A stretch of DNA of 51,371 nt. It comes from Sedimenticola sp. GTDB lineage: Bacteria > Pseudomonadota > Gammaproteobacteria > Chromatiales > Chromatiaceae. The stretch spans positions 1-51,371 of the forward strand of contig JALXAM010000062.1 of NCBI GenBank assembly GCA_026992075.1. Direction: 5' to 3'. Positions 1-51,371 of this stretch are shown one piece after another; the first letter of the stretch is position 1, and each line of letters begins with the position of its first letter. A model generated the notes under the pieces. It did no database searches and had not been told where the DNA came from. It was given only the letters and a program-made list of their open reading frames with translations. Made by a program: the position numbers and the translations under genes.

Positions 1-118
1 CCTCACCCCAACCCTCTCCCGGAGGGAGATGGGGTTGTTGACCTCACCCCATCCCTCCAGGGAAAACGCCCCCTGCGCTCCCCCTCCCTCCGGGAGGGGG
101 CTGGGGGGAGGGGGTCCA
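1..118. repeat. R1-type intergenic palindromic repeat cluster
   Basis: Two or more units of the type CCCTCACCCCAACCCTCTCC-GGAGGGAG, in both orientations. Each unit can fold through CTCTCCC/GGGAGAG arms. The same family recurs at 1963-2160, 6213-6415, 8070-8123 and 24080-24129. Here it lies within the open thiL frame. Similar short repeats are common between genes in many Proteobacteria (family knowledge); function is unknown. Confidence 0.85.
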
Positions 119-1041
119 AAATGATCCCAACCTTCAACCTCCGGCAACACCCTCCCCTTCCCGTCCACCACGGCCACGCCCTCTCCTTCCACCATGCGCC
201 CGATCTCGCTGCAAGCGACGCCGCTGCCAGCCAGCGCTTCCAAGCGTCCCTGGGGGACGGTGAAACAGAGCTCGTAGTCGTCTCCCCCGCCCAGCACCGG
301 CCGCCAGTCACCTCCCAGCAACTCACGCGTTTGGGAGGAGAGCGGGATGCGCTCCACTTCCAGCCGGGCGCCACAGCCGCTGGCGCGGCACAGATGGCCC
401 AGGTCGGCCACCAGGCCGTCGGAAACATCGATGCAGGCCGAAGCGATCCCTACCAGCGCCCGCCCCTCCGCCAAACGGGGCTCGGGCCGTTCCAGCCGTT
501 CCCGCAGGAAAGGGGGCGGAACCTCCCCGGCCTGCAGCAGCTTCAAGGCCAGGGCGGCGTCTCCCAGGGTGCCGGTGACGAAGATCCGGTCACCGGGCCG
601 CGCGCCGGCGCGCCGCAGCACCCTGCCCGGCGCCACGCTGCCGGTGAGCTGGAGGGAGAGGCTCAGGGGGCCCCGGCAGGTGTCTCCACCCACCAGGGCC
701 AGGTTCCAGCGTTTCGCCAGCGCAGAGATGCCCCCGGCAAAGGCGGCGAGCCAGCCTTCGTCGGCTTCGGGAAGGGTGAGGGAGAGAAGCGCCCACAAAG
801 GCCGCGCACCCATGGCGGCCAGGTCGCTCAGATTCACCGCCAGCGCCTTGTGGCCCAGGGCGACGGAATCGGTGCCGGGCAGGAAATGGCGCCCTTCGAG
901 CAGGGTGTCCATGGTCATCACCAGCTCCTCTCCCGGCGGGGGAGCCAGCAGGGCGGCGTCGTCGCCGATGCCGAGAACCACCCCCTCGCCCGCCGGAGCC
1001 AGGGGAGCGAAGAAGCGCTCGATGAGGTCGAATTCAGACAC
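1..1041 (-). CDS. thiL: Thiamine-monophosphate kinase, 3' end outside window
   Basis: ThiL phosphorylates thiamine monophosphate to the active cofactor thiamine pyrophosphate, using ATP. The N-terminal region has the GIGDDAALL metal/ATP-binding motif near residue 25. VGGDTCRG, DVSDGL and GGGDDYELCF follow in the order usual for the PurM/ThiL fold. The start is GTG at 1041, overlapping the end of nusB (stop at 1034) by 8 bases, so coupled translation is likely. The normal ThiL end, a GWDHFG-like segment, is reached near position 121. No stop follows there: the frame continues through a CTC/GGAG-rich repeat cluster to the window edge, adding about 40 proline/glycine-rich residues. The true stop is not visible. 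Identity is secure; the C-terminus is not. Confidence 0.9.
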   Translation of the reverse strand, partial: MSEFDLIERFFAPLAPAGEGVVLGIGDDAALLAPPPGEELVMTMDTLLEGRHFLPGTDSVALGHKALAVNLSDLAAMGARPLWALLSLTLPEADEGWLAAFAGGISALAKRWNLALVGGDTCRGPLSLSLQLTGSVAPGRVLRRAGARPGDRIFVTGTLGDAALALKLLQAGEVPPPFLRERLERPEPRLAEGRALVGIASACIDVSDGLVADLGHLCRASGCGARLEVERIPLSSQTRELLGGDWRPVLGGGDDYELCFTVPQGRLEALAGSGVACSEIGRMVEGEGVAVVDGKGRVLPEVEGWDHFGPPPPSPLPEGGGAQGAFSLEGWGEVNNPISLRERVGVR

Positions 1042-1468
1042 GCCTGCGGCTGGCGGTTTCCGCAGGTCGCAGCTGGCGTGCCACCTTGTCCAGCACGCCG
1101 TTGATGTACCGGTGGCTCTGCTCGGCGCCGAAGGTCTTGGCCAGCTCCACCGCCTCGTTGATCACCACCCGATAGGGCACCTCCGGGTGGGCCAGCAGCT
1201 CGTAGGTGCCCAGGCGCAGCAATGCCCGCTCCACCAGGTCCACCTCCTCCACCGGACGGTCGAGATGATCCTTCAGGGCTCCATCCAGTTCGTCCAGCCT
1301 TGCGGGCACGCCATGCACCAGGTCCCGGAAATAGTCCACTTCGAACTTCCCGTCCCGGTTCTCGGTGAGGAAATGGTTGACGATTTCGCCCAGGTCGTCG
1401 CCGGTGACCTGCCACTGATAGAGCGCCTGCAGCGCCAGGCGTCGGGAGCGGGATCGCTTGCGGCTCAC
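1034..1468 (-). CDS. nusB: Transcription antitermination factor NusB
   Basis: NusB pairs with NusE (ribosomal protein S10) on boxA RNA for antitermination at rRNA operons. The 144-residue protein is close to the usual length. It begins with a basic [18 protein letters not shown] segment and has the all-helical family's [25 protein letters not shown] and [13 protein letters not shown] blocks. The GTG start at 1468 shares bases with the ribH stop (GTGA overlap), and the 3' end overlaps thiL. The gene is therefore an internal cistron of ribH-nusB-thiL, a classic gammaproteobacterial order. Confidence 0.94.
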
Positions 1469-1932
1469 AGTTTTCGCAGCAGATCGACCATTTCGATGGC
1501 GGTGGCGGCCGCTTCGCCGCCCTTGTTGCCCGCCTTGGTGCCCGCCCGCTCGATGGCCTGCTCGATGGTGTCCACGGTGAGCACGCCAAAGGCGATGGGC
1601 ACGCCGTGCTTGAGGGTCACCTGGGCCATCCCCTTCACCGCCTCCCCGGCGACGTACTCGAAATGGGGCGTGCCGCCGCGGATCACCGCGCCCAGGGCGA
1701 CGATAGCGTCGTAGTCGCCGCTGGCGGCCACCTTGTCCAGCACCAGCGGCAGCTCGAAGGCGCCGGGCACCCGAACCACGGTGATCTCCTCGTCGCTGGC
1801 GCCATGGCGGCGCAGGGTGTCGATGGCCCCCGCCTCCAGCTGCCCGACGATGAAACTGTTCCAGCGCGACACCACCAGGCAGTAGCGCGCGCCGCCGGCG
1901 GTGAGGTTGCCTTCTATGGTCTTGATGGTCAT
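1465..1932 (-). CDS. ribH: 6,7-dimethyl-8-ribityllumazine synthase
   Basis: RibH condenses 5-amino-6-ribitylaminouracil with 3,4-dihydroxy-2-butanone 4-phosphate, the penultimate step of riboflavin synthesis. It has 155 residues, typical for the family. Recognisable blocks are [10 protein letters not shown] (N-terminal substrate site), [26 protein letters not shown] with the catalytic His, and the [15 protein letters not shown] helix. The ATG at 1932 fits the family N-terminus. It is the first gene after the R1 repeat cluster that separates it from ribBA and overlaps nusB by 4 bases. Confidence 0.96.
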
Positions 1933-1962
1933 GGTCTGGTTCCTGTCTGGTTTGGTGTTTGC

Positions 1963-2160
1963 ATCCCCTCACCCCAGCCCTCTCCGGGGGAGAGGACGGT
2001 TGTTTGTTTGATCCCCTCACCCTGGCCCTCTCCCGGAGGGAGAGGGGATAGTTTTTGTCCCCTCACCCCCGGCCCCTCTCCCTGAGGGAGAGGGGAGAAA
2101 AGCCGGGAAACTGGCCGACACTCCCTCTCCCTCTGGGAGAGGGCTGGGCTGAGGGGATCA
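1963..2160. repeat. R1 repeat array, four units, between ribBA and ribH
   Basis: Four consecutive R1 units fill the ribBA-ribH spacer. They share the core CCCTCACCCCAGCCCTCTCC with GGGAGAGG arms and mostly start with a TGATCCCCTCAC boundary. The last unit is inverted. The array lies within the rib transcription unit, so the RNA probably carries serial hairpins that could affect processing or stability (inference). Confidence 0.85.
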
Positions 2161-2163
2161 AAA

Positions 2164-3303
<1,140 letters not shown>

Positions 3304-3343
3304 TGGTACAGTATGGCCTTTTTTGGAAGCGGGGCATTCTAGC

Positions 3344-3970
3344 ATGACGAAGGAGACAGAAGGGGTCATCAAGTTCCAGCTCGACCACCGTCCCGGGCCG
3401 GCGCCAGCGACGACCCTCACCGCCCCGCTGCGCGCCTGGTTCCAGGTGCTGCGCCGGCTGGAGCTGCTGGGCCAGCGGCCCGACCGCTATCTCGGTTACG
3501 CCTACGGCAATCTCAGCCGGCGGGATGGTTCCGGTTTCCTGATCACCTGCACCCAGACCAGCGGTCAGAAACGACTGGAGCCCGACCAGTTCAGCCGGGT
3601 GGAAGGGTGGAACGTCGTCACCAACCGGTTGCAGGCGGCCGGCCCCTGCAAACCGTCGTCGGAGGCTCTCACCCACGCCATCGTCTATCAACGGATTCCC
3701 GCTGCCCGTTTCGTCTTCCATGTCCACTCCCCCGACATCTGGCGCAACATGGAGGCGCTGGAGCTGCCGGTCACCGACCCGGCCGCCGAGTACGGCACCC
3801 CCGAGATGGCCAGGGCCACCGAAGCGGTGCTTGCCGACCTGGGCCTGCCCGCCAGTGGCACGCTGGCGATGGGCGGGCACGAAGACGGCATTCTCTCCTG
3901 GGGTGAGAGGGCGGAGGAGGCGGGCAGCCGGCTGGTCTCTCTCCTCGCCCGGGCACTGGCATTGGAATAA
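3344..3970 (+). CDS. Class II aldolase/adducin-family protein
   Basis: This is a 208-aa protein of the zinc-dependent class II aldolase fold, whose members cleave or epimerise phosphorylated sugars such as fuculose-, ribulose- and methylthioribulose-phosphate. Support includes GNLSRRDGSGFLIT near the start, PSSEALTH with a probable catalytic Glu, the metal-binding pair in FVFHVHSPD (around residue 125), and a third His in MGGHEDGILSWG. It diverges from ribBA with about 40 bases between start codons, so the two promoters overlap. The substrate cannot be read from the sequence; MtnB-like dehydratase activity is one possibility but without pathway neighbours here. Confidence 0.82.
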   Translation: MTKETEGVIKFQLDHRPGPAPATTLTAPLRAWFQVLRRLELLGQRPDRYLGYAYGNLSRRDGSGFLITCTQTSGQKRLEPDQFSRVEGWNVVTNRLQAAGPCKPSSEALTHAIVYQRIPAARFVFHVHSPDIWRNMEALELPVTDPAAEYGTPEMARATEAVLADLGLPASGTLAMGGHEDGILSWGERAEEAGSRLVSLLARALALE

Positions 3971-4021
3971 AAGGGCGCCCCGGCGCATCTCTTTCCTGCC
4001 AACCACCGAAAGGAGAGAACC

Positions 4022-4990
4022 ATGCGCCACCACTGGATCAGCGTCACGCTTCTGATTCTGGGTTTGACCAACACCCCGGCAGCACTGGCCGGCAAGGACA
4101 AAGCCGGCCTCGGCCACGACTATCGCACCTTCCACGCCGATGGAAAGATCGAGTACGGCAGGATCGAGGACTCCTACACCGCAGACCTGGTGATGTACCT
4201 GGCGGGCAACCAGTTCATGGTGATGGAGGAGCTGATCCGCGACTTCCAGAAGAAAAATCCCGACATCCAAAGGATCTACGTGGAGACCATTCCTCCGGGC
4301 CAGATCCTCAAGGGCCAGATCCTGAAACAGGGAACCATCGAAGGAAAGCAGACCGCCCGCAATCCCGATCTCTTCGCCAGCGTCAACCTGGGCCACCTGA
4401 AGAAACTGCGCAAGCGGGAGCTCATGCACGATTACATGATCTACACCCACAACAAGCTGGAATTGATGGTGGCCAAAGGCAACCCAAAAGGCATCAAAGG
4501 CCCTGAAGATCTGGCGCGGGACGATCTCGTTCAGTCCCACCCCAACCCCCTTACCGAAGGGATCTTCAAGTTCTACGGGTCGCAGATGCTCAAGGACCTG
4601 GGGATCCACGACAAGGTGACCGGCGGCAAGAAATGCAAGAGCTGCTGGGCGGTTCCGGGCAAGACCTGGTTCACCTCACGCCACCATCGTGAAACCCCCT
4701 ACCGCATCGAAAAAGGGGAGGCCGACGTCGGCATCGTCTGGACCACCGAAGTGAAGCACGCCCAGGCCCAGGGCCGTCCGGTGGAGGGAGTGCCCATTCC
4801 GGCGCCCTACAACATGCAGCACAAGGTCGGTTACGCCATCGGTATCCTGAAGACCGGCCGGAACCCCTACAACGCCAGCCGTTACCTCTCTTACCTGGGC
4901 ACCCCCGAGGCGCAGGCGATCTACGAGAAATATGGCTTCATCAGGGCTACGGACAGCGAGTTGAAGCTCAAACCCATTCCCACGCCCTGA
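4022..4990 (+). CDS. Exported ModA/SBP_bac_11-like solute-binding protein
   Basis: This is a 322-aa periplasmic-binding-type protein with a clear signal peptide (residues 1-23, ending AALAG). The mature part resembles type II molybdate/sulfate-type binding proteins: YTADLVMYLAGNQF, NPDLFASVNLGHLKKLRKR, a hinge region around YTHNKLELMVAKGNPKG, and C-terminal VGYAIGILKTGRNPYNA. An AAGGAGAG ribosome site precedes the ATG. No ABC permease or ATPase is adjacent, so this is an orphan receptor or it works with a remote transporter. A GKKCKSCW pair around residue 205 could form a disulfide or bind a metal. The ligand is unknown. Confidence 0.75.
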   Translation: MRHHWISVTLLILGLTNTPAALAGKDKAGLGHDYRTFHADGKIEYGRIEDSYTADLVMYLAGNQFMVMEELIRDFQKKNPDIQRIYVETIPPGQILKGQILKQGTIEGKQTARNPDLFASVNLGHLKKLRKRELMHDYMIYTHNKLELMVAKGNPKGIKGPEDLARDDLVQSHPNPLTEGIFKFYGSQMLKDLGIHDKVTGGKKCKSCWAVPGKTWFTSRHHRETPYRIEKGEADVGIVWTTEVKHAQAQGRPVEGVPIPAPYNMQHKVGYAIGILKTGRNPYNASRYLSYLGTPEAQAIYEKYGFIRATDSELKLKPIPTP

Positions 4991-5212
4991 CGCCGAAGCA
5001 AGCCCGTTTCCTCCCTCCCTCGACCTTCGCGCAGCTGAGGCTGCCGGAGGTCATTTTTTTACTGAGGGGTCCGGCAGCGGCCGGGGTCTCCAGGACCAGA
5101 CCACCACTTTCCGAATGAGGCCCTGGTTCTTCCTACAACGGCCGTCTCGGGCAACACACCACCCATCGCCCGGCCACCTGATGGTCACCCACGGCAATCT
5201 CACCGAAAGCAC

Positions 5213-5494
5213 CTATTTACGAATCCGAACCACCCAGTTCCCCTCCTCCGCCACGACGTCGAGAAAAGCAATGCCCCTTTCACGACACCAGGCTTTCACG
5301 TCCTCGCCGCAAGGGGGATAGCTGGTGAGCAACCTGGCTTCGGTTCCGTCCGGTAAAGTGGCGACGGCCCGGTCGATGGCGAGCAGGTAACCGGGACAGG
5401 TCTGACCGCGCACGTCGATGACCGCCACCCGCCCTTCCCAGCGGATGCTGGCCCGGACCGTCCGGCTCGGCGGTTTTCGGCGAAAGGGCCACAT
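5213..5494 (-). CDS. TusA-like sulfurtransferase-family small protein
   Basis: This 93-aa protein has the SirA/TusA beta-alpha fold signature: VIDVRGQTCPGYLLAIDRAVATL carries the cysteine-proline (CPxx) motif at which sulfur is carried as persulfide, and a later PPCGEDVKAWCRERG segment adds two more cysteines. TusA proteins relay sulfur for tRNA thiolation or, in sulfur oxidisers, through the rhd-tusA-dsr route. The ATG at 5494 begins the basic N-terminus MWPFRRKPPSR, about 25 residues longer than canonical TusA. It lies 37 bases downstream of ribE on the same strand and is probably co-transcribed with it. The partner is unknown. Confidence 0.78.
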   Translation of the reverse strand: MWPFRRKPPSRTVRASIRWEGRVAVIDVRGQTCPGYLLAIDRAVATLPDGTEARLLTSYPPCGEDVKAWCRERGIAFLDVVAEEGNWVVRIRK

Positions 5495-5531
5495 GGCATG
5501 CAGTCTGCCAGCTCGTCGCCAGACTGGCGGC

Positions 5532-6194
5532 TCAGGTGTTGCCGAAGCCTGCCCGGGCGAGAGCCTCCAGGGTGATGCCACTACTTTCGGGATCGGCCGC
5601 CTTCTCCCCCAACAGCAGCCGCTCCAGATAGCGCGCCACCAGATCCACTTCCAGGTTGACCCGGGTGCCCACCTGGTAGCCGTCCATGATGGTCTCGCGC
5701 AGGGTGTGGGGCACGATGTTGAGATGAAAACGAGCACCCTCCACACCGTTCACCGTGAGGCTGGTGCCATCCACGGTGATGGAGCCCTTGTGGGCGATGT
5801 AGCGGGCCAACTCGGCGGGCGCCTCGATGGTGAAGCGCACCGAGCGGGCATCCTCGCGGCGATCCACCACGGTGCCCAGGCCGTCCACGTGGCCGCTCAC
5901 CAGGTGGCCGCCGAGGCGCGTGGCCAGGGTGAGAGCCTTCTCCAGGTTCACCGGACTGCCCGGCTTCAGGTTGCCCAGCGAGGTGAGCGAAAGGGTCTCC
6001 CGGGAGACGTCGGCCACGAAGCCGTCGCCCGGCAGCTCGATGGCGGTGAGGCAGACGCCGTTCACCGCGATGCTGTCGCCGAGCTGCACGTCGGAGAGAT
6101 CGAGCTTGCCGGTATGGATCCCTAAGCGAACGTCGCCGCCGCGGTCTTCCAGCGATCTGACCTGTCCGATGGCCTGGATGATTCCGGTGAACAT
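5532..6194 (-). CDS. ribE: Riboflavin synthase alpha chain
   Basis: This enzyme dismutates two 6,7-dimethyl-8-ribityllumazine molecules into riboflavin plus 5-amino-6-ribitylaminouracil. The 220-aa protein begins with the invariant MFTGIIQ and has two tandem lumazine-binding domains: IAVNGVCLTAIEL / GDGFVADVSRETL in the first, and ITVDGTSLTVNGV / FHLNIVPHTL in the second. The ATG at 6194 gives the conserved N-terminus; upstream in-frame codons lie in an R1 repeat. The gene is separated from ribBA-ribH by two opposite-strand genes, and no ribD is seen in the window. Confidence 0.95.
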   Translation of the reverse strand: MFTGIIQAIGQVRSLEDRGGDVRLGIHTGKLDLSDVQLGDSIAVNGVCLTAIELPGDGFVADVSRETLSLTSLGNLKPGSPVNLEKALTLATRLGGHLVSGHVDGLGTVVDRREDARSVRFTIEAPAELARYIAHKGSITVDGTSLTVNGVEGARFHLNIVPHTLRETIMDGYQVGTRVNLEVDLVARYLERLLLGEKAADPESSGITLEALARAGFGNT

Positions 6195-6212
6195 GGTTGA
6201 AGTCCTCGTTTT

Positions 6213-6415
6213 GATCCCCTCACCCCAGCCCTCTCCCGAGGGGAGGAGAGGGAGAGTGGCTTGCTTTGATCCCCTCACCCCGGCCCTCTCCCGGAGGGAG
6301 AGGGAGGATTTGCAGACTTCCTCACGCCAGCCCTCTCCGGGACGGAGAGGGAGAGTGATGCCCGGCCATTCGCTCCCCTCTCCCTCCGGGAGAGGGGTTG
6401 GGGGTGAGGGGGGTC
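6213..6415. repeat. R1 repeat array upstream of ribE / downstream of lysS
   Basis: Four or more R1 units (CCCTCACCCCAGCCCTCTCC type with GGAGGGAGAGG arms), the last inverted. They fill nearly the whole lysS-ribE spacer. No FMN riboswitch sequence was recognised here. Any ribE promoter must lie in the repeats or upstream, so read-through from lysS is plausible. Confidence 0.85.
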
Positions 6416-6429
6416 AAAAACCATTCTCC

Positions 6430-7911
6430 TCAATCCCTCGGCCGCATATGCGGAAAGAGCAGCACGTCGCGAATGGAGGGCACGTCGGCAAAGAGCATCA
6501 CCAGCCGGTCGATGCCGATGCCCTCGCCGGCGGTGGGCGGCAGCCCGTACTCCAGGGCGCGCACATAGTCCTCGTCGAAGTGCATCGCCTCGTCGTCGCC
6601 CGCCTCCTTCTCCTCCACCTGCTTGCGGAAGCGCTCCGCCTGGTCCTCCGGGTCGTTGAGCTCGGAAAAGCCGTTGGCGATCTCGCGCCCGCCGACGAAG
6701 AACTCGAAGCGGTCGGTGACGAAGGGGTTGGTGTCGCTGCGCCGCGCCAGGGGCGAGACCTCGGTGGGGTACTCGGTGATGAAGGTGGGATCCTTGAGCC
6801 GGTGCTCCACCGTCTTCTCGAAGATCTCGATCTGGATCTTGCCCAGCCCCCAGTTCTCCTGTACCTCGATGCCAAGGCGGCGGGCGTGTTCAGCCGCTTT
6901 ATCACGATCCTCCAGGTCCCCGGCGGGGATGTCGGGGTTGAAGTGGAGGATGGACTCCTTCACCGTCATCCGGGCGAAGGGCTTGCCGAAGTCGTAGGTT
7001 TCGCCCTGGTACTGGATCCTGGTGCTGCCCTTGATGTCGCGGGCGATGCCGCGCAGCAGCTCCTCGGTGAGATCCATCAGGTCGTGATAGTCGGCATAGG
7101 CCTCGTAGAACTCCAGCATGGTGAACTCGGGGTTGTGGCGGGTGGAAAGCCCCTCGTTGCGGAAGTTGCGGTTGATCTCGAACACCCGCTCGAACCCGCC
7201 CACCACCAGCCGCTTGAGATAGAGCTCCGGCGCGATGCGCAGGTAGAGCGGCAGGTCCAGGGCGTTGTGGTGGGTGACGAAGGGACGCGCCGTGGCGCCG
7301 CCGGGGATCACCTGCATCATGGGGGTCTCCACCTCCACGAAGCCGCGCGCCTTGAGGAAGTCGCGGATGTAATCGATGATGCGCGAGCGCATCAGGAACA
7401 CCTCCCGCGACTCGGGATTGACGATCAGATCAAGATAGCGCTGGCGATAGCGCAGCTCGGTGTCGCTCAGGCCGTGCCACTTCTCCGGCAGGGGGCGCAG
7501 GGACTTGGTGAGCAGCACCGCCCGCTCCATGTTGACATAGAGGTCACCCTTGCCCGATTTATGCACCGGCCCCTCGGCGCCGACGATGTCGCCGATGTCC
7601 CACTGCTTGATCTCGTCCAGCAGCTCCTTGGGGAGCTTCTTGCGGTCCACATAGAGCTGGATGCGCCCGCTCATGTCCTGGATGACGAGGAAAGGACCGC
7701 GCTTGGCCATGATGCGGCCGGCCACGGCGGCATGGCGGTCGAGGGCCTCCAGCTCTTCCTTGGATTTCTCCCCCAGCTCCTTCTGGAGATCGGCGGCCAG
7801 ATCCTTGCGCTTGAAATCGTTGGGATAGGCCAGCCCCGCCTCGCGCAGCCGCTTGAGCTTTTCGCGCCGCTGGGCGATGAGTTTGTGTTCGTCCTGGGTT
7901 TTGTCGTTCAT
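6430..7911 (-). CDS. lysS: Lysine--tRNA ligase, class II
   Basis: LysS charges tRNA-Lys with lysine. At 493 aa it has the expected layout: a basic helical N-terminus, an OB-fold anticodon-binding domain with [23 protein letters not shown]-type strands (about residues 66-170), and a class II catalytic core. The core has motif 1 around [19 protein letters not shown], motif 2 around [20 protein letters not shown], and motif 3 [13 protein letters not shown]. The gene follows prfB on the same strand, a widely conserved pair, with a 221-base spacer loaded with repeats. Confidence 0.97.
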
Positions 7912-7926
7912 AAGCTTTATTGAATT

Positions 7927-7949
7927 GTCGGGCTGAAGCCCGACCTACA
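7927..7949. repeat. Short REP palindrome (TCGGGCTGAAGCCCGA type)
   Basis: A near-perfect palindrome, TCGGGCTGAAGCCCGACCTAC, just upstream of lysS. It is the reverse complement of the element at 37334-37356 (GTAGGTCGGGCTTCAGCCCG). It matches a REP type dispersed in many Proteobacteria. Confidence 0.85.
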
Positions 7950-7960
7950 GATCAGAAACA

Positions 7961-8029
7961 GGATAGGCAAAGGCCGCCAGGCCGTGCCCATCAACCTGCG
8001 GCGGGCACGCTGCGCTTTGCCCACCCTAC
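7961..8029. repeat. R2 dispersed repeat, copy 1
   Basis: A repeat of about 70 bases: GGCAAAGGCCGCCAGGCCGT, then GCCCATC, then GCGGGCACGCTGCGCTTTGC, ending CCACCCTAC. The same sequence with a few changes occurs at 14368-14439. The two halves form an imperfect inverted repeat (GGGCAAAG/CTTTGCCC). It lies between REP and R1 elements in the prfB-lysS spacer. Confidence 0.85.
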
Positions 8030-8069
8030 GATAACCAGGTCTTTCCGGGGGAGAGGGAAGCCTGGGTTG

Positions 8070-8123
8070 ACCCCTCACCCCCAACCCCTCTCCCGGAGGG
8101 AGAGGGCCGGGGTGAGGGGGATC
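8070..8123. repeat. R1 repeat between prfB and lysS
   Basis: A single R1 palindromic unit, CCCCTCACCCCCAACCCCTC followed by TCCCGGAGGGAGAGG and GGGGTGAGGGGG, ten bases downstream of the prfB stop. It could form a strong hairpin in the prfB-lysS transcript. Confidence 0.8.
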
Positions 8124-8132
8124 TCAAATCAA

Positions 8133-9231
8133 TCACAATCCGCTCTTGAGACTGGCCTCGATGAAAGGATCGAGTCCGCCGTCGAGCACCGCCTGGGTGT
8201 TGCCCACCTCCACGCCGGTGCGCAGGTCCTTGATGCGCGACTGGTCGAGCACGTAGGAGCGGATCTGGCTGCCCCAGCCGATGTCGGCCTTGCTCTCCTC
8301 CAGCGCCTGTTGGCTCTCGCGCCGCTTCTGCATCTCCAGCTCGTAGAGCTTGGCCTTGAGCTGTTTCATCGCCTGCTCCTTGTTGGAGTGCTGGGAGCGG
8401 CTGTTCTGGCACTGCACCACGATGCCGGTGGGCAGGTGCGTCAGGCGCACCGCCGACTCGGTCTTGTTGACGTGCTGCCCGCCGGCGCCCGAGGCGCGAT
8501 AGACATCCACCCGGATGTCGGCCGGGTTGAGGTCGATCTCCACGCTGTCGTCGATCTCGGGCGAGACGAAGACCGCGGCGAAGGAGGTGTGGCGCCGGTT
8601 GCCCGAGTCGAAGGGCGACTTGCGCACCAGGCGGTGGACGCCGGTCTCGGTGCGCAGCCAGCCGAAGGCGTAGGGCCCCTCGAACTTCACCGTGGCCGAC
8701 TTGATGCCCGCCACCTCGCCGGGCGAGACCTCCATCAGCTCGGTCTTGAAACCGTGGGATTCGCCCCAGCGCAGGTACATGCGCAGCAGCATCTCGGCCC
8801 AGTCCTGGGCCTCGGTGCCGCCGGAGCCGGCCTGGATCTCCAGGAAGGCGTTGTTGGCGTCCATCTCGCCGGAGAACATGCGCTGGAACTCCAGCGCCTC
8901 CACCTCCTTCTCGAAGGTGTCCACGTCGGCGGCCACGGCGGCGACGGTCTCCTCGTCGCCCTCCTCCACCGACAGTTCCAGCAGCTCCTCGGCTTCGTTC
9001 AGCCCTGCCGTGATGCGGTCGATCCCCTCGACCACGTTCTCGAGCTGCGCCCGCTCCCGGCCCAGGGCCTGGGCCTTCTCCGGGTCGTTCCAGATCTCCG
9101 GATCCTCCAGCTCGGCGAGTACCTCGGTCAGCCGCTCCTTCTTGGCGGCGTAGTCAAAGATACCCCCTGAGGGATTCCACGCGCTCCCTCAAGTTGGCGA
9201 TCTTGTTGGTGATCGGGTTGATGTCCTGCAT
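8133..9231 (-). CDS. prfB: Peptide chain release factor 2, programmed +1 frameshift
   Basis: RF2 recognises UGA and UAA stop codons and triggers peptide release. Translation starts at the ATG at 9231 ([20 protein letters not shown]...). After 25 codons it meets an in-frame UGA in the canonical context AGGGGG-UAU-CUU-UGA-C. A +1 slip continues into the main frame. The main frame carries the anticodon-mimicking SPF tripeptide ([16 protein letters not shown]) and the peptidyl-transferase GGQ motif ([15 protein letters not shown]). It is transcribed ahead of lysS. A naive gene caller would start at an internal Met near 9035 and miss the true N-terminus. Confidence 0.96.
9154..9168 (-). other. prfB autoregulatory frameshift site
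   Basis: On the minus strand the sequence reads AGGGGG TAT CTT TGA C. This is a Shine-Dalgarno-like hexamer at the standard distance from a slippery CUU codon followed by the in-frame UGA stop. It is the known RF2 feedback signal: low RF2 favours the +1 shift. All elements are intact. Confidence 0.95.
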
Positions 9232-9340
9232 GATGACTCCTCGCGTCGCGAAACGGGGAATTCTACCCGATTGCAGCGACTGCTCAATGGAAACGATGGA
9301 AACGGGAGAAGAAAAACAACTCAACAATCAGAGAGCTGGT

Positions 9341-9541
9341 TTACAGATCATTCCAGACATCGTCCTGGCTGTTGGACCAGAAACGCTCCATGACCGGTTC
9401 CTGAGCGCTTTTGAGCTCTTCCAGGCTGCTGCTCCTGAGTCCGTGCTTGACTTCCAGGTATTCGATGAAATCGAGCACCTCACGGGCCAGCGGCTCTGGA
9501 AGCCGCTCGATCTCCGCTACGATCTCTTTTGCAAGTGTCAT
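9341..9541 (-). CDS. DUF2281-like small protein (antitoxin-like)
   Basis: This small 66-aa protein starts MTLAKEIVAEIERLPEPLAR, continues EVLDFIEYLEVKHGL and ends in DDVWNDL. That pattern is common to DUF2281/VapB-type antitoxins, in which an N-terminal helical DNA-binding or dimer region is followed by a toxin-neutralising tail. The ATG at 9541 has a TGGGAG ribosome site; a longer TTG start at 9568 is possible. No toxin gene (PIN or RelE type) is next to it, as the HD-domain gene lies upstream and prfB downstream. It may be an orphan antitoxin. The family call is by pattern only. Confidence 0.6.
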   Translation of the reverse strand: MTLAKEIVAEIERLPEPLAREVLDFIEYLEVKHGLRSSSLEELKSAQEPVMERFWSNSQDDVWNDL

Positions 9542-9568
9542 GGCCGTGCTCCCAAATTCTTCGGCCAA

Positions 9569-10174
9569 TTATGGGCTTGCATGCGCTCGGGCACAACGGT
9601 CATCAACTGCAGAAAGCGCTCGGCGCACAAGAGCGGCAAGCGCGGGATCGGGCGGCAGGTTGTCGGCCAGGTGGCGGCGGCCGGCGGGCGAGAGGCGGGC
9701 CACGCCCCAGCGGCAGCGGCGCAGGGTCTCCTCCTCCCCTTCCCGCGCGTGGTAGAGGGGCAGGTTGGCCTCGAAGAAGGAGAGGCTGTCGGCCTCGCGC
9801 AGCAGATCGGCCCGGGGGTCGCCGCCCACCTCGTGCAGTTCCACCAGCCGGCAGGCCTCCCGAATCACCTCCGGCGCCACGCCGCACCCTTCCAGGATGC
9901 CCCTGAGCAGCTCCGCGCCACGCCGGGCGTGGGCCGCCTTGAAGGCGTCGTAGTCGTCGAATGCCTCGCGCCGCACCCGGTCGGGGGTGGCGCGGTCGAT
10001 GTCGTGGCCCAGGGCGGCAAGCCGCAACGCCGGATCGGCACCCGGTTCCAGGCGCAACAGCCATTCCAGGGTGTTCTCGGCATGAGCCGGATCCTCGGGC
10101 ACCTCGGAGCCGGCGATCACCTCCAGGATGCGCCGCCGGGCGCAGTCGAAAGGGTCAGGCCTGCTGGGGCACAT
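9569..10174 (-). CDS. HD-domain (DUF4202-like) putative phosphohydrolase
   Basis: This 201-aa protein shows metal-ligand residues in HD-superfamily order: HAENTLEWLL (first His), LAALGHDIDRA (the HD pair), AHARRGAELL (His), HEVGG, and LREADSLSFFE (Asp). The start codon lies inside the end of the cytidylyltransferase gene (20-base overlap), so translation is coupled to the inositol pathway genes. It could supply a phosphatase step, such as dephosphorylation of inositol phosphate or of a di-inositol-phosphate intermediate. This role is inferred from context; no direct sequence evidence identifies the substrate. Confidence 0.72.
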   Translation of the reverse strand: MCPSRPDPFDCARRRILEVIAGSEVPEDPAHAENTLEWLLRLEPGADPALRLAALGHDIDRATPDRVRREAFDDYDAFKAAHARRGAELLRGILEGCGVAPEVIREACRLVELHEVGGDPRADLLREADSLSFFEANLPLYHAREGEEETLRRCRWGVARLSPAGRRHLADNLPPDPALAALVRRALSAVDDRCARAHASP

Positions 10175-11480
10175 CCCGGCAGACCACCAGCCGGCGCAGG
10201 GCCTCGAGGTTCATCACCAGGGCGATGATGACCAGCACCGCCAGGGGCTGATCGAGCACCGCGCCGAGGAATATCAGAAACACCCGCACGTCCCGCCCCA
10301 TGCGGAACCTTGCGCCGCCGCGCTCGCGCATGAGGCCGTCGTACTTGTCGGCGGTGTAGCTCACCATGAAGGAGCCGACGATGGCCAGGAAGCCGGCCAC
10401 CAGGGCCACCGCCCCGGCACCCTGTTGCAGCAGGTGCCAGGTGAGGCCGAACAGCAGCAGGGCGTCGGCATAACGGTCCAGCACGGCGTCGAGCCAGCCG
10501 CCGTAGTCGCTCTGCTGGAATTTCAGGCGGGCGATCTCGCCGTCGCAGCCGTCGATGATGGAGGCGAGCTGGGCCAGCACCCCGCCCACCGCCAGGGTCG
10601 GGTAGCCCGGCAGCATGAAGAGCAGCGCAGCCACCACCGAGAGGGCGAAGGAGAAGAGCGACACCTGGTTAGGGGTCACCGGCAGACGCGCCAGCCAGCG
10701 CGACAGGCGGATGGAGAGAGGCCGGTTGAGCCAGCGCGACACCGGCCCGTCATGGGCCTTGCCGCGCAGCCGCGCCAGCAGGGCCTTCTCGGCCCGCCTC
10801 AAAGCCGCCTCGTCGTCCAGATCGCACCAGAAGCCGCCGCTGACATCCAGGGCCTTTGCCCGGCCCTGGGCCGCCAGCCGTCCGACGCCACCCGAGAGGC
10901 TGGTGTCGCCCTCGGCTTCGGCCTGGCGCAACGCCTCGAACAGCGCCGGCGTGGCCAGGAAGAGGCCGGTGTCATAGCCGTCGTACCACTCCAGCCCCTT
11001 GCCGATGGCCTCGATGCGGTCGCCCTCGCGGCGCACCCGGGTGACATCGTCGGCGTCCACCAGGGAGTTGTGGCGGTCGCCGTCCACCGCCAGCAGCAGC
11101 CCTTCTTCGGGCGCCCCCCGTTCGATGAGCCGGCGCGCCAATTCGGGATCGAACAGGTGGTCGGCCATCAGCAGCAGGAAGGGCTCCTTCAGCAGGGGCT
11201 CGGCCGCCAGCACCGAGGCGCCGTTGCCCGCCTCCCGCCAGCGCGGATTGGTGACAGTGGTAATGGGCACCCCCAGCCGCCGGGAGAGTCGCTCCAAAAA
11301 GGCTCGCAAGGGCTGTTCCCCATATCCCGTGACCACCACGAAATCATCCGCCCCGGCGGCGAGCGCGGAGCGGATGGTCCTTTCGATGAGGGGTACCCCC
11401 AGGAAAGGGAACAGCGGCTTGCTCTCGGCCCTAGGCCGCAGCCGACTGCCGCTCCCTGCTGCCAATATCAGGCACTTCAT
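10155..11480 (-). CDS. CTP:inositol-1-P cytidylyltransferase / CDP-alcohol phosphotransferase fusion
   Basis: A two-domain protein of 441 aa. Residues 1 to about 230 form a sugar-nucleotidyltransferase fold with the signature [18 protein letters not shown] and LMADHLFD. From about 255 to 430 there is a membrane CDP-alcohol phosphatidyltransferase domain. Its catalytic pattern DG-x2-AR-x8-G-x3-D-x3-D is fully present ([19 protein letters not shown], then AVLDRY), among hydrophobic segments. This is the IPCT/DIPPS architecture that makes CDP-inositol and joins it to a second inositol phosphate in di-myo-inositol-phosphate pathways of thermophiles. It overlaps the inositol-phosphate synthase gene by 50 bases. 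The acceptor could instead be a lipid; the sequence cannot tell. Confidence 0.85.
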
Positions 11481-12582
11481 GGGGCTTCTCCTGGCCGGCG
11501 ATGAAGGCCTCCATCAGGCGGTAGGCCTCGTCGTCGGAGACCTGGCGCGGCGGGTGCTTGCAGAAGTAGCTGGAAGGCGCGTGAATGACCCCGCCCAAGC
11601 CGCGATCGAGGGCCAGTTTGGCGCAACGCACCGCGTCGATGGCCACCCCCGCCGAGTTGGGCGAGTCCTCCACCGAGAGCCGCAGCTCCAGGTTCATGGG
11701 CACGTCGCCGAAGAGCTTGCCCTCCATGCGCAGGAAGCAGACCTTGTTGTCGTTCTGCCAGGGCACGTAGTCGCTGGGGCCGACGTGGATGTTCTCATCA
11801 CTCAGCCGCTCGGCGGCCACCGACTGCACCGCCTCGGTCTTGGACTCCTTCTTGGAGGCCAGCCGGGCGTGGTTGAGCATGTTGAGGAAGTCGGTGTTGC
11901 CCCCGGTGTTGAGCTGGTAGGTGCGCTCCAGCTTCACGCCCCGTTTGGCAAACAGGTCGGTGAGGGTGCGGTGGGTGATGGTGGCCCCCACCTGGGCCTT
12001 GATGTCGTCACCGATGATGGGGATGCCGGCTTCCTCGAAGCGGGCCGCCCACTCGGGATCGGAGGCGATGAACACCGGAATGTTGTTGACGAAGGCCACG
12101 CCCGCCTCCAGGGCGCACTCGGCGTAGAAGCGGGTCGCCTCCTCGGAGCCCACCGGCAGGTAGTTGAGCAGTACCTCGGCGCCGCTCTCGCGCAGCCGCT
12201 GGACCACCTGTTCCTTGGTGGGCTCGGGTTCATCGGCCACCACGAAGGTGCGGTGCTCGGGGTAGTCCTTCATGTGCTCGGAAACGCCATCCAGGATCCG
12301 CCCCATCTCCACCTTCACGCCGCTCTCGGGAATGTCGGAGCAGAAGACGGTGGTGCAGTTGGGCTTCTCGAAGATGGCCTGGGAGACATCCTTGCCCACC
12401 TTGCGCTTGTCGATGTCCCAGGCGGCCACCACCTCGATGTCCGAGGGGCCGTAGCCGCCGATCACCGGGTGCATCAGGCCGATGGCCTCCTCCGGCGCCT
12501 TGTCCTTGTAATAGTGGATACCCTGAATCAGGGAACTGGCACAGTTGCCCGTGCCGACGATAGCGATCTTGATCTTTTCCAT
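11431..12582 (-). CDS. ino1: Inositol-3-phosphate synthase (MIPS)
   Basis: NAD-dependent conversion of glucose 6-phosphate to myo-inositol phosphate. The 383-aa protein matches the shorter prokaryotic/archaeal MIPS type. It has an N-terminal Rossmann motif ([18 protein letters not shown]), [43 protein letters not shown] and [13 protein letters not shown], then [19 protein letters not shown]. The start at 12582 ([10 protein letters not shown]) is chosen because the extra upstream residues have no family match. It is the first gene of the inositol unit and overlaps the downstream cytidylyltransferase gene, supporting a single pathway. Confidence 0.92.
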
Positions 12583-12812
12583 TCTCAAAGCAACCTCACT
12601 GAAAGTGAAATCAGTTCGAAAACAAAAAGATAGGATCACCTTGGGCACGCTCGCCGAGACCGGCGGGCGCCTGGCGTCGAAACCACCTGGTAAGAAACCG
12701 GGAAACCAGCGCCATGCACATGGTGACGGTGCCGTCGGATTTCAAGGCCGGCCTGACAGGACACCACTTCTGGTAGACTGAATGATCAGGCCAAACGAAC
12801 GAGGTCATATCG

Positions 12813-13583
12813 GTGGAATCTTTCCGATCCCTGCTGTTTTTCATCCTCCTGTCCCTGCTTTCCCTTTCTGCCGGCGCACAGGAGAAGGATCGAACCGCTT
12901 CCACTCTCTATCTGGGTGCCGGCCCCTATATCCAGGATCAGCCCTACGAAGGGGCGGGCTCCCTGGTGCTGCCCACGCCGGTGGTCTTCTTCGACAACCG
13001 GCGTCTCTATGCCCGCTGGGCCCGGTTCGGCATCTACCTCTACGGCAGGGAGAACTGGGGCCTCTCCATCACCGCGCAGCCGGTTCCGCTGCAATACGAG
13101 GCTTCCGATTCCGACGTCCTGAGCGGCATGAAGGATCGCGATTCGAGCTGGGAAGCCGGTTTTGCGCTGGGCGGAGAAAACGACCTGGGTTTTGCCGAAC
13201 TGGCTCTGTTCCGGGACATTCTCGGCCGTTCCGGAGGCACCAAGCTGCGGCTGGAGCTGGGCAAGCGCTGGAAGAAGGGGCGCTGGACCCTGGTGCCCAG
13301 CCTGCTGGCCATTGGCCTCTCCAGCGACTACAACGATTACTACTATGGGGTCCGTCCCTCCGAGGCACGACCCGGCAGGCCCGCCTATGAGGCCGGTTCC
13401 GGCCTCAACCTGGCCGCCCAGAGCTACCTGATGTACGACCTCACGCCCAACTGGCACCTGCTGGGCAACCTCCGGATCGACCACCTCTCTTCCGAGGCCA
13501 GCGACAGCCCCATCGTGGACCGGTCCTGGTACTGGTCGGGCATGGTGTCGGTTCTCTACTCCTTCCCTGTGGGCGGGAACTAG
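12813..13583 (+). CDS. MipA/OmpV-family outer-membrane protein
   Basis: A 256-aa exported beta-barrel protein. The signal peptide spans residues 1-22 (ending LSAGAQ). The mature part begins with LYLGAGPYIQDQPYEGAG and has alternating-hydrophobicity strands such as RFGIYLYGRENWGLSI and WEAGFALGGENDLGFAEL. It ends in GMVSVLYSFPV, with aromatic residues typical of membrane barrels. OmpV/MipA proteins include a murein-hydrolase scaffold and small barrel porins. The start is GTG with GAGG upstream. The stop overlaps the rlmB stop at a CTAG palindrome, so the two genes converge with no spacer. Confidence 0.85.
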   Translation: MESFRSLLFFILLSLLSLSAGAQEKDRTASTLYLGAGPYIQDQPYEGAGSLVLPTPVVFFDNRRLYARWARFGIYLYGRENWGLSITAQPVPLQYEASDSDVLSGMKDRDSSWEAGFALGGENDLGFAELALFRDILGRSGGTKLRLELGKRWKKGRWTLVPSLLAIGLSSDYNDYYYGVRPSEARPGRPAYEAGSGLNLAAQSYLMYDLTPNWHLLGNLRIDHLSSEASDSPIVDRSWYWSGMVSVLYSFPVGGN

Positions 13584-14350
13584 CTCTTTCCGGCCGCACG
13601 TTGCCGCACCGCCTCGAACAGGGCGATGCCGGTTGCCACGGAAAGGTTGAGGCTCTCCACCACACCGGCCATGGGCAGCCGCACCAGCAGGTCACACTGC
13701 TCCCGGGTGAGACGGCGCAGCCCCTTCTCCTCGCCCCCCATCACCAGCGCCAGAGGACCGGTGAGATCGGCTTCGTAGAGCAGGGTGTCCGCCTCGCCGG
13801 CGGTGCCCACCACCTGCACGCCCCAGCCCTCGCGCAGATGGCGCAGGGTGCGTGCCAGGTTGGTCACCTGCACGAAGGGCACCGATTCGGCGGCGCCGCT
13901 GGCCACCTTGCAGGCGGCGGGGGTGAGCCCGGCGGCACGGTCGCGCGGGGCGATGACCGCATCCACCCCGGCGGCGTCGGCGCTGCGCAGGCAGGCCCCC
14001 AGGTTGCGGGGATCCTGCACGCCGTCCAGCACCAGCAGGAAGGGTGGCCGATCGAGAGATCCCAGCAGTTCGTCCAGCTCCCCCTCCCCCAGCGCCGCAG
14101 GCGCCGAGCCCAGGGCGACGATACCCTGGTGGCCGGTGCCGCCGGCCAGCCGGTCCAGCTCCCCGCGATCGGCCTGCCGCAGCGGCACCCCTGCCTTGCG
14201 CAGGGCCGCCAGAAGCTGGCCCAGGCGGCGGTCGCGGCGGCCGGCGTCATACCAGGCCGTCTCGATGGCGCCCCCCCCGTGCCCCAGGGCGGTGCGCACG
14301 GCATGGATGCCGGCGATGATGCGTTTGTTCAGCTTGGTGGGATTGGCCAC
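13580..14350 (-). CDS. rlmB: 23S rRNA (guanosine-2'-O-)-methyltransferase RlmB
   Basis: A SpoU/TrmH-class enzyme that methylates the ribose of G2251 in 23S rRNA. The 256-aa protein has an N-terminal substrate-binding domain beginning RIIAGIHAVRTAL. Its SPOUT knot carries the three family motifs: VLDGVQDPRNLGACLRSAD, LVMGGEEKGLRRL and LPMAGVVESLNLSVATGIAL. The GTG at 14350 has a TGAGGAAAAG ribosome site; more upstream starts run into the R2 repeat. It lies downstream of rnr on the same strand, as in E. coli. Confidence 0.94.
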   Translation of the reverse strand: MANPTKLNKRIIAGIHAVRTALGHGGGAIETAWYDAGRRDRRLGQLLAALRKAGVPLRQADRGELDRLAGGTGHQGIVALGSAPAALGEGELDELLGSLDRPPFLLVLDGVQDPRNLGACLRSADAAGVDAVIAPRDRAAGLTPAACKVASGAAESVPFVQVTNLARTLRHLREGWGVQVVGTAGEADTLLYEADLTGPLALVMGGEEKGLRRLTREQCDLLVRLPMAGVVESLNLSVATGIALFEAVRQRAAGKS

Positions 14351-14367
14351 CCGACTTTTCCTCAATG

Positions 14368-14439
14368 GTAGTATGGGCAAAGGCCGCCAGGCCGTGCCCA
14401 TCACCCCGTGGCGGGCACGCTGCGCTTTGCCCGCCCTAC
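14368..14439. repeat. R2 dispersed repeat, copy 2, in rnr-rlmB spacer
   Basis: Near-identical to 7961-8029: TGGGCAAAGGCCGCCAGGCC, GTGCCCATC, GGCGGGCACGCTGCGCTTTG and CCCGCCCTAC. It fills the short spacer between the rnr stop and the rlmB ribosome site, so it is transcribed with both. Confidence 0.87.
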
Positions 14440-14445
14440 AGGGGA

Positions 14446-16683
14446 TCAGCCCCTTCTGCGGCGGCGCCCACCCCGCTTCTGCGCCGGTTTGCCCACCTTT
14501 TTGGCCAGGGCCAGGTCGATCTTGCGCTCGTCCAGGTTCACCGCGGCCACCACCACCTCGACACTGTCCCCGAGCTGGTAGCGCTTGCCGGTGCGCTCGC
14601 CCACCAGCAGGTGGGAGACGGGATCGAAATGGAAGAAGTCGTGATCGAGCTGGGTGATGTGCACCAACCCGGTGATGTAGAGATCCTTCAGCTCCACGAA
14701 GATGCCAAAGCTGTTGACGCTGACGATGAGGCCCTCGTAGGTCTCCCCCACTTTGTCGAGCATGAACTCGCACTTGAGCGCATCGGCAGCATCGCGGGTG
14801 GCCTCGTCGGAACGGCGCTCGGTCATGGAGCAGTGCTCGCCCATGGTGGCCATCTCCGGAAAGGAATAGGGGAAGGTCTCCGGCCGCTTCTCGGTGAGCA
14901 GGTGGCGGATGGCGCGGTGCACCAGCAGGTCGGGATAGCGCCGGATGGGAGAGGTGAAGTGGGTGTAGCAGGGAAAGGCCAGGCCGAAATGGCCGATGTT
15001 CTCCGACGAATAGACCGCCTGCATCATGGAACGCAGCAGCACCGTCTGGATCATGTGGGCATCGGGCCGCGCCTTCACCTCCTCCATCAGCTTGGCGTAG
15101 TCCTTGGCGGTGGGTTCGTCTCCACCACCCAGGTGCAGCCCGAGCTGGGAAAGGAACTCGCGCAGCTCCTTGAGCTTCTCCTCGCTGGGGCGCTCGTGCA
15201 CCCGGTAGAGGGTGGGGATCTTCTTCCGTTGCAACAGCCGCGCCGCCGCCACGTTGGCCGCCAGCATGCACTCCTCAATGATGCGGTGGGCGTCGTTGCG
15301 CTCATAGGGAACGATGGCCTCCAGCTTGCCCTGCTCGTTGAAGACGAAGCGGGTCTCCACCGTGTCGAAGTCGATGGCGCCGCGCTTCTGCCGCGCCTTG
15401 TGCAGGGCGCGGTAGAGGCGATCCAGCTCCTGCAGGTGGGGCAACAACGCCTTGTGGCGCTTGCGCAGGTTGGCGTCCTTTTCGTAGAGCATCTGCGCCA
15501 CCTCGTCGTAGGTGAGGCGGGCGTGGGAACGCATCACGGCATCGTAGAAGCGGGAGCGCTGGATCTTTCCATCCCGGCTGATGTAGAGCTCCGCCACCAT
15601 GCAGAGCCGGTCCACGTGGGGATTGAGGGAGCAGAGCCCGTTGGAGAGCACCTCCGGCAGCATGGGCACAACCCGGTCGGGGAAGTAGGTGGAGTTGCCG
15701 CGCCGGTAGGCCTCGCGGTCCAGGGCCGAACCCCGCTCCACGTAGGCCGAGACATCGGCGATGGCCACCAGCAGCTTCCATCCCTTGGGGGTGCGCTTGC
15801 AGTAGACGGCATCGTCGAAGTCGCGCGCATCGGCGCCGTCGATGGTCACCAGGGGCAGATTCCGCAGGTCCACCCGGCCCTGTTTGGCCTCCTCGGGCAC
15901 CTCCTCGGTGAGGGCGGCGATCTCCTCCTCCACCTCGTCAGGCCAGACCACCGGGATGTCGTAGGCACGGATGGCGACATCGGTCTCCATCCCGGGGGCC
16001 ATGTGCTCGCCCAGTACCTCGATCACCTTTCCGATGGGCTGGCGCCACTGGGTGGGATGCTCGAGGATCTCCACCACCACCATCTGCCCCTCGCGGGCAC
16101 CGCCCAGGTGCTCGTCCGGGATGATGACGCGGTGGATCATGCGCTTGTTGTCGGGCACCAGGAAGCCCACTCCCATCTCCATGTGCACCCGGCCCACCAC
16201 GTGGTGGTGGGCGCGCTCGAGGATCTCCACCACGCTCCCCTCGCGGCGGCCGCGGCGATCCACGCCGGTGACCTGCACCACCACCCGGTCGTCGTTCCAC
16301 AGGGGACGCATCTCACGCGGGGAGAGGAAGAGGTCCTCGCCCCCATCGTCCGGCTTGACGAAGCCAAAGCCGTCGGGGTGAGCGATCACCCGGCCGACGA
16401 TGAGATCCTGTCGGTTCACCACGCACAGCCCGCCGCGCCGGTTCTTCACCAGCTGGCCGTCGCGCAGCATCGCCTTGACGCGGAAGGAGAGCGCCTCCAC
16501 CTTCTGCGGATCCTTCAGCCCCAGCACCCGCACCAGCTCTTCGAACTTGAGCGGCGCGCCCTGGGCCTCCAGCGTCTCGATGATGAATTCCCGGCTCGGG
16601 ATGGGATTCTTGTACTTACGCGCCTCGCGGGCGCGGTAGGGATCGCGTCTGCGCGATGCCTTCTTCTTTTTCGATCTGGCCAC
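14446..16683 (-). CDS. rnr: Ribonuclease R
   Basis: A processive 3'-5' exoribonuclease that degrades structured RNA. Domains are in family order: a basic N-terminal winged-helix region, cold-shock domains around GFGFVKPDDGGEDLFL, and the RNB catalytic core with TIDGADARDFDDAVYCKR (acidic metal ligands) and SPIRRYPDLLVHRAI. An S1 domain near GLIVSVNSFGIFVELKDLYITGLVH and a lysine/arginine-rich tail (KKVGKPAQKRGGRRRRRG) follow. The length is 745 aa from the GTG at 16683 (VARSKKKKASRRR); an ATG at 16746 would add 21 residues of less typical sequence. The start is therefore uncertain. Confidence 0.93.
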   Translation of the reverse strand: MARSKKKKASRRRDPYRAREARKYKNPIPSREFIIETLEAQGAPLKFEELVRVLGLKDPQKVEALSFRVKAMLRDGQLVKNRRGGLCVVNRQDLIVGRVIAHPDGFGFVKPDDGGEDLFLSPREMRPLWNDDRVVVQVTGVDRRGRREGSVVEILERAHHHVVGRVHMEMGVGFLVPDNKRMIHRVIIPDEHLGGAREGQMVVVEILEHPTQWRQPIGKVIEVLGEHMAPGMETDVAIRAYDIPVVWPDEVEEEIAALTEEVPEEAKQGRVDLRNLPLVTIDGADARDFDDAVYCKRTPKGWKLLVAIADVSAYVERGSALDREAYRRGNSTYFPDRVVPMLPEVLSNGLCSLNPHVDRLCMVAELYISRDGKIQRSRFYDAVMRSHARLTYDEVAQMLYEKDANLRKRHKALLPHLQELDRLYRALHKARQKRGAIDFDTVETRFVFNEQGKLEAIVPYERNDAHRIIEECMLAANVAAARLLQRKKIPTLYRVHERPSEEKLKELREFLSQLGLHLGGGDEPTAKDYAKLMEEVKARPDAHMIQTVLLRSMMQAVYSSENIGHFGLAFPCYTHFTSPIRRYPDLLVHRAIRHLLTEKRPETFPYSFPEMATMGEHCSMTERRSDEATRDAADALKCEFMLDKVGETYEGLIVSVNSFGIFVELKDLYITGLVHITQLDHDFFHFDPVSHLLVGERTGKRYQLGDSVEVVVAAVNLDERKIDLALAKKVGKPAQKRGGRRRRRG

Positions 16684-16848
16684 GGGCCTTGTCTTTTCTC
16701 TGTTTAGATAAAGGTCAATCGGGCATTGTACCTGCTTTGATGCCAACAGATGGGTTCAAATTGCCATTCCTCAATACCCCTTTTCCGCCAGCGCGTTAAA
16801 CTGTTTTGTTTAAAACCAAATCCAACAAATGACCGGAGAAGGCCCATC

Positions 16849-17340
16849 ATGATTCATTCCGTCGAAGGCGACATCCTCCTCACCAGCGCCCAGGCCATCG
16901 CCCATGGCGTGGCCCCCATGGATCCCATGAACCAGGGCCTGGCCAAGGCACTGCACGAAAAGTACCCCGCCATGCACAAAGACTTCCATCACTGGTGTCA
17001 CCAGGAGCATCCCAAGCCCGGAGAGGCCTGGATGTGGGGCGGTCCCGGTGGCGTGCGTATCATCAACCTACTCACTCAGGAGGGTGGCTATGGGCACGGC
17101 GGACGCCCCGGGAAGGCCACCACCACCCATGTCAATCACGCACTGCGGGCACTTAAGAAGATCGTGAACAAGGAAAAGATCGAATCTCTGGCCCTGCCCC
17201 GCCTGGCCACCGGGGTGGGAGGCCTGGAGTGGGACGAAGTGCGCCCCCTCATCGAGCACCAGTTGGGGGATCTGGCCATCCCCGTCTACCTCTATGTCAC
17301 CTACCGCCCCGGCGTGAAGGCAGAGGAGCCAACCGCCTGA
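16849..17340 (+). CDS. Macro-domain protein, TARG1/ALC1-like
   Basis: A 163-aa single-domain protein. MIHSVEGDILLTSAQAIAHGV is the N-terminal macro strand-helix, WMWGGPGGVRIINLLTQEGG the central strand, and LPRLATGVGGLEWDEVRPLIE the C-terminal loop typical of TARG1/DarG-like macro domains. These domains bind ADP-ribose and can remove it from glutamate or DNA. The loop residue equivalent to the catalytic Asp of TARG1 appears to be Gly here (GVGGLEW), so hydrolase activity is doubtful. The ATG at 16849 has a GGAGAAGG ribosome site. It is followed 9 bases later by the DUF763 gene, suggesting a functional pair. Confidence 0.85.
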   Translation: MIHSVEGDILLTSAQAIAHGVAPMDPMNQGLAKALHEKYPAMHKDFHHWCHQEHPKPGEAWMWGGPGGVRIINLLTQEGGYGHGGRPGKATTTHVNHALRALKKIVNKEKIESLALPRLATGVGGLEWDEVRPLIEHQLGDLAIPVYLYVTYRPGVKAEEPTA

Positions 17341-17349
17341 AGCCACCAC

Positions 17350-18453
17350 ATGCGCACCGGCATCGCCAACCTGCCCCTGCACGGCGGCAAGGCGCCGCGC
17401 TGGCTGTTCGAGCGCATGATCCGGCTGGCCCGGGAGATCGCCTGCCACCTGGTGGCGGAACATGGCCCCGGCGAAGTGCTGGTACGCCTGTCCGATCCCT
17501 ACTGGTTCCAGGCCTTCGGTTGCGTGCTGGGTTTCGACTGGCACTCCTCCGGGGTCACCACCACCGCCTGCGGCGCCCTCAAAGAGGGGATCCGGGGGCT
17601 GGAACTGGAGCTGGGCCTGTTCGCCGCCGGGGGCAAGGGGGCTGCGTCACGCAAGACCCCGCAGCAGGTCACCACGGCCTGCGAACGCCTGGGCCTGGAT
17701 CCCGAACCCCTGGTGCAGGCCAGCCGGCTCTCCGCCAAGGTGGACAACACCGCCCTGCAGGATGGCTACCAGCTCTACCACCACAGCTTCTTCTTCACCG
17801 CCGACGGCCGTTGGAGCGTGGTGCAACAGGGCATGAACGATGCCAACGGTATGGCCCGCCGCTACCACTGGCTGAGCGAAGGGCTTCATTCCTTCGTGGA
17901 AGAGCCACACGCCGCCATCTGCTGCGACCGCCGCCAGGCCACGTTGAACCTGGTGGACCGCCACAGCCGGGAAGCCCGGTCCGCCATCACCGGGATCGCC
18001 CGTCAACCCGACCGGGAGGTGAGCCGCATCCTGGCTGCCCTGCCCAACCTGGATATGCCCCGCCATCACCTGCTGGACGCCGCCGACATCCGTCCTTCCC
18101 AGCTGCGCAAGGTGCTCACTCGCACCTACGAGAACCCGCCACCGGATTTCCAGGCGCTGCTGGCTACCCCGGGGCTCGGCCCCAAGTCGCTGCGCGCCCT
18201 GGCGCTGGTGGCGGAGCTGGTCTATGGCAAGCGCGCCGCCACCCGTGACCCGGCGGCCTACGCCTTCGCTCATGGCGGCAAGGACGGCACTCCCTACCCG
18301 GTGAACCGGGAGCGCTACCAACAGACCATCGACACCTTCCACGACGCCCTCCGGCAGGCCCGGCTGGGCCGAGGGGAAAAGCTCGATGCCCTTCGTCGCC
18401 TGGGCCGGTGGGCCACCGCCCTGTCCACTGGAAACCAAGACCCGGATGGGTGA
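17350..18453 (+). CDS. DUF763-family protein
   Basis: A 367-aa protein of the DUF763 family, best known from archaea and thermophilic bacteria. It opens with the family's MRTGIANLPLHGGKAPRWLF block. Other blocks are FDWHSSGVTTTACGALKEG, SRLSAKVDNTALQDGYQLYHH, WSVVQQGMNDANGMARRYHW and HGGKDGTPYPVNRERYQQTI. A region near residue 265 (ALLATPGLGPKSLRALALVA) looks like a helix-hairpin-helix nucleic-acid-binding motif. The function is unknown. The macro-domain neighbour hints at nucleic-acid repair or ADP-ribose processing (inference). No clear ribosome site is seen; translation is probably coupled to the upstream gene. Confidence 0.85.
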   Translation: MRTGIANLPLHGGKAPRWLFERMIRLAREIACHLVAEHGPGEVLVRLSDPYWFQAFGCVLGFDWHSSGVTTTACGALKEGIRGLELELGLFAAGGKGAASRKTPQQVTTACERLGLDPEPLVQASRLSAKVDNTALQDGYQLYHHSFFFTADGRWSVVQQGMNDANGMARRYHWLSEGLHSFVEEPHAAICCDRRQATLNLVDRHSREARSAITGIARQPDREVSRILAALPNLDMPRHHLLDAADIRPSQLRKVLTRTYENPPPDFQALLATPGLGPKSLRALALVAELVYGKRAATRDPAAYAFAHGGKDGTPYPVNRERYQQTIDTFHDALRQARLGRGEKLDALRRLGRWATALSTGNQDPDG

Positions 18454-18534
18454 AACTGGCGGTTTCACGGGCATCAGCCAGCACCCTGGTAACAAGGCGG
18501 TGCTCCTCCTGCCAGTGCACTCACCGAGAGGCCC

Positions 18535-19530
18535 ATGAGCGGCAAATGCAAATCCTTTTCCGGCCCCCTGCTGGGACTCCTGGCCGGGTTGTTCACCAGC
18601 CTGGCGGTCCATGCCGCCGAGGTGGACAGTTTCACCGGCCGCCACCCATTACGTGACTCCGTCCCCTTCCTCAACCAGGTGGTGAACGTCTGGATGGAGG
18701 AGGCGGTAATCGAGGCCAACGAGCCTTCCCTGCTGGCCGATCTCACCGGCGAAAAGCAGGTGTGCGACGAGGAGAGGCTGTTCTCCGCGCTGCAGGACCG
18801 CCTGGCGGGCTACCTGATCGGCCAGTTGGAGAGCTTCGCCGACAAGAGCACCGCCCTGGACAGCATCCGAACTCCCTTCGATCGAAGCATCTACCGGGAT
18901 TTCGATTTCAGCGAGTCGCCCACCGTCATCCTCACCGAGCAGCTGGCGGTGCTGCTGCGCATGGGCGGGGTCTACCTGGGTTCCGACAAACTGGGGCACT
19001 TCTTCACCGAGGGCCACAGTTACTATCGGCGCTATCTGGAAAAGGACACCAGCTCGGCGCTGGAATATGGCGAACTCATGGAGAGCACTTTCTATGGCGA
19101 GCTCACCACCGGCATCTTCTCCTACGCGGACCTGGTGGCCAATCTCAACGGGTTGCGCTTCTGGAACAGCATCCTCGCCAAGAAGCCCGATCCCATCGAT
19201 ACAGGACATGAGGTGAAACCGCTCATCGGCTGCGTGCAGGGCAAGTGGCGCCGCCTGCGCCCTTTTGACTGGAAGGAGTATGTAGATTCCGCCTGGGACG
19301 AGGCGGTCAACTGCAATGTGTATGGCAGCAACAGCCTGCTGGTGAAGGCCAGTCATCGCATCCGCGAGGTCACCGGCGGCCGCGATTGTCCCTTGCTCCC
19401 GGTGGACAGAAGTAAATTGGAAAAGAAATACGGCCCCCTGCTACCCCTGGTGTTCAACGAGCAGGGACCCCGGGTGGTCCACTCCTTCGACCGGTTGCTG
19501 AAAGAGTACTGGAACGAGATCCTGCGGTGA
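18535..19530 (+). CDS. Unrecognised exported protein, 331 aa
   Basis: I do not recognise a family. A signal peptide is clear (residues 1 to about 27, hydrophobic LLGLLAGLFTSLAVHA). The mature protein is mostly soluble and predicted helical, with several cysteines (KQVCDEE, IGCVQGK, NCNVYG, RDCPLL) that could pair in the periplasm. A striking block, GGVYLGSDKLGHFFTEGHSYY (residues about 144-164), then YGELMESTFYGELTTGIFSYADL, looks conserved-domain-like and may bind a metal through its two His residues. The gene is followed by the element at 19547-19698, whose first stem-loop could end its transcript. Confidence 0.75.
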   Translation: MSGKCKSFSGPLLGLLAGLFTSLAVHAAEVDSFTGRHPLRDSVPFLNQVVNVWMEEAVIEANEPSLLADLTGEKQVCDEERLFSALQDRLAGYLIGQLESFADKSTALDSIRTPFDRSIYRDFDFSESPTVILTEQLAVLLRMGGVYLGSDKLGHFFTEGHSYYRRYLEKDTSSALEYGELMESTFYGELTTGIFSYADLVANLNGLRFWNSILAKKPDPIDTGHEVKPLIGCVQGKWRRLRPFDWKEYVDSAWDEAVNCNVYGSNSLLVKASHRIREVTGGRDCPLLPVDRSKLEKKYGPLLPLVFNEQGPRVVHSFDRLLKEYWNEILR

Positions 19531-19546
19531 CCGGCTCCCTGCCTAA

Positions 19547-19698
19547 GGAAGGCCTGAAAAATTCGGGCCTTTCTTCGGCACAAGGATGTGCCGGCAAAAT
19601 CGATCGCTGTAAGCGATTGATTTTGTAGCAAGCCGCAAACCGCGTTTGCGGCGCAGCGCGCCCTGATAAAGCCAAGGATGGCTTTTATCAGGGGTTCC
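19547..19698. mobile_element. 152-bp MITE-like element A, TSD CTAA
   Basis: This short non-coding element is flanked by perfect 4-bp direct repeats CTAA (19543-19546 and 19699-19702). Its ends are related inverted repeats: GGAAGGCCTGAAAAATTC at the left and, on the opposite strand, GGAACCCCTGATAAAAGCC at the right. Inside are four stem-loops: AAGGCCTGAA/TTCGGGCCTT; AAAATCGATCGCT/AGCGATTGATTTT; GCCGCAAAC/GTTTGCGGC; and CCCTGATAAAGCC/GGCTTTTATCAGGG. The CTAA target overlaps the stop codon of the neighbouring minus-strand gene, leaving it intact. The ends and the YTAR-like target suggest mobilisation by an IS5-group transposase (inference). No transposase is present in the window. Confidence 0.7.
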
Positions 19699-20730
19699 CT
19701 AACGACGGATCCTGCGAAGGGTGGCCTCGCTCCAGAAACCGGGCTTCACCCTTTCGTTCCAGAACACCTGCTCCTGGGACACGAAGGCCATTCCCTGCCG
19801 GCCATCCACCAGCTGGCGGCCGCTCCAGAAGCGCCAATACTGCGCCCTGGGATCTTTCAGCCCCATGCTGCGCCAATCCTTGTCGATCACCTTGATCGGC
19901 TTGCCGTTCTTGTAATAGACGCTCCGGTAGTCGGCGAAGGTGACGGGATCCACCCACTGAATGCGATAGTCGTACCACCAGTCGGTAAACCTGGTGGTGC
20001 TTCTGATCCGCAGCAGGCTCTTCCCCTTCAGGTCGCAACGGGCTCCCGGCAGATCCTTCAGATAGCGGTTCTTTGGCGGTTCGAGGAACCTCATCGGTTC
20101 CAGGCAATCGGGAAAAGGGGCGGATTCCAACCGCTCGTGGATCTCGTCGCCGGGACGGCGCAGGTAGATATCACCGTAGGTGAAAAGACTGCCGCCCCAA
20201 TGATCCCCCTGATCCGGCTGTGAATGACGGCGAATCTTGCGCAACGCCGGCAGCCAGACGGAAAAGGCGAGAGGCCGGGTTTCATCCTTGTAAGCGGTGA
20301 CCAGGATCCCGGTGCCCTTGAGCTTGCCCGACGTGAACTCCACCAGATCGCGGAAGGCGATGGGGCTCTCGGGCCCATAGTCATTGTTGAGATAGCGCAC
20401 CAGGGTGACCACCCGGACCCCCGCCTTTCCTCCGCTGTCCACCAGCACCACGGGCCGTTTACGGTCTCCGAAGCGGGCATTGCGCAGCGCCAGGAAATGG
20501 TTGACGAAATAGACCTGCTGCGCCACCTCTTCCCCGGTAAGGGGCGCATCCAAGGAAGGATAGGCCAATCCTTTCGACCCCGCGCCGGCCACCCCCCAGA
20601 GGAGCAGCCCCCAACCGAGCAGGCTCCATCGAACCCAACGCGAAGACGACGCCTCTCCCTCACCGCGGCGATCCCTGCGCTGGTGCCCCCAAAACTGCCG
20701 CCGACCCACTCTCACCTTGATTCCGCTCAC
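19699..20730 (-). CDS. Exported LolA-like (outer-membrane lipoprotein-sorting) protein
   Basis: A periplasmic protein of about 340 aa resembling the lipoprotein-sorting LolA-like family (PF17131 type). Support is in blocks such as FSVWLPALRKIRRHSQPDQGD, GGSLFTYGDIYLRRPGDE and ADYRSVYYKNGKPIKVIDKDW. A hydrophobic export segment (WSLLGWGLLLWGVAGAG) lies about 50 residues in from the assigned start. The start is uncertain: GTG at 20730 is used because further upstream the frame enters the promoter of the divergent tRNA. The stop TAG lies in the CTAA target duplication of the 152-bp element. Similar proteins often pair with RND-type exporters, but none is adjacent. Confidence 0.75.
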   Translation of the reverse strand: MSGIKVRVGRRQFWGHQRRDRRGEGEASSSRWVRWSLLGWGLLLWGVAGAGSKGLAYPSLDAPLTGEEVAQQVYFVNHFLALRNARFGDRKRPVVLVDSGGKAGVRVVTLVRYLNNDYGPESPIAFRDLVEFTSGKLKGTGILVTAYKDETRPLAFSVWLPALRKIRRHSQPDQGDHWGGSLFTYGDIYLRRPGDEIHERLESAPFPDCLEPMRFLEPPKNRYLKDLPGARCDLKGKSLLRIRSTTRFTDWWYDYRIQWVDPVTFADYRSVYYKNGKPIKVIDKDWRSMGLKDPRAQYWRFWSGRQLVDGRQGMAFVSQEQVFWNERVKPGFWSEATLRRIRR

Positions 20731-20777
20731 CTCTCGTCGCCGTTTCCATCCAGCTCCATGATGCCTCCATTTTGCAC

Positions 20778-20805
20778 TTGCAAAAAGCCGAAGTTCGAGT
20801 ATCAT
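20778..20805 (+). promoter_or_regulatory. Predicted sigma-70 promoter of initiator tRNA
   Basis: The sequence reads TTGCAA, 16 bases, then TATCAT, ending 13 bases before the mature tRNA 5' end. Both hexamers match the sigma-70 consensus at four of six positions. It faces the tRNA gene. Support is by motif and position only. Confidence 0.5.
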
Positions 20806-20818
20806 TTGCGCCGTCAAT

Positions 20819-20895
20819 TGCGGGGTGGAGCAGTCTGGCAGCTCGTCGGGCTCATAACCCGAAGGTCGCAGGTTCGAATCCTGCCCCCGCTACCA
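20819..20895 (+). tRNA. tRNA-fMet (CAT), initiator
   Basis: A full cloverleaf of 77 bases ending in encoded CCA. The anticodon stem has the three G:C pairs of initiator tRNA (GGGCTCATAACCC). Positions 1 and 72 do not pair (U1, U72), which permits formylation; the usual enterobacterial mismatch is C1-A72. The T arm is GCAGG TTCGAAT CCTGC and the D arm includes GGAGCAGTCTGGCAGCTC. A terminator follows at 20901. Confidence 0.95.
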
Positions 20896-20900
20896 AACCA

Positions 20901-20932
20901 AACCCAATCGCCGCCGGCGGTTGGGTTTTTTG
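20901..20932 (+). terminator. Rho-independent terminator after tRNA-fMet
   Basis: The hairpin AACCCAA-TCGCCGCCGGCGG-TTGGGTT is followed by a T-run, directly after the tRNA CCA. The stem is GC-rich and the layout is standard. Confidence 0.88.
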
Positions 20933-20959
20933 TTGTTCCGGACAGAAAAGGCAGGTTGC

Positions 20960-21142
20960 TCAGGAATCGGCTTGCTCTCCTTCCTGCCTCCGGAAACGCC
21001 GGATCGCCCGCACCAACGCCTTTCGGCCCAGCCGCACCATTTCATGGTCGCCCTCGGCTTCCTTGATGCGGATGAACTGGCGCCAGAAGCGAACCTCCTC
21101 GTCCAGATCCTCCAGCTCGTCTCGTCGATCCTTTTCGCTCAT
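20960..21142 (-). CDS. Small charged helical protein, 60 aa
   Basis: The frame encodes MSEKDRRDELEDLDEEVRFW... with alternating acidic and basic helices (IRIKEAEGDHEM, RKALVRAIRRFRR). No family is recognised. It is probably a real gene because it fills the space between the tRNA terminator and the divergent acnA region with no competing frame, and its composition is protein-like. The ATG is at 21142; the ribosome site is weak. A perfect 14-bp palindrome lies 46 bases upstream and could be its operator. Confidence 0.5.
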   Translation of the reverse strand: MSEKDRRDELEDLDEEVRFWRQFIRIKEAEGDHEMVRLGRKALVRAIRRFRRQEGEQADS

Positions 21143-21187
21143 GTGTCCAAGTTAGCGCCTTTGTGCCAACATTGCTTGATAATACGC

Positions 21188-21201
21188 GTCAAAATTTTGA
21201 C
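21188..21201. promoter_or_regulatory. 14-bp perfect palindrome GTCAAAATTTTGAC
   Basis: The sequence GTCAAAATTTTGAC reads identically on both strands and lies in an AT-rich island (AATACGCGTCAAAATTTTGA) within otherwise GC-rich DNA, between the divergent 60-aa gene and acnA. Its form suits a dimeric regulator's operator; the regulator is unknown. It is 199 bases upstream of the acnA start. Confidence 0.45.
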
Positions 21202-21399
21202 CGATAATGCCATTTCGCTTCTCACTGCAGGTCCCAGGCTTACGCCTTCAGCCAAGGAACAGGTGAACCCTTCTCCTGCGCCGGGCTGTCCAGATCGCTC
21301 GCACCCGAATCGCTGTGGCTGGCACACAAGGTTTTCAGACAAGTCCTCGTGATAGAATCGGCGGCCGATTTTTTCGACCTGCCACGGAGTTCCGCATCC

Positions 21400-24066
<2,667 letters not shown>

Positions 24067-24079
24067 AGTAAGGAGTTTT

Positions 24080-24129
24080 GATCCCCTCACCCCCGGGCTA
24101 CCTGGGAGAGAGGCTGAGGTGAGGGGATC
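24080..24129. repeat. R1 repeat after acnA
   Basis: A single degenerate R1 palindrome: GATCCCCTCACCCCCGGG...GAGGTGAGGGGATC. The ends GATCCCCTCAC/GTGAGGGGATC are perfect inverted repeats. It lies 13 bases past the acnA stop and 31 bases before the DUF1538 operon, so it could act as a weak terminator or a 3'-end protecting hairpin. Confidence 0.8.
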
Positions 24130-24160
24130 GCCACCAACCTTCTGTTATGCTTGCAAAGCG

Positions 24161-24901
24161 ATGAACACCAGCTCCCTTCCCGCCTTCCTGCAAGCCCTGG
24201 CGCAGAGCCTCAAGGACCTGGCACCCATTCTGCTGGTCATCACTTTTTTCCAGGTGGGCGTCATCCACCAGCCACTGCCCGATCTGCTCGACATGCTGCT
24301 GGGCACCGGCTTCATCGTCATCGGACTCACCCTTTTCGTACAAGGACTGGAATCGGGCCTCTTTCCCATCGGCAGCGCCATGGCCCACTCCTTTGCCCGC
24401 AAGGGCAGCCTCACCTGGCTGCTCCTGTTTGCTTTCGCTCTGGGATTCGGCACGACGGTGGCGGAACCGGCACTCATCGCCGTAGCCGGTGAAGCCGCGG
24501 AGGTGGCGGCGGAAGGAGGGCTGATCGAAGATGACCCCGACGCCATGGCGCTCTATGCGCGGGGGCTGCGCTACACCGTAGCCCTCTCGGTGGGGATTGC
24601 CATCGCGCTGGGCGTACTGCGGATCGTGCGTGGCTGGCCGGTGCACTACCTCATCATCGGTGGCTACATTGGGGTCATCGTCATGACCCTGTTCGCGCCA
24701 CGGGAAATCATCGGTATCGCCTACGACTCGGGAGGCGTCACCACCTCCACCATCACCGTGCCCCTGGTCACCGCCCTGGGGGTGGGACTGGCTTCCTCCA
24801 TCAAGGGACGAAACCCCATGGTGGACGGCTTCGGCCTGATCGCCTTCGCCTCCCTCACCCCAATGATCTTCGTCATGGCTTACGGGATGCTGATCCGATG
24901 A
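24161..24901 (+). CDS. DUF1538-family membrane protein, first subunit
   Basis: An integral membrane protein of 246 aa with about six or seven hydrophobic segments. It has the DUF1538 signatures [18 protein letters not shown] and [20 protein letters not shown], and then [20 protein letters not shown]1538 proteins are thought to be transporters, but no substrate is established. The two halves of this system are separate, related genes: the same TTVAEPAL and [11 protein letters not shown] motifs recur in the next gene, so the pair probably forms a heterodimer or pseudo-symmetric complex. The ATG at 24161 follows the R1 repeat; its stop overlaps the next start (ATGA). Confidence 0.87.
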
Positions 24902-25692
24902 ATGTCCTGCTCGGTCTAGCTCATACCACCCTGGTCACGCTTCTGGACGTACTGCCCATCGCTCTCGTTCTCTTCGGTTTCCAGGTTTTTGTGCTGCGCC
25001 GCCCCATCCCGAACCTGAAAAGGATGCTACTGGGTTTTTTCTATGTGCTGGTCGGACTGGCTTTCTTCCTGGAAGGGCTGGATCTGGCACTCTTTCCCCT
25101 GGGCAGGGCCATGGCGCAACAACTCACCGATCCGGAATTCCTTCTGGGCCTCGGCGCCACCTCGGAACACATGGGGAATCTGCACTGGTCCGATTACTAC
25201 TGGGTCTACCTGTTCGCCTTCGCCATCGGCTTCGCCACCACGGTGGCGGAACCCGCCCTGCTGGCAGTGGCCATCAAGGCCAACGAGGTATCGGGCGGTG
25301 CCATCGGGATCTGGGGTCTGCGCAGTTCGGTGGCGCTGGGGGTGGCCATCGGCCTTGTGCTGGGCACCTGGCGCATCATCACCGGTTACCCTATCCACTG
25401 GTTCATCGTCGCCGGCTATGTGGTGGTGGTGATCCAAACCATTTTCGCGCCCCGCCTCATCGTGCCTCTGGCCTATGATTCGGGAGGCGTCACCACCTCC
25501 ACCGTCACCGTACCGCTGGTGGCGGCCCTGGGGCTGGGGCTGGCCAGCCATGTACCGGGACGCAGCCCCATGCTGGACGGCTTCGGGCTCATCGCCTTTG
25601 CCAGCCTGTTCCCAATGATGACAGTGATGGCCCACGCCCAGATCGCCCAATGGCGCGCAAAACGCAAGATTTCCATCCAGGGAGAACACTGA
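24898..25692 (+). CDS. DUF1538-family membrane protein, second subunit
   Basis: A 264-aa membrane protein paralogous to the upstream gene: [39 protein letters not shown] and [20 protein letters not shown] are shared. It also has a more hydrophilic loop ([20 protein letters not shown]) and a basic cytoplasmic tail. The ATGA overlap with the first gene implies coupled translation, hence equal amounts. It is followed by a PII-like and a CBS-domain gene, suggesting regulation by a nucleotide or nitrogen/energy signal. Confidence 0.87.
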
Positions 25693-25693
25693 C

Positions 25694-26044
25694 ATGCATT
25701 TCAAGCTCATCGTCACCTTCGTGGAAGACGACAAGACCGACCGCATCATGGAAGCGGCCCGGGAAGCGGGAGCCACCGGCGCCACCATCATCAACAACGC
25801 ACGGGGCGAGGGTCTCAAGGGCAGCAAGACTTTTTTCGGCCTGCAACTGGAGACCCAGCGGGACGTGCTCATGTTCCTGGTGGAAGAGCACATGGCCAGG
25901 GAGATCCTGGAGACCATCTGCAAGGTGGGAGAATTCGATGCCAGACCCGGCACCGGCATCGCTTTTCAGATCGACGTGGAGGATGCCCTGGGTATCAGTC
26001 AGCAAGCCAACGTCCTCATCGAGAAAGTGGAGAAAGAGCTGTGA
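25694..26044 (+). CDS. PII-like signalling protein
   Basis: A 116-aa protein with the PII (GlnB) ferredoxin-like fold pattern: MHFKLIVTFVEDDKTDRIMEAAREAGATGATII, then a short T-loop-like segment (NNARGEGLKGSKTFFG), then DVLMFLVEEHMAREILETI and GTGIAFQIDVEDALGI. It lacks the canonical uridylylated Tyr and the classical T-loop sequence, so it belongs with the diverse PII-like group associated with transporters. It starts 1 base after the second DUF1538 stop. Ligand and target are unknown; binding to the CBS or DUF1538 partner is inferred from gene order. Confidence 0.85.
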   Translation: MHFKLIVTFVEDDKTDRIMEAAREAGATGATIINNARGEGLKGSKTFFGLQLETQRDVLMFLVEEHMAREILETICKVGEFDARPGTGIAFQIDVEDALGISQQANVLIEKVEKEL

Positions 26045-26445
26045 GCGAACGCAAGCGAATCCGCGTCCGTGACGTGATGAAAGAGAAATTCGACCTGGTG
26101 CATGGCCTGGCCACCGTGGCCGAGGCCCTGCAGCAGATGGCCCACGTGGAGACCAAGTGCCTGATCGTGGAAAAGCGCCACGAGCATGACGAGTACGGTT
26201 TGGTAATGCTCTCCGACATCTCCAAGAAGGTGCTGGCCAAGGACCGGGCACCGGAGCGGGTGAACATCTACGAGATCATGGCCAAGCCGGTGATCACCGT
26301 GGATCCCGAGATGGACATCCGTTACTGTGCCCGCCTCTTCGAACGTTTCGGCATCAGCCGCGCCCCGGTGGTGGAGAACCGAAGGATCATCGGCATCGTC
26401 AGCCACACCGACATGGTGCTGCGGGGCCTGGTGAAGCTGCTCTGA
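26041..26445 (+). CDS. CBS-domain-pair protein
   Basis: A 134-aa protein with two CBS repeats. The first begins VRDVMKEKFDLVHGLATVAEALQQM, with LIVEKRHEHDEYGLVMLSD, and the second IYEIMAKPVITVDPEMDIRYCARLF with VVENRRIIGIVSHTDMV. CBS pairs usually bind adenine nucleotides as energy sensors and act on channels or transporters. The GTG start overlaps the end of the PII-like gene (GTGA). It ends the DUF1538-DUF1538-PII-CBS unit; the next feature is the tRNA-Asn promoter. Confidence 0.9.
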   Translation: MSERKRIRVRDVMKEKFDLVHGLATVAEALQQMAHVETKCLIVEKRHEHDEYGLVMLSDISKKVLAKDRAPERVNIYEIMAKPVITVDPEMDIRYCARLFERFGISRAPVVENRRIIGIVSHTDMVLRGLVKLL

Positions 26446-26464
26446 GGCCGCCGCCAGCCCGCTA

Positions 26465-26493
26465 TTGACCTGCCGATGCACGGAAAGTAAGAT
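26465..26493 (+). promoter_or_regulatory. Predicted promoter of tRNA-Asn
   Basis: TTGACC, a 17-base spacer, then TAAGAT, 17 bases before the tRNA 5' end. The discriminator downstream is GC-rich (ACGCGCC), as in stringently controlled stable-RNA promoters. Both hexamers and the spacing are near consensus. Confidence 0.8.
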
Positions 26494-26509
26494 ACGCGCC
26501 TCGACCTAT

Positions 26510-26585
26510 TCCGCCATAGCTCAGTTGGTAGAGCAACGGACTGTTAATCCGTGGGTCGCTGGTTCGAGCCCAGCTGGCGGAGCCA
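26510..26585 (+). tRNA. tRNA-Asn (GTT)
   Basis: A 76-base cloverleaf with acceptor stem TCCGCCA/TGGCGGA, anticodon loop CTGTTAATC (GTT), T arm CTGG TTCGAGC CCAG and encoded CCA (discriminator G). It is followed by a terminator at 26605. Confidence 0.96.
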
Positions 26586-26604
26586 AACATTTCAAGGACT
26601 TGCG

Positions 26605-26632
26605 AAACCCCACCATCCGGTGGGGTTTTTTT
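26605..26632 (+). terminator. Rho-independent terminator after tRNA-Asn
   Basis: The hairpin AAACCCCACC-ATCC-GGTGGGGTTT continues into a run of T. It lies 20 bases after the CCA end of the tRNA. Confidence 0.9.
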
Positions 26633-26709
26633 AATGGGACGCCTCTTCAGGCCAATAGGGTGCATTCGCACGATATTGCCATAAACCCTGCATACGCAGG
26701 AGAAAAGAG

Positions 26710-27231
26710 ATGGCGGCCCAAGCGCGCGCAATCGCCGGAGAAGGCCCGGGTGCTGGCCGAGACCACGTTGAACGCAGCCAGGGGGCTCGGCGTCACCCAG
26801 TCGGAGCTGCGGAAGATCGTCGGCAAGCACCCGAGCAACATCCGGCGCCACGGGATCGACCCGGAGAGCAAGAGCGGTGAACTGGTGCTGCTGGTCCGGC
26901 TCTACCGGAGCCTGTTCGCCCTTCTCGGTGGCGACACCGGGGCCATGCGCCACTGGATGCGCACTGCCAACCGGGACACCGGCGGCGTTCCCACCGAGCA
27001 GGTCCGTACCGTCCAGGGAGCCTCTGATCTAATCCTGGACGAAGCAGATTGTACTCCTCTGGTTCGAGTACAAGGCAAAGTTCGCAGCCAATAGCAGGCT
27101 ATTGGCGAGAACTTCAACGCAGTAATCGGGCCGGAGGGGGACAAGATGCGAGTTCATGGATCAGATCAGAGGCTCCCCAGGATCTCGCCGAAGCAGTGGC
27201 CTACCTCGATGCCCTCCAGGGGAGCCCGTGA
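26710..27231 (+). pseudogene. Broken DUF2384/MbcA-ParS-type antitoxin gene, split by element B
   Basis: The frame encodes EKARVLAETTLNAARGLGVT, QSELRKIVGKHPSNIRRHG, a VLLVRLYRSLFALLGGD helix and MRHWMRTANRDTGGVP, matching DUF2384-type antitoxins of RES- or similar toxin systems. A 160-bp palindromic element (27017-27176) interrupts the gene after TVQ. Joining the flanking sequence and dropping one copy of the CCAG target gives VRTVQDLAEAVAYLDALQ, the expected family tail, ending at 27231. The upstream end is also unclear: the best ribosome site (AGGAGAAAAGAG, ATG at 26710) is one base out of phase with the rest, with a GCGCGCGC tract between. Without the element the product would be about 120 residues. 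Confidence 0.7.
27017..27176. mobile_element. 160-bp palindromic MITE, copy B, TSD CCAG
   Basis: This non-coding element is flanked by perfect 4-bp direct repeats CCAG (27013-27016 and 27177-27180). Its inverted termini are GGAGCCTCTGATCTAATCC and, on the other strand, GGAGCCTCTGATCTGATCC. The whole element is an imperfect palindrome centred on CCAATAGCAGGCTATTGG, so the RNA or single-stranded DNA can form one hairpin of about 78 pairs with mismatches. It is near-identical to copy C at 37170-37329. It interrupts an antitoxin gene. No transposase is encoded. Confidence 0.85.
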
Positions 27232-27305
27232 ACCCCTGGCGGGAGCTGGTGCGTAACAGGCCACAGGAGACCCTCAAGGGCACCTTGCCCCTCCCATCGC
27301 CCTGA
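27228..27305 (+). pseudogene. 25-codon remnant overlapping the antitoxin stop
   Basis: A short frame (VNPWRELVRNRPQETLKGTL...) starts with GTG overlapping the antitoxin stop as GTGA, a typical toxin-antitoxin junction, but ends after 25 codons. It may be the truncated start of the cognate toxin or second gene. No toxin family can be named. Confidence 0.35.
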
Positions 27306-27387
27306 AACACGAAATCCTCCGCAGTCAGCGGCGGGGAAGGCTTCGACCCCGTGGTTGAGTGACCGTGCGGGCGGGAGCCACGCCCCT

Positions 27388-27939
27388 TCAGACCGCCAGC
27401 AGGTGCTCCCGGTAATAGGCCAGTTCGGCAATGGACTCGCGGATATCGTCCATGGCCAGGTGGCTGTTTTTCTTCTCGAAGCCATCGACGATGTCCGGCT
27501 TCCAGCGTCTTGCCAGCTCCTTCAGCGTGCTTACGTCGAGATTGCGGTAATGAAAATGGGCCTCCAGCCGCGGCATCAGCCGCGCCAGGAAACGGCGGTC
27601 CTGGCAGATGCTGTTGCCGCACATGGGCGATTCCCCCGGTGGCACCCACTGGCGCAGGAAGGCCAGGGTCGCCTCCTCGGCGCGAGCCAGATCGTAACTG
27701 CTGTTGCGCACCCGCTCCACCAGGCCCGACTGCCCATGCTGACGGGTGTTCCACTCGTCCATCTCCATGAGCACCGTTTCTGGCTGGTGGATGGCGATCA
27801 CCGGCCCTTCTGCCAACACCTCGAGGTTGTTGTCGGTGATTATGGTGGCGATCTCGATGATCTGGTCCCGGAAAGGGTCCAGACCGGTCATCTCCAGATC
27901 GATCCAGATGAGGTTGTCCTTGGAAGGCTGGGGCTGCAT
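27388..27939 (-). CDS. orn: Oligoribonuclease
   Basis: A DEDDh 3'-5' exonuclease that degrades 2-5-mer RNAs, including pGpG from c-di-GMP breakdown. The 183-aa protein has [20 protein letters not shown] (DxE motif), [20 protein letters not shown], and the C-terminal motif with [18 protein letters not shown] (H-x4-D). The ATG at 27939 is the family start. It diverges from an M48 protease gene with 63 bases between starts. Orn links functionally to the GGDEF-EAL protein in this window, which would produce pGpG. Confidence 0.95.
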
Positions 27940-28002
27940 GAAATTTTCCCTGGGCGAATAAGGGGGGCATTGTACCCGCGCCGGGCTAAAATGGGAGTCC
28001 TC

Positions 28003-29274
28003 ATGAACACCTTCACCCTCCTCTTTCTCGCCGCCCTGGCCGCCAGCCTGTTGCTGGAGTACTGGCTGCTGTGGCGCCAGGCCCGCTCGGTGAGAAGCCA
28101 CCGGAATGCGGTGCCCCATCCCTTCGAGCAGCGCATCACCCTGGAGCAACACCAGAAGGCGGCGAACTACACCCTGGCCCAGATCCAATACGCAAGAGTG
28201 AGCCGGCTGATGGACGCGCTGCTTCTGCTGGGGTGGACCCTGGGCGGTGGCCTGGAGCTTCTCCATCGGCTCTGGCTGACCAGCGGACTGCCGGAACTCT
28301 GGCAGGGCGTGGGTCTGCTGCTCTCCCTGCTGCTGATCAGCGCGGTGCTGCAGCTGCCCCTGGAGCTGTGGCACACCTTCGGCATCGAGGCCCGCTTCGG
28401 CTTCAACCGCACCACGCCCCGCCGCTTCCTGCTGGACAAGCTGCTCGGCGGACTCCTGCTGCTGGTGCTGGGCGCACCGTTGGCGGCGCTGGTACTGTGG
28501 CTCATGACCCGGGCCGGCGACGCCTGGTGGCTGTGGGCCTGGGGTGCCTGGATACTGTTCACCCTGTTCATCACCTGGGCTTGGCCCACCTTCATCGCGC
28601 CGCTCTTCAACCGCTTCACGCCACTCCAAGACCAGGCGTTGAAGAAACGGCTGGAGGCCCTGCTGCAACGTTGCGGTTTTCGCAGCAACGGCATGTTCGT
28701 GATGGACGGCTCCCGCCGTTCCAGCCATGGCAACGCCTATTTCACCGGGCTCGGCCGCAACAAGCGCATCGTCTTCTTCGACACCCTGCTGCAGAGCCTG
28801 GAACCGGAGGAGATCGAAGCGGTGCTGGCCCACGAGCTGGGCCATTTCCGCCTGCACCATGTGCGCAACAACCTGTTGCTCACCGGGGTGCTGTCACTGG
28901 CCGCACTGGCGCTGCTGGGCTGGCTACTGCACCAGTCCTGGTTCTTCCAGGGACTGGGGGTGAGCCACGCCACCCCGGCTACCGGCCTGGCGCTGTTCCT
29001 GCTGGTGCTGCCGGTGTTCGGCAGTTTTCTCTCCCCTCTGTTCAATGCATTCTCCCGCCGCCACGAGTTCCAGGCCGATGCCTTCGCGGCGCAACAAGCC
29101 AGCGGCCAGGCACTGGTGGACGCCCTGGTGAAACTCTACCGGGACAATGCCAGCACCCTCACCCCGGATCCGCTCTATTCCGCCTTCCACCACAGCCATC
29201 CGCCAGCCGCTGTGCGCATCGCCGCTTTATCTTCTAGAATCGAATCAGACGAACCCGGGAAAACAGCACCATGA
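28003..29274 (+). CDS. M48-family (Ste24/CAAX-type) membrane metalloprotease
   Basis: A 423-aa integral membrane protease. The N-terminal half has several transmembrane helices ([31 protein letters not shown]) and the Ste24-like block [21 protein letters not shown]. The zinc site HELGH (in [15 protein letters not shown], near residue 277) and a downstream [14 protein letters not shown] Glu ligand complete the active centre. The ATG at 28003 has a GGGAG ribosome site. Bacterial members are proposed to clear damaged envelope proteins. Its stop overlaps the next start (ATGA), coupling it to a cytochrome c gene and rsgA. Confidence 0.93.
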
Positions 29275-29549
29275 ACAGGATCCTGCCCGCCCTCTGTCTC
29301 TTGTCTCCGGCACTGGCCGCGCAAGCCACGGAAGGCGATTTCCACGCCGAAACCTTCCACCGGCAGCACTGCACCAGCTGTCACGACTCCAGTGTCTACA
29401 CCAGGGAAAACCGACGCGTTCATTCCCGCCAGCAACTGGAGTCCCAGGTGCGCATGTGCGACGCCAATCTTGGTATCAAGTTGTACGATGACGACATCCA
29501 GGCGCTTACCGAGTACCTGGACCGCCATTACTATCACTTCACCCCCTGA
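29271..29549 (+). CDS. Small exported cytochrome c-type heme protein
   Basis: A 92-aa periplasmic protein with a signal peptide (residues 1-19) and one heme attachment motif CTSCH at residues 34-38 (HCTSCHDSSVYTR). A likely distal Met lies near residue 61 (QVRMCDANLG), though its place is unproven. Such mono-heme proteins serve as electron carriers or assembly factors. It shares an ATGA overlap with the M48 protease gene. Confidence 0.87.
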   Translation: MNRILPALCLLSPALAAQATEGDFHAETFHRQHCTSCHDSSVYTRENRRVHSRQQLESQVRMCDANLGIKLYDDDIQALTEYLDRHYYHFTP

Positions 29550-29557
29550 CCTGCCGC

Positions 29558-30565
29558 ATGCCCAGGCGCAGGCTCACGCGACGCCAGCAGGAACGTATCA
29601 CCAGGCTGCAGGAGAAGCGCCGGGAACGACTGGCCCGTCGGCTGGAACAACAACTGCCCGACACCGGAGAAGCACCAGCCCGAAAAGGCCGAGTCATCCG
29701 GCGTCATGGCCAGAATCTGCTGGTACGTGACGAACAGGGAGAAGACCACCTTTGTCTGTTCCGCCAGAACCTGGGCGACATCGTCTGCGGCGACCGGGTG
29801 CTGTGGCAGCCGGCGGATGGGGAACGCGGGGTGGTGGTGGCCCTGCTGCCCCGCGACAGCGTGCTCACCCGTCGGGATCACAACGGCCAGGAAAAACCGC
29901 TGGCCGCCAACATCACCCAGCTGGCGGTGGTGCTGGCGCCCAGACCCGAGCCCACGGGCTTTCTCACGGACCAGTACCTGGTGGCAGCGGAGCTCATGGG
30001 AATCCGCGCCCTCATCACTCTGAACAAGGCCGATCTTCTCGACCAGCAGGCGCTGACCGAATTCCGGCAGCGTTTCGCCCACTACCAAGAGATCGGCTAC
30101 CCGGTGATCACCGTGAGCGCCCGCCAGGCGCACGGACTGGATCCACTGTTGCGACACCTGGAGGGGGAGACCAGCATCCTGGTGGGACAGTCCGGAGTGG
30201 GCAAATCTTCCCTGGTCAATGCGCTGGTGCCCCAGCAACCGGAGGCGGTGGGAGAACTCTCAGCCGCCAGCGGCCTGGGGCGACATACCACCTCTGCAGC
30301 CACTCTCTATCAGCTGGAAAACGGGGGGGAGCTCATCGACTCCCCCGGCGTGCGCAGCTTCCGACTCGGACGCATCGGGCGGCAGGAACTGGAGCGGGGA
30401 TTTCGAGAATTTGTCCCCTTTCTCGGCAAGTGTCGCTTCTCCAACTGTTCCCACCGGCAGGAGCCCGGATGTGCTCTCCGCCAAGCGGTGGAAGAGGGAC
30501 AGATCGCCCCCCAACGGCTGGAAAACTATTTGCTGATGGCCGAAAAATTGGAAGAAGGCCGCTGA
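29558..30565 (+). CDS. rsgA: Ribosome small-subunit-dependent GTPase RsgA
   Basis: A circularly permuted GTPase for late 30S assembly. At 335 aa it has an N-terminal basic and OB-fold region and then G motifs in permuted order: TLNKADLL (G4) precedes ILVGQSGVGKSSLVNAL (G1), GLGRHTTSAATLYQL (G2) and LIDSPGVRSF (G3). The C-terminal zinc knuckle is CRFSNCSHRQEPGCALRQAV. It begins 8 bases after the cytochrome gene. Confidence 0.94.
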   Translation: MPRRRLTRRQQERITRLQEKRRERLARRLEQQLPDTGEAPARKGRVIRRHGQNLLVRDEQGEDHLCLFRQNLGDIVCGDRVLWQPADGERGVVVALLPRDSVLTRRDHNGQEKPLAANITQLAVVLAPRPEPTGFLTDQYLVAAELMGIRALITLNKADLLDQQALTEFRQRFAHYQEIGYPVITVSARQAHGLDPLLRHLEGETSILVGQSGVGKSSLVNALVPQQPEAVGELSAASGLGRHTTSAATLYQLENGGELIDSPGVRSFRLGRIGRQELERGFREFVPFLGKCRFSNCSHRQEPGCALRQAVEEGQIAPQRLENYLLMAEKLEEGR

Positions 30566-30775
30566 TTTGCACGCCGATTTCTTCTCAACTTTGCCGCCCA
30601 CCCGCCGATGCTGAAGAGGAGTCGCTCGGGCCGGGAGGGAGGCCGAATGTGCGCCAAGTCCCAAATCCTGGAAAAAACCACTGACCTCTTCAATACTTAG
30701 GGGACATTCTGGCGAAAACCCGGCACGCTCGGAGATAGAATTCAAGATGCGGGTTGCCTTGCCAGACAGGCAGAG

Positions 30776-33700
30776 ATGAAAACTGAACCACACAGCATGG
30801 ACAAGCCACGACCGGGAACGCTTCTGCTGCTCCCGGCTGCCCTGCTGTCGTTTACGGTAGCCGCCGGTCTGCTCCTCAGCCAGGCCGACAAGGCTGGTTG
30901 GATCCCGGCGGTCCTGCTTTTGTTGGGCCTCCTGGCACTGTTGCCGGTCATCTGGTGGGCATATCGGAATCCGACACGGGCACCGTGCAAGGAAGGATCG
31001 GAAGGGATCCAGGAACAGACAGGACATGGCGACGGTGAGCCAGACCCGGCTCGACTGGCCGCCGAGAACCGCCGCCTCAGGCAGGTGATGGAGGCAGCCC
31101 AGCTCTCCGCAGAACGGGCAGAACGGGATGCCCGGGAAGCGCTGCTCCTCAACCGCAAGCTGCTCAAGCTGCTCAACCGCGACATCCGCACACCCCTTGG
31201 CAGCCTCCTCGGAATCGTCGAATTGCTTCGGGACAGCAATCTGGACGCCCATGCCCGGCGCCTCACCGAAAGCCTGCACCAGTCGGTGGAAAGCCTCTTG
31301 GAGGTGATCCAGAGCCTCCCTTCCCCAACCAATCCAGACGGTGCCGGTGATGAAAACTCCAACGTGGATCTGCAGGCCCTGCTGGAAGACGCCACCCGTC
31401 CTTTCCGGAACCTGGCACCCCACAAGGGGATCGGTTTCAGTTGCGACATTCCTTCCAACTTGCCGCAAACGGTGAAGACCGATCCCCGTCAGCTCACCCG
31501 GATGCTGGAAGGCCTGCTGAAGTGGTCCTTCGACCATTCCGGCAAGGATGGCCGAGTTCGCTTTCGAACCGTCCTGCATCCTCCTTCAGACGGAGATTCC
31601 GTATGGCAGGCGGACTTCCAGATCTGTCTGGACCAGCCGGCCTCGGCACTCCAGGTGAAGCAGGCATTGCACCCGCTATCGACTGGTGGTGACATCCGGG
31701 AGACACCCGATGAGCTGGCCAGCATCCGACAACAGGCTCGGGAGGCGGGTGGTACCGTGAAGCTGACGGACACGGCATCGGACAACCCCTGCCTCGCCCT
31801 GCAACTGCCACTGGAGGTTGCCGACACCGGCGATTCCCCTGGCGATACGACCCCCCACCGCCGAAAGGTCCACCGGATACTGCTGGTGGAAGACAATGCG
31901 GTGAACCAGATGATCACCCGCAGCATGCTGGAAGCACTGGGTTGCCAAGTGGAACTGGCAGAGGGGGGGGAAGCTGCGGTGGCCAAAGCGAGCCAGGAAC
32001 GGTTCGATCTCATCTTCATGGACTGCCATATGCCGGGAATGGACGGCTTCGAGACCTGTCACCGAATCCGGGAGGCGGAAATGGCTGCAGGACAGCAGCC
32101 AGTACCCATTGTCGCCCTCACGGCGGACATCAACGAAGGGACCGAAGCGCGTTGCCGTCAGGCTGGCATGAACGATTATGTGACCAAGCCCTACACCCGG
32201 GAGGACCTGGCCGATGTCCTGACACGCTGGTCGCTTGCAGCGGACGGCACCACGACCAGTTCCCCGACTCCCATCGACGGCAATGAGGAGAAGATCCTGG
32301 ACCAAGCCCGCCTGGATGCCCTGCGCGCCATTGGTCGAGAACGGGGCAGCAGCCTGTTGGAGAAAGCGGTCCGCCATTTCATCGACCATGCCCCGGAAGA
32401 GCTGGGGCGCCTGCGCAAGGCCGCCAGTGACGGCATGGCCGAACAGGTGCGACTCATCGCCCACAACCTGAAATCTTCCAGCGACATGCTGGGCGCCCGC
32501 AAGCTGGCCCGCAGGTTCGCCGATCTGGAACGCTTGGCGCGAGAGGGGGAAATGGGCCGGCTGACTGCGCTGTTGGAAGAGGTGGAGGAAATGATGCCGG
32601 AAGTGCTGGAGGCGCTGGAGCAGGCCTTGCGGGCACCCGTGGCAAAACAGTCGCTGCCCGCCGAAGCGGTGCAGGGAAGCGGCAGGATCCTGGTGGTGGA
32701 CGACGACCCAGCCTTCCGCCTGGTCACCGTCACCTCTCTGCGAGAAGCGGGATTCGAAGTGTTCGAGGCCACCAATGGCGTTGGCGCATTGGCCTCCATC
32801 GATGAACATCCGCCGGATCTGATCCTGCTCGATGCTCTCATGGAGGACATCGACGGTTTCGAGATCTGCCGGCGCCTGCAGCAGAACCCCGATACCCGGC
32901 GGATCCCGGTACTCATGGTTACCGGGCTGGAAGACACCGAATCGGTGCATCGCGCATTCCAGGCAGGAGCCGCCGGCTTCATCACCAAGCCGGTGAACTA
33001 CCCGGTACTGATCCACCGCGTCCGTTTCCAGCTCCGGGTTGCCCGGGAAGCGGAAGAGCTCAGGGAGAGCCGCGAACAACTGGCCATGGCGCAGCAGCTG
33101 GCCCGACTGGGGCACTGGCGTTGGGAGCCGGCCCAGGACCGTTTCGAGATCTCCGAACAGCTGGCCCGGATCTGCGAGCTGGAGACCGGGGACCAGGAGA
33201 TCTCTCTGGAGGCCTATCTCCAACTACTGGAGCCCGAGGATCGAGAGCAGCTGCGCTTCAACATCCGCAATGCGCTGGAGAAGGGGGTCACCAAGCCCCT
33301 CGACTACCGCATCACCACCGCCAGCGGCAAGACCCTCTTCATGCACCAGGAGCTGACCCTGCCCAAGCCGGGCATACTGCTGGCCACGGTGCAGGATGTC
33401 ACCCGTCAGTATGAGTCGGAACAGAAGATCCGAAAACTGGCCTATTCCGACGAACTCACGGGACTGGCCAGCCGTTCCTATTTCCTGCGTCACCTGGAAG
33501 ACACCATCGCCATCGCCGGCCGCCACCAGGAAAAGTTCTCACTGCTCTATCTCGACCTGGACTCCTTCAAGGACATCAACGACACCCTGGGCCACGATGT
33601 GGGAGACGAACTGCTCAAGGTGGTGGCCCAGCGGCTCTCCAAGGTGCTGCGCAAGACCGACTTCGCTGCCCGGCTGGGGGGCGACGAATTCTGCATCCTG

Positions 33701-34783
33701 GTGGACAACGTCTCCATCGGTTACGCGGCTGAGATCGCCAGCCGCTGCCTGGAGGAGGTGAACAAGCCCATTCAGTTGGGTCCCCAGACCTTCAACCCCA
33801 GAATCAGCATCGGCATCGCCAATTTCCCCGGTGACGGGCGGGACGCCCACACCCTGCTGAAGGCGGCAGACAGCGCAATGTACGCTGCCAAGCAGGAGGG
33901 CAAGCACCGTTACGCCTTCTATCAGCCCGAGCTCACCATCCGCGCCAAGAAACGGCTGGATATGGAGCACGAACTGCGTAGGGCGCTGGACAAGGAGCAG
34001 CTGGAGCTCCATTACCAACCCCAGATCTCACTGCTCACCGGCCGCATCTGTGGCGTGGAAGCACTGGTGCGCTGGCGCCATCCGGAAAGGGGGCTAGTGC
34101 CGCCAGACGAGTTCATCCATGTGGCGGAACGCATCGGCCTCATCAAGCAGCTGGGCAACTGGGTGCTCGAGACCGCCTGCCACCAGGGCCAACAGTGGAT
34201 GAAGGCGGGCCATGAGGGGCTACAGATCGCGGTGAACATCTCCCCTCTCCATTTCAAGGATCCGGAGATCGTCCAGCAGGTGGATCGGATCCTGACCCGG
34301 TCCGGGTGCCCGGCAGGCAACCTGGAGCTGGAGGTCACCGAGAACGTGGTGCAGACCGAACCGGAAAACATGGAGAGTTTCAAACGGCTGAAAGAGCTGG
34401 GGGTGCGCATCGCCATCGACGATTTCGGCACCGGCTACTCCTCCCTCTCCTCCCTCAAGAAGCTACCCATCGACTGCCTCAAGGTGGACCAACTCTTCAT
34501 CCGCGACATGATGGAGGACCCCCAGTCGGCCACGCTGGTGGGCACCATCATCGGCCTGGCCAAGGCACTGGGACTGCAGGTGGTGGCAGAAGGGGTGGAG
34601 AACGACCAGGAGATCCAGATCCTCACCGGGCTGGGTTGCGACATCGTGCAGGGCTTCTTCTTCAGCCGGCCGGTGACGCCAGATCGGTTGGAGAAGCTAC
34701 TGGCACAGGATTTCAGCGCTCTGGTGCTTCCCTCTGGCCATCCGCCACCCAACATGGCCTTGGGGCCAGGAGTGAACGGATGA
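30776..34783 (+). CDS. Hybrid REC-HPt-REC-PAS-GGDEF-EAL protein with degenerate kinase core
   Basis: A 1335-aa membrane signalling protein. Two N-terminal transmembrane helices (residues about 18-38 and 44-62) precede a histidine-kinase-like segment in which the phosphoacceptor His is replaced (LNRDIRTPLGSLLGIVELL, Arg where SHE usually is). The ATP-binding N-box is also lost (LEGLLKWSFDHS). Then come REC1 (from about 366, Asp in IFMDCHM), HPt (His in AHNLKSSSDMLGA, near 561), REC2 (Asp in LLDALME), a PAS-like sensor (about 775-880), GGDEF (ARLGGDEFC, near 967) and EAL (GVEALVRWRHP, near 1094). It is thus probably not an autokinase; it relays phosphate and makes or degrades c-di-GMP. An HDOD gene overlaps its stop. 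Confidence 0.92.
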   Translation: MKTEPHSMDKPRPGTLLLLPAALLSFTVAAGLLLSQADKAGWIPAVLLLLGLLALLPVIWWAYRNPTRAPCKEGSEGIQEQTGHGDGEPDPARLAAENRRLRQVMEAAQLSAERAERDAREALLLNRKLLKLLNRDIRTPLGSLLGIVELLRDSNLDAHARRLTESLHQSVESLLEVIQSLPSPTNPDGAGDENSNVDLQALLEDATRPFRNLAPHKGIGFSCDIPSNLPQTVKTDPRQLTRMLEGLLKWSFDHSGKDGRVRFRTVLHPPSDGDSVWQADFQICLDQPASALQVKQALHPLSTGGDIRETPDELASIRQQAREAGGTVKLTDTASDNPCLALQLPLEVADTGDSPGDTTPHRRKVHRILLVEDNAVNQMITRSMLEALGCQVELAEGGEAAVAKASQERFDLIFMDCHMPGMDGFETCHRIREAEMAAGQQPVPIVALTADINEGTEARCRQAGMNDYVTKPYTREDLADVLTRWSLAADGTTTSSPTPIDGNEEKILDQARLDALRAIGRERGSSLLEKAVRHFIDHAPEELGRLRKAASDGMAEQVRLIAHNLKSSSDMLGARKLARRFADLERLAREGEMGRLTALLEEVEEMMPEVLEALEQALRAPVAKQSLPAEAVQGSGRILVVDDDPAFRLVTVTSLREAGFEVFEATNGVGALASIDEHPPDLILLDALMEDIDGFEICRRLQQNPDTRRIPVLMVTGLEDTESVHRAFQAGAAGFITKPVNYPVLIHRVRFQLRVAREAEELRESREQLAMAQQLARLGHWRWEPAQDRFEISEQLARICELETGDQEISLEAYLQLLEPEDREQLRFNIRNALEKGVTKPLDYRITTASGKTLFMHQELTLPKPGILLATVQDVTRQYESEQKIRKLAYSDELTGLASRSYFLRHLEDTIAIAGRHQEKFSLLYLDLDSFKDINDTLGHDVGDELLKVVAQRLSKVLRKTDFAARLGGDEFCILVDNVSIGYAAEIASRCLEEVNKPIQLGPQTFNPRISIGIANFPGDGRDAHTLLKAADSAMYAAKQEGKHRYAFYQPELTIRAKKRLDMEHELRRALDKEQLELHYQPQISLLTGRICGVEALVRWRHPERGLVPPDEFIHVAERIGLIKQLGNWVLETACHQGQQWMKAGHEGLQIAVNISPLHFKDPEIVQQVDRILTRSGCPAGNLELEVTENVVQTEPENMESFKRLKELGVRIAIDDFGTGYSSLSSLKKLPIDCLKVDQLFIRDMMEDPQSATLVGTIIGLAKALGLQVVAEGVENDQEIQILTGLGCDIVQGFFFSRPVTPDRLEKLLAQDFSALVLPSGHPPPNMALGPGVNG

Positions 34784-35652
34784 ACCAATGCCAGCGACAG
34801 CACCCGACCCAACAACTGCGGGAGATCATGGCCAGCACCCGGCTCCCGGTGCTGCCCCCCAACACCCCTTATCTGCTCCGGGCCATGGCCAGCGAAGAGA
34901 TCACCTTTCGCGAGCTGGCCGCTGTGGTGGAGAAATTCCCCACCATTGCCGCCAAACTGATTGCACTGGCCAACTCTCCCTGGTCCGCCCCGGTGGTGGA
35001 GGTGACCTCGGTGGAGATGGCCTGCTCACGACTGGGCTTTTCCGTAGTGCGCAGCGTGAGCGTGGCTCTGGGAATCGCCAACGCCTTCAATCCCGCGCTT
35101 TGTCCGGCCTTCGACCCGGTACGCTACTGGACCGGCGCCTTCCTCATGGCTGAACTCACCACCCGGCTGGCGGAATCGGCAGCCGATGACCACGAGGTGG
35201 AACCGCAATCGGTGCGCACCGCCGGCCTGCTGCACAATCTGGGACTTTTGTGGCTGGCCACCTGCATGCCGGATGAGACCCACCAGGCGCTGCTGTCTGC
35301 CGAGGGGGAAGCGGCCGGCTCCCTGGATGGATTGTTACATGAACTCTGCGGCATCGGTTTCGTGGAGGCCGGCGCCCTGCTGGCGGAGAGCTGGGAGTTC
35401 CCGGATATGCTGGTGGAATCCCTGCGCCACCAGGATGATCCCGGTTACCGGGAGCAGTACTGGCAATCCGCAGCTTTGCTGGGAGTGGCAAAGGAGCTGC
35501 TGCACGAGAATGCGGAACCAACCGGGCAACCCCCGGACCCCCGCTGGTCCCAGCTCGGCTTCTCTCCGGAACAGCAGGAGGAGTTTCGCAAGCTCGCAGG
35601 GGAAAGGCGCTCCGACGTACAGGAACTGGCCAGCACCCTGTTCGCCGGGTGA
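34780..35652 (+). CDS. HDOD-domain protein
   Basis: A 290-aa protein with the HDOD fold, a metal-free relative of HD hydrolases common in two-component and c-di-GMP networks. Blocks include TFRELAAVVEKFPTIAAKLIAL, SVEMACSRLGFSVVRSVSVAL, and LHNLGLLWLATCMPDETHQ, where the catalytic HD pair is absent (HN instead). The ATG overlaps the stop of the GGDEF-EAL gene (ATGA), so the two proteins are co-made and probably interact. No hydrolase activity is expected. Confidence 0.9.
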   Translation: MNQCQRQHPTQQLREIMASTRLPVLPPNTPYLLRAMASEEITFRELAAVVEKFPTIAAKLIALANSPWSAPVVEVTSVEMACSRLGFSVVRSVSVALGIANAFNPALCPAFDPVRYWTGAFLMAELTTRLAESAADDHEVEPQSVRTAGLLHNLGLLWLATCMPDETHQALLSAEGEAAGSLDGLLHELCGIGFVEAGALLAESWEFPDMLVESLRHQDDPGYREQYWQSAALLGVAKELLHENAEPTGQPPDPRWSQLGFSPEQQEEFRKLAGERRSDVQELASTLFAG

Positions 35653-35843
35653 ACTTTCGTGGCGGATTCCACCACCTCGTTCCGTCACCCAATCTCCACC
35701 CTCGTCGAAAAAAGTTGCCAAGTTCCCATTTCTGAATAAAATTCCCGCTCCCGGCAGGGACTTCCCCCAGGTTGTGGACGGTGAAGAACCCACCGGTGGT
35801 GCAATAGGCAGGTCGTCGTCCACTTGTCTGGAGGGGTATTCCA

Positions 35844-36305
35844 TTGGAGCAGGCAACGGCAGAAGCAAAGCACAGGATCCTTCCCTTGCGGGAACAACCA
35901 CGCACCGGCCGGTGCGAGGCTGGTGAACCGGACCATTTCATTCAGCGGGACGGGGTGGAATTTGCCGGTAGCCACCTGATCCTAGACCTCTGGGAAGCCC
36001 GCCGCCTGGACGACCTGGAACACATGGAGCAGGTGATGCGCGAGGCGGTGAAGGTGGCCGGCGCCACTTTGCTGCACATCCACCTGCACCACTTCACTCC
36101 CAGCGGTGGCATCTCCGGCGTGGCGGTGCTGGCCGAGTCCCACATCAGCGTGCACACCTGGCCGGAGCGCAATTTCGCGGCGCTGGACGTCTTCATGTGC
36201 GGTGACGCCCGGCCGGAGATGACCATTCCCGTCTTCAAGCGCGCATTCCATCCCGGCCGCATGGAGATCAAGGACCTGATGCGCGGCGTCGTGCGAGAGG
36301 CGTAA
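35844..36305 (+). CDS. speD: S-adenosylmethionine decarboxylase proenzyme
   Basis: SpeD decarboxylates S-adenosylmethionine to supply the aminopropyl group of spermidine. The protein is pyruvoyl-dependent and self-cleaves before the Ser in ESHISVHTWPE. The 153-aa product is of the short class 1B-like type. The TTG start at 35844 is supported by GGAGGGG seven bases upstream; the first 30 residues are an unusual N-terminal addition. The next gene, speE, starts 5 bases after the stop. Confidence 0.9.
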   Translation: MEQATAEAKHRILPLREQPRTGRCEAGEPDHFIQRDGVEFAGSHLILDLWEARRLDDLEHMEQVMREAVKVAGATLLHIHLHHFTPSGGISGVAVLAESHISVHTWPERNFAALDVFMCGDARPEMTIPVFKRAFHPGRMEIKDLMRGVVREA

Positions 36306-36310
36306 AGACG

Positions 36311-37159
36311 ATGAAAGTCTTCGAGGAGACCCTCTACGACTCCGTATCCCAATGCTTCCGCATCGACAAGCTCTACTACGAGAGCAAGACCGAGCACCAG
36401 CACCTGATGATCTTCCACAACGCCTTCCTGGGCCGGGTGATGACCCTGGACGGCATCGTGCAGACCACCGAGCGGGACGAGTTCATCTACCACGAGATGA
36501 TGGCCCACGTCCCCCTGCTGGCCCACGGCGGGGCGCGCGACGTGCTCATCATCGGCGGCGGCGACGGCGCCATGCTGCGCGAGGTTTGCCGCCACCCGGC
36601 GGTGGAACGCATCGTCATGGTGGAGATCGACCGCCAGGTGATCGACCTGGCGAAGGAGTACCTGCCCAACCACTCCGCCGGTGCCTTCGAGGATCCTCGC
36701 CTGGAGCTGGTGATCTCCGACGGCATGGCCTTCGTGAAGGAGTGCGAGGCGGACCGCTTCGACGTCATCATCTCCGACAGCACCGACCCCATCGGCCCTG
36801 GGGAGGTACTCTTCAGCGACGACTTCTACCGCGAGTGCCGCCGCATCCTCCGGCCCGATGGGGTGATGACCACCCAGAACGGCGTGCCCTTCTTCCAGCT
36901 CGACGAGGTGCGGGACACCCGCGAGCGCATGGGGCGCCACTTCAGGGACCAGACCTTCTACGCCGCAGCGGTGCCCACCTACCACGGCGGCATCATGACC
37001 TTCGGCTGGGGTAGCGACGATCCCGCCCTGCGCCAGCTGCCGGTGGAGACCCTGGCCGGGCGGCTGGCGGAAGCCGGCTTCACCACCCGCTACTACACCC
37101 CCGAGATCCACGTCGCCTCCTTCGCCCTGCCCCGCTACGTGCTGGACGCCATCCAGTGA
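36311..37159 (+). CDS. speE: Polyamine aminopropyltransferase (spermidine synthase)
   Basis: SpeE joins the aminopropyl group of decarboxylated S-adenosylmethionine to putrescine. The 282-aa protein has GGGDGAMLREVCRHP (co-substrate binding), ISDSTDPIGPGEVLFSDDFYREC (gatekeeping loop with catalytic Asp) and YHGGIMTFGWGS. It directly follows speD, and an ornithine/lysine decarboxylase gene lies downstream past an element insertion. Confidence 0.95.
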   Translation: MKVFEETLYDSVSQCFRIDKLYYESKTEHQHLMIFHNAFLGRVMTLDGIVQTTERDEFIYHEMMAHVPLLAHGGARDVLIIGGGDGAMLREVCRHPAVERIVMVEIDRQVIDLAKEYLPNHSAGAFEDPRLELVISDGMAFVKECEADRFDVIISDSTDPIGPGEVLFSDDFYRECRRILRPDGVMTTQNGVPFFQLDEVRDTRERMGRHFRDQTFYAAAVPTYHGGIMTFGWGSDDPALRQLPVETLAGRLAEAGFTTRYYTPEIHVASFALPRYVLDAIQ

Positions 37160-37169
37160 TATTCTCTTG

Positions 37170-37329
37170 GGAACCCCTGATTTAATCCTGGACGAAGCAG
37201 ATTGTTCTCCTCCGGTTCGAGTACAAGGCGAAGTTCGCAGCCAATAGCCTGCTATTGGCAAGAGCTTCAACGCAGTAATCGGGCCGGAGGAGGATAAGAT
37301 GCGAGTTCATGGATTAGATCAGAGGTTCC
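37170..37329. mobile_element. 160-bp palindromic MITE, copy C, TSD CTTG
   Basis: Near-identical to copy B. It is flanked by perfect CTTG repeats (37166-37169 and 37330-37333). Ends: GGAACCCCTGATTTAATCC and, on the other strand, GGAACCTCTGATCTAATCC. The centre is CCAATAGCCTGCTATTGG, so the whole element is a long imperfect hairpin. It lies 10 bases past the speE stop and, with the REP at 37334, separates speE from the decarboxylase gene. It carries no gene. Confidence 0.85.
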
Positions 37330-37333
37330 CTTG

Positions 37334-37356
37334 GTAGGTCGGGCTTCAGCCCGACA
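37334..37356. repeat. REP palindrome directly after element C
   Basis: GTAGGTCGGGCTTCAGCCCG with a following ACA, the inverse of the element at 7927-7949. It begins directly at the end of the CTTG target duplication of copy C and ends about 20 bases before the decarboxylase ATG. Confidence 0.85.
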
Positions 37357-37376
37357 AATACCACCTCGCCAGCGTT

Positions 37377-38528
37377 ATGAATCCCCAAGCCAAGCGCCCC
37401 GTCCGCTACGGCGCCACCCCGGAGGAAGCGGCCTTCTACCGCGACTTGGTGGCCCGCCACGGCTCGCCCCTGCTGGTGGTGAGCCGCGAGGCGCTGCGCC
37501 GGCAGTACCAGTCGCTGCAACACCAGCTGCCCGGCGTCTCCCTCTATTACGCCATCAAGGCCTTTCCCCATCCCGCGGTGGTGGAGACCCTGGCGGAACT
37601 GGGGTGTCATTTCGACGTCGCCTCCGAGGGGGAGCTGGAGCTACTGCGGGCGCTGCGCATCAGCGGACGCAAGACCATCCACACCCACCCGGTGAAGAAG
37701 GTGGACCAGATCAAGGCGGCCCTGCGCGGCGGCTCCACCACCTTCGTGGTGGATAACCTGGACGAGCTGAAGAAGCTCACCCCCTGGCGCCACCGTGTGG
37801 GCGTGCTGCTGCGGGTCGCCTTCCGCAGCCCCAGCGCGGCGGTGGATCTGTCCCGCAAGTTCGGTTGCCTGCCGGAACAGGCCAAGGCACTGGCGCTGGA
37901 GGGACAGGCAGCCGGCTTCCAGGTGCGCGGCCTCTCCTTCCACGTGGGCTCCCAGAGCACCGATCCCGCCACCCATGTCGCCGCCATCGAGGCCTGCGGC
38001 CGGCTCATCGGGGAGATCAACCGGGAGGCGCGCCATCCCCTGGCCACCCTGGACATCGGCGGCGGCTTTCCGGTGGACTACGCCCAGGCCGGCTTCGACT
38101 TCGATGCCTACTTCGCCCCCATTCGCGAAGCGCTGGCCGCGCTGACCGATGACCTCCACCTCATCGCCGAGCCCGGCCGCTACCTGGTGGCGCCAGCGGT
38201 GCGGGCCGTCTCCACCGTCATCGGCAAGGCGCGCCGCGGCGACCGCCAGTGGTACTACCTGGACGACGGCATCTACGGCTCCTACTCCGGCCAACTGTTC
38301 GACCACGCGGTCTATCCCCTGCAGGTGCTGCGGGACGACCGCCCCCGCCACCCCGCGGTCCTCGCGGGCCCCACCTGCGACAGCATCGACGTCATCGCCG
38401 AGGGGCTGGAGCTGCCCGAGCTGGAAGAGGGCGACCTGGTGATCGGCCACCTCATGGGCGCCTACACCGCCGCCACCTCCACCCGCTTCAACTCCCTGAA
38501 TGCCGCCAAGGTGGTGGTCGTGGAGTAG
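37377..38528 (+). CDS. Type III PLP-dependent ornithine/lysine decarboxylase
   Basis: An alanine-racemase-fold decarboxylase of 383 aa like eukaryotic-type ornithine decarboxylase. The PLP Lys is in SLYYAIKAFPHPAV. Other blocks are FDVASEGELELL, LSFHVGSQSTDP, LDIGGGFPVDY, LIAEPGRYLVAPA and the C-terminal substrate Cys in GPTCDSIDVIAEGLELPE. It would supply putrescine (or cadaverine) to SpeE; ornithine is likely, but lysine cannot be excluded. The ATG has no obvious ribosome site: the upstream 20 bases are pyrimidine-rich and abut a REP and MITE, which may have displaced the original leader. Confidence 0.9.
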   Translation: MNPQAKRPVRYGATPEEAAFYRDLVARHGSPLLVVSREALRRQYQSLQHQLPGVSLYYAIKAFPHPAVVETLAELGCHFDVASEGELELLRALRISGRKTIHTHPVKKVDQIKAALRGGSTTFVVDNLDELKKLTPWRHRVGVLLRVAFRSPSAAVDLSRKFGCLPEQAKALALEGQAAGFQVRGLSFHVGSQSTDPATHVAAIEACGRLIGEINREARHPLATLDIGGGFPVDYAQAGFDFDAYFAPIREALAALTDDLHLIAEPGRYLVAPAVRAVSTVIGKARRGDRQWYYLDDGIYGSYSGQLFDHAVYPLQVLRDDRPRHPAVLAGPTCDSIDVIAEGLELPELEEGDLVIGHLMGAYTAATSTRFNSLNAAKVVVVE

Positions 38529-38534
38529 TCCTGG

Positions 38535-41500
38535 ATGCTGCAATTGCACACCGCAAACCGCTTGGAGGAGCTGGCCGACGCCCTTTTCCAGGCCCGCGGG
38601 GAAACCCGCCGTTCGCCGTTCGAGCGTCTGGTGGTGGTCTGCGAGAGCCGGGCGCTGGCCGCCTGGCTGAAGCGCCGCCTCAGCCTGGAACAGGGCATCG
38701 CCTGCCTGGTGGAGACACCACTACCGGCCACCTGGTTGTGGCAGACCCTGCGCCGGCTGCTGGAACTGCCGCCGGCCGACGATCCCCTGGACCGGGAGCC
38801 GATAACCTGGCGCCTGCTGCCCCTGCTGCACCCCGAGAGGCTGCGCCGGGCGCCGGCCTTCGCCCGGCTAGCGGACTATCTCCGCGACGACGACAACGGG
38901 CTGAAGCGCTGGCAGCTCGCCCGGCGCATCGCCGACGCCTTCGACCGCTACCAGTACCATCGCCCCGGGCTGGTCCGGGACTGGTCCGCCGGCCGGGAGG
39001 AGCACTGGCAGGCGCTGCTCTGGCGCGCCCTTGCGGAGCAGGTGGAGACCCACCGGGTGGCGCTCATCGACGACTTCCTCGAGCGCCTGCGGGAAGGCCG
39101 CATCGAACGGCTGCCGGAACGGGCGGACCTGTTCTCCATCCACCAGCTGCCGCCGCTGCTGATGCAGGCCTACGCCGCCCTGTCACGGCGCATGGAGCTG
39201 CATCTGTGGCTGCTCTCGCCCACGGAGCACTACTGGGCCGATCTGAACACCCCCCGGGAGATGGCCCTGAAAAGACGCGACGACCCGGACAATCTGCAGC
39301 TGTGGCAGCAGGGCAACCCGCTGCTCACCCAGTGGGGCCGCCAGGTCCGCGGTTTCCAGGATCTGCTGCTGCAGGAGGAGATCGCGCTGCAGCCGGCTTC
39401 CGAGCACTTCCAGCCGCCGCAGCGCCACAGCCTGCTGGGCCATCTGCAGGCCGACATCTACGACGCGGTGGACACGGCCCCGAAGCGCCCCACCCTGCTC
39501 CCGGACGAGGGTCCCCTGCCCTCCATCCAGTTCCATCTCTGCCACGGCCCGCTGCGCGAGTGCCAGGTGCTGCACGACACCCTGCTCCACTGCCTGCAGG
39601 CGGACGAGACCCTGCAGCCGGAGGAGATCCTGGTGATGGTGCCGGAGATCGGCCGCTACGCCCCCTACATCCAGGCGGTGTTCGGCAGCGTTCGCGATCA
39701 GACGCGGCTGCCCTTCCATTTGGCCGACGTGCTGCATGCCGATGAACACCCCCTGATCCACGCCTTCCTGGAACTGCTGGAGCTGCCGGAGTGGCGCTTC
39801 GGCCGCGCCCAGGTGCTGGGGCTGGCGGACCTGCCCCAGGTGCGCCGCCGTTTCGGCCTGGAGGAGGCCGACCTGGCCGAGCTGGCCGACCTGTTCGATC
39901 AGCTGCGGGTCTACTGGGGGCTGGATGGCGGGCACCGGCAGGCGCTGGGGCTGCCGGCGCTGGACGACAACAGCTGGCGACAGGCGGTGCAGCGGGTGAT
40001 GGCGGGGTTGGCGCTGGGCGGGCAGGCGCTGTACCGGGCCGGTGACCGGGTGATCGCCCCGGCCGGCGGCATCGGCGCCCAGCAGGCGGAACGGGCGGCT
40101 CGTTTCTTCGACCTGCTGGAGACCCTGCGCCACTGGGCCGCGCAACTCGGCGAAGAGGCCACCCCCGGGGAATGGAGCCGGCGGCTGGGGCGGATGCTCG
40201 ACGATCTTTTCGCCGACGGCGGCGACGACAGCGACCGGTTGCAGCGCATCCGCGAAGCGCTGGCAGAGCTGGCGCGCATGGAAGAGCTGGAGGTGGGGCC
40301 CGTTTCACGCACCGTGGCGAAGCGGTTCCTGGAAGAGCGCGCCGGCAGCGAGCAGCTCCACGGCCGGCTCTACCGCGAGGGCATCACCTTCTGCGCCATG
40401 CGCCCGCTGCGCGGGGTGCCCTTCCGTGTCATCGCCCTGCTCGGGCTGCAAGAGTCCGCCTTCCCCCGCCGGGGAAGCCATGTCGAGTTCGACCGCATGG
40501 CCAGCCGCCGCCAGGGCGACCCGGATCCCGCCCAGGAGGACCGTTTCCTCTTTCTGGAGACCCTGCTGGCGGCGCGGGAGCGTCTCATCCTCAGCTACAC
40601 CGGCCGCAACCCGCGCAACAACGACCCGCTGGAGCCCTCGGTGGTGGTGCGGGAGCTGATGGAATACCTGGACGAACGCTACCGCTTCCAGGGCAAGGAG
40701 GAGATTCCCATCAGCCGAGCGCTCAGCCGCCTGCACCCGCTGCATCCCTTCAGCCCACGCAACTTCGGCGCCGCGGAGGGGGAGGCGAAGGAGAACCGGG
40801 ACTCCCTCCTGCTGAAGGGGCTGGCCGGCCACGACCGGCGCTGGTTCCAGGCCGCCCGCGCCATCGCCGGGCACCGCCCCCGGGCGCCGCAAAGGGGCTG
40901 GCCAGGGGAACCCCTGGTCGATCCGGCTCCCGCCGACATTGCGGCTGCGGCAAACGAGGTCACCCCCGGCGAACTGGCCCGGTTCCTGCGCGACCCGGTG
41001 AGACACTTCGTGCAGCAGCGCCTGCGGCTGCAGGCGCCGGAGGACCCGGCCCTGGCCGAGGAGGAGCCGCTCTCCCTGGACGGCCTGGAGAAATGGAAGG
41101 TGCGCGATCTCTGCCTGCAGCTCTGGCAGCAGGGCCGTACGCCGGAGGAGGCCCGCCTCGAGGCCCGCGCCCGGGGTCTCCTGCCCCACGGCCCCTGGGG
41201 GGAGCGGGTGCTGGCGGAGGTGGAGAGTGAGATCGAAGCCATCGCCGCGCGCTGCGCCCGGCACGGCATCGAGCCGCCCCTCCAGTGGCGGTCGGTGGAC
41301 ATCGACCTGCAACTGGAAAGCGGCGGCGAAAGCTGGCGCATCGGTGGCCGGGTCCGGGAGGTGCTGGCCGAAGGGGGCGCAGTGCTGCTCAGCGCCGGCA
41401 AGTATGGAATGAGCAGGCTGCTGGAGCTCTGGGTGCAGCACCTCTGCCTGCAGGCGGCCAACCTGTGCCGGGAGCGCCCGGCTCACGCCTTCTTCCAGGA

Positions 41501-41834
41501 CCGGGCGGCCGTCATCGCGCCTCTCGATCCCGGAGAGGCGCAGCAGGAGCTGGCCGGCCTGATCCGGCTCTACCGCCAGGGACAGGAAACCCCGCTGCCG
41601 CTGCCGAAAACCACCTTCGACCGTTTCACCGAAGCAGCATCGAAGGCCGGGGACGAACAGGCCCTGGAGAGCGCCGCCACGGCCTGGTGGGACGATCACC
41701 ACGGCGCGGACCGCGACCGGTTCTGGAACCGGGTGGTTCTGCATGGCCGCGAATGGCAACCCGACGAGGCCCTGGTGGAAACGGCCCGCAGGCTCACCGA
41801 TCCCCTGCTCGCCCGCCTCAGGCTGGAAGAATGA
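38535..41834 (+). CDS. recC: Exodeoxyribonuclease V subunit gamma
   Basis: RecC recognises Chi and splits the DNA duplex in the RecBCD repair nuclease. The 1099-aa protein has the family's opening LHTANRLEELADAL, VVVCESRALAAWLKRRLS and DLFSIHQLPPLLMQAYAALS, then PLRGVPFRVIALLGLQESAFPR and TPGELARFLRDPVRHFV. Helicase and nuclease motifs are inactive in this subunit by family knowledge. It begins 6 bases after the decarboxylase stop with GGAG upstream. It overlaps recB by the ATGA motif. Confidence 0.96.
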   Translation: MLQLHTANRLEELADALFQARGETRRSPFERLVVVCESRALAAWLKRRLSLEQGIACLVETPLPATWLWQTLRRLLELPPADDPLDREPITWRLLPLLHPERLRRAPAFARLADYLRDDDNGLKRWQLARRIADAFDRYQYHRPGLVRDWSAGREEHWQALLWRALAEQVETHRVALIDDFLERLREGRIERLPERADLFSIHQLPPLLMQAYAALSRRMELHLWLLSPTEHYWADLNTPREMALKRRDDPDNLQLWQQGNPLLTQWGRQVRGFQDLLLQEEIALQPASEHFQPPQRHSLLGHLQADIYDAVDTAPKRPTLLPDEGPLPSIQFHLCHGPLRECQVLHDTLLHCLQADETLQPEEILVMVPEIGRYAPYIQAVFGSVRDQTRLPFHLADVLHADEHPLIHAFLELLELPEWRFGRAQVLGLADLPQVRRRFGLEEADLAELADLFDQLRVYWGLDGGHRQALGLPALDDNSWRQAVQRVMAGLALGGQALYRAGDRVIAPAGGIGAQQAERAARFFDLLETLRHWAAQLGEEATPGEWSRRLGRMLDDLFADGGDDSDRLQRIREALAELARMEELEVGPVSRTVAKRFLEERAGSEQLHGRLYREGITFCAMRPLRGVPFRVIALLGLQESAFPRRGSHVEFDRMASRRQGDPDPAQEDRFLFLETLLAARERLILSYTGRNPRNNDPLEPSVVVRELMEYLDERYRFQGKEEIPISRALSRLHPLHPFSPRNFGAAEGEAKENRDSLLLKGLAGHDRRWFQAARAIAGHRPRAPQRGWPGEPLVDPAPADIAAAANEVTPGELARFLRDPVRHFVQQRLRLQAPEDPALAEEEPLSLDGLEKWKVRDLCLQLWQQGRTPEEARLEARARGLLPHGPWGERVLAEVESEIEAIAARCARHGIEPPLQWRSVDIDLQLESGGESWRIGGRVREVLAEGGAVLLSAGKYGMSRLLELWVQHLCLQAANLCRERPAHAFFQDRAAVIAPLDPGEAQQELAGLIRLYRQGQETPLPLPKTTFDRFTEAASKAGDEQALESAATAWWDDHHGADRDRFWNRVVLHGREWQPDEALVETARRLTDPLLARLRLEE

Positions 41835-44800
41835 CCGTGACCGAGCTGGACATCCAGGGTATCGACACCGGCAGGATCCATCTCATCGAGGCCAATGCCG
41901 GCACCGGCAAGACCTACGCCATCGCCAACCTGTTCCTGCGCTGGGTGCTGGAGGGGCGCCGCGCCCGGGAGATCCTGGTGGTCACCTTCACCAATGCCGC
42001 CACCGACGAGCTGCGCGGGCGCATCCGCCAGCGGCTGGCGGAAGCCAGGCAGCTGCTGCGGCGGGGCCGGGCGGATGAGGAAGCCGACCCCTGGTTCGCC
42101 TCCCTCCCGGAGCGCCATCCCAAGGGCGAAGCCCGGGACCGGGCGCTGCTCCAGCTGGAGCTGGCCCTGCTGGAGATCGGCGAGGCCCCCATCCACACCA
42201 TCCACGGCTTCTGCCAGCAGACCCTGGCGCAGCAGGCGTTGGCCAGCGGCCAGCCCTTCGAGCCGGAACAGGTGGAGCCCGACGCCGCCATCGAGCGCCT
42301 CACCCGGGACTGGTGGCGGCGCAACACCTACGGCCTTTCCCCCCCGCAGGCGGAGCGGCTCCAGCAGGCCCTGGGCGGCTTCAAGGGGCTGCACCGGAAG
42401 ATCCGGCGGCTGCTCTCCTCCCCCACCCTGGAGTTGTATCCCCCCTTGGAGGAGATCGCCCGGCTGCGAAAGGAGCTGGAGACCCTGGCCGGTCAGTGGG
42501 AAGAACAAAAGGAGCATCTGCGGGAAATGCTGCTCGACCCCCGGTTCCCGCTGAACCGGGGCAGACACAGGATCCCCACCCTGGAAAAGAGCTGGGAAGC
42601 GCTGGAGGAGGCGCTCTCCCGGCGGCCCGTAGCCTGGCCTTCCCCCGAGAGCCTGCAAAAACTCGCGCTCGACCAATTTGCCTTCAGGAAAGAGGCGACG
42701 CCGGAACAGAAAGAACGGCTGGAGAACGACCCCTTGATCTTGCAGCTGCGCGCCCTGCGCCGCGAGCTCGAGGCACTGCCTCCCATCGGCCAGGTGGAGG
42801 TGCTGGCCCGGGCGCGCGAGGAGATCGGGAGGGAACTGCGCCGGGAGAACCGCCGGCTGGGACGCCAGTCCTTCAACGACATGGTCCTGGAACTGCACCA
42901 TGCCCTCCAGGACCACAGCGGGCCGGCGGACCGGCTCGCGTCCCGGGTGGCCGGGGAGCACCCGGTGATCATGGTGGACGAGTTCCAGGACACCGATCCC
43001 CTGCAGTACGAGATCTTCTCGCGCATCCACCGGGCGGGCCGGGCGGAAGGGCACACCCTGATCCTCATCGGCGATCCCAAGCAGGCGATCTACGCCTTCC
43101 GCGGCGGCGACATCTTCACCTACCTGCAGGCCGGGCGGGATGCCGATCGTCACTGGAGCCTGTCGGTGAACTGGCGCTCCACCCCGGAGCTGATCGAGGC
43201 CGTCAACGCCCTGTTCACAGGGCCCGACCCCTTCGTCTATGAAGAGATCCCCTACCATCCCTCCCGGGCGCCGGCGGAGAGACGGGCCGATCCCCTGCGG
43301 GTGGATGGCCGGCCCGAGGCGGCGCTGGTGCTGGAACCCCTGCCCCGGGACGGGAACGGCGAGCCATTCCGCCGGAAGGATGCGGTGGAGGCGCTGGTGC
43401 ACCGCTCCGTGGCCGGCCGCATCGCCGAACTGCTGGCCCTGGCGCGGGAAGGGCGCGCCATGCTGGGCGATCGACCGCTGCAGCCCGGCGACATCGCCGT
43501 GCTGGTGAAGAGCCATCAGGAGGGGGCCGCCATCCGGGACGCCCTGCTGCAACAGGGGGTGCGCGCCGTCTCCGCCGGTCGGGAGAGCATCTGGCAGAGC
43601 GCCGAGGCGGAGGCCCTGCTGCGGCTGCTGGAAGCGGCCATCCTGCCCGGGGAGCGCCTGCTGCAGCGCCAGGCGCTGGCGGTGGACCTGTTCGATCTCA
43701 GGGTGGAGGAGCTGCACCGGTACATGACCGACGCCGCCTGGTGGTCCCGCTGGGTGGCGCTGCTGGCCGGCACCGGCGAACGCTGGCGCAGGCAGGGCTT
43801 CATGGCCGGTTTCCAGCACCTGCTGCAGGAACTGGCCGGGCTGCTGCCCGGGGAAACCGGGGAAGAGAGCGGCTGGCTGTCGCGGGTGGAGCACCCCGAG
43901 CGCACCCTCACCAACCTGCTGCACCTGGCCGACCTGCTGCAGGCCGCCAGCCTGGAACAGGGCACCCCCGAACAGTTGCTGGCCTGGATGAAAGCACGCA
44001 TGCAGGAGCCGGATGCCGGTGCCGACGACAGCCTCCCCCGGCTGGAGAGCGACGAGGAGCTGGTGCGCATCACCACCATCCACGCCAGCAAGGGGCTGCA
44101 GTACCCGCTGGTGTTCGTGCCCTACCTCTGGAATCTCTCGGGCGGTGGCAGCCAGGGGATCGACTGGCACGAGACCGACGGCGACGGCCGTCTGCACCAC
44201 TGGTACTCCCCCGCCTCCTGCAAACGGGGAGCCGACAGCGCGGCGCGGGAGCGGCTGGCCGAGGCGGTGCGTCTGGCCTACGTGGCCCTCACCCGCGCCC
44301 AATCCCACTGCCATCTCCATTTCGGGCGCGGGGGAAGCAACCGGGACGGCAGCGCGCTGGCCTGGCTGTTCTCCGGGCAGGAACACGATTTCTCCGGCGG
44401 GCCTTTCCGGGAAGAGGAAGAGATCCGGCTGCCGCAGCGGCTGGCCGCCCATCCTCACATCCGGGTGATCCAGCCGGAGCAGACGGCGAGCGCAGCGGAA
44501 GTGCAGGCCGGAGCACCAGCCCCCGCCACGCCGCCGGCGGAACTGAGGTGCAGCGCCTTCACCCGCGCCCTGCGCCGCAACTGGCGCATCGGCTCCTTCT
44601 CCGCCATGACCCGGGGGGTGCACCAGGCCACCCAGGCTCCCGCCGCCACCGGCGCGGAGCACTTCGCCCTCCGTTACCCCGCCGGTGCCCAGGTGGGCAA
44701 CCTGCTCCACGGCCTGCTGGAGCAGATCGATCCTCGCGAAGCGCTGGAACCACAGGTTCGGAACCTGGCCCGCTGGATGTTTCCCCGCTTCGGCATTCCG

Positions 44801-45424
44801 GAAGACGAGGTTTACGGCGACCTGACTGGGCTGGCCACCTGGATCGGGGAGGTGCTGGACACCCCCCTGGACGAAAGCGGGCTCACCCTGCGCGGCCTGG
44901 AGCCGGGACGCACGCTGCGGGAGCTGCAGTTCGACCTGGGCACCGGCCTGATCCGAAAGGAGGCGGTGAACGAGCTTCTCGCCCGCGCCGCCGGGGGCGA
45001 ACGGACGCCGCTGGAGTTCGAAGAGTTCCAGGGCATGCTCACCGGCGCCATCGACCTGGTGTTCGAGCACGGGGGGCGCTACTTTCTGGCGGACTATAAG
45101 AGCAACCTGCTGGGCCGCACCCTGGAGGACTACCGGCCGCAGCGGCTGCAACGGGAGATTCTCGACCGCCATTACGATCTGCAGTACCTGATCTACACCC
45201 TGGCGCTGCATCGCCACCTGCGCAACAGCCTCCCCGGGTACGATTACGAGCACCACTTCGGCGGCGTCTTCTACCTGTTCCTGCGGGGTATGCGACCGCA
45301 GGTGGGGCCGAAATACGGCGTCTGGTTCGGGCGGCCCGGGTTCGAAACCGTGCAGCTCATGGACCGGCAGATCATCGGGCTGCCCGCAGATCCCCCCCGG
45401 AAAAAGGGATTCTCACCGGACTGA
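41831..45424 (+). CDS. recB: Exodeoxyribonuclease V subunit beta
   Basis: RecB is the 3'-5' helicase and nuclease of RecBCD. In 1197 residues it has Walker A IEANAGTGKTYAIANLFLRW, VTFTNAATDELRGRIRQRL, the DExx motif MVDEFQDTDPLQYEIFSRI, GDPKQAIYAFRGGDIF, ITTIHASKGLQYPLVF and AYVALTRAQSHC. A C-terminal nuclease domain has GAIDLVFEHGGRYFLADYKS with the Asp/Lys catalytic set. The ATG at 41831 overlaps the recC stop. The longer frame upstream is a shadow of recC. Confidence 0.97.
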   Translation: MTVTELDIQGIDTGRIHLIEANAGTGKTYAIANLFLRWVLEGRRAREILVVTFTNAATDELRGRIRQRLAEARQLLRRGRADEEADPWFASLPERHPKGEARDRALLQLELALLEIGEAPIHTIHGFCQQTLAQQALASGQPFEPEQVEPDAAIERLTRDWWRRNTYGLSPPQAERLQQALGGFKGLHRKIRRLLSSPTLELYPPLEEIARLRKELETLAGQWEEQKEHLREMLLDPRFPLNRGRHRIPTLEKSWEALEEALSRRPVAWPSPESLQKLALDQFAFRKEATPEQKERLENDPLILQLRALRRELEALPPIGQVEVLARAREEIGRELRRENRRLGRQSFNDMVLELHHALQDHSGPADRLASRVAGEHPVIMVDEFQDTDPLQYEIFSRIHRAGRAEGHTLILIGDPKQAIYAFRGGDIFTYLQAGRDADRHWSLSVNWRSTPELIEAVNALFTGPDPFVYEEIPYHPSRAPAERRADPLRVDGRPEAALVLEPLPRDGNGEPFRRKDAVEALVHRSVAGRIAELLALAREGRAMLGDRPLQPGDIAVLVKSHQEGAAIRDALLQQGVRAVSAGRESIWQSAEAEALLRLLEAAILPGERLLQRQALAVDLFDLRVEELHRYMTDAAWWSRWVALLAGTGERWRRQGFMAGFQHLLQELAGLLPGETGEESGWLSRVEHPERTLTNLLHLADLLQAASLEQGTPEQLLAWMKARMQEPDAGADDSLPRLESDEELVRITTIHASKGLQYPLVFVPYLWNLSGGGSQGIDWHETDGDGRLHHWYSPASCKRGADSAARERLAEAVRLAYVALTRAQSHCHLHFGRGGSNRDGSALAWLFSGQEHDFSGGPFREEEEIRLPQRLAAHPHIRVIQPEQTASAAEVQAGAPAPATPPAELRCSAFTRALRRNWRIGSFSAMTRGVHQATQAPAATGAEHFALRYPAGAQVGNLLHGLLEQIDPREALEPQVRNLARWMFPRFGIPEDEVYGDLTGLATWIGEVLDTPLDESGLTLRGLEPGRTLRELQFDLGTGLIRKEAVNELLARAAGGERTPLEFEEFQGMLTGAIDLVFEHGGRYFLADYKSNLLGRTLEDYRPQRLQREILDRHYDLQYLIYTLALHRHLRNSLPGYDYEHHFGGVFYLFLRGMRPQVGPKYGVWFGRPGFETVQLMDRQIIGLPADPPRKKGFSPD

Positions 45425-45449
45425 AGCCGGTCCCGGGGAACCAAACGGA

Positions 45450-47333
45450 ATGCAGGGAAACCGATCCATGCCACGAGCCACCACCCACCCCCTCGACCTT
45501 TTGCTCGAGCAGGCCGGCGCCCGTTCCGCCCTGGCGCGCCACTTCGCCCGTTTCTGTCACCAGCTCGACCCGCAGGCCGCCGACGAAGCGCTGCTGGGCG
45601 CGGCCCTGGTGGCCGAACGCAACCTCGAAGGGGGTGACACCTGCCTGACGCTGGAGCGGCTGGCCGGGCAGGAGATGCCGGCGCAGGCCCCGGACCTGCG
45701 ACCCTTCCGGCTCCCCGCTCTGGAGAACTGGCTCACCGTCTTGGCGGAAGCCGGCTTCGTGGGCCGCCCCGGGGAAGAGGCGCCGCTGGTGCTGGAGGGC
45801 ACCCGCCTCTACCTGACCCGCCACTGGCGGGAGGAGGTGCGCATCGCCGCGACCCTCCGGCAGCTGGACCGCCCCCGGGCGGTGGCCGACCGTCAATGGC
45901 TGGCGCGCCGCCTGGCCGAGCTCTTTCCGGTGCCGGACCCGGACCAGGCCGAAGGTCCCCTGGGACAAAAGCGGGCCGCCGCCATGGCGCTCACGCGGGG
46001 GCTCACCATCCTCACCGGCGGCCCCGGCACCGGCAAGACCACCACCGTCACCCGCATCCTCGCCCTGCTGCTGGAACAGGAACCGGAGCTTCGCATCCGC
46101 CTTGCCGCTCCCACCGGCAAGGCCGCGGCGCGGCTCACCGAGAGCATCGCCCTGCAGTGTCTTTCCCTGCGGGATCAGGTGGACGCCGGCCTGCTGGACC
46201 GCCTCCAGAGGCTGGAAGCCGCCACCCTGCACCGCCTGCTGGGCTGGCGTCCCGACGGGTTCGAGTTCGACCAGGAAAACCCGCTGCCCTGCGACTGCCT
46301 GCTCATCGACGAGAGCTCCATGGTGGATCAGACCCTCATGGCCCGGCTCCTGGAGGCTCTGCCCGGGCACGCCCGCCTGATCCTGCTGGGCGACCGCCAC
46401 CAGCTCGCCTCGGTGGAGGCCGGCAGCGTGCTCGGGGATCTCACCGGACGCGGCGCCACCCCTGCCCTTTCACCGCAACGGGCAGCGGAGCTGGAGGCGC
46501 TCGGCATCGGAATCGATGGAAAAGAGATCCGCCAAAACACTCCTCCCCTCTTCGACTGCCTGGCCGAGCTGCGCTACAGCTACCGCTTCGCCAGCGGCGG
46601 CGGCATCGGCCGGCTGGCCAGGGCCGTGAACCGCGGCGATGCAGAGGCGGTCCGGCAGCTGCTGGACCAACCCGATGACGAGATCACCTGGATGGAATCC
46701 GGCGACAGCCAACCTCCGGCAGCCCTGGTCTCCCTGGCCGCCGACTGGTACGAGCCCCTGTTCCAGGCCGGTGATGCGCAAGAGGCGCTGGAGCGTTTCA
46801 ACCAAATGCGCATCCTCACCGCCCGCACCGAAGGCCCCTGGGGCGAGGCGGAGATCCGGTCCCGGCTGGAGGAGACCCTGCGCCGGCGGGGCCGCATTCC
46901 CGCCGTCCCCGGACGCCTCTACCGCGGCCTGCCCATCCTGGTGCTGCGGAACGACCGCGAAACCGGGCTGTTCAACGGCGACACCGGCATCCTCTGGCCC
47001 GACAGGGAGGACGAAGAGACCCTCTTCGCCTGGTTCCAGGCCCCCGGCGGCGGGCTGACCCGCTATTCGCTCCACCAGCTCCCCGAGTGGCAGCCGGCCT
47101 GGACCCTCACCGTGCACCGCAGCCAGGGCTCCGAGTACCACCGCGTGGCCCTGGTACTGCCCCCGGCCGACTCCCGTCTGCTCAGCCGCGAACTGCTTTA
47201 CACCGGCATCACCCGGGCCCGCGAACACTGTCTCCTCTGCGGCGGCAGGGAGACCCTGCTGGCAGCCTGCGACAGGGTGCAGGAGCGCAGTTCCGGACTG
47301 TACGAAAGACTGACCGCCCTGTATGACGGATAG
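45450..47333 (+). CDS. recD: Exodeoxyribonuclease V subunit alpha
   Basis: RecD is the 5'-3' helicase of RecBCD. It is 627 aa from the ATG at 45450 (or 621 from 45468, which has AGGGAA upstream). Motifs: Walker A ILTGGPGTGKTTTVTRILAL, RLAAPTGKAAARLTESI, LLIDESSMVDQTLMARLL, LILLGDRHQLASVEAGSVLGD and TVHRSQGSEYHRVALVLP. It follows recB with a 25-base gap. All three subunits are together, so this is a full RecBCD locus and the organism should use Chi-like signals. Confidence 0.95.
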   Translation: MQGNRSMPRATTHPLDLLLEQAGARSALARHFARFCHQLDPQAADEALLGAALVAERNLEGGDTCLTLERLAGQEMPAQAPDLRPFRLPALENWLTVLAEAGFVGRPGEEAPLVLEGTRLYLTRHWREEVRIAATLRQLDRPRAVADRQWLARRLAELFPVPDPDQAEGPLGQKRAAAMALTRGLTILTGGPGTGKTTTVTRILALLLEQEPELRIRLAAPTGKAAARLTESIALQCLSLRDQVDAGLLDRLQRLEAATLHRLLGWRPDGFEFDQENPLPCDCLLIDESSMVDQTLMARLLEALPGHARLILLGDRHQLASVEAGSVLGDLTGRGATPALSPQRAAELEALGIGIDGKEIRQNTPPLFDCLAELRYSYRFASGGGIGRLARAVNRGDAEAVRQLLDQPDDEITWMESGDSQPPAALVSLAADWYEPLFQAGDAQEALERFNQMRILTARTEGPWGEAEIRSRLEETLRRRGRIPAVPGRLYRGLPILVLRNDRETGLFNGDTGILWPDREDEETLFAWFQAPGGGLTRYSLHQLPEWQPAWTLTVHRSQGSEYHRVALVLPPADSRLLSRELLYTGITRAREHCLLCGGRETLLAACDRVQERSSGLYERLTALYDG

Positions 47334-47470
47334 GTGATCGAAAGAACCCTGTTCAAGACCGGGTGTTGACATCCGGGCTGCTCCCCCTACCATGCCATTG
47401 ATCAATAAAATACTTGAATAACTTGGCTCCAACCCGGGGCGACTATCATGCAAGGGGGAGGCATGGAGAA

Positions 47471-48334
47471 ATGGATTGGCAAGAACTGATCCTGGAGAAT
47501 GAACCAGCCATACGATTGGGGTTTTTCTTCGGCATCTTCGCCATCATGGCCGTCTGGGAACTGGCGGCCCCACGGCGAGCGCTCACGGTTTCCAAAGTCC
47601 TCCGCTGGACCAACAACCTCGCATTGGTTTTTCTCAACAGCTTCGTCCTGCGCCTGCTCTTCCCCGCCGCCGCGGTGGGCGTGGCCGATTACGCACGGCA
47701 GATGGGCTGGGGATTGCTCCACTTGTACGAGATCCCCTTCACCACTGCGGTGGTCCTATCGGTCATCGTCATGGATTTCGTCATCTGGGTACAGCACGTG
47801 ATGTTTCACGCCATCCCGGTATTGTGGCGGCTGCACCGCGTCCACCATGCGGACCTGGACTACGACGTCACCACCGGCGCCCGCTTTCATACCCTCGAGA
47901 TCCTTCTCTCCATGCTCATCAAGTTCGCTGCCATCGTGTTGCTTGGCCCGCCGGTGGTTGCGGTGGTGATCTTCGAGGTGCTGCTCAATGCCACCGCCAT
48001 GTTCAACCACGGTAACGTGAAGCTCCCCGCCGGCCTGGACCGGGTGCTGCGCTGGGTGCTGGTTACCCCGGACATGCACCGGGTACACCACTCGGTGGAG
48101 GACGACGAGGCCAACAGCAATTTCGGCTTCAGTCTCACCTGGTGGGACCGGCTCTTCGGCACTTACCGGGATCAACCACGGGCCGGCCACGAAGGGATGA
48201 CCATCGGCATTCACAAGTACCGCGACCCCAGGCTGGTGGACAGGTTGCCGGGCATGCTGGCGCTTCCCTTCATCGGCCCGGTCACCGGCTATGCCATCAA
48301 CCGCCGTCGGTGGAGCGATCCGGATGAACAGTAA
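47471..48334 (+). CDS. Sterol desaturase/fatty-acid-hydroxylase-family membrane protein
   Basis: A 287-aa membrane enzyme of the diiron fatty-acid hydroxylase superfamily. Histidine clusters: VQHVMFHAIP, LHRVHHADLD, MFNHGN and MHRVHHSVEDDEANSNF; the last is the key H-x-x-HH block. It has about five hydrophobic stretches. The ATG at 47471 has GGAG upstream. It overlaps the next gene by 11 bases. The substrate is unknown; candidates are fatty acyl or sterol/hopanoid-like lipids. Confidence 0.87.
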   Translation: MDWQELILENEPAIRLGFFFGIFAIMAVWELAAPRRALTVSKVLRWTNNLALVFLNSFVLRLLFPAAAVGVADYARQMGWGLLHLYEIPFTTAVVLSVIVMDFVIWVQHVMFHAIPVLWRLHRVHHADLDYDVTTGARFHTLEILLSMLIKFAAIVLLGPPVVAVVIFEVLLNATAMFNHGNVKLPAGLDRVLRWVLVTPDMHRVHHSVEDDEANSNFGFSLTWWDRLFGTYRDQPRAGHEGMTIGIHKYRDPRLVDRLPGMLALPFIGPVTGYAINRRRWSDPDEQ

Positions 48335-49004
48335 GTTCACCCGGTGGGGGTTGTTCCTGGTGCTCACCGGGGCCATCGGCTTGGCCTTTCTCTACCGGGA
48401 CCACCTGGATGCCACCACGCTGCAACAGCGAATCGAAGGCGCTGGCATGGCAGCTCCCCTGCTGTTCATCTCCATCTATGCCCTGGCCACGGTGCTGTTC
48501 CTACCCGGATCGGTGATCACCCTGGCCGGAGGAGCACTCTTCGGCCCGGTACTGGGCACTTTCTACAGCCTGACGGGCGCCACCATCGGCGCAGCGCTGG
48601 CCTTTCTCGTCGCCCGTTATCTTGCCTCCGATTGGGTGGAGGAGAAAACCGGTGGCACCCTCCGGCGCCTCAAGGAAGGGGTGGAACAAGAGGGCTGGCG
48701 CTTCGTCGCCTTCGTCCGCCTGGTGCCATTGTTCCCCTTCAACCTGCTCAACTACGCATTGGGGCTGACACGCATCCGCTTCCGGGACTACGTCATCGCC
48801 AGTTATCTTTTCATGCTTCCGGGGGCCATTGCCTACACCTACCTGGGCTACGTGGGACGCGAAGCCGCGTCTGGGGGTGAAGGCCTGGTACAGAAAGGAT
48901 TGCTTGCACTGGCACTGCTGGCGGTGGTGGCGTTCCTGCCACGGCTCATCGGGCGGTTGCGCGCAACCACCGGCGAAAGAGCGGGCGTTTCTGGCAAACC
49001 ATGA
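48324..49004 (+). CDS. TVP38/TMEM64-family (DedA-like) membrane protein
   Basis: A 226-aa integral membrane protein with the VTT/SNARE-associated signature: FLPGSVITLAGGALFGPVLG (gating-type half-helix), GAALAFLVARYLASDWVEE, FVRLVPLFPFNLLNYALGL and YLFMLPGAIAYTYLGYVGR. Bacterial TVP38 relatives resemble lipid scramblases and proton-coupled DedA proteins. The start lies within the hydroxylase gene, its stop overlaps arsM by 4 bases, so all three are coupled. Confidence 0.88.
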   Translation: MNSKFTRWGLFLVLTGAIGLAFLYRDHLDATTLQQRIEGAGMAAPLLFISIYALATVLFLPGSVITLAGGALFGPVLGTFYSLTGATIGAALAFLVARYLASDWVEEKTGGTLRRLKEGVEQEGWRFVAFVRLVPLFPFNLLNYALGLTRIRFRDYVIASYLFMLPGAIAYTYLGYVGREAASGGEGLVQKGLLALALLAVVAFLPRLIGRLRATTGERAGVSGKP

Positions 49005-50068
49005 TGGAACCGGACATGAACATCTCGGAACAGGTCAAACATTACTACGGCAAGGTGCTGAAAAAGAGCAGCGACCTGCAAACGGACGCCTGCTGCACTC
49101 CCGATGAGGTTCCTCCTCATGTGAAAGAGATCCTGGAGAAGATCCATCCGGAGGTTCAGTCCCGCTACTACGGCTGCGGACTGGTGGCGCCGGAAGCGCT
49201 GCAGGGCTGCAAAGTGCTCGACCTGGGCTGCGGCAGCGGGCGCGATGTTTACCTGCTCTCGGCCCTGGTTGGTAAAAAGGGCTCGGTCACCGGCATCGAC
49301 ATGACGCCCGAGCAGCTGGAGGTGGCCCGCAGGCACCTCCAGTACCACACCGAACGATTCGGGTATGTCAGTGCCAATATTCAATTCCTGGAAGGAGAGG
49401 CGGAAAGGCTGGACGATCTGGCATTGGAAGAAGACACGTTCGATATCGTGGTATCGAACTGCGTGCTCAACCTGGTTGATGACAAAGCATCGGTGCTGAG
49501 AACGGTGTTCCGGCTGCTCATAACCGGCGGCGAGTTCTATTTCGCGGACGTCTACACCGATCGTCGAATACCAGAGGATCTGAGGTCGGACCCCATGCTT
49601 TACGGGGAATGCCTGGGCGGTGCGCTCTACTGGAACGACTTTCTACAAATGGCAAAAGCCGCCGGTTTCACCGATCCCAGACTGGTGACGGATCGTCCTC
49701 TCGGCCTGAATCATCCCGACATCGAGGCGAAGGTGGGCAACATCCGCTTCTATTCCGCCACCTATCGCCTCATCAAGCTGGACGGACTGGAGACCGCCTG
49801 CGAGGACTACGGGCAGGCGGTGAGATACAAGGGGACCATTCCCCACCATCCCCACAGTTTCCACCTGGACAAACATCACCTGATGGAAACCGGTCGAATG
49901 TTTCCGGTCTGCGGCAACACCTATCGCATGCTGAAGGAAAGCCGCTTTGCAGGCCACTTCGAGTTTTTCGGGGACACCAGGACACACTACGGGATATTCT
50001 CCAGCTGCGGAACCGGCATTCCTTTCGGCAGCGACTCGTCGGCTCAAGAGAACGCCGGCTGTTGCTGA
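49001..50068 (+). CDS. arsM: Arsenite S-adenosylmethionine methyltransferase
   Basis: A 355-aa ArsM-like enzyme that methylates As(III), using S-adenosylmethionine. Its N-terminus matches the family: VKHYYGKVLKKSSDLQTDACC. The SAM site is VLDLGCGSGRDVYLLSAL. Three conserved As-binding cysteines occur: RYYGCGL (near residue 58), SNCVLNLVDD (near 153) and GECLGGALYW (near 203); the last two are about 50 residues apart, as in known ArsM. Further cysteines at the end (SSCGTGIPFG, NAGCC) are typical. It has a membrane-protein pair upstream, which is unusual for simple arsenic detoxification and may indicate lipid-linked or arsenosugar products (inference). Confidence 0.88.
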   Translation: MMEPDMNISEQVKHYYGKVLKKSSDLQTDACCTPDEVPPHVKEILEKIHPEVQSRYYGCGLVAPEALQGCKVLDLGCGSGRDVYLLSALVGKKGSVTGIDMTPEQLEVARRHLQYHTERFGYVSANIQFLEGEAERLDDLALEEDTFDIVVSNCVLNLVDDKASVLRTVFRLLITGGEFYFADVYTDRRIPEDLRSDPMLYGECLGGALYWNDFLQMAKAAGFTDPRLVTDRPLGLNHPDIEAKVGNIRFYSATYRLIKLDGLETACEDYGQAVRYKGTIPHHPHSFHLDKHHLMETGRMFPVCGNTYRMLKESRFAGHFEFFGDTRTHYGIFSSCGTGIPFGSDSSAQENAGCC

Positions 50069-50090
50069 GGGTGGCGGCGGGATTCAGTGG

Positions 50091-51038
50091 TCACGCCACC
50101 ACAAAACGGTCCTCCGACAAAACAGCCCCTTTCCCCACTTGCCAGTGATAGGCCACCAACTTCCCCCCTTTGCCGGCAGAATAGTCCAGACAGGCCAGAT
50201 TGTCTTCGAGAGGCCGGGGCCGACCGGTGAGCCAGTAGTGACCGAAGAAGACAGGTGGTTCGTCCGGCCCATAGTGATAACCCTCGATCCGCGCCGGCTC
50301 CACCGGCAGCAACGGAATCCTCTCCAATTGGTTCTCCGGCGCCATGGCCAGCTCCCGATAGTTCGCCTCCGGGTTCCGGTTCCACCAGCGGATGCGGATG
50401 CTGCTGCGTGGGTTGCCATCCTTGTCCTCGAAGCCATGTCCGTCGGGCAGTTCGATCTCCGGCCCCTTGAGCAGCACCTCGATATCCTCACAGGCCCTTG
50501 CCCCCCGGGTACAGGCCTGAACCAGAAATTCATCATCCAGGTACTGAGGCACCCGGTCGATGAGCGGTGACTTCCAGCACGCGTGAACGGCGCGAAACAG
50601 CACCCCGCCCTTCCCATCGCTTACCTCCAGGTACAGCGGGAGGGTTCGGAACCAGTCGATGATCTCTCGAGTCTCCTCGTCATGCAGCCGGTACTCCCGC
50701 AAAAAGGCCCGGTGCTGAGCGGTATTCTTGTCCGTGTGCGGGCGCAGAGGTTCGCCGGTTTCCGGGTGCGGGGTGTGATAGGCAATGGCGTTGAACTCGT
50801 GGTTGCCCATCACCGCCAGGGCATGGCCGGCTTCCACCATGGGCTTGACGATCTCCAGCACCTGCCGCTGTTGCGGACCACGGTCGATGAAGTCGCCAAG
50901 AAACACCACCCTGGCCCCGGATTGTTGATAAATCCCATCTTGCCGGAGATAGCCCAACCGCTTTAGCAGCCTTTCCAGCTTGTCGCCCTGTCCATGAATA
51001 TCGCCAATGATGTGGTAGTTCAGGTCTTCCACTCCCAT
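50091..51038 (-). CDS. Calcineurin-like metallophosphoesterase (PPP/ApaH-like)
   Basis: A 315-aa phosphoesterase with the GDxHG-GDxxDRG-GNHE signature: YHIIGDIHGQGDKLERLL, VVFLGDFIDRGPQQRQVL and ALAVMGNHEFNAIAYH. Later His ligands lie in AVHACWKSPLI and GHYWLTGRP. It resembles bacterial PPP-type or diadenosine-tetraphosphatase-like enzymes; the substrate is unknown. The ATG at 51038 has AGGAG nine bases upstream, giving the N-terminus MGVEDLNYHIIGD. It converges on arsM. Confidence 0.9.
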   Translation of the reverse strand: MGVEDLNYHIIGDIHGQGDKLERLLKRLGYLRQDGIYQQSGARVVFLGDFIDRGPQQRQVLEIVKPMVEAGHALAVMGNHEFNAIAYHTPHPETGEPLRPHTDKNTAQHRAFLREYRLHDEETREIIDWFRTLPLYLEVSDGKGGVLFRAVHACWKSPLIDRVPQYLDDEFLVQACTRGARACEDIEVLLKGPEIELPDGHGFEDKDGNPRSSIRIRWWNRNPEANYRELAMAPENQLERIPLLPVEPARIEGYHYGPDEPPVFFGHYWLTGRPRPLEDNLACLDYSAGKGGKLVAYHWQVGKGAVLSEDRFVVA

Positions 51039-51068
51039 GTTCCGTGACTCCTGCAGAACACCTTGCAA

Positions 51069-51371
51069 CGGTTAATGCGCTGCTGCAACCCTTCCGGTTG
51101 CCAGTGGACAGGGCGGTCGAGGCGGCAAACAGCCGGGACAACCTACCGCCAGAACAGCAGCGGACGATCAACGCGAATATCGAATCCTGGGCAGAGTGTA
51201 GTACGCTCGTGGGCGCCGCTGGATGGTCTAGGAAATGGATGCTATTGGGGGACTGATTGGGGGGCTGGTAAGTGGGGACATTTACCACCCTACGGTGTTT
51301 TTTTGATACTTCTTTGTAGTAAGTGGCAGAGAGGGAGGGATGGGCTCCCTGCGGTCGCCACTGCTTCGGCG
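51069..51371. other. Non-coding right edge with a possible RAYT-type repeat
   Basis: I see no gene here with support. One frame (51044-51256, plus) encodes 70 residues but overlaps the phosphoesterase start and lacks a ribosome site. Near 51269 the sequence GTAAGTGGGGACATTTACCA, then CCCTACGGTGTTTTTTTGA and AGTAAGTGGCAG, resembles repeats often found near REP-associated transposases; this is only pattern memory. The rest is featureless to me. Confidence 0.4.

Follow-up and report, generated by a model that had tools for sequence, protein, structure and literature searches.

The locus studied here raises the question of whether two membrane proteins of the DUF1538 family, encoded in Sedimenticola sp. 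together with a PII-like protein and a CBS protein, form a transporter that is controlled by its own sensors. The four-gene set, DUF1538-DUF1538-PII-like-CBS, lies on the + strand at positions 24161-26445 of the window, i.e., the whole 51,371-nucleotide stretch that was analysed, and reading frames and Pfam matches showed that its genes overlap or abut. In the reading that we prefer, with a probability of about 55%, the four genes encode an UmpAB-type antiporter that has a PII-like protein of its own as its gate, with the CBS protein as a second input.

Table 1. Positions in the window of the four genes and of the short T-loop region.
Feature	Position	Strand	Evidence
UmpA-like DUF1538 membrane subunit, 246 aa	24161..24901	+	PF07556 231.6 bits; NF041627 best, 380.6 bits
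UmpB-like DUF1538 membrane subunit, 264 aa	24898..25692	+	PF07556 228.6 bits; NF041628 best, 346.2 bits
PII-like protein, 116 aa, proposed transporter gate	25694..26044	+	PF00543 47.6 bits; PII fold model
Short T-loop region, PII-like residues 40-57, GLKGSKTFFGLQLETQRD	25811..25864	+	Conservation over 60 rows
Two-CBS-domain protein, 134 aa, proposed nucleotide sensor	26041..26445	+	PF00571 66.8 bits, two stretches

As shown in Table 1, the genes are tightly packed. The umpA-like and umpB-like genes meet in an ATGA overlap, the PII-like gene starts one base past the umpB-like stop, and the CBS gene has its GTG start inside a GTGA overlap with the PII-like gene. Coordinates and Pfam thus agree with the operon and the three junctions described in the initial annotation. 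The upstream neighbour is an aconitase gene (Pfam) ending at 24066, and the downstream neighbour is tRNA-Asn (26510-26585); just 3' of the latter, positions 26711-27094 encode Xre-like HTH and Xre/MbcA/ParS antitoxin C-terminal domains. Upstream of the umpA-like gene, the region 24070-24160 folds at -37 kcal/mol (z -2.45), and between this gene and the aconitase gene there is a hairpin (24080-24129) with arms of the GATCCCCTCACCC type. Since the window holds 17 copies of this motif at <=2 mismatches, against 3.75 expected, the hairpin is probably a dispersed repeat. No riboswitch that would name the ion was found at gathering score in 14 related loci and window positions 21000-29500, where nothing matched except glmS, at the edge of locus L265, and the tRNA-Asn.

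Both membrane proteins carry PF07556 (DUF1538; E 8e-69 and 6.7e-68, cut-off 22.6 bits). They are 53% identical and have in common TTVAEPAL and a second, 11-residue motif, as expected from the earlier description of two related proteins. Each finds its best NCBIfam model in the corresponding Ump protein, UmpA or UmpB, and both score under the equivalog cut-offs of these models (490 and 500 bits, respectively), so that on these scores the pair is called UmpAB-like, not UmpAB. The UmpA cut-off was passed by 0/369 genomes of the class sample and 0/24 chosen genomes and therefore presumably marks a narrower, Halomonas-like clade; the linkage surveys for PII and CBS reported below lie outside this experimentally tested clade.

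The function of such a pair has a published precedent. Co-expression in E. coli of the Halomonas zhaodongensis genes umpA and umpB, which likewise overlap and encode paralogous DUF1538 subunits, gave a hetero-dimer in the membranes and pH-dependent Na+(Li+, K+)/H+ antiport, with sub-millimolar K0.5 for Na+, K+, and Li+ in vesicle assays (PMC5484666). This evidence comes from one group using antiporter-less E. coli and from clones without PII or CBS genes, the insert as described ending with umpB (PMC5484666). The main text of that paper makes no mention of P-II, PII, GlnB, 'nitrogen regul', CBS, or cystathionine. The two-subunit transporter predicted in the initial annotation is in line with the UmpAB hetero-dimer, and the statement that no substrate was established does not hold for the family, for which exchange of Na+, K+, and Li+ against H+ has been published by that one group. 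Transferring the function from this single published homologue, we regard it as likely that the window pair performs cation/H+ antiport.

In the structure model of the UmpA-like subunit (pLDDT 93.4), the helices are broken at residues 101-102 and 194-198. Glu102 lies inside the first break and Asp189 five residues ahead of the second, and each was kept in 346/347 DUF1538 domains (not deduplicated); Arg137, Arg217, and Asp222 were variable in the divergent set. The Glu102/Asp189 pair is thus a putative ion/proton site. A Foldseek search with this model returned no fold relative at E <=0.001 in PDB or BFVD (best E among solved folds 0.58). An internal three-helix repeat, suspected from the two breaks, was not supported by profile-profile comparison of the halves.

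The third gene product matches the P-II family (PF00543, E 2.2e-12, cut-off 25 bits). Its model has the PII fold (pLDDT 82.3, loop blocks 56-73), and the 50 best PDB fold matches listed by Foldseek were all PII or PII-like proteins. To see which ligand residues are kept, 60 rows of its clade were aligned with the two canonical PII proteins that the window genome encodes elsewhere, both of which have Lys90, Arg101, and Arg103. In GlnK/PII proteins, ATP contacts include Thr29, Gln39, Gly87, Lys90, Arg101, and Arg103, and 2-oxoglutarate is contacted by Arg9, Gln39, Gly41, and Lys58 (PMC8395244). In the PII-like clade, the Lys90 column holds Ile (58 rows) or Met (2), the Arg101 column holds Gly in 60/60, Arg103 is kept in 1/60, the Lys58 column holds Phe, Leu, or Met in 60/60, and Gln39 is kept in 6/60. 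Because these contact residues are mostly lost, canonical ATP/2-oxoglutarate sensing by the PII-like protein appears unlikely. The nucleotide cleft is still present, with Thr29, Gly35, Gly37, Gly87, and Gly89 kept in 60/60 rows. The initial suggestion that the protein senses adenine nucleotides is therefore weakened by the loss of the basic residues, although the cleft is conserved.

The T-loop gave a similarly divided answer. The protein had been described as lacking the usual T-loop, and its loop is indeed shorter than the canonical one and without the uridylylation site Tyr51 (Tyr in 0/60 rows, Thr in 47/60); yet the loop belongs to the best conserved parts of the protein within the clade, with residues 40, 49, and 57 identical in 60/60 rows and residues 46, 47, and 52 in 59/60. 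Model confidence in this region is low. The type of T-loop matches the type of DUF1538 protein, even when two kinds stand side by side in one genome (L069, L042), and other T-loop types accompany fused, long DUF1538 proteins. Such conservation in sequence is suggestive of transporter binding or gating.

The fourth gene product bears out the CBS pair reported after the PII-like gene, with PF00571 matching twice (E 2.1e-18). Paired CBS nucleotide sensors carry the ribose motif G-h-h-[ST]-x-x-D. At the corresponding positions, CBS2 has S/T in 40/47 rows and D in 28/47, and CBS1 has D in 46/47 and Thr at the S/T position in 4/47, the rest of the latter column being only partly listed. The closest solved chain is the CBS-CP12 protein 5nmu (9.1e-27), whose two CBS domains align over residues 8-128; unlike it, the window protein is too short to accommodate a CP12 tail, and its gene appears to be coupled to the PII-like gene. 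The PII and CBS genes overlap by 4 bases in 61 of the 73 named loci (defined below) that have both, which suggests translational coupling. That the CBS protein is a nucleotide sensor acting on the DUF1538-PII system is a tentative assignment, for which we would give slightly less than even odds.

The arrangement was then surveyed across genomes. DUF1538 was present in 126/398 sampled Pseudomonadota genomes, and 79 of these 126 provided 82 DUF1538 gene clusters, the window included. With a PII-like gene on the same strand <=400 bases downstream as the linkage criterion, PII directly followed DUF1538 in 77/82 clusters, and CBS came next after PII in 53/82. CBS was missing in the other 29, one of which is on a contig that ends too soon to tell. 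The five clusters without downstream PII were L038, L057, L066, L070, and the second cluster of L042, which has its PII gene on the 5' side; at L124, L191, and L226, PII reading frames are present although outside the gap rule. A second, named set consisted of the 80 best of 577 confirmed matches, with 67-78% identity to the window UmpA, and so gives depth, not breadth. In four of these 80 loci the sequence stops before the second DUF1538 gene is complete; among the best 80 matches, PII followed DUF1538 in all 76 loci readable downstream, and CBS followed in 73 of the 74 with room for it, the exception being Desulfopila aestuarii (L188). Divergent or extra DUF1538 loci had PII in 11/13 cases, with L221 lacking PII and L227 ending too soon. 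L103 and L228 are stretches without sequence content.

The PII linkage also reached beyond the Pseudomonadota. A tblastn search with UmpA matched nine plasmid records, six of which were examined; five had gene tables, and the sixth (Acetoanaerobium) came without one. In 5/5 records with gene tables, from Methylocystis, Chelativorans, and the Clostridia Paraclostridium, Vescimonas, and Peptoclostridium, a gene labelled 'P-II family nitrogen regulator' came next after DUF1538, and an annotated CBS gene came next in none. PII adjacency thus extends from Pseudomonadota to Clostridia at ~30% DUF1538 identity. In the three Clostridia, DUF1538 takes the form of a single protein of ~500 aa, and the product of the PII gene, 222-224 aa long, matches the clade profile twice; Pfam found two stretches in one of the three.

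Co-occurrence in genomes gave a consistent picture. The PII clade profile was found in 105/398 genomes at E <=1e-15; both families occurred in 100 genomes, DUF1538 only in 26, the PII clade only in 5, and neither in 267 (Fisher p ~3e-62, a value that ignores shared ancestry). Several of the 26 DUF1538-only genomes have a more divergent PII adjoining DUF1538 (L216-L220, L222-L226). The DUF1538 pair and the PII-CBS pair are on different contigs in genomes G084 and G116, as are the DUF1538 pair and the PII gene in G093. No fifth conserved gene stands out in the named loci, where the commonest flanking family, an Amidase_2 protein (Pfam on one member), reaches only 17 loci, and the reading frames searched included no fusion of DUF1538 with PII. 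Because it recurs in most loci examined, the four-gene arrangement is more than chance. Co-conservation in relatives, which the initial annotation had taken as decisive, was thus strongly confirmed for PII, plasmid records included; for CBS it stood within part of the Pseudomonadota.

Some loci depart from this plan. In L216-L220, two divergent PII genes come after a fused DUF1538 (~595 aa), and a SpoIIE-type phosphatase gene follows the PII genes in L216, L217, L219, and L220, with none in the L218 stretch; in L221 the phosphatase gene is kept, with no PII gene between. In L223 (3781-4164) and L225 (4924-5316), a fused DUF1538 and PII are followed, in the place of CBS, by a protein of 128-131 aa without a significant Pfam match. 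A Wenzhouxiangella MAG (L166, 5267-6009) has two tandem PII genes between umpB and CBS.

PII paralogs of the same clade were also found away from DUF1538. We had considered that the T-loop motif might decay where PII does not adjoin DUF1538, and this failed: paralogs at 20 such loci kept 12-14 of the 14 motif positions. An exclusive partnership of PII and DUF1538 is therefore disfavoured. Five genomes have a clade PII with the same loop and no detected DUF1538; two of these, G129 and G181, are 75-76% complete. In five of the 20 unlinked loci (L199-L203), the paralog directly adjoins an ETF-QO gene, the ETF-QO proteins being 49.5-86% identical to the L200 copy. In L200 an SH3-domain protein lies on the other side of the PII paralog, and in the L199 genome DUF1538 was undetected. 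ETF-QO is a possible second target of the clade PII family. Other neighbours of unlinked paralogs, in some genomes, are MutS, Dus, and malic enzyme-PTA.

Two transporter-PII pairs suggest how the window system might work. In GlnK-AmtB and SbtB-SbtA, the T-loop enters the cytoplasmic opening of the transporter (PMC8395244, PMC8352866). GlnK, a PII family member, plugs AmtB with its T-loop (PMC8395244), and the same mode is proposed for the window protein; the differences are that the window clade is without Lys90, Arg101, and Tyr51, and without Arg103 in 59/60 rows, and that AmtB and DUF1538 are different transporter families. SbtA, a cyanobacterial Na+/bicarbonate symporter, shares with the window system an operon of a transporter and a PII-like gene, and the SbtB T-loop inserts into SbtA (PMC8352866). 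SbtA is unrelated to the DUF1538 transporter, and SbtB and the window PII-like protein are only distantly related (Foldseek rank 38; sequence E 0.55-0.56).

By analogy, the four genes would form one system, built around a hetero-dimer of the UmpAB type that would exchange monovalent cations (Na+, K+, Li+) for H+, with the two helix breaks as the passage and Glu102 and Asp189 of each subunit taking part. Antiporter activity would be set by the PII-like protein, which, like GlnK on AmtB and SbtB on SbtA, would dock at the cytoplasmic face and push its short, conserved T-loop into the transporter. A further, adenine-nucleotide (energy) input would come from the translationally coupled CBS protein, with either the PII-like protein or the antiporter as its target. 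The model builds on gene order, family membership, co-conservation, the conserved acidic residues, and the loss of canonical PII ligand residues, all of which were seen directly. We infer docking, gating and its direction, the ion site, and the ligands, and the gating proposal is strengthened by the match of T-loop type to DUF1538 type and by the breadth of the PII linkage. PII docking and gating of the antiporter seem to us fairly likely on this analogy.

A different natural substrate would keep the PII gate and change what passes through it: the DUF1538 pair could transport something else, e.g., a different ion or a compound of carbon or nitrogen, with monovalent cation/H+ exchange as a side activity in antiporter-less E. 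coli. The well-known PII-gated transporters do carry ammonium or bicarbonate (PMC8395244, PMC8352866), the window proteins fall under both equivalog cut-offs, and later literature that treats UmpAB as an antiporter, in the papers examined, uses it as a control or argues by homology. We nevertheless consider this reading rather unlikely, given the sub-millimolar K0.5 values for Na+, K+, and Li+ in UmpAB vesicles (PMC5484666), a genome-to-pH study that lists DUF1538 with K+ and Na+ transport families among key pH-adaptation genes (PMC13255231), and the UmpAB homologs reported in salt-adapted cable bacteria (PMC10030654, PMC12093952).

Alternatively, PII and CBS may share the expression of the antiporter while having other targets, such as enzymes or transcription, so that the operon ties expression only. 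In some genomes, clade paralogs do adjoin unrelated genes such as ETF-QO, MutS, Dus, and malic enzyme-PTA, with the T-loop motif kept even in genomes where DUF1538 is undetected; yet PII stays beside DUF1538 from Pseudomonadota to Clostridia whereas the remaining neighbours differ, with no flanking family in more than 17 named loci, and the loop type follows the DUF1538 type, which together make independent targets improbable. A further possibility is that the PII-like protein controls the export of K+ or Na+ as a PstA/DarA-type receptor for c-di-AMP. Receptors of c-di-AMP include PII-like proteins (PMC4475381, PMC4316997), and this nucleotide is tied to potassium in Gram-positives (PMC8822347). 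A PF02457 synthase occurs in 5/24 DUF1538 genomes tested, but is absent from the other 19, among them the window genome, which is 99.98% complete; without that synthase in the window genome, c-di-AMP is disfavoured as the ligand here, and we hold such a receptor to be very improbable.

The reading of a PII-gated antiporter thus places the system with transporter-PII pairs like those of GlnK and SbtB, and no description of such a pair was found for its transporter family. The parts are already known, and automatic annotation already labels the plasmid DUF1538 neighbour 'P-II family nitrogen regulator'; the sensor pairing DUF1538-PII-like(-CBS) looks new, with no description of the DUF1538-PII pairing found in the open-licence PMC literature, preprints excluded. 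More broadly, these genes may belong to a widespread class of Na+(K+)/H+ antiporters under PII gating that spans Pseudomonadota and Clostridia. With T-loop types of its own and a ligand other than ATP/2-oxoglutarate, the PII subfamily would tie the control of cytoplasmic pH and Na+ to metabolism, joined in part of the Pseudomonadota by a coupled CBS energy sensor; we put this forward as a possibility not quite as probable as its opposite.

Discussions of Na+/H+ antiporters mostly name pH and the transported ions as what sets their activity. If the PII-like protein is a gate, a metabolite signal would act directly on ion and pH homeostasis, as it does on ammonium and bicarbonate uptake, and the conservation of the sensor pairing in distant bacteria suggests that a metabolic signal tunes the balance of salt and pH. 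The published UmpAB pH profile may then be that of the ungated enzyme, because the clones were without PII or CBS genes. Since DUF1538 is common, occurring in nearly a third (126/398) of the sampled Pseudomonadota genomes, the answer would apply to many bacteria.
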